Source: Rufibacter ruber
Lineage (GTDB): Bacteria > Bacteroidota > Bacteroidia > Cytophagales > Hymenobacteraceae
Length of the DNA: 64,000 nucleotides
Assembly (NCBI RefSeq): GCF_001647275.1
Contig: NZ_LRMM01000022.1
Location: 1-64,000 of the forward strand
Direction: 5' to 3'
Numbering within the stretch: position 1 is the stretch's first letter; each line of letters opens with the position of its first letter. Position numbers and translations under genes: made by a program. Positions 1-64,000 of this stretch are shown here, piece after piece. Under the pieces are notes generated by a model. The model was not told the DNA's origin and made no database searches. It saw only the letters and a list, made by a program, of their open reading frames with translations.

Positions 1-34
1 GGCTGTTTTTTTCTAAAAACAGCCCGAAAACAGG
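1..34. repeat. GGCCTGTTTT-type palindrome, copy 1 (cut by window edge)
   Basis: Arms GGCTGTTTTT and AAAAACAGCC remain, with the start of the left arm outside the window. It is the first visible member of the dispersed family described in the findings. Confidence 0.75.
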
Positions 35-60
35 AATTTTTTTTTGCCGTATCTCTGAAA

Positions 61-425
61 TTAGACCCTTCCTCCACAAATGGTGGAAACAACGTGGAAA
101 ACTGTGGACAAAAATCGGGATAAACTCGCAATAAACTTGATAATTGAGAGTAGCCCACCGTGAAACATAGCACGCAAAGAGCAAAATGTGGGAGACGGTG
201 AATAAAATCTACAGAAACAAAAAGTTATTCACCTGCGAATAACTTTAACCCTCTTTCCACGGCCATGAATGTGAAAAAGTGGAAAGACCATTTAAGTACT
301 TGAAGAAGAACCCAAAAGAATCCACAGCAGAAAGTAAAAATGTGAACAGAAGACTCCTTTCTTAACACTGATCAGGATAACTCCGGGCTTTCCACAGTTG
401 TCCACTTCTGCACATCCCTAATGAT
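61..425. other. Gene-free segment with clustered DnaA-box-like motifs
   Basis: No convincing gene lies before 648. The segment holds several sequences one or two mismatches from TTATCCACA: TGTGGACAA at 103-111, GGTGAATAA at 198-206, TTATTCACC at 225-233, TTTCCACAG at 389-397 and TTGTCCACT at 398-406, with more GTGGAAA pieces between. The boxes at 198 and 225 face each other. This could be an origin or a DnaA-binding locus. No dnaA, dnaN or other origin-marker gene is visible, so the call is weak. Confidence 0.25.
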
Positions 426-647
426 GAAGAAAATTCTTATTTAAAAATTCATTTTATAATAGATATCAGGTGGAACCCGTGGAAAAGTGGGAAACTCGCG
501 CAGACCGGAAAGGAGAAAGGGGAGCTGGGGCGCGGCCCGGTTCAGAAATAAGGGCCTCTGCCGCCTGAACATGTGGATACCCGGTATTTTTTGAGTAGTT
601 TTATAAAAAGTAAGCCAGAAACGGCACCATACAACCGTAAGAAAACT

Positions 648-1136
648 ATGGAACAGGACAAAGAGCAATTCGATCATGAGATAAAGCTGGGCTACGGCAT
701 TGGCGACTTAAGATTTGGTTTGACCATGGACGACGTGGAAGAGATCATGGGCGAGCCCGAAGAAATAGAAGAGTCAGATGAGGAAGACGAGTTTGAGCAC
801 AAGGCCTGGAACTACTGGGACACCGGCTTCTCCTTCTACTTTGACCAGGAAGACGACTACCGTTTGAGCTGCATTGAGACGGCCAACCCCAACGTGACCC
901 TCTGGGGTAAGAAGATATTTGAACTAAGCCAGCAAGAGGTAGAAGACCTCTTCAAGCAACACGGAATACAGAGCGTTGAGAAAGAGAAAATAGAAGACAA
1001 CGTGACCTGCCTCTCTTATGACAAGGAGATGATTGACCTGTACTTTGAGCAAGGCAAACTATTGGCCGTAAACTTCGGGGTGCACATGGATGACAACCTG
1101 GAGGTACTATGGCCAGCTGAAAACAACGAAGGCTAA
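648..1136 (+). CDS. Hypothetical acidic protein (162 aa)
   Basis: I do not recognise this protein. It is rich in Asp and Glu, has no signal peptide or membrane segment and is probably cytosolic. A GYGIGDLRFGLTMDDVEEIMGEP stretch near residue 15 resembles the small 'GLRFGMTRDEVRALLGEP' fold seen in uncharacterised bacterial proteins. That is a pattern impression only. An in-frame ATG at 573 would add 25 residues, but the ATG at 648 gives a more natural N-terminus (MEQDKEQFDHEIKLGYG). The gene stands alone and converges on the PiT-like gene, with a palindrome and a bidirectional terminator between them. Confidence 0.7.
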   Translation: MEQDKEQFDHEIKLGYGIGDLRFGLTMDDVEEIMGEPEEIEESDEEDEFEHKAWNYWDTGFSFYFDQEDDYRLSCIETANPNVTLWGKKIFELSQQEVEDLFKQHGIQSVEKEKIEDNVTCLSYDKEMIDLYFEQGKLLAVNFGVHMDDNLEVLWPAENNEG

Positions 1137-1140
1137 AAGC

Positions 1141-1177
1141 CGTTTTTGGGCTGTTTTTAGAAAAACAGCCAAAAACG
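1141..1177. repeat. Palindrome copy 2
   Basis: Outer arms CGTTTTT/AAAAACG and inner GGCTGTTTTT/AAAAACAGCC, with one unpaired G in the left arm. It begins a few bases after the stop of the upstream gene. Confidence 0.8.
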
Positions 1178-1194
1178 TGAAACATCTACCTAAC

Positions 1195-1230
1195 AAAAAA
1201 GGGCGGTCCAAATCTGGATCGCCTTTTTTG
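1195..1230. terminator. Bidirectional intrinsic terminator
   Basis: AAAAAAGGGCG-GTCC pairs with GGAT-CGCCTTTTTT around a short loop. It has an A-run on the left and a T-run on the right, so it can end both the + gene at 1136 and the - gene ending at 1249. Confidence 0.8.
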
Positions 1231-1248
1231 TTGGGTGAGAGTGGAGGT

Positions 1249-2385
1249 TTATCGTGTGAAAAAAGCTTTGATTTCATCCTGGATGGCAGGATTGATGGCA
1301 ATGGCCAGAAGCACAGAGATCACCAGGCCAATGGCTACAGAGAAAACGTCCTTCCCAATGAGTTTAAAGGTTTTAGAGAACTTGCTGCCAGAATCTTTGG
1401 CCCTGATGCGCATGCCCAGCTCACGGCCCGCCAGCAGCCCCACAAACACCCAGGTGGTACTCATAGGAATATTGTTCACCTCTTTGAAGAAGTACAAGAT
1501 AATAGAGTAGATCAGGTCAATAATGGTGGCGCTGCGCACATCCCGTACTTCAGACTTCTCATTGATAATATGCTGGATCTTCTCACCGCGCCTGTAAAAA
1601 AGGTACGCCAACCCAAAGAAGATGAAACCTGCAAACACCGAGAACTCCACCCAACTGAGCTGGCGGGGCAGGTAAACCGCCACATTGGCCAGATCCTGCG
1701 CCAGCCAGGTATGCCATAAAAACCCACTAATGATCCATTGGGCCCAAATCCAGGCGCCATGAGCTTCGCCTTTGATGAAACGCTTGATGATAGGGGACAG
1801 CCCCAGGTAAAGCAGCAGCGCCGCCAGAAAGGCCGCCACATACCCTAGCAGGCTTTTGTTCACCATGCTGAAAATAGCGGAGGAGTCAATGGTGAACACG
1901 CTCAGCAGCATGAACGTGGTAGACACCGGAATTCTAAAGCGCGTCAGGAGCAGGAGAATCACCGGGGAGGCCAGCTGCAGGAACACAAAATTCTCTGGCG
2001 TGTCTTTAAAGCCTTTAGAAGCCAACCGCTGGTACGTCACGTCACCGTTAAACATGTACCAGCTGTAGAAGACAGTAGCCAGAAAGATGCCGCCCATGAA
2101 AAGCCACTGCCAGTACCATTTCTTGTCTTCATTAGAAACAATGAACGTGCCTATGGTCTGGATGCTGTCATTGGCAATGGCAGAATACCCGGCAAAGGCA
2201 AAACCCACCCACATGGCCACCGGCGTGTAGGGATAAACTGCCCCGCACAGAATAAGGGAGAAGGCAATGAAGTAAAGAAAGTTCTTTTCCTTCCGGATTA
2301 GCAGGTCCAGCACACCGGTTCTCTTTCTGAACTTGTAAGGTTGGGCAGGAACCAGCGAACCTTTACTCTTTCTTGATTTAGCCAT
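1249..2385 (-). CDS. Divergent PiT/Pho-4-like inorganic phosphate permease-family protein
   Basis: A 378-aa polytopic membrane protein with about ten hydrophobic segments and a basic N-terminus. Motifs recall the PiT (Pho-4) family: AIANDSIQTIG at residues 69-79 resembles the GxNDxANxxG signature. PVSTT at 153-157 and PMSTT at 307-311 match the PVSTTH-type motif found twice, in inverted halves, in PiT carriers. It is shorter than the canonical carrier encoded next door, lacks the long cytosolic loop, and has Phe or Trp where the usual His follows STT. Phosphate or another anion transport is therefore inference. It lies downstream of the canonical permease on the same strand, separated by a terminator and palindrome 3. 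Confidence 0.65.
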   Translation of the reverse strand: MAKSRKSKGSLVPAQPYKFRKRTGVLDLLIRKEKNFLYFIAFSLILCGAVYPYTPVAMWVGFAFAGYSAIANDSIQTIGTFIVSNEDKKWYWQWLFMGGIFLATVFYSWYMFNGDVTYQRLASKGFKDTPENFVFLQLASPVILLLLTRFRIPVSTTFMLLSVFTIDSSAIFSMVNKSLLGYVAAFLAALLLYLGLSPIIKRFIKGEAHGAWIWAQWIISGFLWHTWLAQDLANVAVYLPRQLSWVEFSVFAGFIFFGLAYLFYRRGEKIQHIINEKSEVRDVRSATIIDLIYSIILYFFKEVNNIPMSTTWVFVGLLAGRELGMRIRAKDSGSKFSKTFKLIGKDVFSVAIGLVISVLLAIAINPAIQDEIKAFFTR

Positions 2386-2530
2386 GAAAATTAGGGAGGG
2401 TTAGTTGAGGCATATTGAAAGTAGGAGAAGCTGAAATTATCAAAATACATACGAGATAAAAACTACCAGGTACATATTCAATCCCAGCAAAGCCAGTTCC
2501 TGAATGCAGGAGAAACCTCTGTCACCTAGT

Positions 2531-2570
2531 GCGTTTTTGAGCTGTTTTTCTGAAAACAGCTCAAAAACAG
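2531..2570. repeat. Palindrome copy 3
   Basis: Core GAGCTG pairs with CAGCTC instead of the usual GGCCTG/CAGGCC, a compensated change on both arms. The rest of 2386-2786 holds only the terminator at 2731. Confidence 0.85.
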
Positions 2571-2730
2571 AAAAAGTAGAAGTAAGGTTATCCACCAGAG
2601 ACCTTTATACAAAATACCGGCTCCGCGTCAACAGAGGGCATAATTTGAGAAAGAAGAGGTCAAAGAGTGAGCCCCCTTCTCTAACTTGTCAACAGACACC
2701 GTAGGTGGAAAAACGGCAGGTGCGGGGCAC

Positions 2731-2766
2731 AAAAAAGGGGGCGCTGAAATATCAGCACCCCCTTTT
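2731..2766 (-). terminator. Intrinsic terminator for the phosphate permease gene
   Basis: Stem GGGGG-x-GCTGA/TCAGC-x-CCCCC is flanked by an A-run on the left, which is a U-run in the minus-strand transcript. It lies about 20 bp after the stop of the phosphate permease gene. Confidence 0.8.
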
Positions 2767-2786
2767 AATTTATGGGAAATTACAGG

Positions 2787-4193
2787 TTAACTGAACATCC
2801 ACCGGAAGAGCAGAAACAGCGTGCCTGATAAAAACATAGAAACCGGGAGGGTTAACACCCAGGCCATGGCAATGTTCCTGATGGTGCTGGGGTTCAGGTT
2901 TTTGATACCGCGGTTAGCCACCATACTACCGGCAATACCAGAAGACAGAATGTGGGTAGTACTAACGGGCAGTTTGAAGACAAACGTGGAGAAGCCAATC
3001 ACACTGGCCGCCATAAACTCAGCAGAGGCACCCTGGGCGTAGGTGAGATGCTCTTTCCCAATCTTCTCGCCAATGGTTTTTACAATGCGTTTCCAGCCAA
3101 TCATGGTCCCTATGCCCAGTGACAGGGCAATCATCATGATCACCCAGTTAGGCGCGTAGTCTGTGAAAGCCCGCATACCCGTTACGCCTTCTTTCAAGGT
3201 ACCACGGTCACGGGGGCTCAGGCTCACGTCTTTGCTCTCCATCAATTTATCAGTGCCTTTGGTGATGAGCAGAATGTCTCTTCTGAGCTTAAAGCGGTCA
3301 TCTTTGGGTAATTCTTTTAAACCGGCGCTGGCGGCAAAAATCCCTTTCATCTCCAGCACTTCGGCGTTTAACTTACGCAGTTCCTCTGCATCTGAGGCAG
3401 AAAGAACCGTGCTGTCTACTTTGCCCAACACCTGCTCTACTTTTACCAGCGAGGTCTGCAGCTCAAACGGGTTCTTGGTATGGTCCAGGGCGAAATAGGT
3501 AGGGACAATGGCAATCAGAATCAGCATGACCAGACCCACACCTTTCTGTCCGTCATTAGAACCATGGAAGAAAGAAACCAGCGTACACGTGATGATCAGG
3601 ATAATTCTGATCCACAACGGCGGGGCTTTGCGTTTATGCGGCTCCTTGAAAATGGTCTTGTTCTTCACAAAGCGCTTCAGGATGAACATCAGGAATACCG
3701 TGAGGGTGAAGCCCAGGAACGGAGACACAATCAAAGACATGCCGGTTTTGGTAGCCTCGCTCCAGGCAAAAGTGGCGCCGTTGGTAGACGGAAGCAGGGA
3801 GTACGCAATCCCCAGACCCAGAATGGAGCCAATCAACGTGTGGGAGCTGGAGGAAGGTAAGCCGTAGTACCACGTGCCCAGGTTCCAGAGAATGGCGCTG
3901 ATCAACAGGGCCCCAATCATGGCAATGCCGTGCCAGACGTCCTGGTCAATGAGCGTCTCAATGGGCAGGAGGTACACAATCCCCATGGCTACCCCAATAC
4001 CGCCGGCAAACACGCCAATGAAATTCCAGAAGCCAGACCAGATCACGGCCGCCCAGGGGCGCAGTGTGTTGGTGTAGATAACAGTGGCCACTGCGTTTGC
4101 CGTATCATGGAAACCATTCACAAACTCAAAGGCGCAGGCTGCCAGTAAACAGATTACCAGCAGGATCAACAAGTCAGTTTCTAAGCCGAACAT
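2787..4193 (-). CDS. Inorganic phosphate transporter, PiT family
   Basis: A 468-aa integral membrane carrier that imports phosphate, normally coupled to H+ or Na+. NGFHDTANAVAT at residues 26-37 and HGSNDGQKG in the second half are the paired PiT signatures. LPSSSSHTLIG near 112-121 and LPVSTTHI near the C-terminus are the paired serine-rich motifs. A soluble, charged loop of about 130 residues separates the two halves. A -7-like TACTTTTG on the minus strand at 4220-4227 gives a short leader. A divergent family member is encoded just downstream. Confidence 0.92.
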   Translation of the reverse strand: MFGLETDLLILLVICLLAACAFEFVNGFHDTANAVATVIYTNTLRPWAAVIWSGFWNFIGVFAGGIGVAMGIVYLLPIETLIDQDVWHGIAMIGALLISAILWNLGTWYYGLPSSSSHTLIGSILGLGIAYSLLPSTNGATFAWSEATKTGMSLIVSPFLGFTLTVFLMFILKRFVKNKTIFKEPHKRKAPPLWIRIILIITCTLVSFFHGSNDGQKGVGLVMLILIAIVPTYFALDHTKNPFELQTSLVKVEQVLGKVDSTVLSASDAEELRKLNAEVLEMKGIFAASAGLKELPKDDRFKLRRDILLITKGTDKLMESKDVSLSPRDRGTLKEGVTGMRAFTDYAPNWVIMMIALSLGIGTMIGWKRIVKTIGEKIGKEHLTYAQGASAEFMAASVIGFSTFVFKLPVSTTHILSSGIAGSMVANRGIKNLNPSTIRNIAMAWVLTLPVSMFLSGTLFLLFRWMFS

Positions 4194-4219
4194 AGATTTA
4201 AAGAGTAAAAAAAAGACGC

Positions 4220-4227
4220 CAAAAGTA
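4220..4227 (-). promoter_or_regulatory. -7 element (TACTTTTG) for the phosphate permease gene
   Basis: This is an exact match to the Bacteroidota TAnnTTTG consensus on the minus strand, 26 bp before the start codon. No clear -33 TTTG was seen. Confidence 0.5.
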
Positions 4228-4396
4228 CCTGTTTAATTTCCTTTGAATGTTACCGAATTGTTAAATCAGATAACATTGCGGTAACATACGCCCAACCGCT
4301 ACTAAAAAGCGGTAAAATGTCTCAGAAAGATGCGGTTCTATTTCGCCTTTACCCTAGTTCTCTCAAATTGAAAAACGTATGTGCCACCAAAACCCC

Positions 4397-4404
4397 TATA
4401 TTTG
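4397..4404 (+). promoter_or_regulatory. -7 element (TATATTTG) abutting the glyS start
   Basis: This is an exact TAnnTTTG match ending 5 bp before the ATG at 4410. Transcription would start at or beside the start codon, which implies a leaderless mRNA. It also argues against the ATG at 4317 upstream of the element. Confidence 0.55.
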
Positions 4405-4409
4405 CGCGT

Positions 4410-5906
4410 ATGAGCACTACTGAGAAAACCACAGAAAACGCACAGTTAAAAGATATCATTTCGCACGCCAAGGAATACGGCTTCGTGTTCCCGTCCAGCG
4501 AGATTTATGACGGCCTGCAGGCCGTGTATGATTATGGCCAAAACGGGGTGGAGTTGAAAAACAACCTCAAAACACTTTGGTGGAAGTGCATGACCCAGCT
4601 GCACCAGAACGTGGTGGGCATTGACGCCGCCATCTTCATGCACCCGCTCACCTGGAAAGCCTCGGGCCACGTTGACTCGTTCAACGACCCCATGATTGAC
4701 AACAAAGACTCCAAGAAGCGCTACCGCGCCGATGTCCTGATAGAGGAGAAAGCCGCCGAGTATGAGAAAGCCGGTGATGTGGAAAGAAAGCAGAACCTGC
4801 TCAACCAAATGGCGCGTCTGCTGGAGGCCGAAGACCTGAAAGGTGTACAGGAACTCATTATCGCAGAAGGCATAAAGTGCCCCTTGTCAGGCACTTCCAA
4901 CTGGACCGAGGTGCGCCAGTTCAACCTCATGTTCTCCACACAAGTAGGTTCGGTGGCCGAGGAGTCCAGCACCATTTACCTACGCCCCGAGACTGCCCAG
5001 GGAATTTTTGTGAACTTCCTGAACGTGCAGAAATCGGGCCGTATGAAAGTACCCTTCGGGATTGCCCAAATTGGAAAAGCCTTCCGGAACGAAATTGTGG
5101 CCCGTCAGTTCATCTTCAGAATGCGCGAGTTTGAGCAGATGGAGATGCAGTTCTTCGTGCGGCCTGGCACTGAGATGGAATGGTACCAGCACTGGAAAAC
5201 CATGCGCCGTAACTGGCACGAGGCCCTCGGCGTGCCCGCCGAAAAACTACGCTACCATGACCACGAGAAACTGGCCCACTACGCCAACGCCGCCGTTGAC
5301 ATTGAGTTTGAATTCCCGTTCGGTTTCAAAGAAGTGGAGGGAATCCACTCCCGCACTGACTTTGACTTGACCCAGCACCAGGAACTAAGCCGCAAAAAAC
5401 AGCAGTACTTTGACAACGACCTCAATGAAGACGGCAAACCCTATGGAAACTACGTGCCATACGTAGTGGAAACCTCCGTAGGCGCCGACCGTCTGTTCCT
5501 GATGACGCTCTGCAACGCCTATCAGGAAGAGGAGATCACCGAAGGCGAGAACACCAAGACCCGTACTTTCCTGAAGTTCCACCCTGCCATTGCCCCGGTG
5601 AAAGCCGCCGTGTTCCCGCTGGTGAAAAAAGACGGACTACCAGAAAAAGCCATGGAAATCTTCAACGACCTGCGCTTTGACTTCAACATGATTTACGAAG
5701 AGCGCGACGCCATTGGCAAGCGCTACACCCGCCAAGACCTGATTGGAACCCCATTCTGTATTGCGGTTGATTATGAGACCCTGGAGAACAACACCGTCAC
5801 CGTACGTGAAAGAGATACCCGTGAGCAGAAGCGCATGCACATCTCTGAGCTGCGCCAATACATTGGCGATGCCGTGAGCTTCAAGCGTATTTTCGAGAAA
5901 TTGTAA
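4410..5906 (+). CDS. glyS: Glycyl-tRNA synthetase (single-chain, eukaryote-like class II)
   Basis: A 498-aa cytosolic enzyme that charges tRNA-Gly. It is the homodimeric alpha2 type, not the alpha2beta2 type. YGFVFPSSEIY near residue 20 and WWKCMTQLHQNVVGIDAAIFMHP near 60 are typical of this family. Class II motif 2 is seen in FGIAQIGKAFRNEI and motif 3 in VVETSVGADRLFL. An anticodon-binding domain follows from about residue 390 (HPAIAPVKAAVFPLVKK). An ATG at 4317 is in frame, but the 31 added residues do not resemble the family and would span the promoter. A palindrome and a strong terminator follow the stop. Confidence 0.95.
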   Translation: MSTTEKTTENAQLKDIISHAKEYGFVFPSSEIYDGLQAVYDYGQNGVELKNNLKTLWWKCMTQLHQNVVGIDAAIFMHPLTWKASGHVDSFNDPMIDNKDSKKRYRADVLIEEKAAEYEKAGDVERKQNLLNQMARLLEAEDLKGVQELIIAEGIKCPLSGTSNWTEVRQFNLMFSTQVGSVAEESSTIYLRPETAQGIFVNFLNVQKSGRMKVPFGIAQIGKAFRNEIVARQFIFRMREFEQMEMQFFVRPGTEMEWYQHWKTMRRNWHEALGVPAEKLRYHDHEKLAHYANAAVDIEFEFPFGFKEVEGIHSRTDFDLTQHQELSRKKQQYFDNDLNEDGKPYGNYVPYVVETSVGADRLFLMTLCNAYQEEEITEGENTKTRTFLKFHPAIAPVKAAVFPLVKKDGLPEKAMEIFNDLRFDFNMIYEERDAIGKRYTRQDLIGTPFCIAVDYETLENNTVTVRERDTREQKRMHISELRQYIGDAVSFKRIFEKL

Positions 5907-5910
5907 TTGT

Positions 5911-5950
5911 GCGTTTCTGGCCTGTTTTCACCAAAACAGGCCAGAAACAG
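5911..5950. repeat. Palindrome copy 4
   Basis: Arms GTTTCTGGCCTGTTTT and AAAACAGGCCAGAAAC pair perfectly around a CACC loop. It starts just after the glyS stop and precedes a separate terminator. Confidence 0.9.
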
Positions 5951-5957
5951 ATAAGAC

Positions 5958-5992
5958 AAAAAAGGCGCTCCCACCGCAGGAGCGCCTTTTTT
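5958..5992. terminator. Bidirectional intrinsic terminator after glyS
   Basis: AAAAAAGGCGCTCC pairs with AGGAGCGCCTTTTTT around a 6-nt loop. Because it sits next to palindrome copy 4, the palindrome is unlikely to be the main terminator here. Confidence 0.85.
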
Positions 5993-6076
5993 GTTGTGGA
6001 AAGATGCAGACAGTGGTGAAATAGAGAAATAAAGTTTCCCACATGATAATCCTTCCACTCTAGGAGATATTCCCTA

Positions 6077-6312
6077 ACTCCAGTAGATATTCCCCCTTTG
6101 AAGGGGGTAGGGGATGTTGACACCAGCCGGTCATGGCGTTCCCAATAATTGCTATCGCGTATGTCACCGCTGTTCGGGATTTCAAATCCCGAACTTGAAT
6201 ATCCTACGGATTTCCAATCCGCGGCTTTTGCCGTTCAAAGGTGCAGATACGGGGATTACAAATCTCCTCAGTACTTGCTTCCGGATTGCAAATCCGGAAG
6301 AGCAACCTTAGC
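6077..6312. repeat. Partial repeat-island copy with GGATTTGCAATCC-type palindromes
   Basis: It opens with a block CCCCCTTTGAAGGGGG...GGGGATGTTGACAC shared with the large islands. Short palindromes with the same centre but different arms follow: TCGGGATTTCAAATCCCGA (6176-6194), a CGGATTTCCAATCCG unit, a GGGGATTACAAATCTCC unit and CTTCCGGATTGCAAATCCGGAAG near 6280-6302. There is no coding signal. It explains most of the space between glyS and the epimerase gene. Confidence 0.7.
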
Positions 6313-6373
6313 ATCTTGTAGTTAGAATATAATCTGTTCTGTTTTCAAAGGGGGAGTATCTACATAAGAGGCT

Positions 6374-6422
6374 AAAAAAAAAAGCGTTTTCGGCCTGTTT
6401 TCCAGAAAACAGCGAAAAACGC
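6374..6422 (-). terminator. Palindrome copy 5 with a T10 tract (terminator of the epimerase gene)
   Basis: The family hairpin at 6384-6422 (GCGTTTTCGGCCTGTTTT...AAAACAG-CGAAAAACGC, right arm slightly shortened) is followed on the minus strand by ten T residues (A-run 6374-6383). This member therefore has the form of a working intrinsic terminator. Most copies lack such a tract. Confidence 0.7.
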
Positions 6423-6445
6423 TTTCACAAGCTTTATCAGGAATT

Positions 6446-7537
6446 TTACCCAACCATCGGCGCAGCCATCTTCACCCCATGCCCCGCCACGTCTGCCTGC
6501 AATCTTAAAGAAGGACCGGTTTGGTCAAAGCCGCCGGTGAACGGGTGCTCGGCAATGAACAGGGGCGTATCTAAATCTACAAAGTCAAACCCGCCAATGC
6601 CCGCTGCAAAGTGCGCGGAGAAAGTCATAGCCAGCAGGCTTTCTACCATGCCGCCAATCATGAGGCCCAAGCCATGCACTTGCGCCAGCGCCGCCATCTG
6701 CAGCGCTTCCAGCACGCCGCACTTCATCAATTTAATGTTGACAACCGCCCCGCTTCGGTCTTGGGCCAGACGGGCCACATCTTCGGCGCTGCGCGCCGAT
6801 TCATCAGCGGCAATGGGGAAAGGGCAGGAGGTTGCCAACACATTCAGGTCTTCCCAGTTTTCCCGAGGAAGCGGCTGTTCCAGCAGAATAATAGGGAGTT
6901 GCGCCGCTTCGGCCTTGTGGACAAACGTTTGGGCGCGGGCCAAATCATAGCCGCAGTTTCCGTCAACAATCAACGTGGCTTGGGGGGCGGCGGTGTGAAT
7001 AGCTTGCAGGCGGCGCACATCATAGTCCACATCTACGCCTTCGGTTTTGACTTTAATCACAGAGAAGCCGCGGTCTACAATAGATTTGGCCGAGGCGGCG
7101 GCATGGGCTTCATCTCCGGCGGTAATGGTCAAGTCAGTGTTCAGCTCGGTGCCCACTCCTCCGAAGAACACATAGAGCGGCATGTTGTACTGTTGACAAA
7201 GGGCATCCAACAAGGCCATTTCCACCCCGCAACGAGCTGCGGGTGCGTCATAGGCGAGGGTGGATAATTCTTTTGCCAGCGTACGCCATTCCCGCACGTC
7301 TTTCCCTAGCAGCATCGGCTCCAAGCCTTTCAACGTGGAAAGTGTGCTTTCCTGCGTCTCGCCGCTCACCGCCGGAAACGGCGCAGCTTCTCCCAAACCC
7401 ACTATTCCGCTGGATAACTCCACCTGCACCAGCACGTTTTCCACGTTGTATTGTGTGCCCGTGGCAATGGCAAAAGGTTCTTTCAAAGGGAGGTTCAGCG
7501 GTTGAAAACGTACCGAGACAATTTGGGTGGGAGCCAT
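6446..7537 (-). CDS. Dipeptide (L-Ala-D/L-Glu-type) epimerase, enolase superfamily
   Basis: A 363-aa cytosolic enzyme of the mandelate racemase/muconate lactonizing group, expected to epimerise L-Ala-D-Glu or similar dipeptides from peptidoglycan turnover. The KxK catalytic motif is IKVK (Lys162, Lys164). Metal ligands fit Asp192 (IVDGN), Glu220 (LLEQP) and Asp245 (AADES), and the second catalytic lysine is in VNIKLMK near 268. FVDLDTPLF near the C-terminus is typical of dipeptide epimerases. An upstream in-frame ATG at 7564 adds nine hydrophobic residues unlike the family, so MAPTQIVSV was preferred. Exact substrate specificity cannot be read from sequence. Confidence 0.88.
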   Translation of the reverse strand: MAPTQIVSVRFQPLNLPLKEPFAIATGTQYNVENVLVQVELSSGIVGLGEAAPFPAVSGETQESTLSTLKGLEPMLLGKDVREWRTLAKELSTLAYDAPAARCGVEMALLDALCQQYNMPLYVFFGGVGTELNTDLTITAGDEAHAAASAKSIVDRGFSVIKVKTEGVDVDYDVRRLQAIHTAAPQATLIVDGNCGYDLARAQTFVHKAEAAQLPIILLEQPLPRENWEDLNVLATSCPFPIAADESARSAEDVARLAQDRSGAVVNIKLMKCGVLEALQMAALAQVHGLGLMIGGMVESLLAMTFSAHFAAGIGGFDFVDLDTPLFIAEHPFTGGFDQTGPSLRLQADVAGHGVKMAAPMVG

Positions 7538-7663
7538 AGAATAGGTGAATAAGTAGAGGAGCAAAGAAAAGCAGGATTTTCAGGATTCTTTAAAATTTTC
7601 AGGATTTAGTTACCGCGGCTTTTCTCGCGGGAATCAACAGTCAGGCCTACATGAAACGGCTTT

Positions 7664-7702
7664 GCGTTTCTGGCCTATTTTTCAGAAAACAGGCCAGAAA
7701 CG
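7664..7702. repeat. Palindrome copy 6
   Basis: Arms CGTTTCTGGCCTATTTT and AAAACAGGCCAGAAACG, with one A/C mismatch in the core. It lies in the space between divergent epimerase and ileS genes. Confidence 0.85.
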
Positions 7703-7732
7703 GAAAAGAAGTTTACTGGTTCTACCAATTTC

Positions 7733-7856
7733 TGGCGCGAGTCTCTGACTCGTGACAAAGGTGATGCGAGTCTCCAGACTCGCCGGAAACCATAAGCCGG
7801 AACCGGGAGTCTGGAGACTCTACCCACTAAAAGGCACGAGTCAGAGACTCGCGCCA
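7733..7856. repeat. 124-bp nested inverted repeat (GCGAGTCTCCAGACTCGC type)
   Basis: The outer arms at 7733-7754 and 7835-7856 are perfect 22-bp inverted copies. Each arm is itself a small palindrome (CGAGTCTCTGACTCG). Inside are GCGAGTCTCCAGACTCGCCGG and its near complement CCGGGAGTCTGGAGACTC. Related pieces recur at 34296-34312, 37013-37030, 51831-51888 and 52350-52372. It is MITE-like in size, with no reading frame. Confidence 0.75.
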
Positions 7857-7923
7857 GCATTAATTAGCCAGCATCAGTGAAAGAATGTTCTCTTAGAAAC
7901 CTAAGAACTTTGAGCTGACTTTT

Positions 7924-7963
7924 CCGTTTCCGGGCTATTTTCTGGAAAACAGCCCGGAAACGG
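7924..7963. repeat. Palindrome copy 7
   Basis: Arms CCGTTTCCGGGCTATTTT and AAAACAGCCCGGAAACGG, with one mismatch and a CTGG loop. CCGGGCT/AGCCCGG replaces GGCCTG/CAGGCC, another compensated variant. Confidence 0.88.
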
Positions 7964-8002
7964 AAAAAACGGGCAGAACCCGTGCACAAGTTAATTATTG
8001 CT

Positions 8003-8010
8003 TAACTTTG
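8003..8010 (+). promoter_or_regulatory. -7 element (TAACTTTG) upstream of ileS
   Basis: Exact TAnnTTTG match. A start site near 8015 would leave a leader of about 25 nt to ATG 8042, or about 130 nt to GTG 8144. Confidence 0.45.
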
Positions 8011-8143
8011 CTAAGTTGAGCCAAAGAAGCTGTGCGCCAATATGTCGGCGGCAGCCGGTTTCAGCAAGCGTTGCTTCAGGACAAGAGACGTTCTGAAGCG
8101 CCAGCCACGTAAATTTCAGCGAACCCACCATACATTCAAAAAG

Positions 8144-11100
8144 GTGAAGTACAACGAGTATAAACAATTAGACTATGCCGGTCTGGCCGAAGAGGTGAGA
8201 GCCTACTGGAAGCAGAACCGCGTTTTCGAGAAGTCGGTAGAGACCCGCGAGGGCAACCCCACGTTCGTATTCTATGAAGGGCCACCCTCGGCCAACGGTG
8301 CCCCGGGCATTCACCACGTAATGGCCCGCGCCGTGAAAGATATTTTCTGCCGCTACAAAACTTTGCAGGGATTTCAGGTGGTGCGTAAAGGCGGCTGGGA
8401 CACCCACGGTCTGCCCATTGAGCTGCAGGTAGAGAAAGAGTTGGGCATCATCAAAGACGACATCGGGAAGACCATCTCGGTAGAAGAATACAATGCCCGC
8501 TGCCGCGAAACCGTGATGCGCTTCAAGCACCAGTGGGACGACCTTACCGAGCGCATGGGCTATTGGGTGGACCTGAACAACCCGTACATCACCTTTGACA
8601 ACCAATACATAGAGTCAAACTGGGCGCTGCTCAAGAAACTCTATGATAAAGGTTACCTGTATAAAGGCTATACCATTCAGCCGTACTCGCCTTCAGACGG
8701 AACGGGGCTTAGCTCGCATGAGTTGAACCAGCCGGGCTGCTACAAAGAAGTAAAAGACACCTCTATTGTGGCGCAGTTCAAAGTCACTAGAGACGCGCAA
8801 TCAGATTTTCTGTTCACGCGCCCTACGGGCGATGTCTTTATCCTGGCCTGGACCACCACGCCCTGGACCTTGCCGTCTAACACCGCACTGGCCGTGGGTG
8901 AGAAAATTAGCTACGTACAAATCAACACCTTCAACCCGTACACGCACCAACCCGTGAGCGTAGTTCTGGCGAAGGCGCTGGTAGGAAAATATTTCTCAGA
9001 GAAGAACAAAGACTTAGCTCTCACAGATTACAAACCCGGAGACAAAGCTATTCCGTACGAGATGGTGCAGGAGTTCACTGGCCGGGAATTAGTAGGTCTA
9101 AGGTATGAGCAACTGATGCCGTATCTGCAGCCGTTCTATGACGCCGACAAAGCCTTCCAGGTAATTGCCGGTGACTTTGTGACCACCGAAGACGGAACCG
9201 GCGTAGTGCATACGTCGCCCACCTTCGGGGCCGATGACTTTAGGGTAGCCAAGCAACACGGCATTCCGGCGCTTACCGTTAAAGATGAGCTGGGCAATGA
9301 GTTACCCACTGTTGATAAACGGGGAAAATTCATCAACGAGATTGGGCTGAGGCTGCAGGAAGGCGTACAGAAGTACAACATCAAAACCCACAAACCGCTG
9401 GGGCCTGATGACTTCTACGTGAAGAACTACACCAATGAAGATGAAAGCCATCCGGATTACAAAAACACCGATGTCATCATCTCCATCATCCTGAAAGAAG
9501 AGAACAAGGCCTTCAAGGTTGAGAAATACGAGCACACGTATCCACACTCGTGGCGGACGGATAAACCGATTCTCTATTACCCGCTGGATGCCTGGTTCAT
9601 CAAGACCACCGCGGTTAAATCACGGTTAATTGAGCTGAACAAAACCATCAACTGGAAACCAGAATCAACCGGAAGTGGCCGCTTTGGTAACTGGCTGGAG
9701 AACCTGGTAGACTGGAACCTGTCGCGGTCCCGCTATTGGGGAACGCCGCTGCCTATCTGGCGCACCGAAGACGGCGACGAGGAAATCTGTATTGGCTCAG
9801 TAGTAGAACTGGACCGCGAGATTGAACGCAGTGTTGCCGCCGGCGTGATGACCGAAAACCCGCTACGCAAAGCAGGAGGGACGGGCGCAACCGCAGAGGC
9901 TAGTGAGAAAGAATCTCTGCTGGACAAGGCCGAGGAACTGTTGAAAAAGGCCATTGGCGCTGAGGACGAAAATGCCCAGTTCCAGATGGGAGACTTTGAC
10001 TACTACAGCTTTGACCTGCACCGCCCGTATGTGGATAACATTGTGTTGGTAAGCCCAAGCGGCAAACCCATGAAACGGGAAACCGACCTCATTGACGTGT
10101 GGTTTGACTCGGGCGCCATGCCGTACGCGCAGTGGCATTATCCGTTTGAAAACAAAGAGATTTTTGAGCAAAACTTCCCGGCAGACTTCATCGCTGAAGG
10201 CGTAGACCAAACCCGCGGCTGGTTCTTCACGCTGCACGCGCTGGCCGTAATGCTGGAAGACAGCGTGGCGTTCAAAAACGTGATTGCCAACGGTCTGGTG
10301 CTGGACAAGAACGGCAACAAAATGAGCAAGCGCCTCGGCAATGCCATTGACCCGTTTGAGACCATCGGTCGGTTTGGTCCGGATGCCACCCGCTGGTACA
10401 TGATTGTGAACGCTCCGCCTTGGGATAACCTCAAGTTTAATATTGACGGCATCACTGAGATTCAGCGCCGTTTCTTCGGCACGTTGCAGAACACGTACTC
10501 GTTCTTCGCGCTGTACGCCAATCTTGACGGGTTCACGTTCCAGGAGGCCGAAGTGCCGGTGGCGCAGCGTACCGAAAGTGACCGCTGGATTATCTCCCGC
10601 CTGAACACGCTGGTGCAGGAAGTAGCCGCTTTCTTTGACGACTATGACCCTACCAAAGCCGCCCGCGCCATTCAGGATTTCGTGACCGATGACCTAAGTA
10701 ACTGGTACGTGCGCCTGAACCGCAAACGCTTCTGGAAAGGCGAACTGAACCAGGACAAGCGCGCCGCTTACCAAACACTCTACACGTGTCTGGAGACCGT
10801 GGCTAAACTGGCGTCACCCATTGCGCCATTCTACATGGACCGTCTGTTCCTGGATTTGAACCGCGTGAGTGGCCGCAGCCAAGCCGAATCTATTCACCTG
10901 GAGTTCTTCCCAGACGTGCAGCAAGACCTGATTGACGTAGATTTGGAGCAGCGTATGCACTTGGCGCAAACGGTTTCTTCGCTGGTGCACTCGCTGCGCA
11001 AGAAGCAGATGATTAAAGTGCGTCAGCCGTTGAGCCGTATTTTGGTGCCAATCTTAGACGAGAAAACGAAGAACCAGCTGCAAGCGGTTGAGGATTTGAT

Positions 11101-11689
11101 TCTCTCTGAGGTGAACGTGAAAACGCTGGAGTACCTGGAAGACACTACCGGCATTCTGGTGAAGAAAATCAAACCAAATTTCAAGCGTCTGGGGCAGGTA
11201 TTCGGGCCGAAGTTGAAGCTGGTGACCGCGCAAATCCAGCAGATGGGGCAGGAAGACATCGCCAAGATGGAGCGCGAAGGCTTCTTTGAGATTCCGCTGG
11301 GCGAAGATGACACCACCGTGCTGAGCCGCGAAGACGTGGAAATTTTGAGTGAGGATATCCCGGGTTGGCTCGTGGCTTCTGAAGGTTCGTTGACGGTAGC
11401 GCTGGACATCACCATCACCGAGGACCTGAAGTTGGAAGGCATGGCCCGCGAACTGGTGAACCGTCTGCAGAACCTGCGCAAAGACAGCGGCCTGGACGTG
11501 CAGGACAAAATCAGGGTGTTCCTGCAGGAAGGTCAGGAAGAAGTAGCCGCAGCTTTAAGAGCCTACGGAGCCTATATTTCTGAGGAAGTGCAGGCCGTAG
11601 AACTGAAGCTGGTGCCGGAAATTTCTGACGCCACCGTGCTGGAATTAGACGAATTCAACCTGCCAGTACATTTGGAAGTAGCCCACTAA
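8144..11689 (+). CDS. ileS: Isoleucyl-tRNA synthetase
   Basis: A 1181-aa class I synthetase that charges tRNA-Ile and edits valine. The HIGH motif appears as GIHH at residues 55-58 after EGPPSANGAP. KMSKRLGN near residue 725 is the KMSKS loop. The CP1 editing domain lies between, and an anticodon-binding domain follows from about 840. The GTG at 8144 gives VKYNEYKQLDYAGLAEEV, which matches the usual family start. An in-frame ATG at 8042 would add 34 very basic residues with no family parallel, but it cannot be excluded because the promoter lies before it. lspA follows on the same strand. Confidence 0.95.
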   Translation: MKYNEYKQLDYAGLAEEVRAYWKQNRVFEKSVETREGNPTFVFYEGPPSANGAPGIHHVMARAVKDIFCRYKTLQGFQVVRKGGWDTHGLPIELQVEKELGIIKDDIGKTISVEEYNARCRETVMRFKHQWDDLTERMGYWVDLNNPYITFDNQYIESNWALLKKLYDKGYLYKGYTIQPYSPSDGTGLSSHELNQPGCYKEVKDTSIVAQFKVTRDAQSDFLFTRPTGDVFILAWTTTPWTLPSNTALAVGEKISYVQINTFNPYTHQPVSVVLAKALVGKYFSEKNKDLALTDYKPGDKAIPYEMVQEFTGRELVGLRYEQLMPYLQPFYDADKAFQVIAGDFVTTEDGTGVVHTSPTFGADDFRVAKQHGIPALTVKDELGNELPTVDKRGKFINEIGLRLQEGVQKYNIKTHKPLGPDDFYVKNYTNEDESHPDYKNTDVIISIILKEENKAFKVEKYEHTYPHSWRTDKPILYYPLDAWFIKTTAVKSRLIELNKTINWKPESTGSGRFGNWLENLVDWNLSRSRYWGTPLPIWRTEDGDEEICIGSVVELDREIERSVAAGVMTENPLRKAGGTGATAEASEKESLLDKAEELLKKAIGAEDENAQFQMGDFDYYSFDLHRPYVDNIVLVSPSGKPMKRETDLIDVWFDSGAMPYAQWHYPFENKEIFEQNFPADFIAEGVDQTRGWFFTLHALAVMLEDSVAFKNVIANGLVLDKNGNKMSKRLGNAIDPFETIGRFGPDATRWYMIVNAPPWDNLKFNIDGITEIQRRFFGTLQNTYSFFALYANLDGFTFQEAEVPVAQRTESDRWIISRLNTLVQEVAAFFDDYDPTKAARAIQDFVTDDLSNWYVRLNRKRFWKGELNQDKRAAYQTLYTCLETVAKLASPIAPFYMDRLFLDLNRVSGRSQAESIHLEFFPDVQQDLIDVDLEQRMHLAQTVSSLVHSLRKKQMIKVRQPLSRILVPILDEKTKNQLQAVEDLILSEVNVKTLEYLEDTTGILVKKIKPNFKRLGQVFGPKLKLVTAQIQQMGQEDIAKMEREGFFEIPLGEDDTTVLSREDVEILSEDIPGWLVASEGSLTVALDITITEDLKLEGMARELVNRLQNLRKDSGLDVQDKIRVFLQEGQEEVAAALRAYGAYISEEVQAVELKLVPEISDATVLELDEFNLPVHLEVAH

Positions 11690-11718
11690 CCACATCTGAG
11701 AAAGAGCATGAACCGCTT

Positions 11719-11760
11719 TCTGTTTTCGGCCTGTTTTCAGAAAAACAGGCCAAAAACAGA
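11719..11760. repeat. Palindrome copy 8
   Basis: Arms TCTGTTTTCGGCCTGTTTT and AAAACAGGCCAAAAACAGA with one mismatch. It sits in the 87-bp space between the co-directional ileS and lspA genes, 16 bp before the lspA start. Confidence 0.9.
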
Positions 11761-11776
11761 AAGCTAAATACAACAC

Positions 11777-12412
11777 ATGAAGTACGCAAAATATTACCTG
11801 GTCACCTTGCTGGTGATTTTGATTGACCACGCCGTGAAGCTGTTGGTGCATTTCAACATGGAAATGGGCTTGCCCGGCCAGATTCCGGTGTTTGGTGACT
11901 GGTTTAAACTGCACTACACGCTGAACCCCGGTATGGCCTTTGGTGTGGAGTTGGGGTCTGAGTACGGGAAAATTATATTGACCGTGTTCAGAATGGGGGC
12001 GGCCGTGGCCATTGGCTACCTTATTTACTACCTGGTGCAGCACCGTTACCCCAAAGGGTTGATTTGGTGTGTGGGCCTCATTTTAGGCGGTGCCATTGGT
12101 AATTTGATTGACAGTATTTTCTATGGTGTGTTTTTAGACAATGCTCCTTATGATGCGCCTACGCCTTGGCTGCACGGACAGGTAATAGATATGTTCTACA
12201 TTGATATCTGGGAAGGCATTCTGCCGCACTGGATTCCCATCATCGGCGGTACGCCTATGTCGCTTTGGCCTATTTTCAACATTGCAGATGCCGCTATCTT
12301 TGTGGGAGTAGCCATTATCATTCTCAACCAGAACAAGTTTCTGAACCACCAGCCGCAAAAGCAGAACCTGGAGAACAGCAATCCGCAGGAGATAAACATA
12401 GTAGAAGCATAA
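11777..12412 (+). CDS. lspA: Lipoprotein signal peptidase (signal peptidase II)
   Basis: A 211-aa inner-membrane aspartic protease that removes signal peptides from prolipoproteins after lipid attachment. It has four predicted membrane segments. Family motifs are NPGMAFG near residue 50, GNLIDSIFYG (Asp112), GQVIDMFY (Asp138) and FNIADAAI (Asp171). The last two carry the likely catalytic aspartates. It is longer than many bacterial LspA proteins because of an inserted loop around 120-160, as is usual in Bacteroidota. It probably shares transcription with ileS, although a palindrome separates them. Confidence 0.95.
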   Translation: MKYAKYYLVTLLVILIDHAVKLLVHFNMEMGLPGQIPVFGDWFKLHYTLNPGMAFGVELGSEYGKIILTVFRMGAAVAIGYLIYYLVQHRYPKGLIWCVGLILGGAIGNLIDSIFYGVFLDNAPYDAPTPWLHGQVIDMFYIDIWEGILPHWIPIIGGTPMSLWPIFNIADAAIFVGVAIIILNQNKFLNHQPQKQNLENSNPQEINIVEA

Positions 12413-12449
12413 AAAGAAAGGCCGCTCCCAGAAGCGGCCTTTCTTTTTA
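12411..12449. terminator. Intrinsic terminator after lspA
   Basis: AAAAAGAAAGGCCGCT pairs with AGCGGCCTTTCTTTTT around a 5-nt loop, immediately after the stop codon. Confidence 0.88.
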
Positions 12450-12457
12450 TGGTACAT

Positions 12458-12495
12458 CTGTTTTCGCCTATTTTCAGAAAAACAGCCCGAAAACG
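12458..12495. repeat. Palindrome copy 9
   Basis: Arms CTGTTTTCGCCTATTTT and AAAACAGCCCGAAAACG are an imperfect pair with mismatches in the core. It lies between the lspA terminator and the convergent gene at 12540. Confidence 0.75.
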
Positions 12496-12539
12496 CAAAA
12501 TCTTAAGGTTACGAATAACAAATAACCAAGAACTAACAA

Positions 12540-13148
12540 CTAAAACGAGTAGCCCATGGTCAGGCCGGCAGAGAAGATAGACGTACCGGCATTGTAGAAG
12601 TAGCCAGAGGCCCTCCAGCCAAAGAATAGGCGGTTGTCACTGAAGAAGTCGTTTTCCAGCACTACCTTTCCGCCAAAGTCCTTCTCCCGGCTATGAATAA
12701 AGTTTTCACCGGCGGTAGTTCCCGGCGTGGTATTATTTCCCAGGGCGCCCTGTACCAGGTCTACCTCAGAACGTCTCCGCACCGCCGGACCCGCGCCAAT
12801 TCTAATGGAATATTTCTCACTTTCAATTAAATCAAAGAAAAGCGAGGCATCAAACATCACAAAGGCCTTGCGGGAGGTAAAAATCTCCTTGCTCTGGTCA
12901 TAGCGGGACGAGCTCAGGTACTCCCCAGAGATAGAAAAGTTCAACCGGTCACTCAACTCGCGGGTATACTGTTGGGTAAAGATGGCGCCGCTGTTGTCGC
13001 CTTCCACAATATAGGCGAAGCCCACACCCGTTCTAAAGTTGTTTTTATAGATATGCTGGGCAGAAGCACTTTGAGCCACTAAAAGGCAGAAGATACCGGC
13101 TAAGAATGACTTGAATAAAAAGGATGCGTAGTAGTGAATGTGTTTCAT
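12540..13148 (-). CDS. Outer-membrane beta-barrel-like secreted protein (202 aa)
   Basis: The N-terminus has a signal peptide ending near SASAQ (residue 30). The rest alternates polar and hydrophobic residues with many aromatic, glycine and asparagine residues and ends in GLTMGYSF. A terminal Phe is typical of outer-membrane barrels. An N-terminal GVGFAYIVEGDNSG strand and the acidic loops fit a small eight-stranded barrel. No specific family was recognised. It is a single gene convergent with lspA. Confidence 0.65.
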   Translation of the reverse strand: MKHIHYYASFLFKSFLAGIFCLLVAQSASAQHIYKNNFRTGVGFAYIVEGDNSGAIFTQQYTRELSDRLNFSISGEYLSSSRYDQSKEIFTSRKAFVMFDASLFFDLIESEKYSIRIGAGPAVRRRSEVDLVQGALGNNTTPGTTAGENFIHSREKDFGGKVVLENDFFSDNRLFFGWRASGYFYNAGTSIFSAGLTMGYSF

Positions 13149-13341
13149 AAAAAGGTGTGGTATTGAAGATCTGAAAGCAGAAGCCTATCATGCGGTAAAG
13201 ACCATTACTTAAGAATCTCTATTTTAGTTGTGCCCAATGCCAAATTTGCTTCGCTTTTGCCTCTATACGAGATTCTGGTTGTAAGGGTATTTGGCTATCT
13301 TTGGTGTACACCGCCTGGCTTATTAGTGGGTATTTAAAAAG

Positions 13342-13380
13342 GTGTTTTGGAGCTGTTTTCATAAAAACAGCCCCAAAACA
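13342..13380. repeat. Palindrome copy 10
   Basis: Arms TGTTTTGGAGCTGTTTT and AAAACAGCCCCAAAACA with one mismatch. It precedes the LprI-like gene and overlaps any longer upstream reading frame, which argues for the GTG start at 13411. Confidence 0.85.
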
Positions 13381-13410
13381 GGAATCATAAAACTTTTGAC
13401 GAAGCATAGT

Positions 13411-13806
13411 GTGAAAAATCTGTTCCTCATCTTCTTCTTGTTTCTTACAGGTTACTGCTTTGGGCAGACGCAGGCCGAAATGAACCGCCAGGCGTACGCT
13501 GACTACCAGAAAGCTGATAAAGAATTGAATGAGGTGTACCAGAAGATTCTCACTTACTACAAATCAGATACCGCCTTTATTTCTAATCTCAAAGCCTCAC
13601 AGAGAATCTGGGTTTCCTTTAGAGATGCTGAACTCAAAATGAAGTACCCAGAGCGGGAGCCAGGGCACTATGGCTCCATTCATGCCATCTGCAGGGCAGC
13701 CTTTCTGGAAGAACTCACCAGTGAAAGAATTAAAAAGTTGCGGGTATGGCTCACAGGTGTCAAAGAAACGGATGCCTGTACCGGCTCTGTGAAAGAGAAA
13801 GAATAA
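13411..13806 (+). CDS. LprI-like (DUF1311) secreted protein
   Basis: A 131-aa protein with a hydrophobic signal segment (LFLIFFLFLTGYCFGQ) and a mature domain of the lysozyme-inhibitor LprI/DUF1311 type. The YQKADKELNEVYQKILTYY start, the KASQRIWVSFRDAELKMKYP centre and the Cys-containing end match that pattern. Family members are periplasmic or surface proteins, and some bind lysozyme; binding here is inference. The start is taken as GTG 13411 because earlier starts fall in palindrome 10. Confidence 0.7.
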   Translation: MKNLFLIFFLFLTGYCFGQTQAEMNRQAYADYQKADKELNEVYQKILTYYKSDTAFISNLKASQRIWVSFRDAELKMKYPEREPGHYGSIHAICRAAFLEELTSERIKKLRVWLTGVKETDACTGSVKEKE

Positions 13807-13864
13807 GCCCCAATTCCTTATTTTAGAATAGCTCCTAAAGAAAAGTGCCCTCAACATCTCCTCC

Positions 13865-15685
13865 TTGAAAAAACCGTTTCTACAAGTTGACCAGTTAAGC
13901 ATACAGTTCCAAACGCGGCAGGGGCTGGTGCAGGCGGTGCAGAATGTGTCTTTTCAACTGCAGAAAGGGGAGACGTTGGCCATAGTGGGGGAATCCGGCT
14001 CCGGCAAAACGGTTACGGCGTTGTCATTGATGCAGCTGCTGGAGACGCAGTCAGCCACAGTAGCAGGAAATGCGCTTTTCAATTCTCCCAAGTTAGGGGA
14101 GATAGACTTATTTTCTCTGCCCGAGAAGCAGATGCAGAAAATAAGGGGCAATGATATCTCCATTGTTTTCCAGGACCCCATGTCTTCTCTGAACCCCGTT
14201 ATCTCCTGTGGAAAACAGGTGATGGAGGTCTTGCAAATCCACTTGCCTATTTCCAAAGAAGAGGCGTACCAGCGTACCCTGCGGCTTCTGGAGATGGTAC
14301 AGCTGCCGCAGCCGGAGAAGATTTACAGGAGTTTTCCACACCAGTTGTCAGGGGGGCAGAAGCAGCGGGTGATGATTGCCATGGCCATGGCCTGTGAACC
14401 GTCTATCTTGATTGCCGATGAGCCTACCACCGCCCTTGATGTCACCGTACAGGCCGCCATTCTGGACTTGCTGAACGAGCTGCGCTTGAAAAACGGCACC
14501 TCGGTCCTCTTTATTTCCCATGACTTAGGCGTAGTGGCTCAAATGGCCGACAGGATTCTGGTCATGTTCCAAGGCCAAATAGTGGAACAAGGCACCACCC
14601 TTGACATTTTCACCCAACCGCAGCACCCGTACACCAAAGCCCTGCTGGCCTGCCGGCCTACGCTCAAGACGCAGGTAAGGGTGCTGCCCACCATTGCAGA
14701 TTTCCTTTCGGCCAAGGCCGATAAACAAGTTGTAGCAAGGGAGGAAACCTTTTCTCAAGAACCATCTTTTGCTGTGGACAAAGCAGCACCTATCACGGCA
14801 GAATCACACAATCTACAGCCAGGAAAGGAGCCGGAGCAGCCGCTGTTGCAGGTAGAAGATGTACACGTAGGCTTCTCTGTGAGTAGCGGCTTTCTTTTGA
14901 AGCAGAAAGAGCGAATTTCAGCGGTAAATGGCGTTTCCTTTGAGGTTTTCCCCGGAGAAACCATGGCCATTGTAGGGGAGTCTGGCTGTGGAAAAACTAC
15001 GTTGGGCCGCGCGTTAGTACGGTTGATAGAACCAAGTTCGGGCAAGATACTTTTCAACGGCAAAGACTGGGGCAATCTGCCCAAAGAAGAGCTGCGCCGC
15101 AGCCGGAAAGACTTCCAGATGATATTCCAGGACCCGTACGCATCGCTCAACCCGCACATGAAAATTGGGGAGGCTATCATGGAACCCATGCAGGTGCATC
15201 AGGTGTTAAAAAGTAGCAGAGAGAGAAAGCAACGCGCCCTGGAACTACTGGAAACCGTAGGGCTGCTCCCTGAACATTTTGAACGTTATCCCCATGAATT
15301 CTCCGGCGGACAGCAGCAGCGCATCTGTATTGCGCGCGCCCTGGCGCTGGAACCCACGTGTATCATCTGTGACGAAGTAGTTTCGTCGTTAGACGTATCT
15401 GTGCAAGCACAGGTACTTAACTTGCTCAACCGCCTCAAACGCGAGTTCCACCTTACCATCTTGTTCATCACGCATGATTTGGCAGTAGCCAAGTTTATGG
15501 CAGACCGCCTGTTGGTCATGGACAAAGGCCAGGTAGTGGAGCAGGGCCCCGCGCCGCAAATTTTCAGTAATCCGCAGCACGCGTACACCAAAACGTTGCT
15601 ACAAGCTGTGCCCACCGGAGAATTAGCAGATATTTTAGCGGCGCAAGAGAAACGAAAAGCATATAAAGCAAGTATAGACGAATGA
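13865..15685 (+). CDS. Double ABC ATPase of an oligopeptide/dipeptide-type transporter
   Basis: A 606-aa protein made of two fused nucleotide-binding domains, as in OppD-OppF fusions (YejF/GsiA-like). Domain 1 has Walker A GESGSGKT (42-49), LSGGQKQR near 160 and Walker B ILIADEPT. Domain 2 has GESGCGKTT near 370, FSGGQQQR near 478 and IICDEVVSSLD. Each domain ends in the oligopeptide-family tail (QHPYTKALL, QHAYTKTLL). A low-complexity linker of about 60 residues joins them. The start codon is TTG, inferred because no ATG fits. No permease or binding-protein gene is nearby. Confidence 0.9.
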   Translation: MKKPFLQVDQLSIQFQTRQGLVQAVQNVSFQLQKGETLAIVGESGSGKTVTALSLMQLLETQSATVAGNALFNSPKLGEIDLFSLPEKQMQKIRGNDISIVFQDPMSSLNPVISCGKQVMEVLQIHLPISKEEAYQRTLRLLEMVQLPQPEKIYRSFPHQLSGGQKQRVMIAMAMACEPSILIADEPTTALDVTVQAAILDLLNELRLKNGTSVLFISHDLGVVAQMADRILVMFQGQIVEQGTTLDIFTQPQHPYTKALLACRPTLKTQVRVLPTIADFLSAKADKQVVAREETFSQEPSFAVDKAAPITAESHNLQPGKEPEQPLLQVEDVHVGFSVSSGFLLKQKERISAVNGVSFEVFPGETMAIVGESGCGKTTLGRALVRLIEPSSGKILFNGKDWGNLPKEELRRSRKDFQMIFQDPYASLNPHMKIGEAIMEPMQVHQVLKSSRERKQRALELLETVGLLPEHFERYPHEFSGGQQQRICIARALALEPTCIICDEVVSSLDVSVQAQVLNLLNRLKREFHLTILFITHDLAVAKFMADRLLVMDKGQVVEQGPAPQIFSNPQHAYTKTLLQAVPTGELADILAAQEKRKAYKASIDE

Positions 15686-15714
15686 ATATATTTGCGAAAC
15701 GCTAAGGTAAGCCT

Positions 15715-15754
15715 ACGTTTTCGGCTCATTTTCCTGAAGACAGGCCCAAAACAG
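15715..15754. repeat. Palindrome copy 11 (degenerate)
   Basis: CGTTTTCGGCTCATTTTCC and GAAGACAGGCCCAAAACAG pair only in part. It is the first of three copies within 400 bp upstream of rnr. Confidence 0.65.
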
Positions 15755-15799
15755 CAGTTGCATTTACTTAGCCATGGCGCAAGCGTCCGCTTGTGCCGG

Positions 15800-15837
15800 C
15801 GTTTTTGATCTGTTTTCGCCAAAACAGGCTAAAAACG
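15800..15837. repeat. Palindrome copy 12
   Basis: Arms CGTTTTTGATCTGTTTT and AAAACAGGCTAAAAACG with two mismatches and a CGCC loop. Confidence 0.75.
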
Positions 15838-15902
15838 GAAAAGTAGCCTGCGCAGAAATTCAGGAACTTGATAAGATGGAATTCAAAAGCTTTCTCTCTT
15901 TT

Positions 15903-15994
15903 TGTCTTCCTGAAAGGAACAGGTGAAGAACGGTAATTACTGTTGAGTAAACGCTTTTCTAGCTTGCCCACAAGATTCTTCCAGAATGATAAAA
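15903..15994. repeat. Degenerate copy of the CTGAAAGGATC element
   Basis: The order CCTGAAAGGA...GAACGGTA...TCTAGCTTGCC...CAAGATTCTTCCAGAATGAT matches the elements at 18731 and 58020, but the terminal arms no longer pair well. Confidence 0.5.
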
Positions 15995-16066
15995 TGGGGA
16001 ATATAGATGTATGTGGGTGGGATATAAAGTAGTGAAGGCGCAATAGGTTGCCTCTGAATCTAGGGA

Positions 16067-16105
16067 CGTTTTTAACCTATTTTCCCAAAAACAGGCCAGA
16101 AACAG
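16067..16105. repeat. Palindrome copy 13
   Basis: CGTTTTTAACCTATTTT and AAAACAGGCCAGAAACAG form an imperfect pair. It lies about 120 bp before the rnr start. Confidence 0.7.
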
Positions 16106-16205
16106 AAAAACGTTTTCCGCCGCGGCGGAAAGCAAAAAAGAAATAAATTGATAAGGCAGAAAAATGAACTGCCACCCTTGGCAAACCGAATAAGAATGCG
16201 CCAAG

Positions 16206-16213
16206 TACTTTTG
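16206..16213 (+). promoter_or_regulatory. -7 element (TACTTTTG) just before rnr
   Basis: Exact TAnnTTTG match ending 10 bp before the rnr ATG, so the leader would be only a few nucleotides. A TTG at 16178-16180 could be the -33 element, but the spacing is long. Confidence 0.5.
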
Positions 16214-16223
16214 AAAAGAATTA

Positions 16224-18587
16224 ATGGAAAGAAAAAGAAGAGGCCCAGGCGCTGGCAAAGATGCCGCCCCACGGTCTGATAGTAGAAGAAAAGACAGCCG
16301 CGCCCCCAAAGGCGAGAGAGGCGGTTCGCGCGGCCGCGGTGGCCGTGGTCAAAACGCGGGCACCGTCTCCAGGGAAGTATTACTGAACATTTTCAGCCAG
16401 GAGCCTAAGAAAGTATTCACCTACCGCCAGCTGCACCGCCGCCTGGGCGTCAATGACAAAGAAGGACGCGAAGAAGTGTTTGGGCTCTTGAAGAAGATGC
16501 GCAAAAACGGCGAGCTCATTCATCTGCAGGAAGACGCGTATATCTTTAACCCAGAGTTTAAAGGCAGCAGTTCTTCTGAACGTGGTTTTGATAGAGATGG
16601 GCGCGGAGAGCGCGGCAGCAGCCGTAGAGATAGTGACCGTTTTGGTGGCGCTTCGCGCCGGGGCGGGCCTACCATGGTGGGTAAAGTAGATTTGGCCAAC
16701 GGCCGCCATGCCTATGTGATTAGCGAAGACTCAGAGCAAGATATACGCGTGCCCGTGGAGCGGCTCATGTTCGCCATGGCCGGTGACACCGTGCGCGTGC
16801 AGCTGCGCAAGAGCAGAAGACCCAATGAGCGCCCAGAAGGCGAAGTAGTAGAGGTACTGCACCGCGAGCGCGAAGAGATTGTAGGGCGGCTGGAGATGTC
16901 AAAAGGCTTCGGGTTTGTGGTGGCAGACATGAAGCGCATGTACTTTGACGTGTTCGTAGGCGAGCGCGGCCTCGCCGATGCCCAACACGGCGACAAGGTG
17001 CTGGTGAAGATTACCGAGTGGCCCGAAGACCCCAATAAAAGCCCCACGGGCGAAATCATCCGGACCTTCGGCCCTGCCGGGGAACACAACGCCGAGATTC
17101 ACGCCATCATGGCCGAGTTCGGGTTGCCGTTTGAGTTCCCCGAGAAAGTAGAGCAGGAAGCCAACGCCATTCCAGACGTCATCACCAAAGAGGAAATTGC
17201 CAAGCGCCGCGACTTTAGGGACGTAACCACGTTCACCATTGACCCCGCCGATGCCAAAGACTTTGATGATGCCTTGAGTGTGCGTCAGCTAGAGAACGGC
17301 AACTGGGAGATTGGTGTGCACATAGCAGACGTAACGCATTATGTGCAGCCGGGCACCCGCTTGGAGAAGGAAGCCTACCGGCGCGCCACCTCGGTGTATC
17401 TGGTAGACCGTACCATTCCCATGCTGCCTGAGCGCCTGTCTAACGGCCTTTGTTCTTTAAGACCAAATGAAGATAAGCTGACCTTCTCTGTCGTCTTTGA
17501 AATTGATGAGAATGCCAAAGTACATGAGTACTGGATTGGCCGCACCATCATTCATTCAGACCGCCGCTTCGCCTATGAAGAGGCGCAGGAGGTGATTGAA
17601 ACCGGTGAAGGCGATTACAAAGAGGAAATCCTGAAGCTGAACGAACTGGCCAAGAAATTCAAAGACAAGCGCTTCAAGAACGGCGCGGTGAACTTTGAAA
17701 CCATTGAGGTGAAATTCAAGCTGGATGAGAACGGCAAACCGCTTTCTCTTTATGTGAAAGAGCGCAAAGACGCCCACAAACTCATTGAGGAATTCATGCT
17801 GTTGGCCAACAAATACGTGGCCGAACATGTGTACAAGATGCGCAAAGGCAAGAACAAGCTCACCATGGTGTACCGTACCCACGGCGCGCCAGACCCAGAG
17901 AAACTGATGAACTTCTCCTTGTTCGCGCGTAAGTTTGGCTATAAGGTAGACCTGGAGGAAGGCAAAGACATCTCTAAAGAGCTGAACAAGCTGGCCGATG
18001 CTACGGAGGGCAAACCGGAGCAGAGCGTGCTGCAGAACCTGGCCATCAGAACCATGGCCAAGGCCAAGTACAGCACCGAGGAGGAAGGTCACTTTGGGTT
18101 GGCATTTGCGCATTATTCGCACTTTACTTCGCCCATTAGGCGTTACCCAGACATGATGGCGCACCGCCTCATTGACCAGTACAACCACGCGCAGTACACC
18201 GCCGAGAAAGAGGAGTACGAAGAGCGCTGCCTGCATTCGTCAGACATGGAGAAACGCGCCGCAGACGCTGAACGGGCTTCCATTAAGTTCAAGCAGGTAG
18301 AATATATCTCCGGGTTTATTGGTCAGCAGTTCAAAGGCATTGTCTCTGGCTTGACGGATTGGGGCATGTACGTGGAGATTGAGGAGAACAAGTGCGAAGG
18401 CATGGTTCGGCTCGCCGATTTGCAGGATGATTTCTATGAACTGGACTCCGCCAACTACCGTATCATTGGCCAGAACAACAAGCGCATCATTTCTTTTGGA
18501 GATGAGGTGATTGTGGAGGTGAAAGCCGCCAATGTGCTGGAGCGCACCATTGACCTGGAACTCATTGATACCGTGGCCAAAAAGTAG
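16224..18587 (+). CDS. rnr: Ribonuclease R
   Basis: A 787-aa 3'-5' exoribonuclease that degrades structured RNA. A basic Arg/Gly-rich N-terminal tail (residues 1-48) is followed by a winged-helix RNA-binding segment (YRQLHRRLGV). A second RG/Ser-rich linker at about 112-150 precedes two cold-shock domains. The RNB catalytic domain carries TIDPADAKDFDDALS near 336-350 with the metal-binding aspartates. An S1 domain lies near 690-780. The double RG-rich stretches are longer than in E. coli RNase R. The gene is monocistronic by spacing and has its own promoter element. Confidence 0.95.
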   Translation: MERKRRGPGAGKDAAPRSDSRRKDSRAPKGERGGSRGRGGRGQNAGTVSREVLLNIFSQEPKKVFTYRQLHRRLGVNDKEGREEVFGLLKKMRKNGELIHLQEDAYIFNPEFKGSSSSERGFDRDGRGERGSSRRDSDRFGGASRRGGPTMVGKVDLANGRHAYVISEDSEQDIRVPVERLMFAMAGDTVRVQLRKSRRPNERPEGEVVEVLHREREEIVGRLEMSKGFGFVVADMKRMYFDVFVGERGLADAQHGDKVLVKITEWPEDPNKSPTGEIIRTFGPAGEHNAEIHAIMAEFGLPFEFPEKVEQEANAIPDVITKEEIAKRRDFRDVTTFTIDPADAKDFDDALSVRQLENGNWEIGVHIADVTHYVQPGTRLEKEAYRRATSVYLVDRTIPMLPERLSNGLCSLRPNEDKLTFSVVFEIDENAKVHEYWIGRTIIHSDRRFAYEEAQEVIETGEGDYKEEILKLNELAKKFKDKRFKNGAVNFETIEVKFKLDENGKPLSLYVKERKDAHKLIEEFMLLANKYVAEHVYKMRKGKNKLTMVYRTHGAPDPEKLMNFSLFARKFGYKVDLEEGKDISKELNKLADATEGKPEQSVLQNLAIRTMAKAKYSTEEEGHFGLAFAHYSHFTSPIRRYPDMMAHRLIDQYNHAQYTAEKEEYEERCLHSSDMEKRAADAERASIKFKQVEYISGFIGQQFKGIVSGLTDWGMYVEIEENKCEGMVRLADLQDDFYELDSANYRIIGQNNKRIISFGDEVIVEVKAANVLERTIDLELIDTVAKK

Positions 18588-18605
18588 TTGGCTAATAAGG
18601 TAAAG

Positions 18606-18645
18606 GCGTTTTTGGCCTGTTTTGAGACAAACAGGCTGAAAACGC
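18606..18645. repeat. Palindrome copy 14
   Basis: Arms GCGTTTTTGGCCTGTTT and AAACAGGCTGAAAACGC with two mismatches. A T-run follows the right arm on the + strand (CGCTTTTTTC), so this copy could end rnr transcripts. Confidence 0.8.
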
Positions 18646-18730
18646 TTTTTTCTTCTTTCCCAGAAAACAAAACCGCCTGTTTCCTGATTTTACAGTAGTT
18701 TTGGGTGTGTGTCACTCCCCCTTATGTCTT

Positions 18731-18806
18731 CTGAAAGGATCTTGTAGACGAACTGTAGTAGGAGTTGTCTTTCTAGCTTGCCACCAAGATCCTTTCAGGA
18801 TGACAA
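18731..18806. repeat. CTGAAAGGATC inverted-repeat element
   Basis: Arms CTGAAAGGATCTTG (18731-18744) and CAAGATCCTTTCAG (18785-18798) are perfect complements. The spacer GTAGACGAACTGTAGTAG and the tail GATGACAAG are shared with the element at 58020. Confidence 0.75.
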
Positions 18807-18897
18807 GAGAGAAGGGGAAGAACTTAGGGAATGGCCACGTTATTACTAATTTGATTACCTCAGCCGCTAATCGGCTTGAACATTAAAGATTTCTTCT

Positions 18898-19866
18898 GTG
18901 GATATTTCACATTTCTCTGAACGAATAAACCAGACGCTGTCCACGCTCACGTACGGGCAGCAGCCAGATGAACTATATGCGCCCATCCGGTATATGATGG
19001 AACTGGGTGGGAAACGGGTGCGTCCGGTGCTGACGTTACTGGGGGCGTATCTTTTCCATGATGATGTGGATAAAGCTTTGATGCCCGCCATTGGGGTAGA
19101 GGTTTTCCACAACTTCACGCTCATGCATGATGACATCATGGACCAGGCCCCGCTGCGCCGCGGAAAAGAGACCGTGCACGAGAAATGGAACACCAACACC
19201 GCCATTTTGAGCGGAGACGTGATGCTGGTGCGCGCCTATGAGTTCTTCTTAGGCATTGAGCCGGAGAAACTGGCCACGGCGCTGCAACTTTTCTCTACCT
19301 GCGCCGCCCAGGTCTGTGAAGGCCAACAGCTGGACATGGAGTTTGAAGCCCGCCAAGATGTGCAGATTGACGAGTACCTGCACATGATCAAGCTGAAAAC
19401 AGCCGTTCTGCTGGGTTTTGCCTTAGAAGTGGGCGCACTTATCAACAACGCCGCCCCAGAAGATGCCCGGCATCTGAAAGAGTTCGGGATTAACATGGGC
19501 CTGGCGTTCCAGCTACGCGATGACCTGCTGGACGTGTACGGTGACCAGGCCAAATTTGGCAAGCGCGTAGGCGGCGACATTGTCTCTGACAAGAAAACAT
19601 ATCTGTTGCTGACTGCCCTGGAGCGGGCATCTGCCACGCAAAAGCAGGAGCTGTTGCAATGGCAGGGGCAAACGGCCAATGAGCAGGAGAAGGTACAGGC
19701 GGTAAAGGAGATTTATGACGGGCTTGAAATCCAGAAAGTGACCCAGAACCAGATTAACCACTATTTCCAAAAGGGGTTGCATCATTTGAATGAGGTAAAC
19801 GCCTTGAACAGTAAAAAGGAACTGCTGCGTCTTCTGGCTATTCAACTCATTGAGCGGGAGAGTTGA
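18898..19866 (+). CDS. Polyprenyl synthetase (isoprenyl diphosphate synthase)
   Basis: A 322-aa all-alpha trans-prenyltransferase that condenses isopentenyl diphosphate onto an allylic primer, feeding quinone or carotenoid synthesis. The first Asp-rich motif is DDIMD (78-82) followed by PLRRGK, and the second is RDDLLDVYGD near 205. GGKRVRP at 38-44 is the substrate-binding loop. Chain length cannot be assigned with certainty. The start is GTG at 18898; no in-frame ATG fits. Confidence 0.9.
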   Translation: MDISHFSERINQTLSTLTYGQQPDELYAPIRYMMELGGKRVRPVLTLLGAYLFHDDVDKALMPAIGVEVFHNFTLMHDDIMDQAPLRRGKETVHEKWNTNTAILSGDVMLVRAYEFFLGIEPEKLATALQLFSTCAAQVCEGQQLDMEFEARQDVQIDEYLHMIKLKTAVLLGFALEVGALINNAAPEDARHLKEFGINMGLAFQLRDDLLDVYGDQAKFGKRVGGDIVSDKKTYLLLTALERASATQKQELLQWQGQTANEQEKVQAVKEIYDGLEIQKVTQNQINHYFQKGLHHLNEVNALNSKKELLRLLAIQLIERES

Positions 19867-19883
19867 CAAACGGAGTGGTGCCT

Positions 19884-19925
19884 CCTGTTTTTGGCCTGTT
19901 TTTATTAAATTAGGCCGAAAACAGG
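19884..19925. repeat. Palindrome copy 15
   Basis: Arms CCTGTTTTTGGCCTGTTTTT and the degenerate AAATTAGGCCGAAAACAGG. The outer pairing is kept while the loop-proximal right arm has drifted. Confidence 0.75.
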
Positions 19926-20034
19926 GGTATAGAATTTTCAACAAAGTTCATTCCCCTCGCATGAAGGCTTCAGCACGGTTTTTGTTCTTGAAGGGCAGAA
20001 GCTTACTTTTGGTATCATCTCTATTCTCTGTTCC

Positions 20035-20670
20035 ATGCCCCTTAGTATCACCTTTATCATCATTGCCATTACGGTAGTTGCCTCGCTGTATGCCTGGAGG
20101 AACCAGAACCTGATGGAAAACTGGGTGCACCACCCGCAGAGTGTGGCGCAGCAGAACGAGTGGTGGCGGTTGTTGACCTCTGGGTTCCTGCACGCAGATT
20201 TCATGCACCTGTTCTTCAACATGTTCTCCCTGTACATCTTTGGCAACGTGGTAGAGCAGCAGTTTATGGGCATTTTTGGGGTGACCACAGGGGCCATCAT
20301 CTATGTGGGGCTGTACCTGGTGGCTATTATTGTGTCAGATTTGCCTTCCTACTTCAAGCATAAGAATGACAGCCGGTACTATTCATTGGGTGCCTCAGGT
20401 GGGGTGGCGGCCATTATCTTTGCCAGCATCTATTTTAACCCCCTCACAGAGCTGATTATTTTCCCTATCCCGTTGCCCATCAAGGGCTACATCTTTGGGG
20501 CGCTGTACCTGTTTTACTCCTACTACCTTAGCAAGAAAGGCAATGACGGCATTAACCACAGCGCTCACTTTTACGGGGCCGCCTTCGGGTTTATCCTGAG
20601 CCTGATCCTGGTGCCTGGCCACCTTTCTGCCTTCCTGGGTATGATTAGGAGTTCAATTGGACTTTTCTAA
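20035..20670 (+). CDS. Rhomboid-family intramembrane serine protease
   Basis: A 211-aa membrane protein with about six membrane segments. GASGG carries the nucleophile Ser121, and His178 in NHSAHFYGAAFG completes the dyad. HLFFN (58-62) is the usual oxyanion-side motif. It is expected to cleave membrane proteins within the bilayer; substrates are unknown. It lies close upstream of the fasciclin gene on the same strand. Confidence 0.88.
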   Translation: MPLSITFIIIAITVVASLYAWRNQNLMENWVHHPQSVAQQNEWWRLLTSGFLHADFMHLFFNMFSLYIFGNVVEQQFMGIFGVTTGAIIYVGLYLVAIIVSDLPSYFKHKNDSRYYSLGASGGVAAIIFASIYFNPLTELIIFPIPLPIKGYIFGALYLFYSYYLSKKGNDGINHSAHFYGAAFGFILSLILVPGHLSAFLGMIRSSIGLF

Positions 20671-20745
20671 AAATAGCGTTTTCCATCTTTTTTTTCTGAA
20701 TGGCCGTATAATCAAGTAGAAACGGCTAAAGGAGAGGAGGAACAG

Positions 20746-21267
20746 ATGGAGCGGAAATTACATTCTATAAAGATATTGTTATTGCTATTCTTATGGGTAG
20801 CCATTCAGACCAGCGGCCAGGCGCAGGCGTTTCTGGCCACGGGAACCTCAGCGTCTGCTAAAACAGCCCGCATGAGCGTGGGCGAGGGGCTGGCAGCGAA
20901 CAACCAACAGGAGTTACTGGAACTGGTGACCAAAGCCGGGCTCATGCCCTTGCTTTCTAACGGGGAGGCGTATACGTTTTTTGCCCCTTCGCCGCAGGCA
21001 CTGGCCAAATATCAGAGCGAAGCACCAGAAACGTTGAGATCATTTCTGTCTAAGCACATTGTCAAAGGGGCTTATACGGCCGCAGACCTGAGAGACGGGG
21101 CTGATGTGCAAACCATTAACGGCGGCAAACTGCGCATCTGCAAAAAGAAAGGAGCTGTCATTGTAGACGGGGTTAGGCTGCAGGCCACTGACCAGGTATT
21201 TGCCAACGGGGTGATGCACCAGTTGAAAGGAGCTTTTCAGCCTGCCGCCACGGCTTCAAATTTCTAG
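20746..21267 (+). CDS. Fasciclin (FAS1) domain secreted protein
   Basis: A 173-aa protein with a signal peptide to about QAQA and one FAS1 domain. Motifs are YTFFAPSPQALAKY near residue 80, LSKHIVKGAYTAADL (H2 region) and GVMHQLKGAFQP at the end. FAS1 domains mediate adhesion in the cell envelope. The position 75 bp after the rhomboid gene suggests possible co-transcription. A terminator follows. Confidence 0.85.
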   Translation: MERKLHSIKILLLLFLWVAIQTSGQAQAFLATGTSASAKTARMSVGEGLAANNQQELLELVTKAGLMPLLSNGEAYTFFAPSPQALAKYQSEAPETLRSFLSKHIVKGAYTAADLRDGADVQTINGGKLRICKKKGAVIVDGVRLQATDQVFANGVMHQLKGAFQPAATASNF

Positions 21268-21290
21268 AAGACTATTGTATAGTGAATGTT

Positions 21291-21322
21291 AAAAGGCTGC
21301 CCCAGTTGGGCAGCCTTTTTTA
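21291..21322. terminator. Intrinsic terminator after the fasciclin gene
   Basis: AAAAGGCTGCCC pairs with GGGCAGCCTTTTTT around a short loop, about 20 bp past the stop. Confidence 0.88.
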
Positions 21323-21328
21323 TGTCTT

Positions 21329-21368
21329 CTGTTTTAGGGCCATTTTCAGAAAAACAGGCTAAAAACAG
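21329..21368. repeat. Palindrome copy 16
   Basis: Arms CTGTTTTAGGGCCATTTT and AAAACAGGCTAAAAACAG form an imperfect pair directly after a proper terminator. Confidence 0.75.
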
Positions 21369-21461
21369 AACCGCAGAAATTTTCTTAGAAATTTTTGCCT
21401 GCAGAAGCAACCCTCAGGCCTTCTCTTTCATCTTTAGCATGTAACAAAACCCAAATCTGTC

Positions 21462-22178
21462 ATGAAAAAGCTGAACCTTCTCCCGTTGCTTGCCTTTGTA
21501 GCCTTGGTGGTTACCCTGTCTTCTTTCACCTTTGCCCGTCTGGTGGAGGAGCAGAGCCGGAACGTGGGCGCTTTCACCAAAATAGGGTTGAGTTATCCGG
21601 CCAACGTTGTTCTGCGCCAGGGCAATACCCACAGCGTGAAGGTAGAAGGCGACGCTGACCAGTTAAAAGATCTGGTAACCGAGGTAAAAGACGGGAAGCT
21701 GAACATCAGAACCAAAGAACGCCACTGGAACATGAGCTGGAACAACAAGGAGCGCGTGAACATCTACATCACTATGCCCCGGGTAGAAGCCATTGCAGTG
21801 GCCGGTTCCGGTAAAATCACCAGCGAAGATACGTTCAAGGCAGATAATCTGGACCTGGCCGTGAGTGGTTCTGGTAGCATTAAGCTGTCTGCCAGGGTAA
21901 ACGAAGTTTCCAGTCGCATTGCAGGCTCCGGTAGTATTGTGCTGAAAGGCGAAGGCAAAGAGAGCAAAGTGTCTATCAGCGGGTCTGGTGCGTTGCGTGG
22001 GTATGCCTTTGAGACTGACCAGGCCCAGGTGAGCATCAGCGGCTCTGGCAAGTGCGAAATAAATGCCAAGTCTACCCTTAAATCCAGCATTAGCGGGAGC
22101 GGCAACGTGTACTATGACGGTTCCCCCAGTGTAGACAGCCGGGTGAGCGGTAGCGGTTCTGTAAAGCGCCGGAGCTAA
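21462..22178 (+). CDS. DUF2807 (GIN-domain) beta-helical secreted protein
   Basis: A 238-aa protein with a signal peptide (MKKLNLLPLLAFVALVVTLSS). The rest is a right-handed-helix-like domain with regularly spaced SGSG turns (AVAGSGK, AVSGSGS, IAGSGS, ISGSGA, ISGSGK, ISGSGN, VSGSGS). Head GIN domain/DUF2807 proteins of this type are common in the Bacteroidota envelope, with no settled function. It is probably monocistronic. Confidence 0.85.
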   Translation: MKKLNLLPLLAFVALVVTLSSFTFARLVEEQSRNVGAFTKIGLSYPANVVLRQGNTHSVKVEGDADQLKDLVTEVKDGKLNIRTKERHWNMSWNNKERVNIYITMPRVEAIAVAGSGKITSEDTFKADNLDLAVSGSGSIKLSARVNEVSSRIAGSGSIVLKGEGKESKVSISGSGALRGYAFETDQAQVSISGSGKCEINAKSTLKSSISGSGNVYYDGSPSVDSRVSGSGSVKRRS

Positions 22179-22207
22179 CTTCTTACCTGGTTTCAGGTTA
22201 TTTCCTG

Positions 22208-22341
22208 TACTTTTGCAAAAAAGTACATTTCCCCCTTTTGAGCTTTCTTCCTTTGGTTTTATTCCCTAAGCCAAAGATATAGCCGGACAGCAGGCAGCCC
22301 CACTCTGCGGTTTACCGCAGATGCCTGCTGTTCTTTTTTTT
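22208..22341 (+). ncRNA. Candidate small RNA: -7 element followed by a strong terminator
   Basis: TACTTTTG at 22208-22215 is an exact -7 match with no gene following on the + strand. A CTTTGG...CCAAAG hairpin comes next, then a large nested hairpin (CAGCAGGCA...TGCCTGCTG with inner CTGCGG/CCGCAG) and a T8 run at 22334-22341. This fits a transcript of about 120 nt. The hairpin could instead simply terminate the DUF2807 gene ending at 22178. Confidence 0.3.
22283..22341 (+). terminator. Nested-hairpin intrinsic terminator
   Basis: GGACAGCAGGCA pairs with TGCCTGCTGTTC around an inner CTGCGGTTTACCGCAG hairpin, followed by eight T residues. Confidence 0.82.
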
Positions 22342-22458
22342 CTTTCGGCGCTTCTTTTAAGTAGCCACCACCATCTCTAGTACCGTTTCTCGCCCAAGTG
22401 CCTTCCCTAAGCTAACTCTCTGCCCGGTATGGTGCAACCCTAGCCGAACAGGGACCTT

Positions 22459-22497
22459 CTGTTTCTGGCCTGTTTTCAGAAAAACAAGCTGAAAACG
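22459..22497. repeat. Palindrome copy 17
   Basis: Arms CTGTTTCTGGCCTGTTTT and AAAACAAGCTGAAAACG, with a drifted right arm. Confidence 0.72.
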
Positions 22498-22631
22498 CTA
22501 CTGTCCTCTTGCCCGTGCATTTCAGGAAAAAAGAAAAACAGCAGATGCAATAGTGTGGATAACCTGCAATTAATGCTTTCCGCTGCGTCTGTTTATAAAA
22601 CGTAAATACTGGAATTCTGAGCCGCTAAAGA

Positions 22632-22669
22632 CGTTTTTGGCCTGTTTTCAGAAAAACAGGCCAAAAACA
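22632..22669. repeat. Palindrome copy 18 (near-perfect consensus)
   Basis: CGTTTTTGGCCTGTTTT pairs with AAAACAGGCCAAAAACA around CAGA. It lies 29 bp past the stop of the minus-strand patatin gene. Confidence 0.92.
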
Positions 22670-22697
22670 CGGGAGCATTTATCCACAGGGGCTATTT

Positions 22698-25016
22698 CTA
22701 TTGCAGCGTACGGCCTCTGAACAGCAGAAAGCCTACGTGGCCAAAGACAGACCAGCGGTGTACTCTGTTGTCATAATGAATGACATGAAGGGCGGCGGGG
22801 CCAATGGGGAGCTGCATGATGATGCCAGAGCTGGCAGTGAGGTAGGGCCGGCTGAACGTAGAACTTCTAACCGCTTGCTGCAGCTCGCCTTCTTTCCAGG
22901 GCTGGTGCAGAACGTGGGTGAACACCTCAGTGCGCCATTCAAACCTTGTCCAGAAGGTGTTAGAGTACCGCAGACCGGCGGCGGCGTAACGGGGGGCGCG
23001 GTAATTGTCTAAGAAAAGCGTTCTGGAGTCTGGCAGCGGCAGAAAAGTGGGGGCCGTGGTGAGGGAAGACCTATAATTGGAAAACTTGCCCTGGGTGCTG
23101 ACCATTCCTTCAAAGAAGTAGCCCCAGCTTCTCTTGTCATTCCCAGACGGGAAATAGCCTTCATACGTGGCCGAAAACTGGAGCCACTGGTGGTCTGCCT
23201 CTCTGGTGTCTGTGGCGAGGGCGGTAGAGCCGGGGCGGTACAGTTCAGACCCCTTTACCCCTCTAAGGCCCAGCACGGCCCGGTGCCCCTTGGTGGAATA
23301 CATCTTCCGGTTGAGGGAGTTGCGCTCAAACCGGACGGCTGCTGTGAGGCCACTTAAATCTGTCTCATCCAGCCGGTCAGCTGATGAAACATTCTCCATG
23401 TTGGCATACTGGTCTTCATTGGAGAACCACGCCCCATCCAGCACAAACCGGCTCCTGAAGTTATGGCTAATGCCCGCTTGCAAGCCCACCTTGAAGTCCC
23501 TGAGGCGCACCTGCGTGCTGGCGGCCACCCCGCGGTCTAGAAAATCATTGGTGTCCTGGTAGTTCAGGCTCTGGTACATCACAGAAGGCTCCACATAGAA
23601 AGGCAGCCGTGCCGGCACGTTTACCCGCAGGCCAAACTGGCCTGCAGAATAAAACCGGCCTATGTTGGCATTGGCACCCACGGTGTACAGAAGCCGGTTG
23701 AGGTAACGGTACTCCAGCCCCAGGTAGAGGTTGTCTACCGGGCGGGTGCTGAACACGGCACCCACCTCTGCGGTGGCATTGTTGCTTTGGCGGGCATCAA
23801 CGCTCAACACGTAGCCCCCGGCAGCACTGTCATAGTTGATGCGCGGGTAAATACTCCTGAAAAAGTCATTGGCGGCCAGCCGGTAGTAGCCCTCTTCAAT
23901 CTCATCAATGGTGTAGTTTTTCCCCTGCTTGAGAAAAAATTTGCTTACATAGTCATTCTGACTTTCTTTGAGCCCCTGCACCTGCACGCGTACAAATTTG
24001 GGGGTAGGGGCCTTCTCCCTAAAATTATGCCGCCGTTTCTCCAGCTGCACTGAGTCTGCTTTTCTGGCGATGCGCTGTTGCAGCTGGGGGAGTTTTTCTT
24101 CTGTGGTCTTCACGCCAATGTCTATCAGCTCTTTTACCCGGGCAAAGTCAGTGGTGGCATAGCCTTCCAGGTCAGGTTGGATCAAAACGCCGCCAGGGCC
24201 AACGGCGGTGGTGTCTGCCACGTCAAAACTCAGGAATATGAGCGAGGAGCCCAGAATCTCATCATCTTTCTCATGCGGGTATTTCTTAAAAGAGACATCG
24301 CCCACGTTCACGCCAATGATCACATCTGGTTTGAACTCCTTCCGCATCACGTCTGTGGGGAAGTTGTTGAAAAGGCCGCCGTCAAAAAGGTAACGCCCGT
24401 CTGCCTGCCTGATGGGCCGGAACGCCAGCGGAACCGCCATGGAGTTTCTGACGGCGTCTGCCAGGGAGCCGCTGCGCTGCACAATCTGCTGGCGGGTAAA
24501 GATTTCGGCGGTAAGCGCTCTGAACGGCACAAACAGGTTGTCAAAATTATATCGGGCAATGGCACTGCCGGCAGACAGGGTAGAGGCCAGGGCATAGTTC
24601 AGGTTCACGTCATTGATCAGGCCCCGGCTGGTCTGCACCTTAACTTTTGACTTAAGCACAAGCGGTAACCTCAGGGCTGCCGGGGAGGGGTCCAGGCTGA
24701 AGTAGTTGAACGCATGGTCTTCCAGCTGCCGGCCAGACACCCAGTACTGGAACCTGGGCGACAGCACCAGTTCTTCAATGTCTTCTGGGGAGTAGCCCGC
24801 TGAGTACAGAGCTCCCACCACGGCCCCCATACTGGTCCCCACAATGTAATCAATGGGAATCTGGTTTTTCTCCAGCACCTTGAGCACCCCCACGTGAGCC
24901 AGCCCTTTGGCGCCCCCTCCGCTTAAGACCAGGCCTACTTTTTGGGCAGGGGCCATGCCGGTACACAGGAGCACCAGGGCCAGAGGGAACCAGAAGAAAG
25001 AACGGTTGAGACGCAT
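22698..25016 (-). CDS. Patatin-like phospholipase with C-terminal outer-membrane barrel
   Basis: A 772-aa secreted protein. A signal peptide is followed by a patatin domain with SGGGAKG (oxyanion loop, 32-38), GTSMG (Ser62) and FDGGLFNN (catalytic Asp near 212). A POTRA-like segment follows at about 335-410 (PKFVRVQVQGLKESQNDY). A beta-barrel region of about 350 residues resembles the Omp85/bacterial surface antigen family and ends in GRTLQ. The arrangement matches the PlpD/type Vd-like patatin-barrel proteins, here anchoring a lipase at the outer membrane. It appears monocistronic. Confidence 0.88.
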   Translation of the reverse strand: MRLNRSFFWFPLALVLLCTGMAPAQKVGLVLSGGGAKGLAHVGVLKVLEKNQIPIDYIVGTSMGAVVGALYSAGYSPEDIEELVLSPRFQYWVSGRQLEDHAFNYFSLDPSPAALRLPLVLKSKVKVQTSRGLINDVNLNYALASTLSAGSAIARYNFDNLFVPFRALTAEIFTRQQIVQRSGSLADAVRNSMAVPLAFRPIRQADGRYLFDGGLFNNFPTDVMRKEFKPDVIIGVNVGDVSFKKYPHEKDDEILGSSLIFLSFDVADTTAVGPGGVLIQPDLEGYATTDFARVKELIDIGVKTTEEKLPQLQQRIARKADSVQLEKRRHNFREKAPTPKFVRVQVQGLKESQNDYVSKFFLKQGKNYTIDEIEEGYYRLAANDFFRSIYPRINYDSAAGGYVLSVDARQSNNATAEVGAVFSTRPVDNLYLGLEYRYLNRLLYTVGANANIGRFYSAGQFGLRVNVPARLPFYVEPSVMYQSLNYQDTNDFLDRGVAASTQVRLRDFKVGLQAGISHNFRSRFVLDGAWFSNEDQYANMENVSSADRLDETDLSGLTAAVRFERNSLNRKMYSTKGHRAVLGLRGVKGSELYRPGSTALATDTREADHQWLQFSATYEGYFPSGNDKRSWGYFFEGMVSTQGKFSNYRSSLTTAPTFLPLPDSRTLFLDNYRAPRYAAAGLRYSNTFWTRFEWRTEVFTHVLHQPWKEGELQQAVRSSTFSRPYLTASSGIIMQLPIGPAALHVIHYDNRVHRWSVFGHVGFLLFRGRTLQ

Positions 25017-25232
25017 ATAGGTAGCAATTTGAACTTCAGGTAAGAAAAGCAGTGCGCCGCTTCACCCCATGACGCCTTCCCAAGGAAGGTGTACGTGCGG
25101 CCGAATATAGAAGATTGAACATACTTTACCTGCATTACCCATCTGCTCCAGAAAAGTTTTGCTTTTCAGGGTCTTCTGGGGGAAAGAAGGAAGAATATTC
25201 TGCTGAGCAGGATAGCGGCCAATAAAAGGGAA

Positions 25233-25271
25233 CGTTTTAGGGCTGTTTTCCAAAAAACAGCTCTAAAACAG
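25233..25271. repeat. Palindrome copy 19
   Basis: Arms CGTTTTAGGGCTGTTTT and AAAACAGCTCTAAAACAG. AGGGCTG/CAGCTCT differs by one mismatch, and it sits 17 bp after the HTTM gene stop. Confidence 0.85.
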
Positions 25272-25287
25272 AACGTTGGCGTTGCGG

Positions 25288-26640
25288 CTATTTTCCCTGG
25301 AGCGGTACAATCCAGGAAGCAGGGGTGAAGGGCCGCCACGGCACGGCCGCCAGGTTTACGGTAGAGTCTACCAAAGGCTGGGAGGGTCTTAGGTTCAGGC
25401 TGGCCTGCGCATGCACGTATACCTCTACCTGTTGATATCCTCTGGCTTTGAAGTCACGGGCCAGGTACTGGCTGAACTGCCAGAGCAGGTCTGGGTAGGC
25501 GGCAAGTTTACGGGCCTGCTTGGGGGTTAGGTGTGCAGCGGGTTCTACCCAAAACGTGTGGCCGTCTGCCACCACCTTGAAGTTGGCCTCACCAGATTTG
25601 CTCCGGAGCATCATGTGCCAGGCCATGCGGTGCCCTTCTTCGGTCCAGTTAGGGTTGCCCGGAAACCAGAAATGGCGCAGCGGGAGCAGAACCTGGAAAA
25701 CGAAGTAGACCCCCAAGAGCACCAGCAGCGCCTTTTCCCGCCAAGAGACAGGTAGCCGAGGGGTAAACTCTTCAGGCGTAACGGCCGGTTTCCTCCGGAG
25801 GAACATGCGCCGAACGCTTTCCGGCTCAAAGAAGAAAAGGCAAAGGGCCAGCGCCAGAAACGGGAAAATGCCAATGTGGAAAACCGCCTCGTTAAACCCA
25901 TGAAAGAAGACGGCCACCGCAAAGGCAAACACACGGGTGCGGCGCCAGAGCAGGAGCGGCGTGATCAACAGGTCAAACGCCAGGCCACCATACACCACCA
26001 GTTGTTGAAACCATGGCTCCTGCAAGAGCGGGCCAATCAGCCAGAAATGGGCTTTGCCCGAAAACCAGATCTTGATGGGAATGCCCGCCAGCCAGTCGGC
26101 ATCTAACTTGGCCACCCCCGCATAGGTGTACACCATGCCCATCTGCGCCACAAAAATAAGCAGGCACCAGCGGGGGCAGGTGTACGCTTTTAAAACGGGT
26201 TTCCGTCTGGCGTCTAAAGAGGCGTAGGCATGGGCGGGCACCAGCAGCATCAGAAAGCACAGCAGCAACAGCAGGTAGTAGTGGTTGTTGTAGCTGATTT
26301 TCTGCATGAGGTAGCTGGCCCACCACATCAGGGTGAAAAGCGTCAGGCTGGCGCGGTAGTAAAAGCCCACCATCACCAGCAGCCCCAGCGCCGCCATCAC
26401 CGCATAATAGTAGTACATGCCACTGCCCGGCAGCGGCGTGAGCCACTCAAAACCAATGAACGGAAAATGCCACTTAGGCTCCACCAGGTTCTGGCGCACC
26501 CAGCCCGTGGCAATGGCCCCTGCCGTCTCCAGAAACAGCAACAGCCCGAAGCACCACCTGAACACCACCAGCGGCGCATTTTCTACCGGCTGCCAGAGCC
26601 AGTTCAGGAAAGATGCTTTAGGTAGGGCAGTAGCGGCCAA
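25288..26640 (-). CDS. HTTM-domain membrane protein (vitamin K-dependent gamma-carboxylase-like)
   Basis: A 450-aa protein with multiple membrane segments in the first 290 residues and a soluble tail. FRWCFGLLLFLE near residue 28, VYTYAGVAKLDADWL near 170 and the later PLRHFWFPGNPNWTEEGHRMAWHMML stretch are characteristic of the HTTM/VKGC family. Bacterial members are common in Bacteroidota, and carboxylase activity is unproven for them. No partner gene is linked. Confidence 0.85.
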   Translation of the reverse strand: MAATALPKASFLNWLWQPVENAPLVVFRWCFGLLLFLETAGAIATGWVRQNLVEPKWHFPFIGFEWLTPLPGSGMYYYYAVMAALGLLVMVGFYYRASLTLFTLMWWASYLMQKISYNNHYYLLLLLCFLMLLVPAHAYASLDARRKPVLKAYTCPRWCLLIFVAQMGMVYTYAGVAKLDADWLAGIPIKIWFSGKAHFWLIGPLLQEPWFQQLVVYGGLAFDLLITPLLLWRRTRVFAFAVAVFFHGFNEAVFHIGIFPFLALALCLFFFEPESVRRMFLRRKPAVTPEEFTPRLPVSWREKALLVLLGVYFVFQVLLPLRHFWFPGNPNWTEEGHRMAWHMMLRSKSGEANFKVVADGHTFWVEPAAHLTPKQARKLAAYPDLLWQFSQYLARDFKARGYQQVEVYVHAQASLNLRPSQPLVDSTVNLAAVPWRPFTPASWIVPLQGK

Positions 26641-26700
26641 AGGAATTAAATGCTAGAATACTATGAAATCTGAACAGCACTTTTACGTAGAGATGGGAAG

Positions 26701-29700
26701 TTAATCACCTTCAACCAGCTTTATTTCTTCTGGTGTTAGCCCATACAATTGGTAAACCAGCAGGTCTATCTCTTTATCTGTTGTACGAAGTTGGTCAACT
26801 AACTGATTTGCCGCCTGGTGCTGCTGGGTAAAAAAAGACAGCCACTCGGACTTTTGTGCCAGCGTGAGCTTTATCTTGGCTTTTACCAGTTCTTTGGCGA
26901 AGTCATCCCAAGTGAGGGTGTACCATTTCTCCAGCTTCTGGCTCAGTTTGCCCACGCCCAACTCAGACTGCAGCAGCGTCAAGAACTTCTGGCTGAGCGC
27001 CTGCAACTCCTGATTCTTTTGTAGCATGCGGTCTGCGCGGTCAATAAAAGGCTGCTGTGCTTCTGGAGAGATTAATTTAATGGGAAACCGTTTACAATTA
27101 GCAATTAAGATTTTTTGAAATAAGTCTTTATGAATATCTAGAAATCTATATTTGTGATAGTAAGTGATTAAGCTTGAGTTTAGAAGTGATAAAAGATACT
27201 TTGGTAAAACGTCATTTCTGTTTGGAATGATGGCAAAACCAATTTGCGTGAAATATAAAGGTTCTTCAGTATAACCAGCATAAATTCTTGGTGGATTTCC
27301 AGATACAATCTGTCTAATGATGATTCTAGGTGATGTAAAGAATTTCTCTTCCCGTGGTGCGCCGAGCCAAGAACCATATTTAATGTATTCCTTAATCGTA
27401 GACTGAATATAAAATCTAGTTATGTTTTCGCCTCCAATCAAAGGCTTATATGAATCATCCAGCTTTTGTTCTGAATGAAACGTTCTGCTTTTGATGAGTT
27501 CTTCTGAATGTCCTTTGTATTTGTCATAAGGAGTAATTCCTAATGCAAATTCAGCTATATCTTCTAAGAGAACAGAACCTAATTCGCATTTACTTAAAAC
27601 TTGCTGTTCATTGGTTGATGAATAGATACTGAAATTTTTGTCTGCGTCTTTAATCCAAGCTTCTTTTGATTCATCTCTTTCTAAAGTATTGTCAATGTTG
27701 AGAATATTCTCTTTGCTTAAATAAGAGATAATCTTCACACTTTTAATTTTACGCTCTTTGGCAGCTTGGAATATAATTGTTTCAACCTGCGCTTCTTCAA
27801 ATACTCCATCGGGAAGCTTAACTATTCTTGCAAGACCATCAACTAAAAGATTTCTGATTTTCTTATAAGATGAATTTATGAGTAAGGAATTAGGAATGAC
27901 AAACGATATATGGCCATTTTTTCCTAATACTTTCAGGCCTTGCTCTATAAAAATGGAGTAGAGATTGATTCTGTTTTCTGCTGTTTCGAAAGCTTTGAAG
28001 AGGTAATTAACAATATCCTTAGACAAAGCTTTTATATCAACATACGGCGGGTTGCCCACCACCACATCAAACCCACCGCTGGCAAAAACTTCCGGAAACT
28101 CCGTAGGCCAGTCAAAGGCTTTGTCACCGGCTACGGCGGGGTCTGCAATCAGAGAGTTTCCGCATTTAATGTTGGCATCTAGCGTGGTGAGTTCCTTGCT
28201 TTTGTTGGCGGTCTTGAGCCAGAGGCTGAGCTTGGTAATCTCCACGCTCTCCTCGTTCAGGTCTACGCCAAAAATGTTGTTGGTGAGAATGTGCCGGTCC
28301 AGGTCAAAGGCTTCAAACTGGCCGCCCCGCAATCGGGCCACTTCTTTGTTCACCCGCTGTCCCTCCTGGAAAAGAAAATCGAAGACCTGGTTCAGAAATG
28401 CGCCAGAGCCGCAGGCCGGGTCCAGCACCTTTACGCCTTGCAGCACGTCCCGGTAGGCCGTCCAGGCGGTTAAATGCTTTTCTACGGCCTTGTTGGTCAC
28501 CAGCTTTTTCCTGGCGTCAAAGCGTATGCTGGCGTAATCTGCCTCCGTAAGCTCTGGCAGTTGCGCAAAGCCCAGTTCCTGCTGCCGGTCTTGCAGCCAG
28601 CCGCCCACGGCCTCTTTCACTATGTAGCGGGTAATGTATTCAGGGGTGTAGAAAACGCCGTCTTTCTTGCGCTTGCCCTTTTTCACGTCAAAAGCTTCGC
28701 CGGCAATTTCGGCTTTTATCTCTTCAATGTCTGAGATGCTCTGCTCAAAGATGTGCCCCAGAATGTTCACGTTCAAATCACTGGCAAAATCATATTTCTC
28801 CAGCGCAATGATGTGTTCCAGCGTGCTGTCTTTGATCTGGAGGTTGTCCAGCACCGTGTCTGGCGCAAACAACCCCCCGTTGAACTTGTTGATGCCCGCG
28901 TCTGGGTAACCCTCGTCAATGGCCATGAACAAGCCCTTCACCCGTTCATAGATTTTGGTGTCTTGCCGGTTAAAGCGGTCTTCTTTCACGGTCTTGAGCA
29001 AACCCCTGAACGTGTACGGCGGAATAATGGTCAAATCCTCGCAGAAGCACACAAACACCACGCGGTCCAGCAGTTTCTGCGTTTTCTGGAAGATGACCAG
29101 CTCCGGCACGTCTGGGTTTTGGCTGCGTAAATGCTGGAACAGGTCTAGCCTGGAAGTCTTGTAGTCTTTGTAAAAGTGCTTGGTGATGTTCTGCTCCTCG
29201 GCCTGCCGCTCTCTGAAAAGCTGTTCTGTGGCGGCCTCGCCGTGCTCCAGCAGCAGGCGGTCCTTGTGCAGCAGAAACAGAAAGCGCAGCAGTTCTTTCT
29301 CTTCGTGCAGGCGCAGCACGTCAAAGCGCTCATAGCGGCTCTGGTCAGCGTGGTGGTACAGTCTAATCTCCAGAAAATTACTTACCAGCACCCATTTGCA
29401 GTTGCCCCCGGCTTTGGGCACGTAACTAAACGCCTGCTCTATGGGGCTGCGCTTGTCATTTAAGCGGTTCTGTGGTTTGTCCAGGTCTGCCCTTGCGTCT
29501 TTGAGTTCTATGACCGCCCGTACGTCTGCCTTGCGCTCTTTGCCAAACAGCCAGAAATAACCTAGCGCGCCATCTGCCTTGGTGCTGTCTGTGCCAGATT
29601 TATGCTCTTTACTTAGGTTCCACTTGGGCGCTTCAGGGCTGTACACATACTCCAGCACCTCGCCAAAGAAGGTGTTCAGAAACTCGCTCTGCAGTTCTTC

Positions 29701-29859
29701 TTCTTTCTGCTTTACAATCTTGCCGCTCTTTATGCCTGCCTGCCATTTAAGAATAAGGTCTAGTTTGTGCGTCAGGTCTGGGTATTGGCTCAGCTGAAAA
29801 TGGCGGGTTTTGGTTTCTAAGTATTTTTTAGAGAAGATAGGGGTGTAGAGTTCAGCCAT
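26701..29859 (-). CDS. Type IIG restriction-modification enzyme (fused endonuclease-methyltransferase-specificity)
   Basis: A 1052-aa protein of the Eco57I-like class. The N-terminal nuclease has the PD-(D/E)xK pattern KADG (Asp96) and VIELK (Glu118, Lys120). The N6-adenine methyltransferase has motif I DPACGSGAFLN near 481-491 and motif IV NPPYVD near 602. The C-terminal part (about 620-930) holds the target recognition region, with coiled segments at the end (QPFIDRADRMLQKNQELQALSQ). The DNA for roughly 27060-28000 is visibly AT-richer than the flanking parts of the same gene, fitting a swapped recognition domain. It is solitary, with no separate S, R or M gene. Confidence 0.9.
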   Translation of the reverse strand: MAELYTPIFSKKYLETKTRHFQLSQYPDLTHKLDLILKWQAGIKSGKIVKQKEEELQSEFLNTFFGEVLEYVYSPEAPKWNLSKEHKSGTDSTKADGALGYFWLFGKERKADVRAVIELKDARADLDKPQNRLNDKRSPIEQAFSYVPKAGGNCKWVLVSNFLEIRLYHHADQSRYERFDVLRLHEEKELLRFLFLLHKDRLLLEHGEAATEQLFRERQAEEQNITKHFYKDYKTSRLDLFQHLRSQNPDVPELVIFQKTQKLLDRVVFVCFCEDLTIIPPYTFRGLLKTVKEDRFNRQDTKIYERVKGLFMAIDEGYPDAGINKFNGGLFAPDTVLDNLQIKDSTLEHIIALEKYDFASDLNVNILGHIFEQSISDIEEIKAEIAGEAFDVKKGKRKKDGVFYTPEYITRYIVKEAVGGWLQDRQQELGFAQLPELTEADYASIRFDARKKLVTNKAVEKHLTAWTAYRDVLQGVKVLDPACGSGAFLNQVFDFLFQEGQRVNKEVARLRGGQFEAFDLDRHILTNNIFGVDLNEESVEITKLSLWLKTANKSKELTTLDANIKCGNSLIADPAVAGDKAFDWPTEFPEVFASGGFDVVVGNPPYVDIKALSKDIVNYLFKAFETAENRINLYSIFIEQGLKVLGKNGHISFVIPNSLLINSSYKKIRNLLVDGLARIVKLPDGVFEEAQVETIIFQAAKERKIKSVKIISYLSKENILNIDNTLERDESKEAWIKDADKNFSIYSSTNEQQVLSKCELGSVLLEDIAEFALGITPYDKYKGHSEELIKSRTFHSEQKLDDSYKPLIGGENITRFYIQSTIKEYIKYGSWLGAPREEKFFTSPRIIIRQIVSGNPPRIYAGYTEEPLYFTQIGFAIIPNRNDVLPKYLLSLLNSSLITYYHKYRFLDIHKDLFQKILIANCKRFPIKLISPEAQQPFIDRADRMLQKNQELQALSQKFLTLLQSELGVGKLSQKLEKWYTLTWDDFAKELVKAKIKLTLAQKSEWLSFFTQQHQAANQLVDQLRTTDKEIDLLVYQLYGLTPEEIKLVEGD

Positions 29860-29980
29860 GTGAGGTAATTAGCAGAAGCAGCGGTTAAAGGTAGAAGTGT
29901 TTACAAGTTTAAAGGTATAGACTTCAGACCAGAATAAACATGCTATAACATAAGGCAGCCCAATAGATGCAACTACTGGT

Positions 29981-30018
29981 CTGTTTTAGGCTTATTTTTC
30001 CAAAACTGTCCTAAAACG
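29981..30018. repeat. Palindrome copy 20
   Basis: Arms CTGTTTTAGGCTTATTTTT and AAAACTGTCCTAAAACG are a degenerate pair between the type IIG start and the M28 terminator. Confidence 0.7.
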
Positions 30019-30024
30019 CAAGAG

Positions 30025-30051
30025 AAAAAGCCCCTCTTAGTGGGAGAGGGG
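30025..30051 (-). terminator. Intrinsic terminator for the M28 peptidase gene
   Basis: On the minus strand CCCCTCT pairs with AGAGGGG and is followed by a T5 run (A-run 30025-30029). Confidence 0.65.
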
Positions 30052-30068
30052 TTGGGGTGAGGTTTTAT

Positions 30069-31442
30069 CTACCTGATGGGCTTTGGCATAACAGGAAGGC
30101 TCTCGTGGCCTTCTGCGTCAACGGCCTGCACGGCAAAGAAGTAGTTGTCTTTGGAGTAGGGCAGGGTAGTGGTGGTGCCTTCCACGTAGATTTTCTTTTC
30201 CCACATGGGTGAAGCCGTTTCCCGCATCAGGATGTAGTAACCCGCAGGTTTTTCGCCTTTGGTGGGGGCTTTCCAGCGCAGTTCGGTCTGGTTGGTGAGG
30301 TTGCTGGTGACAACGCCTACTTCCTCTGGCGAGGCTGGGGCCAGGGCCAGGTTGGCCAAGGTGGCCAGGTTCAGGGTGGTGTTCTTGCGCAGGTACTCAA
30401 AATCTACGTGCTCGGGGAAATCGCCGTAGGCGATGCCGTTCTCAGTGCGTACGTTCTGGTGCTGGTACTGGTAATTTTCATTCATCTCGCAGACGCGCAC
30501 GGCAGTAAAACCGGCCTGGCTGAACGGGGTATGGTCGCCGCCGCGCAGGAAACGGTCTGTGCGGTAGTTCAGCACCACGTCTAGCTGCGGCACGTACCGG
30601 GTGCCCATTTCTTTCATGTAGCGGGCCAGTTGGCGGCTGCGGCTGTCGTTTTCGCCGCCGGTGCTTTTGCGCCATGCCGCCATTTCTGGGGTTTCCAGGG
30701 CGGGTACGCCTTCAGAGAAGATGCGCACACGGGTGTTGTCATGGAGCCTGGTCTCATCTGAGTACGAATTGCCAATCATGTCATTGTTGAGCATGGCCAC
30801 CAGGTTCCAGTTCTCTTTCCTGGCGCGTTCGGCCAAATGCTTGGCCCCGTAAAGCCCCTGTTCCTCGCCCTGCACGCAGACAAAGATGATGGTGGCGGGA
30901 AATGGCTGTCTGGCCATAACGCGCGCCAGCTCAATCACGGCGGCGGTGCCAGAGCCGTCATCATTGGCGCCGGGGGCTTTGCCGGTGGCATCCATCACGT
31001 CTGTGTTGCGGCTGTCTATGTGGCCGCTCACTATAAACACGCGGTCATCATTGGGGTCAGTGCCTTTGAGGGTGGCCATCACGTTGGCCATCTCCACGTC
31101 CTGCGGAATGCGGCGGCCATCTGCTTTCACGGTATACCTGTCCTGGGTCACGGTCATGCGGCCGTTAGCGGTGGCGGCGGCTTTCTCCAGCTCTGCCTGC
31201 GCCCAGTTGCGGGCGGCCCCAATGCCTTTCTTTTTGTCTTTGGTGCTGCTGAGCGAGTGGCGGGTCTCAAAGCTGACCAGGCCGCGCACCAGCCGCTCCA
31301 GTTCCTGCGCGCTCACCTGCCGGGTAAGGTTCTGGATGGTGGGGTCAGCCTTTACAAGTACCTGGGCGTGCAAGGAGGGCGTAAAGAAGAAAATGCCCAA
31401 AGCGGCCACGCCGGCCCGGGCGAAAGAGGAGATACTGGTCAT
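30069..31442 (-). CDS. Secreted M28-family zinc aminopeptidase
   Basis: A 457-aa exported peptidase. Zinc ligands fit SGHIDSR (His, Asp), GANDDGSG (Asp), QGEEQGLYG (Glu pair), NNDMIG (Asp) and GGDHTPF (His), the complete M28 set. The C-terminal segment (TNQTELRWKAP...YILMRE...FFAVQAVDAEGHES) is a fibronectin type III-like domain. A longer frame begins at 31571, but it would cross palindrome 21 and has no signal peptide. MTSISSFARAGVAALGIFFF at 31442 gives a proper signal sequence ending SLHAQ. Confidence 0.9.
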   Translation of the reverse strand: MTSISSFARAGVAALGIFFFTPSLHAQVLVKADPTIQNLTRQVSAQELERLVRGLVSFETRHSLSSTKDKKKGIGAARNWAQAELEKAAATANGRMTVTQDRYTVKADGRRIPQDVEMANVMATLKGTDPNDDRVFIVSGHIDSRNTDVMDATGKAPGANDDGSGTAAVIELARVMARQPFPATIIFVCVQGEEQGLYGAKHLAERARKENWNLVAMLNNDMIGNSYSDETRLHDNTRVRIFSEGVPALETPEMAAWRKSTGGENDSRSRQLARYMKEMGTRYVPQLDVVLNYRTDRFLRGGDHTPFSQAGFTAVRVCEMNENYQYQHQNVRTENGIAYGDFPEHVDFEYLRKNTTLNLATLANLALAPASPEEVGVVTSNLTNQTELRWKAPTKGEKPAGYYILMRETASPMWEKKIYVEGTTTTLPYSKDNYFFAVQAVDAEGHESLPVMPKPIR

Positions 31443-31510
31443 GTCTGGGTTGTGTGGTAAGGGTGGTCTTCTATTCGGTAATTTCCGTATTATTCCGCAG
31501 AAATCCATAC

Positions 31511-31518
31511 TACCTTTG
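31511..31518 (+). promoter_or_regulatory. -7 element (TACCTTTG) upstream of glutamate dehydrogenase
   Basis: Exact TAnnTTTG match followed by GCC. The leader to ATG 31664 would be about 140 nt and would contain palindrome 21 as a hairpin. Confidence 0.4.
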
Positions 31519-31538
31519 CCGCAACTTGGGCAGCGGGC

Positions 31539-31578
31539 CGTTTTGGGGCTGTTTTTCTGAAAACAGGCCAAAAACGGG
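31539..31578. repeat. Palindrome copy 21
   Basis: CCGTTTTGGGGCTGTTTT and AAAACAGGCCAAAAACGG, with two G-T-type mismatches. It lies between divergent M28 and dehydrogenase genes. Confidence 0.82.
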
Positions 31579-31663
31579 AAAATGTTCTCCGTGGAACAAT
31601 TTCAGCAGAAGCAACGCGCTCAGGGGTTAGTACGTTTTACACAAACCACCAACCGCAGAAACT

Positions 31664-33088
31664 ATGAGTCAACCAATCTCAGGGGGCCGGGAGTTCTTAG
31701 ATAGTGTGCACTACTACTATGACCAGGCTGCCCAACATTCTCAGCTCCACCCGGGCATTCTGGCGCAGATCAAGATTTGCAACAGCGTGTACAAAGTGAA
31801 TTTCCCGGTGGAAGTGGACGGCCAGATCCATGTGTTTGAAGGGATCAGGGCGCAGCACAGCCACCACAAGCTGCCCACCAAGGGCGGTATACGCTACAGT
31901 ATGCACGTAGACGAAGACGAGGTAGTGGCCCTGGCTACGCTCATGACCTTTAAATGCGCCGTGGTAGATGTGCCCTTCGGCGGTGCCAAAGGCGGGGTGA
32001 AGATCAACCCCCGCACCTCTTCAGACGAGATGCTGGAGAAAGTGACCCGCCGCTTCGCAAGTGAGCTGATCAAGAAGAACCTGATTGGCCCCGCCATGGA
32101 CGTGCCCGCGCCCGACTACGGAACCGGCTCCCGTGAAATGGCCTGGATTGCAGATACCTACCATACTTTTAAATATGGCGAAACCAACGCGCTGGGCTGC
32201 GTAACCGGTAAACCGGTGGGCCAAGGCGGGATCAGAGGCCGGACCGAGGCTACCGGTCTGGGGGTGTTCTACGGCATCAGGGAGACCTTGGAAGATACAG
32301 AGTTGATCAAGCCGCTGGGCCTTTCCTCTGGTATTGAAGGCAAACGCTTCATTGTGCAGGGGCTGGGTAACGTGGGCTACCACGCCGCCCACTACTGCCA
32401 GGCCGCCGGGGCCATCATTACCGGTATTGCCGAGCGCGAAGGCGGTCTTTTCAACCCAGACGGTATGGATGTGGAGGCGGTGTTCAAGTTCCGGCAGCAG
32501 AACGGCACCCTGAAAGGCTATGAAGGCTGCGTGTTCCTGGAAAGCTCTGCTGAACTGCTGGAGCATGAGTGTGATGTACTGCTGCCCGCCGCCCTGGAGA
32601 ACCAGATTCACGGCGAAAATGCCGCCCGCATCAAAGCCAAGATCATTGCCGAAGGGGCCAACGGACCTGTGACGCAGGAGGCGGAGCGTATTCTGCTGGA
32701 GCGCGGCATTATCATTATCCCAGACTTGTACCTGAACGCAGGCGGGGTGACCGTTTCATATTTTGAGTGGCTGAAGAACCTGTCTAACGTCCGTTTTGGG
32801 CGTATGGGCAAACGTGCCGAAGAGGCCAGCCTGAAGCGGTTGGTGAACACTATTGAGAAAACCACTGGCAAAACCCTCTCTGCTGAGGAGAAACTGCTGA
32901 TCATTCACGGCGCTGATGAGCGCGACCTGGTGTACTCCGGCCTGGAAGACACCATGATCACCGCCTATCACCAGATACGCGAGGTGATGAAGCAAGTCCC
33001 TAACATCAAGGACCTGCGTACCGCCGGTTTCTACAGTGCCATTGAGAAGATTGGCGTGAGTTACCAGTCGTTGGGTATTTTTCCGTGA
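31664..33088 (+). CDS. Glu/Leu/Phe/Val-family dehydrogenase (glutamate dehydrogenase)
   Basis: A 474-aa cytosolic enzyme that interconverts glutamate and 2-oxoglutarate with NAD(P). KGGIRYSMHV near residue 75, the catalytic-lysine region VDVPFGGAKGGV near 106-117 and APDYGTGSREMAW near 150 match the family. The Rossmann motif VQGLGNVGYHAA lies near 235. Length and motifs fit a hexameric GDH. It is probably monocistronic, with palindrome 22 after it. Confidence 0.93.
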   Translation: MSQPISGGREFLDSVHYYYDQAAQHSQLHPGILAQIKICNSVYKVNFPVEVDGQIHVFEGIRAQHSHHKLPTKGGIRYSMHVDEDEVVALATLMTFKCAVVDVPFGGAKGGVKINPRTSSDEMLEKVTRRFASELIKKNLIGPAMDVPAPDYGTGSREMAWIADTYHTFKYGETNALGCVTGKPVGQGGIRGRTEATGLGVFYGIRETLEDTELIKPLGLSSGIEGKRFIVQGLGNVGYHAAHYCQAAGAIITGIAEREGGLFNPDGMDVEAVFKFRQQNGTLKGYEGCVFLESSAELLEHECDVLLPAALENQIHGENAARIKAKIIAEGANGPVTQEAERILLERGIIIIPDLYLNAGGVTVSYFEWLKNLSNVRFGRMGKRAEEASLKRLVNTIEKTTGKTLSAEEKLLIIHGADERDLVYSGLEDTMITAYHQIREVMKQVPNIKDLRTAGFYSAIEKIGVSYQSLGIFP

Positions 33089-33119
33089 TCTGGTCACTTT
33101 GTTCAGCATTTGCTTAGAA

Positions 33120-33160
33120 CCCGTTTTTGCCTGTTTTTCAGAAAACAGGCCCAAAACGGG
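33120..33160. repeat. Palindrome copy 22
   Basis: CCCGTTTTTGCCTGTTTT and AAAACAGGCCCAAAACGGG, 32 bp past the dehydrogenase stop, with a T-run soon after. Confidence 0.85.
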
Positions 33161-33257
33161 TATTCTTTTTTGAGGTCACAGCACCTACTCAGGCTGTCCT
33201 GGGGGTAGGAGGGGAACTAGCGGCTTTCTCCTGCATTAAAGGCTAGAAAGATCTGTT

Positions 33258-33295
33258 CTGTTTTTGCGCTTTCTTCGAAGACAGGCCAAAAACAG
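33258..33295. repeat. Palindrome copy 23 (degenerate)
   Basis: CTGTTTTTGCGCTTTCTTC and GAAGACAGGCCAAAAACAG pair mainly in the outer arms. Confidence 0.65.
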
Positions 33296-33836
33296 AGGGA
33301 ACGCCTTTTCGCGCAGAATGCTAAGTTTGAATAGGGCAGGTTAGAGATAGCCACTAGTCACAGAATTTACTTTGGCAGCTGCGGTGGGAATGTGTGGTCA
33401 GGGGTTGCCTTGGCTGCCGCTGCAGTGGTAGTGCGTAATCTGCTGTTCTTCTGGCTGGACGGCTGAATGCAGTGCCTCACTGATTGAAGCTTCTCTTTGC
33501 TGCTGTTGGCATACGTGGTCTTGGTTTCCCCTTGAGGCTGGGTTGGCTGAGGCTGCCTTTGCTGGTGGAATGCGTAGTTTCCTGGTCAGTGCTGTTGGAT
33601 GCAGGGCCTCACTGGGGCGAATGTTTCATTTTTGCCGCTGCAGCCTGTAGCAATGCGTAATCTGCTGTTCCCTTGGCTGGGCTGCTGTGCGGTAGTCTGT
33701 TGTTCCCCTTGGCGGTGGCACTTGCTGCTGCAGAAAGGTGTAGTCTGCTGTTCCCTTGGCTGGTCTGCTGTTGACAGTGCCTCACGAGCTGTATTGTTTC
33801 ATCTTTCCCGGTAAGCGCTCACGGCCGCGGGGCCCC

Positions 33837-33927
33837 GTCCTGTCGGTTCGCACTGCTGTTAAAACTAGGCCCTCCGGCCTTGCCGCTGGTGCGGCACCGT
33901 AGTAACAGAGGCGCTCACCCCCAGGAC
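33837..33927. repeat. Large hairpin of island 1, degenerate left arm
   Basis: The right arm is GTAACAGAGGCGCTCACCCC...AGGAC, and the left arm keeps only GTCCTG, GC and CTGCTGTTAA. Islands 2 and 3 keep both arms. Confidence 0.6.
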
Positions 33928-34064
33928 TGGTTTGGGTTCCTCTCCTGCTACTTTCTTACTTGCTCTGTCTGTTTCAGTAGGTAACTACTGCTGTTCCGCT
34001 AGCCTGAGTCGAGCCCGTGCTACGCACATCAGCCAGGGCAGGTGCACCTTCAGTTAGAGGAGTG

Positions 34065-34101
34065 GCGTTTTCAGGCTTGATTCGAAACAGGCCAGAAACG
34101 C
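34065..34101. repeat. Palindrome copy 24
   Basis: GCGTTTTCAGGCTTGATTC and GAAACAGGCCAGAAACGC form an imperfect pair inside island 1. Confidence 0.68.
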
Positions 34102-34559
34102 AAAGGCGGTTTTCTTACACCTCCGTTCCCCTAATCCAATCTTAGGAACCTGTATCTGCCATGGCGGCAGTCTGCAGCGGCCAGGAGGCTGCCGCCTCAC
34201 ATTACCTCTGCCTCTATAGCTTCTCTATGGCCCTATATGGCGCGGAAGTTACTTCCGTGCCTTCTAACTCCAGCTGATACTCCCGCGCTGGCGCGAGTCC
34301 CCAGAATCGTGCCTACTGATGACGGCCGGTCTCTGGCTGCCCTCGCGGCGCGGCTGCGAGACCAGGCATTGCGGCTTCATTCCGGCTGAATTCCCTAAGA
34401 TGAAAAGAAAGGACTCAGGACTCAAGACTCAGGACTCAGGACTCAGAACTCACCTCGATACTCCCCCTTTGAAGGGGGCGAAGGGGGATGTTTACACAGG
34501 AAGACACGCATTCCTGATCAATTCCCTTGTTACCACATATAGTTGACTCCTGCCCAGTA

Positions 34560-34700
34560 TCACGCTCTTCCGGATTTGCAATCCGGAAGCTGGTACACGG
34601 GGATTTGCAATCCCCGCGGCGGCACGTTTGATCTGCAGGGGCCGCGGATTGCAAATTCGCAAGTAAATAGGCCCGGGATGGCAAATCCCGGACAGCCGAG
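34560..34700. repeat. Array of GGATTTGCAATCC-type palindromes
   Basis: Four short palindromes share a centre but have different, internally matched arms: CTTCCGG/CCGGAAG, ACGGGG/CCCCGC, GCGG/TCGC and CCCGGG/CCCGG. Spacers are 20-40 bp and unrelated, so it is not a CRISPR array. Confidence 0.7.
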
Positions 34701-34859
34701 ATTTCAGAGGCAGGGCCTATCGCATATGCCCTCACGCATACCAGATCATTCCCCTCCCGGGAGGGGTGGGGTGGGTTCCAGGGCGGTCTGCCCCCACAGT
34801 GCCACCTGCTCCAAAGACCTGATAATGCGCGCAGCTCCTGCGGGCGTCTGCGCCAACTT

Positions 34860-34898
34860 CTGTTTTGGGCTACTTTTCCCAAAACAGCCCGAAAACAG
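34860..34898. repeat. Palindrome copy 25
   Basis: CTGTTTTGGGCTACTTTT and AAAACAGCCCGAAAACAG with one or two mismatches, 84 bp before the sigma factor start. Confidence 0.82.
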
Positions 34899-34981
34899 AA
34901 AGGAGAGGTGAGATTTCATTGGGAGAAAGTGTAATTTACCGGAGGCGGTGGCTACTAATACTGAAACCTTTACCCAATACG

Positions 34982-35500
34982 GTGGAAAATCCGGCCTTAC
35001 GTGCAGAATTTGTCAAGCTCATTGCCCAGGACCAGGCGCTGATCCATAAGGTGTGCAGCATGTACTGCCGGGACCCGGAGGAGCGGAAGGACCTGTTTCA
35101 GGAGATTGTACTGCAACTCTGGCGGTCCTATCCTACGTTTAAGCACGAGTCTAAGGTGAGCACCTGGATGTACCGGGTGGCCCTGAATACCGCCGTATCT
35201 AGTTTTAGAAAGGAAAGCCGCCGTCCGCATTACGGTTCCCTCTCAGATACAGACCTGCAGATTCCGGCTGCACCAGACACCTCTGCCGAATACGAGTTGA
35301 AAATCAAGTACCTCTACGCTGCCATTGACCAGCTGAGCCAGGTGGAGAAGGCTATTGTAATGCTGTACTTGGAGGACAAATCATATGATGAGATGGCCGA
35401 GATCATTGGTATTACCAAATCAAACGTAGGCGTGAAGTTGAACCGCATCAAAGCGAAGCTAGAGAAAATCCTAACCCCGGTGTATGATGAAATTAGATAA
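34982..35500 (+). CDS. ECF-type sigma-70 family RNA polymerase sigma factor
   Basis: A 172-aa protein. Region 2 is seen in EERKDLFQEIVLQLWRSYPTFKHESKVSTWMYRVALNTAV. Region 4 is a helix-turn-helix around SQVEKAIVMLYLEDKSYDEMAEIIGITKSNVGVKLNRIKAKL. The start is uncertain: no ATG fits, GTG 34982 gives MENPALRAEF, and a longer frame runs back into palindrome 25. The gene overlaps the next one by 14-17 bp, so the pair is probably translationally coupled. Repeat islands flank the pair on both sides. Confidence 0.85.
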   Translation: MENPALRAEFVKLIAQDQALIHKVCSMYCRDPEERKDLFQEIVLQLWRSYPTFKHESKVSTWMYRVALNTAVSSFRKESRRPHYGSLSDTDLQIPAAPDTSAEYELKIKYLYAAIDQLSQVEKAIVMLYLEDKSYDEMAEIIGITKSNVGVKLNRIKAKLEKILTPVYDEIR

Positions 35501-36122
35501 CCTCAAAGACGCATGGAAGCAGTACGCCGCCCAAGCCGCCGCCGTACACCAGGTTACTGAGGATCAGATCTCAGGCTTGATGAAAGCCCGTACAGAAAAT
35601 GCGGTGACCAAACTCAAGAAGAACATTTATTTTGAACTGGGCGTGCAACTGCTCACGGTTGTGCTCTTTGGCATTGGGGCGGTGGTGGTGCAGGGAGATG
35701 AGGTGATGAAAGCCCTGTGCGTGATGATCATGGTGATCTGTCTGCCGTTTTTAGGGTATTTCTGGGCGCGCCTGCAGCATCTTCGGCAGTTGAACGTGAC
35801 CACTGCCAACCTGCGCGCCACCCTGCGCAACTTGACAGAGATGCTCACCGGGCTCATCAAACTGTATTTCTGGACCAACATGCTCTTAGCGCCCCTGGGG
35901 CTGGTGGCAGGGCAGTTGGTGATTCTGAAGCTCGCCTACGGCATCAATATTTCCCATCTGCCGTGGGAGCAGATGTACCTTCGCCTGATGGTGGGCTTTG
36001 TGATTGGGGCCGTGGTAGGGTATCTGTTCCTGAAGTGGTACATCCGGAAGATGTTTGGGAACCACCTGAAAACCTTGAAGGGGGCCTACTGTGAATTGGA
36101 GAGTTTGGAGATAGCAGCGTAA
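35487..36122 (+). CDS. Membrane protein coupled to the ECF sigma factor (putative regulator)
   Basis: A 211-aa protein with a soluble N-terminus (MKLDNLKDAWKQYAAQ) and four hydrophobic segments (about 45-65, 75-92, 125-150 and 165-185). It overlaps the sigma gene stop by 14 bp. An ATG three bases earlier (35484) is equally possible. Position and topology suggest it controls the sigma factor as a membrane partner. It shows no zinc-binding HxxxCxxC anti-sigma motif, so the role is inference. Confidence 0.7.
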   Translation: MKLDNLKDAWKQYAAQAAAVHQVTEDQISGLMKARTENAVTKLKKNIYFELGVQLLTVVLFGIGAVVVQGDEVMKALCVMIMVICLPFLGYFWARLQHLRQLNVTTANLRATLRNLTEMLTGLIKLYFWTNMLLAPLGLVAGQLVILKLAYGINISHLPWEQMYLRLMVGFVIGAVVGYLFLKWYIRKMFGNHLKTLKGAYCELESLEIAA

Positions 36123-36150
36123 CCAGAGGAATTCTTCTGCGCTTTTAGAA

Positions 36151-36189
36151 CCTGTTTTGGGGCTGTTTTCTGGAAAACACCAAAACAGG
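36151..36189. repeat. Palindrome copy 26
   Basis: CCTGTTTTGGGGCTGTTTT and AAAACACCAAAACAGG. The right arm is missing about three bases of the core. Confidence 0.75.
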
Positions 36190-36194
36190 TTTTT

Positions 36195-37440
36195 CTTTTT
36201 CAGTAACAGACCCTTAGGTAGTTCCTGTTGCTGCGGCTGTAGGCAGTAGTATGGAATTCAGGAAAGTACGGCATTGTCTTCATCTTACTGCTGCAACGGC
36301 AGTGCCGCACGTGCTGGCTTTTCAGTTGCTGCGGCTGCTTCTAGCTGGAATACGGGGTGGTGGTTCCCTTGACGGGGCCAATTGAGGCCGCCTTTGTTGT
36401 TGGGGAGCATGGTGTGCTGTTGCATAGGCTGAGTTTTTTGATGCTGAGTTTGGTGACTGCCAGTTGCCACTGCCACGGCAATGCCTAGTTTGCTGCTCCC
36501 TTGGCTGGGCTGTTTGCTGCAGTGCTTACTGGCGGTATTGTTTCATCTTTACCGGTAAGCGCTCACGGCCGCGGGGCCCCGTCCTGGGGGTGAGCACTGC
36601 TGTTAAAACTAGGCCCTCCGGCCTTGCCTTCGGCACCGTATTAACAGAGGCGCTCACCCCTAGGACTGGTTTAGGTTCCTCTCCTGATCAGCCTCACTGA
36701 TTATATCTGTTCCAGTAGGTAATCACAGCTGTTCCGCTAGCCTGAGGCGATCCCGTGCTGCGCACATCAGTCAGAGCAGAAGTGCTAAAAAGGAGTACCA
36801 CTAGCAGAAGTGTTGATTGTTGTTTGTTTGCTTACTTATTGCTGCTTTTTTGCCGCTTTCTCTGGTTCAAGTTTCCAACTTGGACCTATGGTGGCGGCAG
36901 TCTGCAGCGGCCAGGAGGCAAAGCCTCACATTACCTCTGCCCTCTATAGCTCCTCTATGGCGCGGAAGTTACTTCCGTGCCTTCTAACGCCACCAGATAC
37001 TCCCGCGCTGGCACGGGTCCCCAGACTCGTGCCTACAGATGACGGGCGGTCTCTGGCTGCCCCCGCGGCACGGTAGCGAAACCAGGCATTGCTGCTTCAT
37101 CCATGCTGAATTCCCTAAGATGAAAAGAAAGGACTTAGAACTCAAGTCTCAGAACTCACTCCGATACTCCCCCTTTGAAGGGGGCGAAGGGGGATGTTGA
37201 CACCTGCCGGTCCACACATGCCAGACGTACGGCCACCCATCACTTGCACCAGGCATTTCTGATACTCCCCTCCCGGGAGGGGCAGAGGTGGGTTCCATAC
37301 GCCTGCCCCCGCTGTACCGCCTGCTCAAAAGACCTCGTAGCGTCCGGAGGACCTGCGAGCGTCTGTGGCAGAGAACTCTGCACTGCCAACAGAACAGCCC
37401 TTGCTCAGCTTCACCTTCTCCATGAACCTAGAAGAATCTG
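36195..37440. repeat. Composite non-coding repeat island 2
   Basis: It has the same block order and orientation as island 1: CTGCTCCCTTGGCTGG zone (36490-36510), GGTAAGCGCTCACGGCCGCG...hairpin (36552-36670), GCTAGCCTGAGGCGA block (36735-36770), CTGCAGCGGCCAGGAGG...GGAAGTTACTTCCG (36902-36980), CTTAGAACTCAAGTCTCAG run, CCCCCTTTGAAGGGGG unit (37169-37200), CCCCTCCCGGGAGGGG (37264-37279) and GACCTGCGAGCGTCTG (37350-37365). It lacks the GGATTTGCAATCC array. No gene is seen from 36123 to 37818. Confidence 0.85.
36581..36666. repeat. Large hairpin of island 2
   Basis: GTCCTGGGGGTGAGC-x-CTGCTGTTAA (36581-36606) pairs with TTAACAGAGGCGCTCACCCC-x-AGGAC (36641-36666). The loop contains GGCCCTCCGGCC and a GCCTTCGGC tetraloop-like hairpin. 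Confidence 0.75.
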
Positions 37441-37446
37441 CTTTTT

Positions 37447-37486
37447 GTGTTTCTGACCTGTTTTTCTGAAAACAGGCCAGAAACGC
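37447..37486. repeat. Palindrome copy 27
   Basis: GTGTTTCTGACCTGTTTTT and AAAACAGGCCAGAAACGC with two mismatches, at the far edge of island 2. Confidence 0.82.
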
Positions 37487-37710
37487 ACACTTCTGAGAGG
37501 CACCGCATCACCTCACGCTCCCACAACCAGATGGTATGCGCAGTTACTGCGAGCGTCTGGACCAGCCGGATAGTCGGCATTTCCCTACTGGTCTGATTCC
37601 TAGAAAATTGCCTGAAAGCGGGCTTCCGTTTCATCAGCAAAAAAAACCGCCTCATCTACAGATTGTTCGGCTTCATCTAGAAATACGGGCCTTTAACAAA
37701 TCATTAACAC

Positions 37711-37739
37711 CTTGATAAGCAACGTTTTTCTCAAATTTG
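37711..37739 (+). promoter_or_regulatory. Putative promoter of the cupin-like gene
   Basis: CTTG at 37711-37714 and CAAATTTG at 37732-37739, 17 bp apart, resemble -33 TTTG and -7 TAnnTTTG with one mismatch each. The leader to 37819 contains a GGGGC...GCCCC hairpin. Confidence 0.4.
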
Positions 37740-37818
37740 CATCTATAAAATCAAAAGGGGCACCACCAAAGTTGGCCCCCTCCAAAAATAAGATAACTGT
37801 AACCTCACCTTAAAAATT

Positions 37819-38241
37819 ATGAAAACACGTTTCACCTCCGCCCTCCTTACCGTTTGTTTCGCCCTTGGCCTGGCCCCAGCGTTTGCGGGTGGCAACAGCA
37901 ACGGCCCTGCGTCCCGCACCACCAAAGTCTTCCAGCAGGTGCTGAAGACAGACAACCTGCGTATTCTTTCTTTAGAGCTGGCCCCCGGTGAATTCTTAGA
38001 TTACCACGCCACGCCAGACCAGGCCGCCTATGCCGCCTCAGAAGGCACCCTGCGCATGATGACCCCAGATGGCACCGAAAAAGAAATCCAGGTAAAAGCC
38101 GGTGACCGTCTGTTCCTGGACCTGACCCGGTTTCACAATTGGAACACCGGCTCCCAAACCTTAAAAATTGTGCTTCTGGAGCAGTCTGAGAAGAATGAGA
38201 AGATTTTTTTAAACAATTTTTTCTATACTCTTAAACCTTAA
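37819..38241 (+). CDS. Secreted cupin-like protein (140 aa)
   Basis: A signal peptide (MKTRFTSALLTVCFALGLAPAFA) is followed by a single small beta-barrel. LSLELAPGEFLDYHATPDQAAYAASEGTLRM and VKAGDRLFLDLTRFHNWNTGSQTLKIVLLE are the two conserved cupin stretches, each with a possible metal-binding His. Function and ligand are unknown. It is flanked by island 2 and followed by a long-stem terminator. Confidence 0.72.
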   Translation: MKTRFTSALLTVCFALGLAPAFAGGNSNGPASRTTKVFQQVLKTDNLRILSLELAPGEFLDYHATPDQAAYAASEGTLRMMTPDGTEKEIQVKAGDRLFLDLTRFHNWNTGSQTLKIVLLEQSEKNEKIFLNNFFYTLKP

Positions 38242-38283
38242 GTGTTTAGTGGCGTAAAAGCTATTACATTCACACTCTATTTC

Positions 38284-38347
38284 AGCTTAAAAGTAGTCTC
38301 AACTATCCGCTTGCGCTCTGGGGATTGACTGCTTTTAAGCTTTTTTT
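38284..38347 (+). terminator. Long-stem intrinsic terminator after the cupin-like gene
   Basis: AGCTTAAAAGTAGTC pairs with GACTGCTTTTAAGCT (one mismatch) across a 28-nt loop, followed by a T7 run. Confidence 0.7.
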
Positions 38348-38476
38348 ATGCCCTTCCCTTTTTTACGGGAGCGCCTATTCCTGTCACCAGTCTGGTTGGT
38401 TTCATCTCCCCCCAGGCCACTTCACTCCGTGAAAGTCGCACTTCAGTCACAAAAAGACCTGCTTCCTCCCTTTTAG

Positions 38477-38508
38477 ATTGGTAGCGCCTGCAAAACACTG
38501 CATCTTTG
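38477..38508 (+). promoter_or_regulatory. Promoter of putative small RNA 1
   Basis: ATTG at 38477-38480 and CATCTTTG at 38501-38508 are separated by 20 bp. The same spacing and the same TGCATCTTTGTATCAC context occur at the second copy. Confidence 0.5.
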
Positions 38509-38513
38509 TATCA

Positions 38514-38662
38514 CAATAAAGGACAACGGCACCTGGAGACCTCCAGAGCAGCTGTTTCACTAAGAGAATCTCCTGACCGCGTTCAGGTTCCTATAGATTT
38601 AGAAGTTTAAAAGTTTTGTTTGTTAGTTTGGTGTAAGGGGCCCGGAAGATTCTGGGCTTTTT
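38514..38662 (+). ncRNA. Putative small RNA 1 (tandem pair)
   Basis: A transcript of about 150 nt is bounded by the promoter at 38477-38508 and a terminator hairpin GCCCGGA/TCTGGGC plus T5 (38640-38662). The 36 nt at 38611-38646 are identical to 39024-39059 in the second copy, whereas the 5' halves differ. No reading frame of note is present. This design, a fixed 3' end with a variable 5' half, would suit a regulatory RNA. It was not matched to a known family by eye. Confidence 0.5.
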
Positions 38663-38900
38663 CATTTCCAGGGGGCAAGGAAAACTGGTATTGATTACCG
38701 TTCAGACTTCTGCCTCCCCAATATAAGCCCCCCATGACAACCAGCGGGCGCGCCAGAAGCGCCTTTGCCTTCAAAGGAAGAAAGATTCCTCGTTTGCTTC
38801 TGCTTGGGCAGCCTGCTTACCCGTTTCACCTAACGGTTGTCCGTTTCGCTCCGGGTTTTTCTGGTTTCAGACAGGAAAAGGGCCGCTTCTTCTTAATTGC

Positions 38901-38932
38901 GTTGCCGCGCGGGCAGGAACCCTGCATCTTTG
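38901..38932 (+). promoter_or_regulatory. Promoter of putative small RNA 2
   Basis: GTTG at 38901-38904 and CATCTTTG at 38925-38932, again 20 bp apart and followed by TATCACCA. Confidence 0.5.
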
Positions 38933-38937
38933 TATCA

Positions 38938-39075
38938 CCAAGCAAGGCAAAAGCCCCTGGGTCTTTCTCAGCTGGCTTCTTCCCCACCGCTTTGCCTGGT
39001 CTTCATTATTTAGGTTTAGTTTAAAGTTTTGTTTGTTAGTTTGGTGTAAGGGGCCCGGATCAATCCGGGCTTTTT
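38938..39075 (+). ncRNA. Putative small RNA 2 (tandem pair)
   Basis: A transcript of about 138 nt ends in a perfect terminator GCCCGGA-TCAA-TCCGGGC plus T5 (39053-39075). Relative to copy 1 the terminator arms changed together (TCTGGGC here is TCCGGGC), which keeps the stem. The start lies 424 bp downstream of the start of copy 1. Confidence 0.5.
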
Positions 39076-39103
39076 CATTTTCAGGCGGGTAGGCTGCCCC
39101 GAA

Positions 39104-39144
39104 CCTGTTTTGGGGCTGTTTTTCAAAAAGTAGCCCCAAAACAG
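39104..39144. repeat. Palindrome copy 28
   Basis: CCTGTTTTGGGGCTGTTTTT and AAAAAGTAGCCCCAAAACAG. GGGGCT/AGCCCC is a compensated variant. It is 24 bp before the Rieske gene start. Confidence 0.88.
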
Positions 39145-39168
39145 AAACTTCCTGCGTATCTTCCCTTT

Positions 39169-39492
39169 ATGCAGTGGATAAAACTTTATGAGAGTGAGGC
39201 ATCGGCGAAAGCCGAAATCCCTTTGACCAAGGCCGTCACCGTGGTGGTGGCGGGGCAAGAGCTCTGCCTGGCCCATACCCGCGCCGGGCTCTTCGCGGTG
39301 AACAACGCGTGTCCGCACCTGGGCGACAGCCTCAGCCGCGGCACCACCAATTACCTCAATGAGATTATCTGCCCGTGGCACAGCTACCGGTTCAACCTGG
39401 CCTCTGGCGAATAATGCCGGGGCCGCACCACGCCCCTGAAGCGCTACCCGCTGGAAAGCCGGGAAGACGGGCTATATGTGGGACTGGACTAG
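39169..39492 (+). pseudogene. Rieske-type [2Fe-2S] protein gene interrupted by an in-frame TAA
   Basis: The first 81 codons encode a small Rieske ferredoxin with both cluster motifs: CPHLGD (Cys48, His50) and CPWHSY (Cys68, His71). A TAA at 39412-39414 follows FNLASGE. The same frame then continues for 26 codons (CRGRTTPLKRYPLESREDGLYVGLD) to a TAG at 39490. That tail matches the usual family C-terminus, so the intact protein would be about 107 aa. The stop looks like a single-base nonsense change or a sequencing error. The truncated product would still contain both cluster motifs. Confidence 0.8.
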
Positions 39493-39496
39493 TTTT

Positions 39497-39537
39497 CTGT
39501 TTTGGGGCAGTTTTCCGGAAACAGCCCCAAAACAGAA
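39497..39537. repeat. Palindrome copy 29
   Basis: TCTGTTTTGGGGCAGTTTTC and GGAAACAGCCCCAAAACAGA, between the convergent Rieske and sugar dehydrogenase genes. Confidence 0.85.
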
Positions 39538-39572
39538 AGCCAGCTTCTACAGCTCCGCCGCGGGCAGAAAGA

Positions 39573-41030
39573 TTACTCCTGTACGGGCACCAGCCGGAAG
39601 ATTCTGCCGGGGCTTTCTACCGCCACGTACACATAGCCGTCTGGGGCCATGCGCACATCCCGCACCCGGCCAATATCCTGCAGCAGCCGCTCCTCCCCTT
39701 CAATGTTGTTTCCGTTCACTTTTAACCGGCTCAGAAACCTGAAGCTCAGTGACCCCACCAGCAGATCGCCCTTCCAGCCTTTATATCGGTTACCGGTAAC
39801 AAAGGCCATGCCTGACGGGGCAATGGAGGGCACCCACACTTTGATGGGGTCTGTCACGCCCGCCTTCTGCTGAAGGTCTGAGATTTTGAACCCGTTGTAG
39901 TTGATGCCATACGTGACCTCTGCCCAGCCGTAGTTGGCGCCTTTCCGGATGATGTTGACCTCATCCCCGCCTTTGGGGCCGTGCTCGTGCAGCCAGATCT
40001 CACCCGTCTCCGGATTTCTGGCCATGCCCTGGGCGTTCCGGTTGCCATAGGTGAAAATAGAGGGCATGGCATCTTTCTGGTCCACAAACGGGTTGTCTGC
40101 GGGTATGGAGCCGTCTTCTTTGATGCGGTGGGTCTTGCCCGCGTGCACGCTCAAATTCTGCGGATTGGTCTTGGTGCCGCCCCGGTCCCCCATGGTGAGG
40201 TAGAGAAAACCATCGCGGCCAAAAGCAAGCCGGCTGCCGTAGTGGTGGCGGGTACGGTCATAGGGCTGGGCTTCAAAGATTACCTTCTGATCCTGAAGTG
40301 TGTTCCCTTGCAGCCGGGCCCGCATCACCGCCGTGGTAGAAAGGGTTTGCCCGCCCTCCCGTTTCACCGCAGAGTAAGACAGGAAAAGCGTCTGGTTCTT
40401 GCTGAAGTCAGGGTGGAGTTGGATATCCAGCAGGCCGCCCTGCCCCTGCGCCAGCACTTCAGGCGTTCCCGCCACCTTCTGCAACTGCTTTGCCTGGGTG
40501 AAGCGGTACAGAGTGCCGCTGCGCTCAGTGATCAGCATGTCACCGTTGGGCAGAAAAGCCATGGCCCAGGGAACCTCCAGCCCGGTGACCACCGTGTCCA
40601 GCCTAAATCTGAATTCCTCAGATTGGTAAACGGCACCTTTGCTGAGGTCTGGCGTGTTGCCCAGGCTTTTCTGAGAATTGATCCCGTTTCTGAGGTAGGC
40701 CACCAGCAGGTTGATTTCCTGGTCGGTGAACGTGGTATCATAGGCGGGCATTCCCTCCTGGGGGTGGCCAAACTTGATAGACTTGAACAGATCTTTAGCA
40801 GAAGCCCCGTGCAGCCATTTTCGGTTCACAAACGTCTGCAGTTCTCTGCCGTGGCAGCCGCCGCAGTAGTTCACGTAGTTGGTACGCGCTTTGTCTAAAT
40901 CTGCCTCAGAAAGTGCTTGTTCCTGTGGGGCAGCAGCGTCATTGCCCGCTGTAGAGGTAGACCGGGTGCAACTGGTGAAAGTGAACAACACAACTTGTAT
41001 GAAAGCAAAAATTCTAGCGTAGGAAACCAT
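39573..41030 (-). CDS. PQQ-dependent sugar dehydrogenase with N-terminal cytochrome c (lipoprotein)
   Basis: A 485-aa envelope protein. A signal peptide ends FTFTSC (Cys21), a probable lipidation site. One class I cytochrome c domain carries CGGCH at 56-60 and a Met ligand candidate in EGMPAYD. A six-bladed soluble glucose dehydrogenase-like domain follows, with LEVPWAMAFLPNGDMLITER, RHHYGSRLAFGRDGFLYLTMGDRG and LHEHGPKGGDEVN. The fusion lets electrons from sugar oxidation pass to the attached haem. An in-frame ATG at 41123 lacks a signal peptide, so MVSYARIFAF at 41030 was chosen. Confidence 0.9.
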   Translation of the reverse strand: MVSYARIFAFIQVVLFTFTSCTRSTSTAGNDAAAPQEQALSEADLDKARTNYVNYCGGCHGRELQTFVNRKWLHGASAKDLFKSIKFGHPQEGMPAYDTTFTDQEINLLVAYLRNGINSQKSLGNTPDLSKGAVYQSEEFRFRLDTVVTGLEVPWAMAFLPNGDMLITERSGTLYRFTQAKQLQKVAGTPEVLAQGQGGLLDIQLHPDFSKNQTLFLSYSAVKREGGQTLSTTAVMRARLQGNTLQDQKVIFEAQPYDRTRHHYGSRLAFGRDGFLYLTMGDRGGTKTNPQNLSVHAGKTHRIKEDGSIPADNPFVDQKDAMPSIFTYGNRNAQGMARNPETGEIWLHEHGPKGGDEVNIIRKGANYGWAEVTYGINYNGFKISDLQQKAGVTDPIKVWVPSIAPSGMAFVTGNRYKGWKGDLLVGSLSFRFLSRLKVNGNNIEGEERLLQDIGRVRDVRMAPDGYVYVAVESPGRIFRLVPVQE

Positions 41031-41125
41031 AAAAGTGCATCTGTGAATTGAAAAGCTTTGTTGATGAGCAACCGGAGAAAAAGGTTTTGGCCCGTCTACA
41101 GACATTCTCTGTACTGAAATCAATA

Positions 41126-41665
41126 CTATTTTGCAGGCTTCCTTATGCTAAATGCCAGCTTTTGTTTTTTAAAGTATAAAGTATCATCAGTTAGTATCGC
41201 CTTATCTCCCAACTGAAAATCAGTATTTATATCTAAGAAAACCGTATCGCCAGATATGGAATATCCTCCAAAATACTCAGTTTCTCCAAACTTGTGGTAC
41301 TGGGTAATTTTCAAATTTTGGTTGGCCTTGAAATCTATCTCAAGACCATGGCTAAATTGTTCATTGGTAGCAATAAAAGACGTTTTTCCAAATCCTTTAC
41401 TTGACCGGTGATAGATATGGATAAAAATGACACTGATAAACAAGATAGCTGTGCAGGAGGGAAGATAAGAAACAACGCCATCGCCGTCATCATATCTGCG
41501 GGTGTCATTTATAAGATAGGCAACCGCCAGAATGCAGAGAATTAAAAACGGAATAGTAAAGAGTACCTCTTCCAGCCAAAGATTAGGCTTTATAGACCTG
41601 AATTGTATCAGACTACAGCAAATGCCTAAAAATAAAGTAATCTTGAAAGAGGTTCTTTTCATCAT
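41126..41665 (-). CDS. Hypothetical membrane protein (179 aa)
   Basis: Three hydrophobic segments lie in the first 90 residues (about 7-24, 34-52 and 67-85), followed by a soluble beta-rich tail of about 90 residues. No family was recognised. The region is somewhat AT-richer than its neighbours. An adjacent ATG allows a start one codon later. It lies just upstream, on the same strand, of the sugar dehydrogenase gene. Confidence 0.6.
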   Translation of the reverse strand: MMKRTSFKITLFLGICCSLIQFRSIKPNLWLEEVLFTIPFLILCILAVAYLINDTRRYDDGDGVVSYLPSCTAILFISVIFIHIYHRSSKGFGKTSFIATNEQFSHGLEIDFKANQNLKITQYHKFGETEYFGGYSISGDTVFLDINTDFQLGDKAILTDDTLYFKKQKLAFSIRKPAK

Positions 41666-41701
41666 TCTTATGAAAGAAGGTAAAGGTAACCCAAACTGTT
41701 A

Positions 41702-41749
41702 GCGTCTGTTTTTGGCCTACTATCTGAAAAATATGCCAAAAACAGACGC
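41702..41749. repeat. Palindrome copy 30 (long outer arm)
   Basis: GCGTCTGTTTTTGGC and GCCAAAAACAGACGC pair perfectly for 15 bp, while the inner part CTACTATCTG...AAAAATAT has decayed. Confidence 0.82.
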
Positions 41750-41785
41750 CCTACATCAAATCAGGCGTAAGTGGCCGCTGGCTAT

Positions 41786-44329
41786 TTACTGCCCCACCAT
41801 GAAAACCGCATTTCCGAAGAGCAGTTTCCCGCCCTGCCAGAACGCCCTGAACAGCGGGTTGTCTACCAGGTACACCACTTGCCCGCGGCCAAGCCCCTGC
41901 ACCCCCAGCACCAGTCCGTTTTCCAGCTTCGCCCCCACTTTGGAGCCTACAAAACCGGTGGCGGGGCCTTCCTGCTTCACCACGCCCACGTTCCAGCCGT
42001 CTTTCAAATACTGCGGCAGGCTGGCGGTTCTGATCAGGGCCGCGTACGAGTTGCCGTAGCCAAAGGCCAGCGGGTGCGTGTTGTCTAACGTCACCCTGAA
42101 AACGCTTCCCTGCACTTCTTCTGAGATAGACTCCCGCTCCCGGTCTGCATAGCGCTTCAGGTCTTCTTCTGTTGCTTCTTTCTTGCCGGAGGAAGCCGGT
42201 TCAGCCGCCTTTTTTTTCACCGCAAAATCAGGCTTGTCAGCTAAGAAGCTCACCGCACTCTCCATCGCAATCAATCGGCCGCCGGCCCGTACCCAGTCTT
42301 TCACCTTGCCCAGCGTTTTCTCATCCAGTATTCTGCTGTAAGAGCCGGTGGGCAGAATGAGCACATCAAACTCGCTCAGCGGAACACTGGCAAAATAGTC
42401 AGCGCCCAGCACCGTCACGGGGTAGCCTATCTGCTGCTCAAAGTAATGCCACACCTCCCCAAAACCGTACGCTGAGACCCCTTCACCGGTCAGCAGCGCC
42501 ACCCGCGGCGCCTTGATGTGCCTGATATTCCTGGACCCGAAGTCTGAGCCGGAGGTGACAAACCCTGTTGTGGCTGTGGCCAACTGAATACCCAGAGAAT
42601 CTGCCGCCCGGGTCACCAACTGGTCAAAGCGGGTGCCTAAGCTCTCATTTCCGGCCCGGGTAATGACCAGCGAGCCCGCGGCAAACGTTTCCTTGTTCTG
42701 CTCAAACGGAACTTCAGAATACCGCACCCGCACCTTGGCTTTGAGTAAGGTTGCCAGAAATTTGATGTCCTGCACCCCGGTCCACTTGACCAGGTAGGCA
42801 TAGGCTTCCGGCACCGCCGCATTGGCAACACCCGCCGCGGGTTTGGGCTCTTTCATGGCCACCTTAGAGGTGAGCGCCGCCCCTTTGAGACCGTACGCAT
42901 AGGGCAGAGACCACGCGGTAATGTCATAGGTCACAGAGTCTTCCAGGCGAGCATTGGGCTCAAACAACACGTTCAGCAGCGTTGACTTGGGCTGGTACGC
43001 ACTGATCACCAAATCTCCGGCGGCATACTTCACGGTTTCATTTTTGCCGGTCTGGTAGAGAAACCCCTTCGCGGTGCCTGCGCTGCCGGCGTACCCGTAC
43101 CTGATCTGTTGCCGGTCCAGGTATTCAGTGAGCTCCCTGAGGCGGCCTTCCTGCCCTTTCATGGCAAACACATAGCTGCGGTAGGTGCCAAAGGGTCTGC
43201 TCTGGGCGTCTGCATAGAATTTCTTAAACTCCTTCACCACCTGGTCTGCCTTGTCTGACATGGCTTCAACGGTAGCCAAACTGGCGGCGTGGTGGTGGGC
43301 AATGCGTTGCGCCAGGGTAAGGCTATCGCCGTCAGATTTCTGGATCACCACCCCCGCTCTGCCGCTGCCGCCCTGCTCATAGGTCATGGCAATGGCGCCC
43401 TGGTAAGTGGGCCAGGTGTCGCCGTAGCTGGGGTAGAAAAGGTCAAAATTCTCGCGGGTGAAGTACAGCCAGTTGTTCCTGTCAAAGTATTTTCGGTTGT
43501 ATTCACCTATAAAGTTCTGGGCCTCGCGCTGCCAGGGCGTGATGGCATCATGGTACGGCTTCGCCGAAGGCGCAAAGTAATACGGGTTGTCTACCGCCTG
43601 CTCATGGAAGTCTGCATGCAGCTGGGGCATCCATTGGTTGTAGACCACCGCCCGCTGCTTTGACTCCACCTGCGTCTGCCACGCCCAGTCGCGGTTCAGG
43701 TCAAAGTAATAGTGGTTGGGCCTGCCGCCGGGCCACGGCTCCTGGTGCTCCCACGCCCAGGGCGAGGCATTAGGCTGCTGGTTTCTAACTCGGTTGTACC
43801 ACTGGGTGTAACGCTCCCGGCCGTCTGGGTTCACGCACGGGTCTACCAGCACCACCGTGTTCTCCAGCCATTTCTGGGCCTGCGCGTTAGAGGGGTCCAG
43901 CAGATCATACAGCACCTGCAGCACCGCCTCTGAGCTTACCGCCTCATTGCCGTGAATGTTGTAGCTGAGCCAGACAATGGCCGGCTGCTTGCCGCCCGTG
44001 GTCTGGCCGCCCAAAAGGCCGGTGTTCTTCAGGTTGTTGCTTTTGATCTCGTCCAGCCGCTGCAGGTTGGCCGGGCTTGAAAGCGTAGCCAGCAGCAACG
44101 GACGGTTCTCATACGTATGGCCGTAAGTCTGCAACTGCATCTTCTGCGGGTTCTGGGCCGCAAGGTACTTCACGTACTCTACCAGACGGCTGTGATACGT
44201 GAACTGGTCCCCCAGCTGGTAGCCCAAGAACTGGGCAGGGGTTTGCAGCGTGCTTTGGGCGGAGGCCGTGAAAGACCAGCAGAAAAACAAGGCCAGGCAG
44301 TACCAGCGCTTGTTACAGAAGTTCATCAT
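41786..44329 (-). CDS. Secreted M14-family zinc carboxypeptidase-like protein
   Basis: An 848-aa exported protein. A signal peptide (CLALFFCWSFTASAQ) leads into an M14 domain with the zinc motif SYNIHGNEAVSSEA, a third ligand in PQLHADFHEQ and a candidate catalytic Glu in MTYEQGGSGR. The remaining 450 residues resemble the C-terminal region of large Bacteroidota M14 proteins, with a DJ-1/glutamine amidotransferase-like ALLTGEGVSAYGFGEVWHYFEQ stretch. An earlier in-frame start at 44431 would run into palindrome 31. MMNFCNKRWY at 44329 was chosen. Confidence 0.85.
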   Translation of the reverse strand: MMNFCNKRWYCLALFFCWSFTASAQSTLQTPAQFLGYQLGDQFTYHSRLVEYVKYLAAQNPQKMQLQTYGHTYENRPLLLATLSSPANLQRLDEIKSNNLKNTGLLGGQTTGGKQPAIVWLSYNIHGNEAVSSEAVLQVLYDLLDPSNAQAQKWLENTVVLVDPCVNPDGRERYTQWYNRVRNQQPNASPWAWEHQEPWPGGRPNHYYFDLNRDWAWQTQVESKQRAVVYNQWMPQLHADFHEQAVDNPYYFAPSAKPYHDAITPWQREAQNFIGEYNRKYFDRNNWLYFTRENFDLFYPSYGDTWPTYQGAIAMTYEQGGSGRAGVVIQKSDGDSLTLAQRIAHHHAASLATVEAMSDKADQVVKEFKKFYADAQSRPFGTYRSYVFAMKGQEGRLRELTEYLDRQQIRYGYAGSAGTAKGFLYQTGKNETVKYAAGDLVISAYQPKSTLLNVLFEPNARLEDSVTYDITAWSLPYAYGLKGAALTSKVAMKEPKPAAGVANAAVPEAYAYLVKWTGVQDIKFLATLLKAKVRVRYSEVPFEQNKETFAAGSLVITRAGNESLGTRFDQLVTRAADSLGIQLATATTGFVTSGSDFGSRNIRHIKAPRVALLTGEGVSAYGFGEVWHYFEQQIGYPVTVLGADYFASVPLSEFDVLILPTGSYSRILDEKTLGKVKDWVRAGGRLIAMESAVSFLADKPDFAVKKKAAEPASSGKKEATEEDLKRYADRERESISEEVQGSVFRVTLDNTHPLAFGYGNSYAALIRTASLPQYLKDGWNVGVVKQEGPATGFVGSKVGAKLENGLVLGVQGLGRGQVVYLVDNPLFRAFWQGGKLLFGNAVFMVGQ

Positions 44330-44655
44330 GACAGGGTATGGGTGCAAATGTTTAAACCAAGCTACAAAGTGGGAAAAAATACGCAGAACCCCAACCTGCG
44401 TTTTCGGGCTGTTTTCTGAAAAACAGGTCAAAAACAGAATTTGCCCCCTGCCTCTGAATTGTTTAATTTCCGCCCCTCAGAGCATGTTTACCTTTTGAAG
44501 TTGCAAGCGACCAGGGCAGCGTAGCGTTTTGCCAGGGCGGCCTTGAAGCCTTTCACCAGCCCTATCAAGGGGTGAAGGCGGGTGCTGACCACGCCCCTTT
44601 GCCGCCCAAAAGACAAACTGTAAACCGGCTCACCCACCATTCTTAACAAAACCGT
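44330..44655. other. Divergent intergenic region of about 325 bp
   Basis: It separates the M14 and CocE/NonD genes. Besides palindrome 31, it shows only a GC-rich stretch (44515-44620) with loose imperfect hairpins and no convincing gene or promoter. Confidence 0.5.
44398..44437. repeat. Palindrome copy 31
   Basis: GCGTTTTCGGGCTGTTTTC and GAAAAACAGGTCAAAAACAG, imperfect in the core. Confidence 0.8.
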
Positions 44656-46533
44656 ATGAAAAACTTACGTTGGCCCAGCCTGCTGTTGCTGCTTTTTTTT
44701 ACCGCCACACAGGTGTCAGGGCAAGCCCTCTCAGACTCAGCTTATATCAGACAGCACTACACTAAAACCGAGCACCAGATCCCCATGCGCGACGGGGTGA
44801 AGCTGTTTACGGTTGTCTACGCCCCAAAAGACAAGACTCAGAAATACCCCATCATGCTCAACCGTACGCCGTATTCAGTGGCACCGTACGGCGAAGCCAA
44901 GTATAAAACCAGCCTGGGCCCTTCTTCTGAGATGCTGCGCGAAGGCTACATATTTGCCTACCAGGACGTGCGCGGCAAGTACATGAGCGAAGGGGAGTTC
45001 ATCAACATGAAACCCATCAAAGCGAAGAAAGGCAAGAAAGACGTAGACGAAAGTACTGACAGCTATGACGCCATTGCGTGGCTGGTGAAGAACGTGCCCA
45101 ACAACAACGGCCGCGTGGGCCAGTGGGGCATCTCCTACCCCGGCTACTATACCACCGTGGGCTTATTGAGCAACCACCCGGCGTTGAAAGCCGCCTCGCC
45201 GCAGGCGCCCGTAACCGACTGGTTCTGGGATGACTTTCACCACCACGGCGCCTTCTTTCTGCCGCACGCGTTCAATTTCTTAACCAGTTTTGGGCAGCCA
45301 AGACCGCAGCCATCGCCTACCGGTGCCCCACGTTTTAACCACGGCACCCCAGACGGCTATGATTTCTTTCTGAGAATGGGGCCGTTGACCAACGCCAATG
45401 CCCAATACCTGCACAACAACGTGGCGTTCTGGAACCAGATGATGGAGCACCCCAACTATGATGCCTTCTGGCAGGCCATGAACATACGGCCGCACCTGAC
45501 CAACATCAAACCCGCGGTAATGGTGGTAGGCGGCTGGTTTGACGCTGAAAACCTGTTTGGGGCGCTGGAGACCTACAAGACTATAGAGAAGAACAACCCC
45601 AAGGCCTACAACACTCTGGTGATGGGTCCGTGGTACCACGGCGGCTGGGCGCGCTCCAATGGCCAGACCCTGGGCAAAGTTTCCTTCTCGCAGAAAACCT
45701 CAGAGTTTTACCAGCCGCAGATTGAGGCAAGATTTTTCCGCCATTTCCTGAAAGGAGACGGTAAAGGGCAATTAGCCCTGCCAGAGGCGTACATGTTCAA
45801 TACCGGCGCAAACCAGTGGCGAGAATTTGCCGCCTGGCCACCTAAAAACACCCAGGAGCGCCTGCTGTATTTTGGGCCGAATGGGAAGCTGAGCTTTGAG
45901 AAACCATCCGCCGCGGGCGGACCTTCTTATGACGAGTTCATCAGTGACCCCAACAAACCGGTACCGTTCTCAGAGGAGACCACGGTGGGCATGACCCGCG
46001 AATACATGACCGATGACCAGCGGTTTGCCAGCCGCCGCCCAGATGTGCTGGTGTACCAGACAGACGTTCTCAGGGAAGACGTGACCCTGGCGGGCGAAAT
46101 CTTATCTGCCCTGAACGTCTCTACCACTGGCTCAGACGCCGACTGGGTGGTGAAACTGATAGACGTGTATCCAGACACCGCGGCGCAGAACCCACACAAC
46201 CCTGCCTCGGTGAAAATGGGCGGTTTCCAGCAAATGGTGCGCAGTGAGGTATTGCGCGGCCGTTTCAGGAACAGCTATGAAAAACCAGAAGCGTTCACGC
46301 CTAACCAGGTAACCGCCGTGAACGTGCCGCTGCAAGATGTGCTGCACACTTTTAAGAAAGGCCACCGCATTATGGTGCAGGTGCAGAGCACGTGGTTCCC
46401 GCTGGTTGACCGCAACCCGCAGAAGTTTGTTCCCAATATTTACCAGGCCAAGGCCGAAGATTTTCAGAAGGCCACGCACCGCGTGTACTTCACCCCGCAG
46501 CAGCCAAGTTATTTAAAGGTGAAGGTGCTTTAA
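44656..46533 (+). CDS. Secreted CocE/NonD-family (S15-like) serine hydrolase
   Basis: A 625-aa exported alpha/beta hydrolase. A signal peptide ends near QVSGQ. The catalytic part has YQDVRGKYMSEGEF, the nucleophile motif GQWGISYPGYYT (Ser near 160), a likely Asp in VGGWFDAEN and a His in MGPWYHGGW. The C-terminal jelly-roll domain of X-Pro dipeptidyl-peptidase enzymes follows from about 400. Substrate could be acyl esters, amides or peptides and cannot be chosen from sequence. Confidence 0.9.
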   Translation: MKNLRWPSLLLLLFFTATQVSGQALSDSAYIRQHYTKTEHQIPMRDGVKLFTVVYAPKDKTQKYPIMLNRTPYSVAPYGEAKYKTSLGPSSEMLREGYIFAYQDVRGKYMSEGEFINMKPIKAKKGKKDVDESTDSYDAIAWLVKNVPNNNGRVGQWGISYPGYYTTVGLLSNHPALKAASPQAPVTDWFWDDFHHHGAFFLPHAFNFLTSFGQPRPQPSPTGAPRFNHGTPDGYDFFLRMGPLTNANAQYLHNNVAFWNQMMEHPNYDAFWQAMNIRPHLTNIKPAVMVVGGWFDAENLFGALETYKTIEKNNPKAYNTLVMGPWYHGGWARSNGQTLGKVSFSQKTSEFYQPQIEARFFRHFLKGDGKGQLALPEAYMFNTGANQWREFAAWPPKNTQERLLYFGPNGKLSFEKPSAAGGPSYDEFISDPNKPVPFSEETTVGMTREYMTDDQRFASRRPDVLVYQTDVLREDVTLAGEILSALNVSTTGSDADWVVKLIDVYPDTAAQNPHNPASVKMGGFQQMVRSEVLRGRFRNSYEKPEAFTPNQVTAVNVPLQDVLHTFKKGHRIMVQVQSTWFPLVDRNPQKFVPNIYQAKAEDFQKATHRVYFTPQQPSYLKVKVL

Positions 46534-46556
46534 AGGCATTCCGGTTTTCTTGCTGC

Positions 46557-46590
46557 AGAAAAGCCGCTCTAGTTGAGGAGCGGCTTTTCT
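46557..46590. terminator. Intrinsic terminator after the CocE/NonD gene
   Basis: AGAAAAGCCGCTC pairs with GAGCGGCTTTTCT across an 8-nt loop, about 25 bp past the stop. Confidence 0.85.
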
Positions 46591-46628
46591 GTTTTGGGGC
46601 TGTTTTTCAGAAACCAGCCCCAAAACAG
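46589..46628. repeat. Palindrome copy 32
   Basis: CTGTTTTGGGGCTGTTTTT and AAACCAGCCCCAAAACAG, overlapping the end of the preceding terminator. Confidence 0.88.
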
Positions 46629-46748
46629 AAAAGCAAGCATCTGAATTTAGCTTTCCCAACCGGCTACCTATCAACTGGGGCAGCAACAAAAAGCCCGTAT
46701 TCCAGCCTTCCGGAGAAAAATTAAAAAAAAGTTAAACAAAAGCAGTTC

Positions 46749-46782
46749 TTCATCTTCCCTTCATCTTGACATCATAGTTTTG
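46749..46782 (+). promoter_or_regulatory. 11-bp direct repeats and -7 element (first paralog promoter)
   Basis: TTCATCTT occurs at 46749-46756 and 46760-46767, an exact 11-bp period. After 7 bp comes TAGTTTTG (46775-46782), an exact TAnnTTTG. The same arrangement precedes the second paralog. An 11-bp period is typical of tandem binding by OmpR/PhoB-type response regulators. Confidence 0.55.
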
Positions 46783-46814
46783 GCTCAGTAATCAATCATT
46801 AACACCTCACACAT

Positions 46815-47425
46815 ATGAAAAAGATGACCTTTTTAGCTGCCGCCCTTTTTGCCGCCGCTACCTCCTTCGCCCAAACCACCTCTACTGCTGTTTCACAGGA
46901 AACCAGTGCCAAAGCCACCCACGGCCAGACAGTTAGCGCTACCGCCAAAACCAATGTCGCTGGCCAGGCTTCTGAAGACGGCTCAGTAAAAGGACAGGAA
47001 ATTAAAAACGCGCTCAGGCAAAAAGAGCGGCGGCCAAGGAACAACAGGAAAAAAACAAAGCGGAGAAAAGAGAGGCCAAGGAAGCCGCTGCCAGACAACG
47101 GGCTGAGACTAAAACCAACGTGGAAGACGGCCTAGAGCAGGTACGGGAACAGAAAGATACCCATGGCCAGCAGGTGAGCACCACTGCCCAAACCACTACT
47201 GCAACCGGAAAGGAAAAAGGCCTGGCAGTGAAACAAGTCGCTACTGAAAACAAACCGGCAAGAGGGGCCAGAGCAGAAACCGCGACAGGCGCCACCGTGA
47301 AAGTGAAATCGTCGGCCAGACGCCAGACCCCAACCACTGCCAGAAAAACCAATGTGGGGTCAGCACCCGTGAAAGCCAAAGCCGGAGTGCGTACCGGAGC
47401 CGGCCTCAAAGTAGGCAAAAACTAA
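46815..47425 (+). pseudogene. Ala/Lys-rich secreted protein, frameshifted
   Basis: It starts with a clear signal peptide (MKKMTFLAAALFAAATSFAQ) and continues to about codon 75 (GQEIKNALRQKERR). The + frame then becomes an unlikely Arg/Lys/Pro-rich tail ending at 47135. The neighbouring frame from about 47025 gives an Ala/Glu/Lys-rich coil and a natural end (VKAKAGVRTGAGLKVGKN) at 47425. A net change of one base between about 47000 and 47035 would restore a 203-aa protein. The paralog at 47729 has RQKERK at the matching point, which places the shift just after RQKER. Function is unknown. Confidence 0.7.
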
Positions 47426-47432
47426 GCAGGCT

Positions 47433-47473
47433 TAAGATCAGCTGGCCCCCCCAGCGGGCACCGGCTGATCTTA
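47433..47473. terminator. Hairpin between the two paralogs (weak terminator candidate)
   Basis: TAAGATCAGC-x-GG pairs with CC-x-GCTGATCTTA across a C-rich loop. There is no strong T-run, so termination is uncertain. Confidence 0.45.
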
Positions 47474-47497
47474 TGCCTTACTTTCCCCCTACCAACA

Positions 47498-47655
47498 ATG
47501 AAATTCTACCTGCTACTCTGTCTGTTTCTGAACACCCTCTGCGCTGTATCGTATCCTGCGTATGGATTGGGAAAACAGAATTTCTGCCAGCCTATGACCA
47601 CTTGTCACCGGTAGAAGAAGACAATCCAAAAAAGTCAGAAAAAAAGGCCAAATGA
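47498..47655 (+). pseudogene. Possible small secreted protein, apparently one base short
   Basis: ATG 47498 opens a signal peptide (MKFYLLLCLFLNTLCAVSYPAYG) that reads into a stop after 38 codons. Adding one A to the AAAA run at 47572-47575 would extend it to a 52-aa protein ending HLSPVEEDNPKKSEKKAK at 47655. A charged tail of that kind resembles its neighbours. No homolog was available for comparison, so both the 38-aa reading and a chance ORF remain possible. Confidence 0.35.
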
Positions 47656-47663
47656 AGTGCTTC

Positions 47664-47697
47664 TTCATCTTGTCTTCATCTTGCCTCCATACCTTTA
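47664..47697 (+). promoter_or_regulatory. 11-bp direct repeats and -7 element (second paralog promoter)
   Basis: TTCATCTT occurs at 47664-47671 and 47675-47682, followed after 7 bp by TACCTTTA (47690-47697). Spacing is identical to that at 46749-46782. Confidence 0.55.
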
Positions 47698-47728
47698 CTC
47701 CCAGCACGCCCATTTATTGTTTAGCCTT

Positions 47729-48484
47729 ATGAAAAAGGTACCTTTACTAGCCGCCGCCCTTTTAGCCGCCGCCGCCACCTTCGCCCAGACGTCAAGTGGC
47801 CTACTTACGTTTGCCTCTCCAGCCACCCTGGCCCACCAGCCGGGCACGCAAGGGCGCTCCCATACCCCATCATCTGCCGCCGCTGAGCCAGAGAAGCAAC
47901 ACATTTATGCGCAGGAGATTGCCCTTGCCCGGCAAAAGGAACGGAAAGCAGAACGTGAAGCCTTCAGAGAAGAGGCCAAAGAGAAGAAAGAGCACGGGAA
48001 ACAGGTAAGAAAAGAACAGAAAGAGGCGCTGACGGAGATGGAGGCTTCTGCCACAGCCCTGACTGAGACACCCGAGAACGTTCTGCCGCAGGATCAGGAA
48101 AGGCCCAGAAAAAGCAAGAAAGATAAATCTTCACGCACGGAACAAGAACCCTCTAAAGAGAAAGGGGACAACCATGGCAAAGCAGTGAACACGGTATCCA
48201 GAGAGGTAGCAGAAACAGGCGCAGACAAAGGGCAGGAAGTAAAAGAAGTGGCCAGTGCCAGGCGCCAGCGCAAACCTGAGAAAGTAGATGCCTCTGGCGA
48301 GGTACCCGTTGAGGCCGCCGCAAAAGTGCCCAGATCGGCTGCCCGCCCCGGGCGGGGTGCTGCCCGCGGGGCCGTGCAGGGAGCCAACACTACGGTTACC
48401 AAAACCACCGGCGGCGCCGTGAAAGCGGTCAAAGCCGCTAAGCCGCTAAAAGTAGGCGTAGGCGTGAAAGCTGGCAAAAATTAG
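47729..48484 (+). CDS. Ala/Lys/Glu-rich secreted protein (251 aa), paralog of the 46815 gene
   Basis: A signal peptide (MKKVPLLAAALLAAAATFAQ) nearly identical in style to the upstream paralog is followed by a low-complexity, strongly charged chain. A probable helix lies at about 60-110 (ALARQKERKAEREAFREEAKEKKEH). The C-terminal half is rich in Ala, Val and Lys and ends LKVGVGVKAGKN, like the paralog. No catalytic motif is seen. A histone-like or coil structural role in the envelope is conceivable but unsupported. It is likely part of the regulon of the downstream two-component system. Confidence 0.7.
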   Translation: MKKVPLLAAALLAAAATFAQTSSGLLTFASPATLAHQPGTQGRSHTPSSAAAEPEKQHIYAQEIALARQKERKAEREAFREEAKEKKEHGKQVRKEQKEALTEMEASATALTETPENVLPQDQERPRKSKKDKSSRTEQEPSKEKGDNHGKAVNTVSREVAETGADKGQEVKEVASARRQRKPEKVDASGEVPVEAAAKVPRSAARPGRGAARGAVQGANTTVTKTTGGAVKAVKAAKPLKVGVGVKAGKN

Positions 48485-48505
48485 TCTTAAAAGGAAGCAT
48501 AGCCT

Positions 48506-48533
48506 CCAGCCGTTTCTCCCCGTGAAACGGCTG
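48506..48533. terminator. Hairpin after the second paralog (weak terminator candidate)
   Basis: CCAGCCGTTTC pairs perfectly with GAAACGGCTGG. No T-run follows, so it may be an attenuating or stabilising hairpin ahead of the next gene. Confidence 0.45.
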
Positions 48534-48569
48534 GATTCATCATATTGTACCACGTAATTCGCGCAGCAG

Positions 48570-49487
48570 ATGAAGAAAGTACTTGGATTCTGTTTTTTCC
48601 TAAGCTGTTTTTGGGTGTCTGTTAGCGTAGCCCAAAACAATACGTTGCCTGCCCCCAAAGCTGATGATCCCGCCAGGAAAGGCTGGTGGACCATAGGCCT
48701 GGAAACGGCCAACAACGCTTCTTTTTATGGCCGAAACACCGCTACCCACTATCCTTATGTGGCGCAGTCCCTCACGTATACCCATACATCAGGGCTGTGG
48801 CTCTCTGCCATGTCTTACCAGCTGTTCAAAACAGAAGATGTGTTTGATGAGACAGATGTCTCTGCCGGGTACAGCTTTAAGATAGGCGAGCGGTTTGACG
48901 GCACCCTGAGCTACACCCGTTTTTTCTTCGGGCCCAACACGCCCCTGATCCAGGCTGTCACTGAGAATGCGGTTTCGGCCACCGGCCAGTATGACTGGGT
49001 CTACCTGTATTCTGGCCTTACCGTGAGTTATACGTTTGGGGGCAGCAGTGACCTCTTCACCGTACTGGACAATTCCCGCTACATTCCGCTGGAACCGCTC
49101 TGGAAGGGGAAGAAGGCCGTAGGGCTTGACCCAAAAATCAGCGTAATTGCCGGCACCCAGCAATTCTCAGAAACCTATACCGTGGTCACCCAAAACAAGA
49201 AAGACGCCTTAGACGGTATTTTGGGGAATTTGCCCAACGGAAACGGGAAAGGGAATGGAAACGGGAAAAATGGCTCGGGCTCCGGCAACGGCTCTACCAC
49301 CACCACCACTGAGAACAAACGCAGATTCACGGTACTCAACTATACCGTGAGCGTACCCGTGGTGTTCAGCCTGGGTAATTTTGATTTCGAGCCTACGTAC
49401 CGGTACTCCTACCCCGTGAACAAACTGGAGGGCGATGAGTCTCAACCGCAGTCGTTCTACTCCCTGAATGTGAGCTACACCTTTTAA
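48570..49487 (+). CDS. Outer-membrane beta-barrel protein with Gly/Asn-rich loop
   Basis: A 305-aa protein with a signal peptide ending VSVAQ. Amphipathic strands alternate with polar turns, and the terminal residues are LNVSYTF (final Phe). A low-complexity loop at about 222-248 (NGNGKGNGNGKNGSGSGNG then a Thr run) probably lies outside the barrel. No exact family was recognised. The stop lies 24 bp before the response regulator start, suggesting one transcript. Confidence 0.7.
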   Translation: MKKVLGFCFFLSCFWVSVSVAQNNTLPAPKADDPARKGWWTIGLETANNASFYGRNTATHYPYVAQSLTYTHTSGLWLSAMSYQLFKTEDVFDETDVSAGYSFKIGERFDGTLSYTRFFFGPNTPLIQAVTENAVSATGQYDWVYLYSGLTVSYTFGGSSDLFTVLDNSRYIPLEPLWKGKKAVGLDPKISVIAGTQQFSETYTVVTQNKKDALDGILGNLPNGNGKGNGNGKNGSGSGNGSTTTTTENKRRFTVLNYTVSVPVVFSLGNFDFEPTYRYSYPVNKLEGDESQPQSFYSLNVSYTF

Positions 49488-49511
49488 CCTACCTCACTTA
49501 ACACGCCCCCT

Positions 49512-50186
49512 ATGCATGTATTGATTGTAGAAGACGAGACCGGCCTTGCCACTGAGCTGGTGCACTTTCTCTCAAAGGAGCATTACAAGTGCGACTGGGC
49601 CTCCAACGGCCGTGAAGCCTCAGAAAAAATTGCCGTCAACCTGTATGATTTCATTCTGCTGGACCTGGGTTTACCAGACTATGACGGCCTTGACCTTCTG
49701 GCCGAAACCAAAGGCCTGGAGCATGACCCGGCGGTGATTGTGCTGACCGCCCGCGGTTCTCTGGAAGACCGGATCAGGGGGCTGGGCTTAGGCGCCGACG
49801 ATTACCTGCCCAAGCCCTTCTCCCTGCTGGAACTGCAGGCCCGCATGCAGGCGGTAGTGCGCCGTAAATTTAAGATGAAGTCGTCTACTGTGCAGTTTCA
49901 CGGGTTTGAGCTGGACAGCAGCACCAGACGGGTGCACCACCACGGCAGCGAGCTACTGCTCACGAAAAAAGAATTTGACCTGCTGCACTACCTCCTCCTG
50001 CACAAGAACCGCATCCTGACCCGGCTACAGTTGACAGAGCACATCTGGGGCAATATCCTGGAAGATGACTATGACTCCAACTACATTGATGTGCACATGA
50101 AGAACCTGCGAAAGAAGCTGTCTGTTTATGAGCCCACTGATTTTCTGGAAACCGTGCGCGGGGTAGGCTACCGGCTCACCACCTAA
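49512..50186 (+). CDS. OmpR-family response regulator
   Basis: A 224-aa two-domain regulator. The receiver has the acidic pair in VEDE (7-9), the phosphoacceptor Asp51 in LLDLGLPD, Thr79 in VLTA and Lys101 in LPKPF. The C-terminal winged helix (LTKKEFDLLHYLLLHKNRILTRLQL...VHMKNLRKKL...VRGVGYRLT) is typical of the OmpR/PhoB class, which binds direct repeats with 10-11-bp periods. The kinase gene follows after 177 bp with palindrome 33 between them. Confidence 0.93.
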   Translation: MHVLIVEDETGLATELVHFLSKEHYKCDWASNGREASEKIAVNLYDFILLDLGLPDYDGLDLLAETKGLEHDPAVIVLTARGSLEDRIRGLGLGADDYLPKPFSLLELQARMQAVVRRKFKMKSSTVQFHGFELDSSTRRVHHHGSELLLTKKEFDLLHYLLLHKNRILTRLQLTEHIWGNILEDDYDSNYIDVHMKNLRKKLSVYEPTDFLETVRGVGYRLTT

Positions 50187-50263
50187 CCACGTCACAAAAG
50201 CCTGAAGTGGGGAGATCTGCCGGAAAGGTGCGTTGGAAGAGAGAGGGCGCATTTCTCCCCATT

Positions 50264-50305
50264 TCTGTTTTCGGGCTGTTTTCTGAAAAACAGCCCGAAA
50301 ACAGA
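50264..50305. repeat. Palindrome copy 33
   Basis: TCTGTTTTCGGGCTGTTTT and AAAACAGCCCGAAAACAGA pair perfectly around CTGA. GGGCTG/CAGCCC is a compensated variant. It lies inside a two-component operon, which argues against a strict terminator role. Confidence 0.93.
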
Positions 50306-50363
50306 TTTTCAATTTAGATTCTATATCTTTCACGGCTCCCTGCTCGCCTATTCTAATTGATCC

Positions 50364-51683
50364 ATGCGGTTACAAGCCAAACTGACTGTTTTCAGCGCGG
50401 TCTCCAAAATCATTATCCTGCTGGTGCTCATTCTGGTGCTGCCCACCTTGGTCAACCAGGTGGCGCTGCACAACGCAGATGTACGCCTGCAGGACAAAGA
50501 GGCCCGCATGTACCAGATTATAGAGGAACAAGGCATTGACTCTTTTATCACTGAAGAAACCGGTGATGCCTACGGCTCCTACAACCTCCTGAAGGAAGAG
50601 TTTATTTCTTTGGAGGAGATCTCTTCAGGCAGGGTGCACAACACCATTGAGAACAGCCTGCGAAAGGTAGAGAATGACATTGTGGAGTACCGCGTGCTTT
50701 CCTCCACCTTTGACCTGGGCGGAAAACGGTACCTGCTGGAAATTGGCCGGTCCCTGGCCACCATTGGCGACAACAGCCAGGCCCTGCAGCACTACGCGCT
50801 CTATTTTTTGCTCGCCGTGGTCCTGCTCACAGTGTTTGTAGACCTGGCCTTCTCCAAAATCCTGCTGCAGCCCCTCACCACCATCATCAAGCGGCTGCAG
50901 CGCATTGAACACCCCACCACCTTCACACCTAAGAAACTGAAGACTTCTACAGACGACTTCCTGTACCTGAACAACACCATCAATGACATGATGGGGCAGA
51001 TTCAGGAGGCGTTCCAGAAGGAGAAGGAATTTATTGGCAATGTGAGCCATGAGCTGCTTACCCCGGTTTCCATTCTACAGACCCGTTTAGAAAACCTGCT
51101 GGCTGACCCGGACACGCCTGAGCCCTTGCTGGTGAAACTGGTAGACAACCTGCGCACCCTGCACCGGCTAAAAAGCATCATACAGGCTTTGCTTTTGATC
51201 TCCCGCATTGAGAACGAGCAGTACCTGAAAAACGAACGGGTAGACGTGCCGCAGCTGGTAAATGAGGTGGCAGAGGAAATTCAGGAGCGCGCGGAGGCGA
51301 AGGATATTTCCCTTTCGGTACAACTCACCGGCGACTTTGTGTTCATCCCCGCCAACCACTCCCTTCTGTTCACCATGCTGTTCAACGTGGTCAACAACGC
51401 CATCAAATACAACAAACCCTCTGGCACCATTACTGTTGCCGGAAATGCCGTTGCCAAAGGTTACCAGCTCTGCATTTCAGATACCGGTGTTGGCATTGCC
51501 CAGGACCAACTCCCCCACATCTTCAGCCGGTTCAAACGTTTCCATGCCCCAGACGGGGAAAGCCACGGCTTGGGCCTTCCCATTGTGCAGACCATTGCCC
51601 GTTTCCATGGGGTAGCTTTAACGGTACAGTCAGAATTAGACAAGGGCACCACCTTCTGCTTTACCTTTCCCCAGCGAATCTAA
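50364..51683 (+). CDS. Membrane sensor histidine kinase
   Basis: A 439-aa kinase. Membrane segments lie at about 12-30 and 145-165, enclosing a periplasmic sensor of about 110 residues. A HAMP-like linker follows, then the H-box NVSHELLTPVS (His229), the N-box FNVVNNAIKYN and the G-boxes ISDTGVGIA and HGLGLPIV. It presumably phosphorylates the regulator encoded upstream. The sensed signal is unknown. Confidence 0.93.
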   Translation: MRLQAKLTVFSAVSKIIILLVLILVLPTLVNQVALHNADVRLQDKEARMYQIIEEQGIDSFITEETGDAYGSYNLLKEEFISLEEISSGRVHNTIENSLRKVENDIVEYRVLSSTFDLGGKRYLLEIGRSLATIGDNSQALQHYALYFLLAVVLLTVFVDLAFSKILLQPLTTIIKRLQRIEHPTTFTPKKLKTSTDDFLYLNNTINDMMGQIQEAFQKEKEFIGNVSHELLTPVSILQTRLENLLADPDTPEPLLVKLVDNLRTLHRLKSIIQALLLISRIENEQYLKNERVDVPQLVNEVAEEIQERAEAKDISLSVQLTGDFVFIPANHSLLFTMLFNVVNNAIKYNKPSGTITVAGNAVAKGYQLCISDTGVGIAQDQLPHIFSRFKRFHAPDGESHGLGLPIVQTIARFHGVALTVQSELDKGTTFCFTFPQRI

Positions 51684-51726
51684 GCTGTTTTGGACCTGTT
51701 TTTGGAAAAACAGCCCGAAAACAGCT
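51683..51726. repeat. Palindrome copy 34 (long arms)
   Basis: AGCTGTTTTGGACCTGTTTTT and AAAAACAGCCCGAAAACAGCT. The outer AGCTGTTTT/AAAACAGCT pairs fully and the core is mismatched. It starts at the kinase stop codon. Confidence 0.82.
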
Positions 51727-52900
51727 TTTGAACCAGACGCTCGCAGGTCCTCTGGACGTTACGAGGTCTTTTAAGAACTGCAGATGGTTAATGGCCAATT
51801 GTTAATTGCTGATGGTTGAAACAACGTACTGGCGCGAGACTCCTGTCTCGTGCCACGGGATGGGGCGAGTCTCCAGACTCGCCGGGAGCTGCAAGGAGAT
51901 CTGCCATCTGTGGAACCCACCCCTCCCCCTCCCGGGAGGGGAGTATCTGGCATGCGCGGGGCAAGTGGCGGGTGACCGTACCTCTGCCATGCGAGTCCCT
52001 CAGCTGTCCGGGATGTGCAATCCGCGGCGCCTGCAGATCATACGTGCCGCCGCGGGATTGCAAATCCCCGTGTACCAGCTTCCGGATTGCAAATCTGGAA
52101 GAGCGCGATGCTAGGCAGGGCTCAACTATATGTGGCACCAAGGGAACGCACATCAGGAATGCGTGTCCTCCTGTGTCAACATCCCCCTTCGCCCCCTTCA
52201 AAGGGGGAGTATCGAAGTGAGTCTTGAGTTCTGAGTCTTGAGTTCTGAATCCTTTCTTTCATCTCAGGTACTTCAGCACGAATGAAGCAGCTATGCCTGG
52301 TCTCGCTGCCGCGCCGCGAGGGCAGCCGGAGACCGCCCGTCATCAGTAGGCACGAGTCCGGAGACTCACGCCAGCGCGGGATAGGGGAAACCATTCGAAT
52401 CAGCAAGCAACAGCCAATCAACCATTCCACCGGCTGATGTGCGCAGCACGGGCTCGCCACAGGCTAGCGGAACTACAGCACTAACCTGCAAACAATCTAC
52501 ATCAAGAAAAGCAATAGCAGCAATGGAACCTAAACCAGTCCTGGGGGTGAGCGCCTCTGTTAATACGGTGCCGCTTCAGCGGCAAGGCCGGAGGGCCTAG
52601 TTTTAACAGCAGTGCTCACCCCCAGGACGGGGCCCCGCGGCCGTGAGCGCTTACCGGAGGCAATGCAACAGCAATGGGATTTCGCACTGGAGCAAGCGGG
52701 AGAGCCAGGGGAGCAACAGACTACACCTTCCCGCCGCAGCCAAGGGAACAGCAAACTACACTTTTCCACTGCAGCAGCAGACCCCGCTTCCTGCAGCAGC
52801 CAAGGCAACAGTGAACAAAACAAAAATTACGCTGTAGCACCAACCTTATTATCCCAAAGCACCCAACGCCCCCTTCCTCCTCCTATCAAAACTTCCTCCT
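51727..52900. repeat. Composite non-coding repeat island 3 (inverted)
   Basis: It carries the same blocks as islands 1 and 2 in reverse order and on the opposite strand: CAGACGCTCGCAGGTC (51733-51748), nested GCGAGTCTCCAGACTCGC (51865-51882), CCCCTCCCGGGAGGGG (51928-51943), GGATTTGCAATCC-type palindromes (52005-52105), CCCCCTTCAAAGGGGG-like unit (52176-52212) and GAGTTCTGAGTCTTGAG runs. The CTGATGTGCGCAGCACGGG block (52435-52453), the hairpin (52538-52628) and the CAGCCAAGGGAACAGCA zone (52738-52754) follow. No gene is supported between 51684 and 53150. Confidence 0.85.
52538..52628. repeat. Large hairpin of island 3
   Basis: GTCCTGGGGGTGAGC-xx-CTCTGTTAA (52538-52563) pairs with TTAACAGCAGTGCTCACCCC-x-AGGAC (52603-52628). 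It is the best preserved of the three copies. Confidence 0.78.
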
Positions 52901-53051
52901 AACCCAGAAAGGACAGCCTTTACGCTTACTGCCGCTTTTAGTTGTAAGAAAAACAGAAAAGCATCGACAAATTTTAACAGAGAAGCACGCCATGTGAGGC
53001 AGAGGTTATATATTCCCCTGACATACAACGAATTCGCATTTATAAAAAACT

Positions 53052-53136
53052 TATACTTGCCGTCATGGCCAAGCAACCAAAGGCAAGGAAGACGCATCTT
53101 TCAAGGGGAACCGAAGCAGTAGGCGCTGCCCCATGA
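53052..53136 (+). promoter_or_regulatory. Leader of the MacAB-like operon with -7-like element and small ORF
   Basis: TATACTTG at 53052-53059 is one base from TAnnTTTG. A 23-codon ORF at 53065-53136 (MAKQPKARKTHLSRGTEAV, then GAAP) ends with a TGA that overlaps the ATG at 53133 as ATGA. It may be a leader peptide or chance. Confidence 0.3.
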
Positions 53137-53150
53137 TCGTTTATACACAT

Positions 53151-53870
53151 ATGATACAGCTCCAGGACATCCACAAATACTACGCGGTGGCGCACAACAA
53201 GCTCCACGTGCTCAAGGGCATTAACCTGCAAATTCAGGAGGGTGAACTGGTGTCCATCATGGGTTCCTCGGGCTCCGGCAAGTCTACGCTGCTCAACATT
53301 CTGGGTATTCTGGACGACTATGACAAGGGCCTTTATACCTTGGCCGGAACGCCCATCCACAACTTATCTCAGGCCAAGGCCGCCTACTACCGCAACAAGT
53401 TTCTGGGCTTCGTGTTCCAGAGCTTTAACCTGCTCACCTTCAAGAACGCCATGGAAAACGTGGCCTTGCCCTTGTACTACCAGAAAGTGGGCCGCAAAGA
53501 ACGCAACAAACTGGCCATGGAATACCTGGACCGCGTGGGGCTGAAGGAATAGGCCGAGCATTCGCCCAATGAAATGTCAGGGGGGCAGCGGCAGCGGGTG
53601 GCCATTGCCCGCGCCTTGATCAGCAAACCCAAACTGATCCTAGCCGATGAACCCACCGGCGCCCTGGATACCAAAACTACGGCAGAGGTCATGGAGATCT
53701 TCAAGGAAGTGAACCGCGAAGGCATGACTGTGGTGATTGTGACACATGAAAACGACATTGCCGAGCAGACCCAGCGCCTGATCAGGCTCAAAGACGGCGT
53801 GGTGGTAGATGACGGCCAAGGCAACAAAGTAGATGATTTTCTCACACCTGTAGCCTATTCTCAAATTTAA
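53151..53870 (+). pseudogene. MacB/LolD-type ABC ATPase gene with in-frame TAG
   Basis: The frame encodes a complete 239-codon ATPase except for a TAG at 53550-53552. Before it are MIQLQDIHKYYAV, Walker A GSSGSGKST and the Q-loop VFQSFNLL. After it, in the same frame, are the signature MSGGQRQR, Walker [13 protein letters not shown] and the H-loop VTHEND. The stop falls at VGLKE[16 protein letters not shown], where many ATPases have Arg, Asp or Trp. Without read-through no working ATPase could be made. Two permeases and an adaptor follow, so loss would inactivate the exporter. An ATG at 53133 is less likely as the start. Confidence 0.82.
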
Positions 53871-53881
53871 CCCGCGCCGCT

Positions 53882-55126
53882 ATGTTTGATGTAGACAAAT
53901 GGCAGGAGATCCTGGGCACCATCCGGAAGAACAAGCTCCGCACCTTCCTGACCGCCTTTGGGGTGTTCTGGGGTATATTCATGCTGGTGCTGCTGCTGGG
54001 GGCCGGGCAAGGGCTGCAAAACGGGGTGTTCAACCGGTTTGGAGACGGCGCCAAGAACAGCATTTTCTTCTCTGGCGCTAAAACAGCGGTCGCTCACCAA
54101 GGCCTCGGCCCCGGCCGACAGATTCAGTTGACCAATGAAGACCTGGCCACCATTGCCCGCGAGGTGCCGCAGGTGCAGATCATCTCCCCGCGTAACCGCC
54201 TGTGGGGCGAATACACCATCAACTACAAGACAGAGAACGGCTCTTACCAGGTCTTCGGGACTACGCCAGACTTTCTGGAGATGAACGGCGAGAACGTGAA
54301 AACTGGTCGGCTCCTGAACGAGAAAGACATCACTGACAAACGCAAGGTGGTCATCATTGGCGAGGCTGTGCGCAAGGTACTGTTCAAAGACGCCCCCGGC
54401 ATTGGCGAATATGTCAATATCAGAGGCATTCACTTCAAAGTGGTGGGGGTGTTCACCGTGAAAGGCAACAACAGCGGCCGCCGCGAAGAAAGAGCATACA
54501 TTCCTTTCAATACGTTGCAGGTAGCCTACAACCAGCCCAACCAGGTCCAGCTCATGGGCATGGTGGCCAAGCCTGGCGTTAAAGCCGAAGTCATTGAGGA
54601 GAAAGTAAAGACTATTCTGGCGCAGCGCCACAAGTTCTCGCCAGAAGACGCCCAGGCACTGGATATCAACAACAATGAGAAGGAATATGATCAGTTAATG
54701 GGGCTGTTCAACGGCATCAGCCTGTTTGTGTGGGTGGTGGGCATTGGCACCTTGATTGCCGGTATTGTGGGTGTCAGCAACATCATGCTCATCATTGTAA
54801 AGGAGCGCACCCGCGAAATCGGGGTCAGAAAAGCACTGGGCGCCACCCCCTTCTCCATCATCAGCCTCATCTTACAGGAATCCATTTTAATTACTGCTCT
54901 TTCAGGCTATTTAGGTCTGCTGGCCGGGGTTGGGCTGCTGGACCTCATGCGGTATGGGTTGGAGGCTTCTGGCGCAGAGCTTCCGTTTTTTTCCAATCCC
55001 GAGGTGCATTTGGGGGTGGCGGTTTCGGCCACTGTTCTATTGGTATTGGCGGGGGCCATTGCCGGGTTGTTCCCCGCCATGAAAGCCGCCCGCATCAAAC
55101 CCATTGAAGCCCTCAGGGCAGACTGA
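53882..55126 (+). CDS. MacB/FtsX-type ABC transporter permease 1
   Basis: A 414-aa permease. The N-terminal segment IRKNKLRTFLTAFGVFWGIFMLVLLLGAG is the family TM1. A periplasmic MacB_PCD domain of about 230 residues follows. Three C-terminal membrane segments (about 280-310, 335-360 and 375-400) carry the FtsX signature IVKERTREIGVRKALGATP. It starts 11 bp after the ATPase stop. It pairs with the second permease, presumably as a heterodimer. Confidence 0.9.
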   Translation: MFDVDKWQEILGTIRKNKLRTFLTAFGVFWGIFMLVLLLGAGQGLQNGVFNRFGDGAKNSIFFSGAKTAVAHQGLGPGRQIQLTNEDLATIAREVPQVQIISPRNRLWGEYTINYKTENGSYQVFGTTPDFLEMNGENVKTGRLLNEKDITDKRKVVIIGEAVRKVLFKDAPGIGEYVNIRGIHFKVVGVFTVKGNNSGRREERAYIPFNTLQVAYNQPNQVQLMGMVAKPGVKAEVIEEKVKTILAQRHKFSPEDAQALDINNNEKEYDQLMGLFNGISLFVWVVGIGTLIAGIVGVSNIMLIIVKERTREIGVRKALGATPFSIISLILQESILITALSGYLGLLAGVGLLDLMRYGLEASGAELPFFSNPEVHLGVAVSATVLLVLAGAIAGLFPAMKAARIKPIEALRAD

Positions 55127-55210
55127 TGTTAATTAGGAATGGGGAATTAGGAATTATGAATTGGGTAAGAAAGGGAGAACAACCCTGGCTAAAGCCTGGA
55201 AAAACAGCTT

Positions 55211-55250
55211 CTGTTTTTGGCCTGTTTTTCTAAAAACAAGGCAAAAACAG
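55211..55250. repeat. Palindrome copy 35
   Basis: CTGTTTTTGGCCTGTTTTT and AAAAACAAGGCAAAAACAG with two mismatches, between the two permease genes of one operon. A GACTCAGGACTCTGGACTC run follows at 55284-55318. Confidence 0.82.
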
Positions 55251-55323
55251 AATATCGGCCATAGCCGAAAAAAAGAAATAAGTGACTCAGGACTCTGGAC
55301 TCAGAACTCAAGACTAACAATAC

Positions 55324-56574
55324 ATGATTGACATTGACAAATGGTCAGAGATTTACGCTACCGTGAAGAAGCACAAGCTGCGCACGGGCCTCACGGCGTT
55401 TGGTGTGTTCTGGGGCATCTTCATGCTGGTGCTCCTGCTGGGCGCGGGCAAAGGGCTGGAAAACGGCGTGATGAAAGATTTCAACGTGGCCAAGAACGCC
55501 ATCTTCGTCTGGACGCAGCGTACCAGCGTGCCGTACATGGGCATGCAGCCTGGGCGCTACATTTACCTCACCAATGAAGACACAGAGGCCATCCGGAACC
55601 AGATCCCCGAGGTGGGCATCATCTCCCCCAGCAGCCAACTGTGGGGCACCTTCACGGTGAGCCGACTAGACAAAAACTCGTCTTTCACGGTGAACGGCGA
55701 ATACCCCGAACTGCCCTACGTAGAGCCGCTCACCATTGCCAAAGGCAGGTTTCTGAACAAGCTGGATATTGAGGAAAAACGCAAGATCTGCATCATCGGC
55801 CCTAGGGCGCAGGAGGTGCTATTCAAGAAAGACGAAGACCCGCTGGGCAAGTACATCAACATCAAAGGCAGCCATTTTCAGGTGGTGGGCATTTTTCAGC
55901 CGGTAGGCAAAGGCGAAGACATTGTGCAGAGCGCGCAGACCATTTACATTCCGCACTCCACGCTGCAGCAGACGTTCAACCAGCAGAACCGCGTAGGGCA
56001 CTACAAATTGATTCCGGCGCCGGGTGTGGCCTCTGTGGTGGTGGAAGACAAAGTGAAAGCGCTGCTGGCGCAGCGGCACCAGGTGGCGCCCAATGATCTG
56101 AAAGCCTTCGGGTCTGCCAACGTGGAGAAGGAGTTTGAAGAGGTACAGGGGCTCTTTGCGGGCATTGCAGGTTTCAGCTGGCTCGTGAGCATTGGCACCA
56201 TCATAGCCGGGGTCATTGGCGTGGGCAACATCATGCTCATTGTGGTGAAAGAGCGCACCAAAGAGATTGGCATCAGAAAAGCGTTGGGCGCCACGCCTTG
56301 GTCGGTGATCAGCCTGATTCTGCAGGAGTCTGTGGTGATCACCGCACTGGCCGGGTATCTGGGTCTGCTGGCCGGCACGGGACTCATTGCCTTGATTGAT
56401 TACCTCATGGTGAAGTTTAACGCCGAAGGTGCCATGTTCTCCAACCCCGAAGTAGACCCCAAAGTAGGTTTTATGGCCGTGGCCCTGCTGGTGGTGATGG
56501 GCGCAATTGCCGGATTAATTCCTGCCACCAAAGCTGCCCGCGTGAACCCGGTGGTGGCCCTGAAGGACGAATAG
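55324..56574 (+). CDS. MacB/FtsX-type ABC transporter permease 2
   Basis: A 416-aa paralog of the preceding gene with the same layout. TM1 is KKHKLRTGLTAFGVFWGIFMLVLLLGAG, followed by a periplasmic domain and a C-terminal three-helix unit with VVKERTKEIGIRKALGATP. It diverges mostly in the periplasmic part, as expected for the substrate-contacting half of a heterodimer. Confidence 0.9.
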   Translation: MIDIDKWSEIYATVKKHKLRTGLTAFGVFWGIFMLVLLLGAGKGLENGVMKDFNVAKNAIFVWTQRTSVPYMGMQPGRYIYLTNEDTEAIRNQIPEVGIISPSSQLWGTFTVSRLDKNSSFTVNGEYPELPYVEPLTIAKGRFLNKLDIEEKRKICIIGPRAQEVLFKKDEDPLGKYINIKGSHFQVVGIFQPVGKGEDIVQSAQTIYIPHSTLQQTFNQQNRVGHYKLIPAPGVASVVVEDKVKALLAQRHQVAPNDLKAFGSANVEKEFEEVQGLFAGIAGFSWLVSIGTIIAGVIGVGNIMLIVVKERTKEIGIRKALGATPWSVISLILQESVVITALAGYLGLLAGTGLIALIDYLMVKFNAEGAMFSNPEVDPKVGFMAVALLVVMGAIAGLIPATKAARVNPVVALKDE

Positions 56575-56587
56575 AATTTAGCCTCAG

Positions 56588-56757
56588 GCGCTGGCCTCCT
56601 GTAAGGAACTGACTCTGCTTCAAGTTTGAGTGCAGCGGTAACTTGGAGCATTTAGAAAGCAAGTATTCACCTTGCTAAGGTTAGCAGAGGTACCACGCCA
56701 GTTACAAACTGGCCTCATGTTAAGCCACAAGTTACGCTAGCGCTAAACTTGCGGCAG
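56588..56757. repeat. Cluster of CAAGTT-type inverted repeats
   Basis: GCCACAAGTTACGCTAGC and GCTAAACTTGCGGC (56724-56755) form an imperfect palindrome. CCAGTTACAAACTGG (56698-56712) is another, and a related TTCAAGTTTGAGTGCAGCGG segment lies at 56618-56637. This fills the gap before the adaptor gene. Confidence 0.55.
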
Positions 56758-56780
56758 AAAAGGTTCAAACAAATAGAAAA

Positions 56781-56823
56781 GCTGTTTTCGGCCTATTTTC
56801 AGGAAAACAGGCCGAAAAAACGC
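56781..56823. repeat. Palindrome copy 36
   Basis: GCTGTTTTCGGCCTATTTT and AAAACAGGCCGAAAAAACGC with one core mismatch, about 40 bp before the adaptor start and inside the export gene cluster. Confidence 0.85.
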
Positions 56824-56863
56824 AAAACATAAAAAGCAAAGTCAATATCACACCCATTCTGTC

Positions 56864-57970
56864 ATGAAAAAAGTAATTCTTGGTTTGTTCATTGTCCTGT
56901 TCCTGGCCGGCAGCGTCTGGATTGGAAACTACTTCTACAAGAAATCTACCACTGACCCGGTGGTATACCAGACTGAAAAACCATTCGTCACCAATATTGT
57001 GAAGAAAACCGTGGCCACGGGTTCTATTGTGCCGCGCAAGGAGATTCAGATCAAGCCGCAGGTGTCGGGTATTGTGGAGGAACTGTATGTGGAGGCGGGC
57101 CAGACCGTGAAGGCGGGGCAGAAGATTGCCAAAATCAGGATTGTACCCAACATGGTGAGCGTGAACCAGGCTGAGACCGCCGTTCAGACGGCCAAGATCG
57201 CTTTTGAGCAGGCCAAGCGTGAAATGGAGCGCCAGCGGCAACTGTTTGAGCAGAAAGTGATCGCAGAGCAGGAATACAACCGCTTCGTGCTGGACTATAA
57301 CCTGCGCAAAGAAGACCTGACCTCTGCTGAGAACAACCGCCAGCTGGTGAAGTCAGGCACCTCTAAGCGCACCGGCGGTTCTAACGTAATTTTCTCTACC
57401 GTAGACGGTATGATTCTGGACGTGCCTGTGAAAGTGGGCGCCTCGGTGATTGAACGCAACAACTTCAATGAGGGCACCACCATCGCGGCCGTGGCCGACA
57501 TGAAGAGCCTGATCTTTGAAGGCAAGATTGATGAGTCTGAGGTGGGCAAACTGCGTGAAGGCATGGACCTGAACCTCACCATTGGCGCCATTGAGAACAA
57601 AGTCTTCAAGGCCAAGCTGGAGTACATCGCCCCGAAGGGCGTGCTGGAGGAAGGTGCCGTGAAGTTTCAGGTGAAGGCGCAGGTGCTCCTGCAACCGGGA
57701 GACTTCCTGCGGGCGGGCTACAGCGCCAACGCCGATATTGTGCTGGACCAGAAAGAGAACGTGCTGGCCATCAAGGAAGGGTTACTGCAGTTCGGGAAGA
57801 AGAGCAAAGACAGCGTGTATGTGGAGGTGGAAGTTGGCCCGCAGCAGTTCCAGAAACGCATGGTGAAAACCGGCTTGTCAGACGGTATCAACATTCAGGT
57901 GGTTGACGGCCTCAAGGCCGAAGACAAAGTGAAAGTGGTAGAAGCCGCAGCGCCTGACAAGCAGTCGTAA
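56864..57970 (+). CDS. Periplasmic adaptor subunit (MacA/HlyD-like membrane fusion protein)
   Basis: A 368-aa protein anchored by an N-terminal membrane segment (VILGLFIVLFLAGSVWIGNYF). The barrel-sandwich halves are ATGSIVPRKEIQIKPQVSGIVEELYVEAGQTVKAGQ and FSTVDGMILDVPVKVGASV. A coiled hairpin of about 60 residues (about 105-165) and a beta-barrel/MP domain follow. It links the inner-membrane permeases to an outer-membrane channel. No TolC-like gene is adjacent. Confidence 0.9.
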   Translation: MKKVILGLFIVLFLAGSVWIGNYFYKKSTTDPVVYQTEKPFVTNIVKKTVATGSIVPRKEIQIKPQVSGIVEELYVEAGQTVKAGQKIAKIRIVPNMVSVNQAETAVQTAKIAFEQAKREMERQRQLFEQKVIAEQEYNRFVLDYNLRKEDLTSAENNRQLVKSGTSKRTGGSNVIFSTVDGMILDVPVKVGASVIERNNFNEGTTIAAVADMKSLIFEGKIDESEVGKLREGMDLNLTIGAIENKVFKAKLEYIAPKGVLEEGAVKFQVKAQVLLQPGDFLRAGYSANADIVLDQKENVLAIKEGLLQFGKKSKDSVYVEVEVGPQQFQKRMVKTGLSDGINIQVVDGLKAEDKVKVVEAAAPDKQS

Positions 57971-58019
57971 GTAAATAAAGTACTTAGACAGCCCGACTTT
58001 GATTCCCCCCTCTGTCCTC

Positions 58020-58102
58020 CTGAAAGGATCTCGGGGGCGAACGGTAGTAGCTCCTTCTAATTGCTATCTTACCTTGCCCCCGAGATCCTTTCAAGATGAC
58101 AA
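58020..58102. repeat. CTGAAAGGATC inverted-repeat element
   Basis: Arms TGAAAGGATCTCGGGGGC (58021-58038) and GCCCCCGAGATCCTTTCA (58076-58093) are perfect 18-bp complements. Relative to the copy at 18731 both arms changed together (CTTG became CTCGGGGGC), so pairing is kept. Confidence 0.8.
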
Positions 58103-58178
58103 AATGTATTGTTTACTTTGTCTACTTACTATACTCAAGTGGCAGTTATAAAGTGAGATATATCGTGCGCAAAGTATT

Positions 58179-58249
58179 ACCCACCCCTCCAAGAGGGGAA
58201 TTCTACATTAGAGGAAAATTTCCCCTCCTTGGAAAGGTAGGGGTGGGTT
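58179..58249. repeat. ACCCACCCCTCC inverted repeat
   Basis: ACCCACCCCTCCAAGAGGGG and CCCCTCCTTGGAAAGGTAGG...GGTGGGT pair imperfectly. A related element lies at 59606-59678, and similar CCCCTCCC units occur in the large islands. Confidence 0.6.
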
Positions 58250-58310
58250 CAAAAGCACTGGCAAATCCTACTTGGGTTCCTTGATGGCAGATTACGCCGT
58301 TTATATCAAA

Positions 58311-58345
58311 CAGGAAAGGCAGCCGTTGGCTGCCTTTCCTGTTTT
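58311..58345 (+). terminator. Intrinsic terminator, overlapping palindrome 37
   Basis: CAGGAAAGGCAGCC pairs with GGCTGCCTTTCCTG around GTT and is followed by T5, the T-run being the first part of palindrome 37. Confidence 0.72.
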
Positions 58346-58379
58346 TGGCCTGTTTTCGGCAAAACAAGCCAAAAACGCG
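58338..58379. repeat. Palindrome copy 37
   Basis: CCTGTTTTTGGCCTGTTTT and AAAACAAGCCAAAAACGCG with one core mismatch, 39 bp before the DUF3616 gene start. Confidence 0.85.
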
Positions 58380-58417
58380 TATCTTCCTTCGGCGCGTGCG
58401 CCTAACCAAACCAGACT

Positions 58418-59524
58418 ATGAAGAATTTATCTGCCCTCCTTGAACTGAGGTTCAACCCAGAACTAAGCACCAACGCAGACGGCAAACACGTACGGGACGG
58501 CCTCTCCACGGTACTTCACACCGGCGATTATCTCTGGGTAAGCTGTGATGAGCGCACCACGCTGGAGCGCCTGAAGAAAACGGGTGAGCACACCTTTGCC
58601 GAACACGTGAGTTTTGACCTGACCCAGTACCTGGACCTGCCAGACGGGAACAACTCAGAGATTGATATTGAAGGGTTAGGTATGGCAGAAGGCTATCTTT
58701 GGCTCGTGGGCTCGCATAGCCTTAAGCGCAAGAAGCCCCGCAAGGAAGACCCTGTGGCCAAGCAGATCAAGCGGCTGGCCAAGGTCACCTCAGACCCCAA
58801 CCGCTACCTGATTGCCCGCATCCCGCTGGTGCACCACCCTGAAACGGGCGAGTACAGCCTCTGCCGAGAGTGCCCTGACCCGCAGGACCCCTCCAAAACG
58901 TTGCGCGCCGCCCAGCTGCTTGGCTCAGACAAAAGCAACCAGTTGATGGATGCGATTGCCCATGATCTGCACTTAGCCCACTTTTTACCTATTCCGGGCA
59001 AAGACAACGGCTTTGACATTGAGGGGCTTGCCCTGCATGAGGACCGGATTTTCCTAGGGCTACGCGGTCCGGTATTGCGGGGCTGGGCCATGGTGCTGGA
59101 GATTAGGCTGCAAGAAACGGAAGACGGCACCGCGCTGCAATTGGCCCCCCTCACCCAAGACGGACTGCTCTACAAAAAGCATTTCCTGCACATGAACGGC
59201 ATGGGGGTGCGGGAACTTCGCATCAACGGGAACGACCTCTACCTACTGGCCGGGCCTACTATGGATCTGGACGGGGTGATTTCTGTTTTCAGGTGGCGGA
59301 ATGCCATGGCCCAGACACAGGGGGAAGAACAGCTGGTGCACCGCAAGGACCTGGAGCGCCTCTTTGACGTACCGTACGGCAGCGGTGTGACCAGCGGCCA
59401 AGACAAAGCCGAAGGGCTGGGGGTTTATGATGACCAACACATTATCATTGTCTATGACAGCCCATCGGCCATAAGAAAACCAGAAGATGATGTGGTGGTG
59501 GCAGACGTGTACAGGGTTGGGTAA
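58418..59524 (+). CDS. DUF3616-family protein
   Basis: A 368-aa protein without a signal peptide. The repeated pattern DIEGLGMAEGYLWLVGSHS near residue 84 and DIEGLALHEDRIFLGLRGP near 200 matches DUF3616 proteins, which look like beta-propellers. A third related stretch is KAEGLGVYDDQHIIIVYDS near the end. No catalytic role is established. It appears to stand alone between repeat-rich spacers. Confidence 0.82.
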   Translation: MKNLSALLELRFNPELSTNADGKHVRDGLSTVLHTGDYLWVSCDERTTLERLKKTGEHTFAEHVSFDLTQYLDLPDGNNSEIDIEGLGMAEGYLWLVGSHSLKRKKPRKEDPVAKQIKRLAKVTSDPNRYLIARIPLVHHPETGEYSLCRECPDPQDPSKTLRAAQLLGSDKSNQLMDAIAHDLHLAHFLPIPGKDNGFDIEGLALHEDRIFLGLRGPVLRGWAMVLEIRLQETEDGTALQLAPLTQDGLLYKKHFLHMNGMGVRELRINGNDLYLLAGPTMDLDGVISVFRWRNAMAQTQGEEQLVHRKDLERLFDVPYGSGVTSGQDKAEGLGVYDDQHIIIVYDSPSAIRKPEDDVVVADVYRVG

Positions 59525-59605
59525 GACAGGTGAAAGCTCCTCTTAGAGATACTTCTGTCTGCCATTTTTTTACCCCAGGTTGCAACTTACCAAAGCCCTT
59601 GAACT

Positions 59606-59678
59606 TACCCCCACCCCTCTCAGGAGGGAGCACTGCAGTGAGGGAAAATTCCCCTTCTTGGAGGGGCAGGAGTGGGTA
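59606..59678. repeat. CCCCACCCCTCTC inverted repeat
   Basis: The inner arms CCCCACCCCTCTCAGGAGGG and CCCCTTCTTGGAGGGGCAGG flank a short spacer. It is framed by a wider inverted pair CAGGTTGCAACTTACC (59577-59592) and GGTAAGTTCACGTTGCAA (59692-59709). With palindrome 38 it explains the gap 59525-59883. Confidence 0.55.
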
Positions 59679-59820
59679 CTTCTTTACGCTGGGTAAGTTC
59701 ACGTTGCAAATCGCAACCTGTAATTATTAATTGAATAGGCTACCGTAAGAAATTTAGGAATACAGTCTCAATATCTTTTCCCAGGCAGCGTTACCATAGA
59801 GATTTCCCTCTTCACGCTTA

Positions 59821-59861
59821 CCTGTTTCGGGGCTGTTTTTGAAAAAACAGCCCCGAAACGC
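59821..59861. repeat. Palindrome copy 38
   Basis: CTGTTTCGGGGCTGTTTTT and AAAAACAGCCCCGAAACGC pair almost perfectly. CGGGGCTG/CAGCCCCG is a compensated variant. Confidence 0.9.
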
Positions 59862-59883
59862 TTTTAACCCAATTTTCCGCGGC

Positions 59884-60777
59884 ATGAACAAAAAAGCATT
59901 TCTCCTGCTTTGTCTCCTTCTGGCTGTGGCCGGAACCGGCTTTGCGCAGACCAAAGGCCTGGTGGTAGACAAGGCCACCAAGAAGCCGGTGCCCTATGCC
60001 AACATCTGGGTGGAGAATGAGAATCTGGGTACCACCGGCAATGAGAAAGGGGAATTTCTTTTCCCGTCTGTTCTCCCTAAGGATAAAACGCTGATCATCT
60101 CCTGTCTGGGCTATGAGCGCCGCCGGGTCAGCGTGGTGGGCAATTACCTGAGGGTGGAACTCACGCCCGCCGCCATTTCTTTGCAGGAGGTAACGGTCCG
60201 GAAAAACACCAGGCGGCAGAAGCGAATCCTGAACAGACTGGATGCCAACACTGAGTTTACCTTTGGCAGCAACGGCGTGCCCTGGATGGTGGCGCAGTAT
60301 TTCCCGAATCAGCCTACCTATACCGCCACGCCTTTTCTGGATGAGATAGCCCTGGTAACCTCCAGCAACATCAAGAACGCCAGCTTTAAAATGCGCCTCC
60401 TGCAGGTCACCGAAGATGGAAAGCCGGGACAGGACCTGCTTCCGGTGCCGCTGCTGGCCGTGGCGCCCAAGGGCATTAAAACCGTGAAACTGGATCTGAG
60501 CCAGTACAACCTGCAGTTGCCGCCCAAAGGCGTCTTTGTAGCGTTTGAGTGGCTCATCATCCCCAGGAACAGGTACCAGAACACTGATCCGGAAACAGGC
60601 CTTCCGTTTGCTTCCAGCTCTGTCTCCTATGAGCCTAGCGTGCGCAGCTACAAACCGTCAGACAAGGCGCACAACGGCTGGATCTATGACAAAGGCCAGT
60701 GGCTGAGCACTAACGTGAGCGAGGCCGAGGCCATCTCCCTGGCTAAACCGCACTTCCAGCTCACGCTGAGCGATTAA
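59884..60777 (+). CDS. CarboxypepD_reg-like domain secreted protein 1
   Basis: A 297-aa protein. A signal peptide (FLLLCLLLAVAGTGFAQ) leads into a carboxypeptidase regulatory-like beta-sandwich (KGLVVDKATKKPVPYANIWVENENLGTTGNEKGEFLF...LIISCLGYERRRVSV). A domain of about 190 residues ending HFQLTLSD follows. The first domain is the same module found at the N-terminus of TonB-dependent receptors. The second part is unassigned. An upstream in-frame ATG at 59839 lies in palindrome 38 and was rejected. The next gene is a tandem paralog. Confidence 0.8.
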   Translation: MNKKAFLLLCLLLAVAGTGFAQTKGLVVDKATKKPVPYANIWVENENLGTTGNEKGEFLFPSVLPKDKTLIISCLGYERRRVSVVGNYLRVELTPAAISLQEVTVRKNTRRQKRILNRLDANTEFTFGSNGVPWMVAQYFPNQPTYTATPFLDEIALVTSSNIKNASFKMRLLQVTEDGKPGQDLLPVPLLAVAPKGIKTVKLDLSQYNLQLPPKGVFVAFEWLIIPRNRYQNTDPETGLPFASSSVSYEPSVRSYKPSDKAHNGWIYDKGQWLSTNVSEAEAISLAKPHFQLTLSD

Positions 60778-60780
60778 TTT

Positions 60781-60821
60781 CTGTTTTTGACCTCTTTTTC
60801 TGAAAACAAGCCAAAAACGCG
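60781..60821. repeat. Palindrome copy 39
   Basis: CTGTTTTTGACCTCTTTTTC and GAAAACAAGCCAAAAACGCG form a degenerate pair between the two tandem paralogs. Confidence 0.75.
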
Positions 60822-60824
60822 TCC

Positions 60825-61711
60825 ATGAGAAGGCTTCTCCCCCTCCTGCTGTGTCTGCTCCTGCTGGGGCATTGGGTAACTGCTCAAATTAAAGGAGCTG
60901 TTACGGATAAAACCACTGGAAAACCGGTCACCTACGCCAATATCTGGGTAGAGAATGAGAACCAGGGCGCCACCTCCACAGAGGAAGGCACCTTTTCCTT
61001 TGCTGACTCCTCTGCCGTTGGCAAAACCCTGGTAGTGTCAAGCCTTGGGTATGAGAGGGGCCGTTTTCCCATTTCCGCTTTGCGGATGAAGGTACAGTTG
61101 CAACCTTCAGCCATTGCCTTGCAAGAGGTGGTGGTAAAGAAGAGTAAGCGGCGCAATAAGCTGGTGGTAAATAGTTTCAAGAGAAGTAAAGTTTCCCACA
61201 GCTATGGCACTATTGGAGGCCCCTGGATTGTGGCAAACCACTTAGCCTACAACCCAATTTTTGAGGCGACTCCATTTCTTGAGGAAATTGCTTTTACCGT
61301 TTCAAGTGATATCAACAATGCCAAATATCAGATTAGAATCTTTAAGGTAGAAGGAAATGGTGAACCAGGGAAAGACCTTCTGACCACTCCTTTGATTGGC
61401 TATGCCCAAAAGGCAGGTATAAATCTGTACAATTAGATGTAAGCCAGTACAACTTGCTAGTTCCTGAATCTGGGCTTTTCATCGCCTTTGAATGGCTTCT
61501 CATTGATGAGAATAAGAATGAACACATAGTAGTTTCGCAAGGAACTCATAAAAAGACTACAGCTACTTCCTTTGAACCTTCCATCAATGCCAGGCGGTTA
61601 AACGGGAATGAAAATGTCACTTGGGTGTACCGCCAGGGTAAGTGGAGTAACAAATGGCTAAATAATAAATCAGTAAAAGGTACTATGTTCCAACTCACGT
61701 TGAGTGATTAA
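60825..61711 (+). pseudogene. CarboxypepD_reg-like domain secreted protein 2, frameshifted
   Basis: It is paralogous to the preceding gene along its full length (AQIKGAVTDKTTGKPVTYANIWVENENQG... to FQLTLSD). The first frame stops at 61436 after GYAQKAGINLYN. The downstream frame from about 61413 continues the paralog alignment (KSVQLDVSQYNLLVPESGLFIAFEWLL) to 61711. One base missing from AAAA at 61408-61411, or two extra bases in GGCAGG at 61412-61417, would explain it. The second option restores the paralog spacing exactly. It may be real decay or an assembly error. Confidence 0.78.
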
Positions 61712-61712
61712 A

Positions 61713-61950
61713 CTTGTTTTCGGTCTATTTTCGGCCTGTTTTCTTGCAATACTTCGGACAGTTTAGATGAGTAGAAAAAGTGCGTTTGTAGCGTTTGAGG
61801 GCATATACAGGTTTAGCATCCAATGGTTTTTCTCCCTTTTGGGAAATACCTAACAGCCATTTAATTACTTAAACCCCATTTATAGCCTCTAAAGCCTCTT
61901 TTTGCCTTTTAGAATTGTCCGAAGTATTGCCTGAAAACAGGCCGAAAACA
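61713..61950. repeat. Palindrome copy 40, split by an inserted element
   Basis: The left half ends CGGCCTGTTTTCT at 61744 and the right half is CTGAAAACAGGCCGAAAACAG from 61931. Removing 61745-61932 rejoins them as the normal family sequence CGGCCTGTTTTCTGAAAACAGG. The insertion is exactly in the loop. Confidence 0.8.
61745..61930. mobile_element. MITE-like element (186 bp) with 15-bp terminal inverted repeats
   Basis: GCAATACTTCGGACA at 61746-61760 and its exact complement TGTCCGAAGTATTGC at 61916-61930 form the ends. CT flanks both sides (61743-61744 and 61931-61932), fitting a 2-bp target duplication. The interior has no gene and is AT-rich. It would need a transposase supplied in trans. 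Confidence 0.7.
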
Positions 61951-61983
61951 GAAAAGGCCGCTCTTACTTAGAGCGGCCTTTTC
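61951..61983. terminator. Intrinsic terminator after the GH3/beta-lactamase-family gene
   Basis: GAAAAGGCCGCTC pairs with GAGCGGCCTTTTC around a 7-nt loop, 20 bp past the minus-strand stop. Confidence 0.85.
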
Positions 61984-62002
61984 TGTTTTGCGTGAATCTA
62001 AC

Positions 62003-64000
62003 CTACAGTTTGCTTTCCAGCGGGCTGGCCACCGGTCTGCCTTTGGCTTTCTCCATGGCATCATATACCACCTGCATCACGTTGGTGCGGGTATTGAGTT
62101 TGCTCAGCACTGAGCTCTCGCGGGTGGGGTGCACGCGGTTAGACAGGAAGATGTACACAATCTGGTTCACCGGATCCACCCAGCTGTAGATACCGGTGAA
62201 ACCCGTATGCCCGAAACTCTCTGCTGGGGCGCCTTTGGCGGCGTTCCCGTTCTCAGAACCAGGTTTTGACGGACGGTCAAACCCAAGGGCGCGGTAGTTG
62301 TTAGGGCAGAACTGGCATTTGCTGAACGTGCTCACGGTCTTGTCAGCAATGTAGCGTCTGCCGGCGTACTGGCCGTCTTGCAGGTACATTTGCATCACTT
62401 TGGCCAGATCATTGGCGTTGCCGAACAACCCGGCGTGGCCGCTCACTCCGCCCAGCATGGCCGCTCCCTCATCATGCACCGTGCCGTGCAGCAGTTGCTT
62501 TCTGAACAGGGTATCAATCTCAGTGGGCACAATGCGGCTCAGCGGGTACTGCTTGTAGGGGTTAAATGTTAACGTTGTGGCCCCAAGCGGCTTGTAGATA
62601 TTCTCCTTCAAATAGGTTTCAAACTCCTGCCCGGTGATGTTCTCCACCACTTTAGGAGCCAGAATAAAAGACAGGTCACTGTACACATAGCCCGGCTTCT
62701 CGTTCAACGGTGACTCCTTGATCTGCTTGTAAATTTCCTCAGAGAAGTCTTTTCTGATGTACAGGTTCTGCGCCACCTTGGTAGGGAACTTCGCCGACGA
62801 GTCAGCGCTGAACACACTGCCTTTCAACTCGCCATTTTTCTTCACTTCCTCTTTCCAGAACGGAATCCAGGACTTGAGGCGGGCCTGGTGGGTCAGAATA
62901 TCGCGGTAGCGCAGGTTCTCTTTGTTGGAGCCTTTCATCATGGGCAGGTATTCGCCTAGGGTACGGTCCACATCAAATCGGCCTTCGCCGCTCAACTTCA
63001 TCAGGGCGGCCAACGAAGTGGTGATTTTGGTCACCGAGGCCAGGTCATACAAATCTGTGTTTTTCACCGGCACCTGGTTCTCATAGGTATGGTAGCCAAA
63101 TGCCTTGCTGTAAATGATCTTGCCGTTCTTGGCCACCAGCACCTGCGCACCGGGGGTGGCTCTGGCCCTAATGGCCTGTTGCACCAACGTGTCTATCTGG
63201 GCAAAATCCTGGGAGGTAAGCCCCACCGCCTCTGGCTGGGTATAGGCAAAGCGCAGTCCGCCTTCGGTCGTGAGGCCGTCATTGATCCGGAAGAAGCTGG
63301 ATACGTTCACCGGCAGCTTGCCTTTGGCCCCTACCCCTCCAAAAATAATCTGCGCCGCCACATCCTGTGTCAGTTCGTTTTCCTGATAGGTGGCCAACAC
63401 GCCATGGGCTTTTTCAATGTCTTCAAACCGGTTCAGGCTGTACACGTTGCCAAAGACACTCACCAGGGTGGGTTTAGACCGGATCAGGTCTTTCATGAAC
63501 AAGTTCATTTCGGCGGTAATCCCAAACGTACCGCTGCCAGACGCTTTCAACTGCAGTTTGTGCACGCCCACTATCACCACATTGTATTCTTTCAGCTGCT
63601 CTTTCAGGAGTTGTAGTTCGGCAATGGAGCTGGTAGGAGAAAGGAAGAAATTGTCTACCTTGGTGTATTTGGCCAGACTGCGCTGGAAATCAGTCTCCAG
63701 GTGTGTGCCCATGGCCAGAGCCGCCACTTTTAACGTATCCAGGGCCTTCAGCGGAAGGATGTTCCCCTTGTTGCGCAGCAGGGTTAAAGATGCTTCTGTT
63801 AACTGGCGGTTCAGGTACGTGGCGTACGGGTTGTTCAGGTCTTCAATCAGGCTTTTGGTCTCAATGGGTTTCCAGTTGTCCAGCCCCATCCATTGTTTGG
63901 CGGCCAACACTTTCCGGCAACGGGCATCTACCTCTTCCTGCGTGATTTCTTTGTTCTTAATGGCCTTTTTAACTTCTTCAATGGTGGTCTTCACGTCCAT
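62003..64000 (-). CDS. GH3-type glycosidase fused to a serine beta-lactamase-like hydrolase (5' end outside window)
   Basis: The 665 residues visible are the C-terminal two thirds of a larger protein. Residues 1-270 are the C-terminal domains of a family 3 beta-N-acetylhexosaminidase (EVDARCRKVLAAKQWMGL, LTLLRNKGNILPLK, GVGAKGKLPVNVS). From about 275 a class C beta-lactamase-like domain follows with the nucleophile in ASVTKITT (SxxK), VYSDLSF at the YxN position and GHTGFTG at the KTG position. Such fusions are common in Bacteroidota and are linked to cell-wall recycling. Since the Met at the edge is probably internal, the start is not in the window. Confidence 0.88.
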   Translation of the reverse strand: MDVKTTIEEVKKAIKNKEITQEEVDARCRKVLAAKQWMGLDNWKPIETKSLIEDLNNPYATYLNRQLTEASLTLLRNKGNILPLKALDTLKVAALAMGTHLETDFQRSLAKYTKVDNFFLSPTSSIAELQLLKEQLKEYNVVIVGVHKLQLKASGSGTFGITAEMNLFMKDLIRSKPTLVSVFGNVYSLNRFEDIEKAHGVLATYQENELTQDVAAQIIFGGVGAKGKLPVNVSSFFRINDGLTTEGGLRFAYTQPEAVGLTSQDFAQIDTLVQQAIRARATPGAQVLVAKNGKIIYSKAFGYHTYENQVPVKNTDLYDLASVTKITTSLAALMKLSGEGRFDVDRTLGEYLPMMKGSNKENLRYRDILTHQARLKSWIPFWKEEVKKNGELKGSVFSADSSAKFPTKVAQNLYIRKDFSEEIYKQIKESPLNEKPGYVYSDLSFILAPKVVENITGQEFETYLKENIYKPLGATTLTFNPYKQYPLSRIVPTEIDTLFRKQLLHGTVHDEGAAMLGGVSGHAGLFGNANDLAKVMQMYLQDGQYAGRRYIADKTVSTFSKCQFCPNNYRALGFDRPSKPGSENGNAAKGAPAESFGHTGFTGIYSWVDPVNQIVYIFLSNRVHPTRESSVLSKLNTRTNVMQVVYDAMEKAKGRPVASPLESKL

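Follow-up and report, generated by a model that had tools for sequence, protein, structure and literature searches.

Putative tandem twin RNA genes with an invariant 3′ tail suggest RNA control of nutrient uptake across the genus Rufibacter

Introduction

In Enterobacterales, OmrA and OmrB are tandem twin small RNAs (sRNAs) with identical segments and dissimilar middles, which use one shared 5′ seed in an Hfq-dependent manner to act on many membrane-protein targets. Among the Bacteroidota, the FopS/GibS sRNAs of Bacteroides are about 65-70 nt long, are encoded in 14 dispersed copies, carry a 5′ seed and are bound by the RRM protein RbpB; masking of start regions by FopS has been shown to repress (PMC11697453). 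In Flavobacterium psychrophilum, Rfp18 is encoded by a single gene and has its pairing region in a stem-loop, and its deletion lowers two metalloprotease mRNAs (PMC9723704). We found no described sRNA of Rufibacter or of its family in the literature.

The Rufibacter genes described here share with OmrA/OmrB their arrangement as tandem twins, their identical segments and dissimilar middles, one common putative seed and many candidate membrane-protein targets. However, the Omr seed lies at the 5′ end and requires Hfq, and there is no sequence relation. As with FopS/GibS, also from the Bacteroidota, the predicted sRNAs are paralogues, have a conserved segment that would pair with the start regions of nutrient-uptake genes, and occur without Hfq. 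In contrast to FopS/GibS, the Rufibacter RNAs have predicted lengths of 139-150 nt, come as two tandem copies and carry their proposed seed in the 3′ part, adjoining the terminator, and no RRM_1 protein was found in the source genome of the window. We therefore reject membership of the FopS family on the grounds of seed location, a roughly twofold difference in RNA length and the failure to find an RbpB-like RRM protein. Likened by description, Rfp18 is also a genus-conserved Bacteroidota sRNA and uses a single shared pairing region to affect genes for secreted peptidases, although it is a single gene where Rufibacter has two, and its pairing region is not a tail but part of a stem-loop. The Rufibacter twins are of a known kind but form a new family, whose layout is unusual in that it combines a frozen 3′ seed at the terminator, a variable structured 5′ half, a tandem arrangement and a phased upstream array.

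Results

Layout of the twin units

The window (the whole 64,000-nucleotide stretch of DNA that was analysed) comes from a 5.5-Mb draft genome. By sequence reading, it holds two tandem non-coding units, each made of a promoter, a body and an intrinsic terminator, with 424 bp from promoter to promoter and with TATCAC directly after CATCTTTG at both promoters; all of this is present as an earlier note on the sequence had described it. The features are as follows.

38421-38465, + strand: 21-bp-phased TTC(A) boxes of sRNA B, at 38421, 38442 and 38463
38478-38508, + strand: promoter of sRNA B, of the Bacteroidota -33/-7 type (TTG at 38478-38480, 20 bp, CATCTTTG at 38501-38508), conserved in 29 aligned promoters
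38513-38662, + strand: predicted sRNA B, about 150 nt, its start predicted from the promoter and its end from the terminator
38613-38634, + strand: invariant tail of sRNA B, GUUUUGUUUGUUAGUUUGGUGU, which is the proposed antisense seed (20 nt without variation among 29 copies; complement at start codons)
38635-38662, + strand: intrinsic terminator of sRNA B, by sequence reading
38845-38889, + strand: 21-bp-phased boxes of sRNA A (38845 TTCG, 38866 TTCA, 38887 TTC)
38902-38932, + strand: promoter of sRNA A (TTG at 38902-38904, 20 bp, CATCTTTG at 38925-38932), part of the 29-promoter alignment
38936-39074, + strand: predicted sRNA A, about 139 nt, fold z-score -2.5
38937-39000, + strand: stem P1 (38937-38949 with 38988-39000) enclosing hairpin P1a (38951-38960 with 38968-38978), from covariation
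39026-39047, + strand: invariant tail of sRNA A, the same as that of sRNA B, proposed antisense seed (conservation, complement sites)
39048-39074, + strand: intrinsic terminator of sRNA A, by sequence reading

Neither unit holds a credible ORF, the frames that cross the units are not gene-like, and no tRNA or tmRNA was found within the window. A sigma-70 promoter scan is uninformative in this phylum; sequence and conservation point to free-standing non-coding genes with their own promoters and terminators. The two units share a 3′ block of 37 nt (38610-38646 and 39023-39059), so that the identity reported earlier holds at a length one base greater than the 36 nt given. Their terminators, GCCCGGA/UCUGGGC and GCCCGGA/UCCGGGC, had been said to show compensated changes. 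This wording is too strong, because they differ by one substitution that turns a G-U pair into G-C, along with differences in the loop, and not by a two-sided change; the stem with genuine two-sided changes lies in the 5′ half and not in the terminator.

Conservation and synteny in the genus

When 59 relatives were searched at the DNA level, each of the 15 other genomes of the genus proved to have the tail, and the locus occupies the same place in 16 of 16 Rufibacter/Sabulibacter genomes, as a pair in 13 (copies 0.4-4 kb apart) and as a single copy in three (G006, G012 and G013). This recurrence of the shared block, tandem or single, is beyond chance. The tail UUUGUUUGUUAGUUUGGUGU is invariant in 29 of 29 copies; TTTGTTTGTTAGTTTGGTGT is unchanged throughout, and the next 9 nt show two substitutions, in two species. 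The 5′ parts of the 29 copies are widely divergent, and within each paralogue they can be aligned across species. When the pattern was scanned with public names, it returned Rufibacter species and Sabulibacter ruber, together with three further isolated, chance-like matches in unrelated organisms. Out-of-genus matches were also considered as sRNA homologues and rejected, as none of the 16 loci that were read has the following tail and terminator of Rufibacter.

Gene order is constant, with a small secreted protein, sRNA B, sRNA A and a Rieske protein in succession, and a GSDH-type dehydrogenase gene lies on the opposite strand beyond the Rieske gene in 13 genomes. No mobile-element genes were recognised at the sRNA locus in this genus-wide comparison. 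Four genomes (L033, L037, L041 and L043) have two opposite-strand genes inserted between the twins, one of them, as judged by reading, for a PorP/SprF-like protein and the other for a lectin-like protein that is large and secreted. In the window, the Rieske ORF (39169-39414) is interrupted by a TAA where its genus orthologues continue (GE-stop-C... versus GEEC...), which is either a nonsense change or a sequencing error in this genome.

A structured 5′ half and a phased promoter array

Covariation among 12 species supports a 13-bp stem P1 around the 9-bp hairpin P1a in sRNA A. Overall, 92% of the alignment cells in this structure are paired, with two-sided changes at 9 pairs; 0 of 500 shuffles were equally good and slid controls were far worse. 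The terminator pairs are invariant within type A, and the stems of sRNA B are comparable to those of sRNA A and less alignable. With its covarying stem, the 5′ half has the appearance of a structural module. Almost all type-A sequences also allow the 5′ end, CACYAAAC, to pair with the GUUUGGUG of the tail, and this pairing is kept in 99% of cells with zero two-sided changes; as the main fold it is unproven for lack of any two-sided change. It might gate the seed, or it might merely mirror the promoter-proximal TATCACYAA. For the seed as part of the whole RNA, accessibility is predicted at only about 0.5, which weighs against the antisense reading.

Upstream of all 29 sRNA promoters (including L033-L047) there are 3-5 boxes with a period of 20-21 bp, equal to two helical turns, and this array ends about 10 bp upstream of the -33 box. 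TTC(A) boxes occur at 0, 21, 42, 62 and 83 bp in 27, 28, 28, 23 and 13 of the 29 promoters, respectively. LytTR sites are 9-bp direct repeats with 11-13 bp spacers, located about 4-11 bp upstream of the -35 element (PMC6193735). The phased boxes fit these sites in period and placement, whereas the box sequence is only roughly alike, and they are possibly LytTR-type activator sites.

Complements of the tail lie mostly at start codons

The 16 genomes were searched with the 18-mer CCAAACTAACAAACAAAA at up to 2 mismatches, with the reversed pattern of equal composition as control. The pattern gave 62 sites, 29 of them the sRNA genes and 33 non-self, against 14 for the control. A site was taken to lie at a start if it was on the sense strand, with an ATG from -24 to +30 nt of the site end that opens an ORF of at least 100 codons with a short upstream extension. 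By this automatic rule 24 of the 33 sites are at starts versus 3 of 14 control sites (p 0.003), and by hand scoring 25 of 33 (p 9e-4), both counts including sites in orthologous genes, which are non-independent observations; with orthologous genes counted once, the figures are 14 of 22 versus 3 of 14 (p 0.02). Most sites in the genus end 1-13 nt 5′ of the ATG. Outside the genus, 46 genomes of the same family, where the sRNA was not found, yielded 21 sites for the pattern against 38 for the control (genus versus outside genera, p 5e-4). The conserved segment is thus complementary to several mRNAs at regulatory positions, in the genomes that hold the sRNA.

In the genome from which the window comes, a 14-mer core with at most 1 mismatch places 5 of 6 non-self sites at starts, versus 0 of 7 for the control (p 0.005). 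The genes concerned encode an H+-pyrophosphatase (L196), an aldehyde dehydrogenase (L199), an ammonium transporter (L201), an MFS permease (L202; near a contig start, scored by eye and labelled from sequence reading) and a nucleoside/H+ symporter (L203). At 2 mismatches the same genome has 69 sites and the control 76. Because this total shows no excess, the case for targets rests on the position of sites and not on their number.

Candidate targets

One candidate is the leader of hppA, where the match is retained in 16 of 16 species and the consensus includes CCAAACTAACAAACAAAG, ending about 9 nt 5′ of the ATG. The 22-nt tail forms duplexes with these 16 leaders at a mean of -18.9 kcal/mol, compared with -13.2 kcal/mol for the reversed tail on the same leaders and -10.6 kcal/mol for 34 leaders from the window. 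In the source genome of the window, the H+-pyrophosphatase frame (L196/L256, G000:C79:51137) has about 211 codons, versus about 750-800 in the other 15 genomes, and reflects a frameshift, a pseudogene or an assembly error.

Weak matches from the DNA search of relatives recurred at one syntenic place, and a subtilase gene carries, in four species, an 18/19 match to the tail complement 9-11 nt before its ATG. We rejected subtilase as a universal target, as the match is lost in most species, and targets turn over between species. An MFS transporter gene has a 17-nt match to the tail complement upstream of its start, and in an aldehyde dehydrogenase gene the match spans codons 2-8. By Pfam domain, the recurrent candidates are the glutamate synthase glutaminase domain (G003, G011), DUF485 (G002, G008), acetyl-CoA synthetase (G008), MFS (G012, G015), a Na+/solute symporter (G006), TRAP DctP (G007), a PD40 tricorn-like protein (G000, G001, G011), an M16 peptidase and subtilase. 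These predicted targets centre on uptake and energy pumps, on the metabolism of nitrogen and acetate, and on secreted peptidases.

Discussion

We consider it probable that the two units encode twin trans-acting antisense sRNAs whose constant tail is a seed that represses translation from start regions, and the seed complementarity suggests that an RNA regulates nutrient uptake throughout the genus. A shared activator would act at the 21-bp-phased TTCA arrays upstream of both twins, and each predicted sRNA would be transcribed from its own Bacteroidota promoter as a fast-evolving structured 5′ stem module followed by the G/U-rich seed GUUUUGUUUGUUAGUUUGGUGU, which is invariant, and, immediately after this seed, a terminator. 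In the cell, the seed would pair with CCAAACUAACAAACAAAAC-like stretches, mostly 1-13 nt before start codons and sometimes over the first codons. The mRNAs targeted in this way would include those for transporters (ammonium, MFS, nucleoside/H+ and Na+/solute symporters, TRAP DctP, DUF485), for proteins of nitrogen, acetate and energy metabolism (H+-pyrophosphatase, glutamate synthase, acetyl-CoA synthetase, aldehyde dehydrogenase) and for secreted peptidases. Pairing would mask the start region, block ribosome access and so repress translation. Because the constant 3′ seed is identical, the twins should have common targets, and they would differ in expression, stability or dose. The earlier note had likewise proposed tandem regulatory RNAs with a constant 3′ part, but had given them separate targets through their variable 5′ halves; this second idea is reversed, since it is the shared part that is complementary to mRNA starts and would set the targets.

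The same complementarity could accompany activation or stabilisation of the paired mRNAs instead of repression, as might be expected from the example of Rfp18 in Flavobacterium, without which two peptidase mRNAs do not reach their full levels (PMC9723704). However, most sites cover the few nucleotides before the AUG, where pairing normally blocks initiation, as it does for FopS (PMC11697453), and we regard activation as unlikely. The tail itself is single-stranded, rich in U and G and adjoins the terminator, so that it resembles Hfq-binding 3′ ends, and its main role could be to bind a protein, as a chaperone or sponge element. The leaders of Bacteroidota are A-rich, and if the tail were such a site, its start-codon complements would just reflect the A/C-rich leaders of the phylum, a few of which the control patterns likewise match. 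Yet the reversed pattern of equal composition matches far fewer start regions, and other genera with similar leaders have no excess of tail-complement sites. Moreover, Hfq (PF17209) was found in 0 of the 16 genomes, and RRM_1 (PF00076) had 0 matches in the source genome of the window, whereas the control search does find one in a Bacteroides. A protein-binding tail with incidental complements is thus, in our estimation, distinctly improbable.

Viewed in one genome alone, the constant ends and dissimilar middles would also suit a promoter/terminator cassette with swapped inserts, which the earlier note had offered as an alternative, or a plain duplication decaying unselected except at the terminator. 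Such a module is unlikely because, within each paralogue, the 5′ halves can be aligned from species to species and retain a covarying stem, and because the frozen segment, with 20 invariant nucleotides before the terminator, is far longer than a terminator requires. The locus is also common to the whole genus and has no recognised mobile-element genes. Cassette and decay are already contradicted by this evidence, and we give them almost no credence. Scarcely any more can be given to a 6S-like or other known housekeeping RNA, even though the 5′ end pairs with the 3′ part in most sequences, as in 6S RNA. The frozen part is a single-stranded tail and not a promoter-like bubble, and the Rfam covariance search proposed earlier, 6S included, returned no match at the gathering score and, at E values up to 1, nothing relevant in the loci of six relatives.

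We therefore return to the twin antisense sRNAs and their importance. In a group without detectable Hfq, where RNA regulation is almost unknown, this case supplies a concrete seed together with twin genes, a control array common to both and a target list, and so opens RNA regulation in the phylum beyond Bacteroides and Flavobacterium to direct testing. The likely targets, namely ammonium, nucleoside and organic-acid uptake, H+-pyrophosphatase, glutamate synthase and secreted peptidases, point to control of nutrient acquisition. A more ambitious proposal, which we hold to be rather doubtful, is that the twins are an Hfq- and RRM-independent, genus-wide master sRNA pair that sets carbon, nitrogen and ion-pump expression through the frozen 3′ seed, with CACYAAAC pairing either locally (in P1) or with GUUUGGUG of the seed, such that the 5′ module gates the seed. 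If this were true, similar-seed loci in L020 and L032 would make an order-wide class. These are two genomes from another family of the order, each with a short conserved locus on the reverse strand near position 1500 that contains CATCTTTG, AAGTTTGTTTGTTAGTTTAG and a terminator hairpin, and this locus is a possible compact relative of the sRNA.
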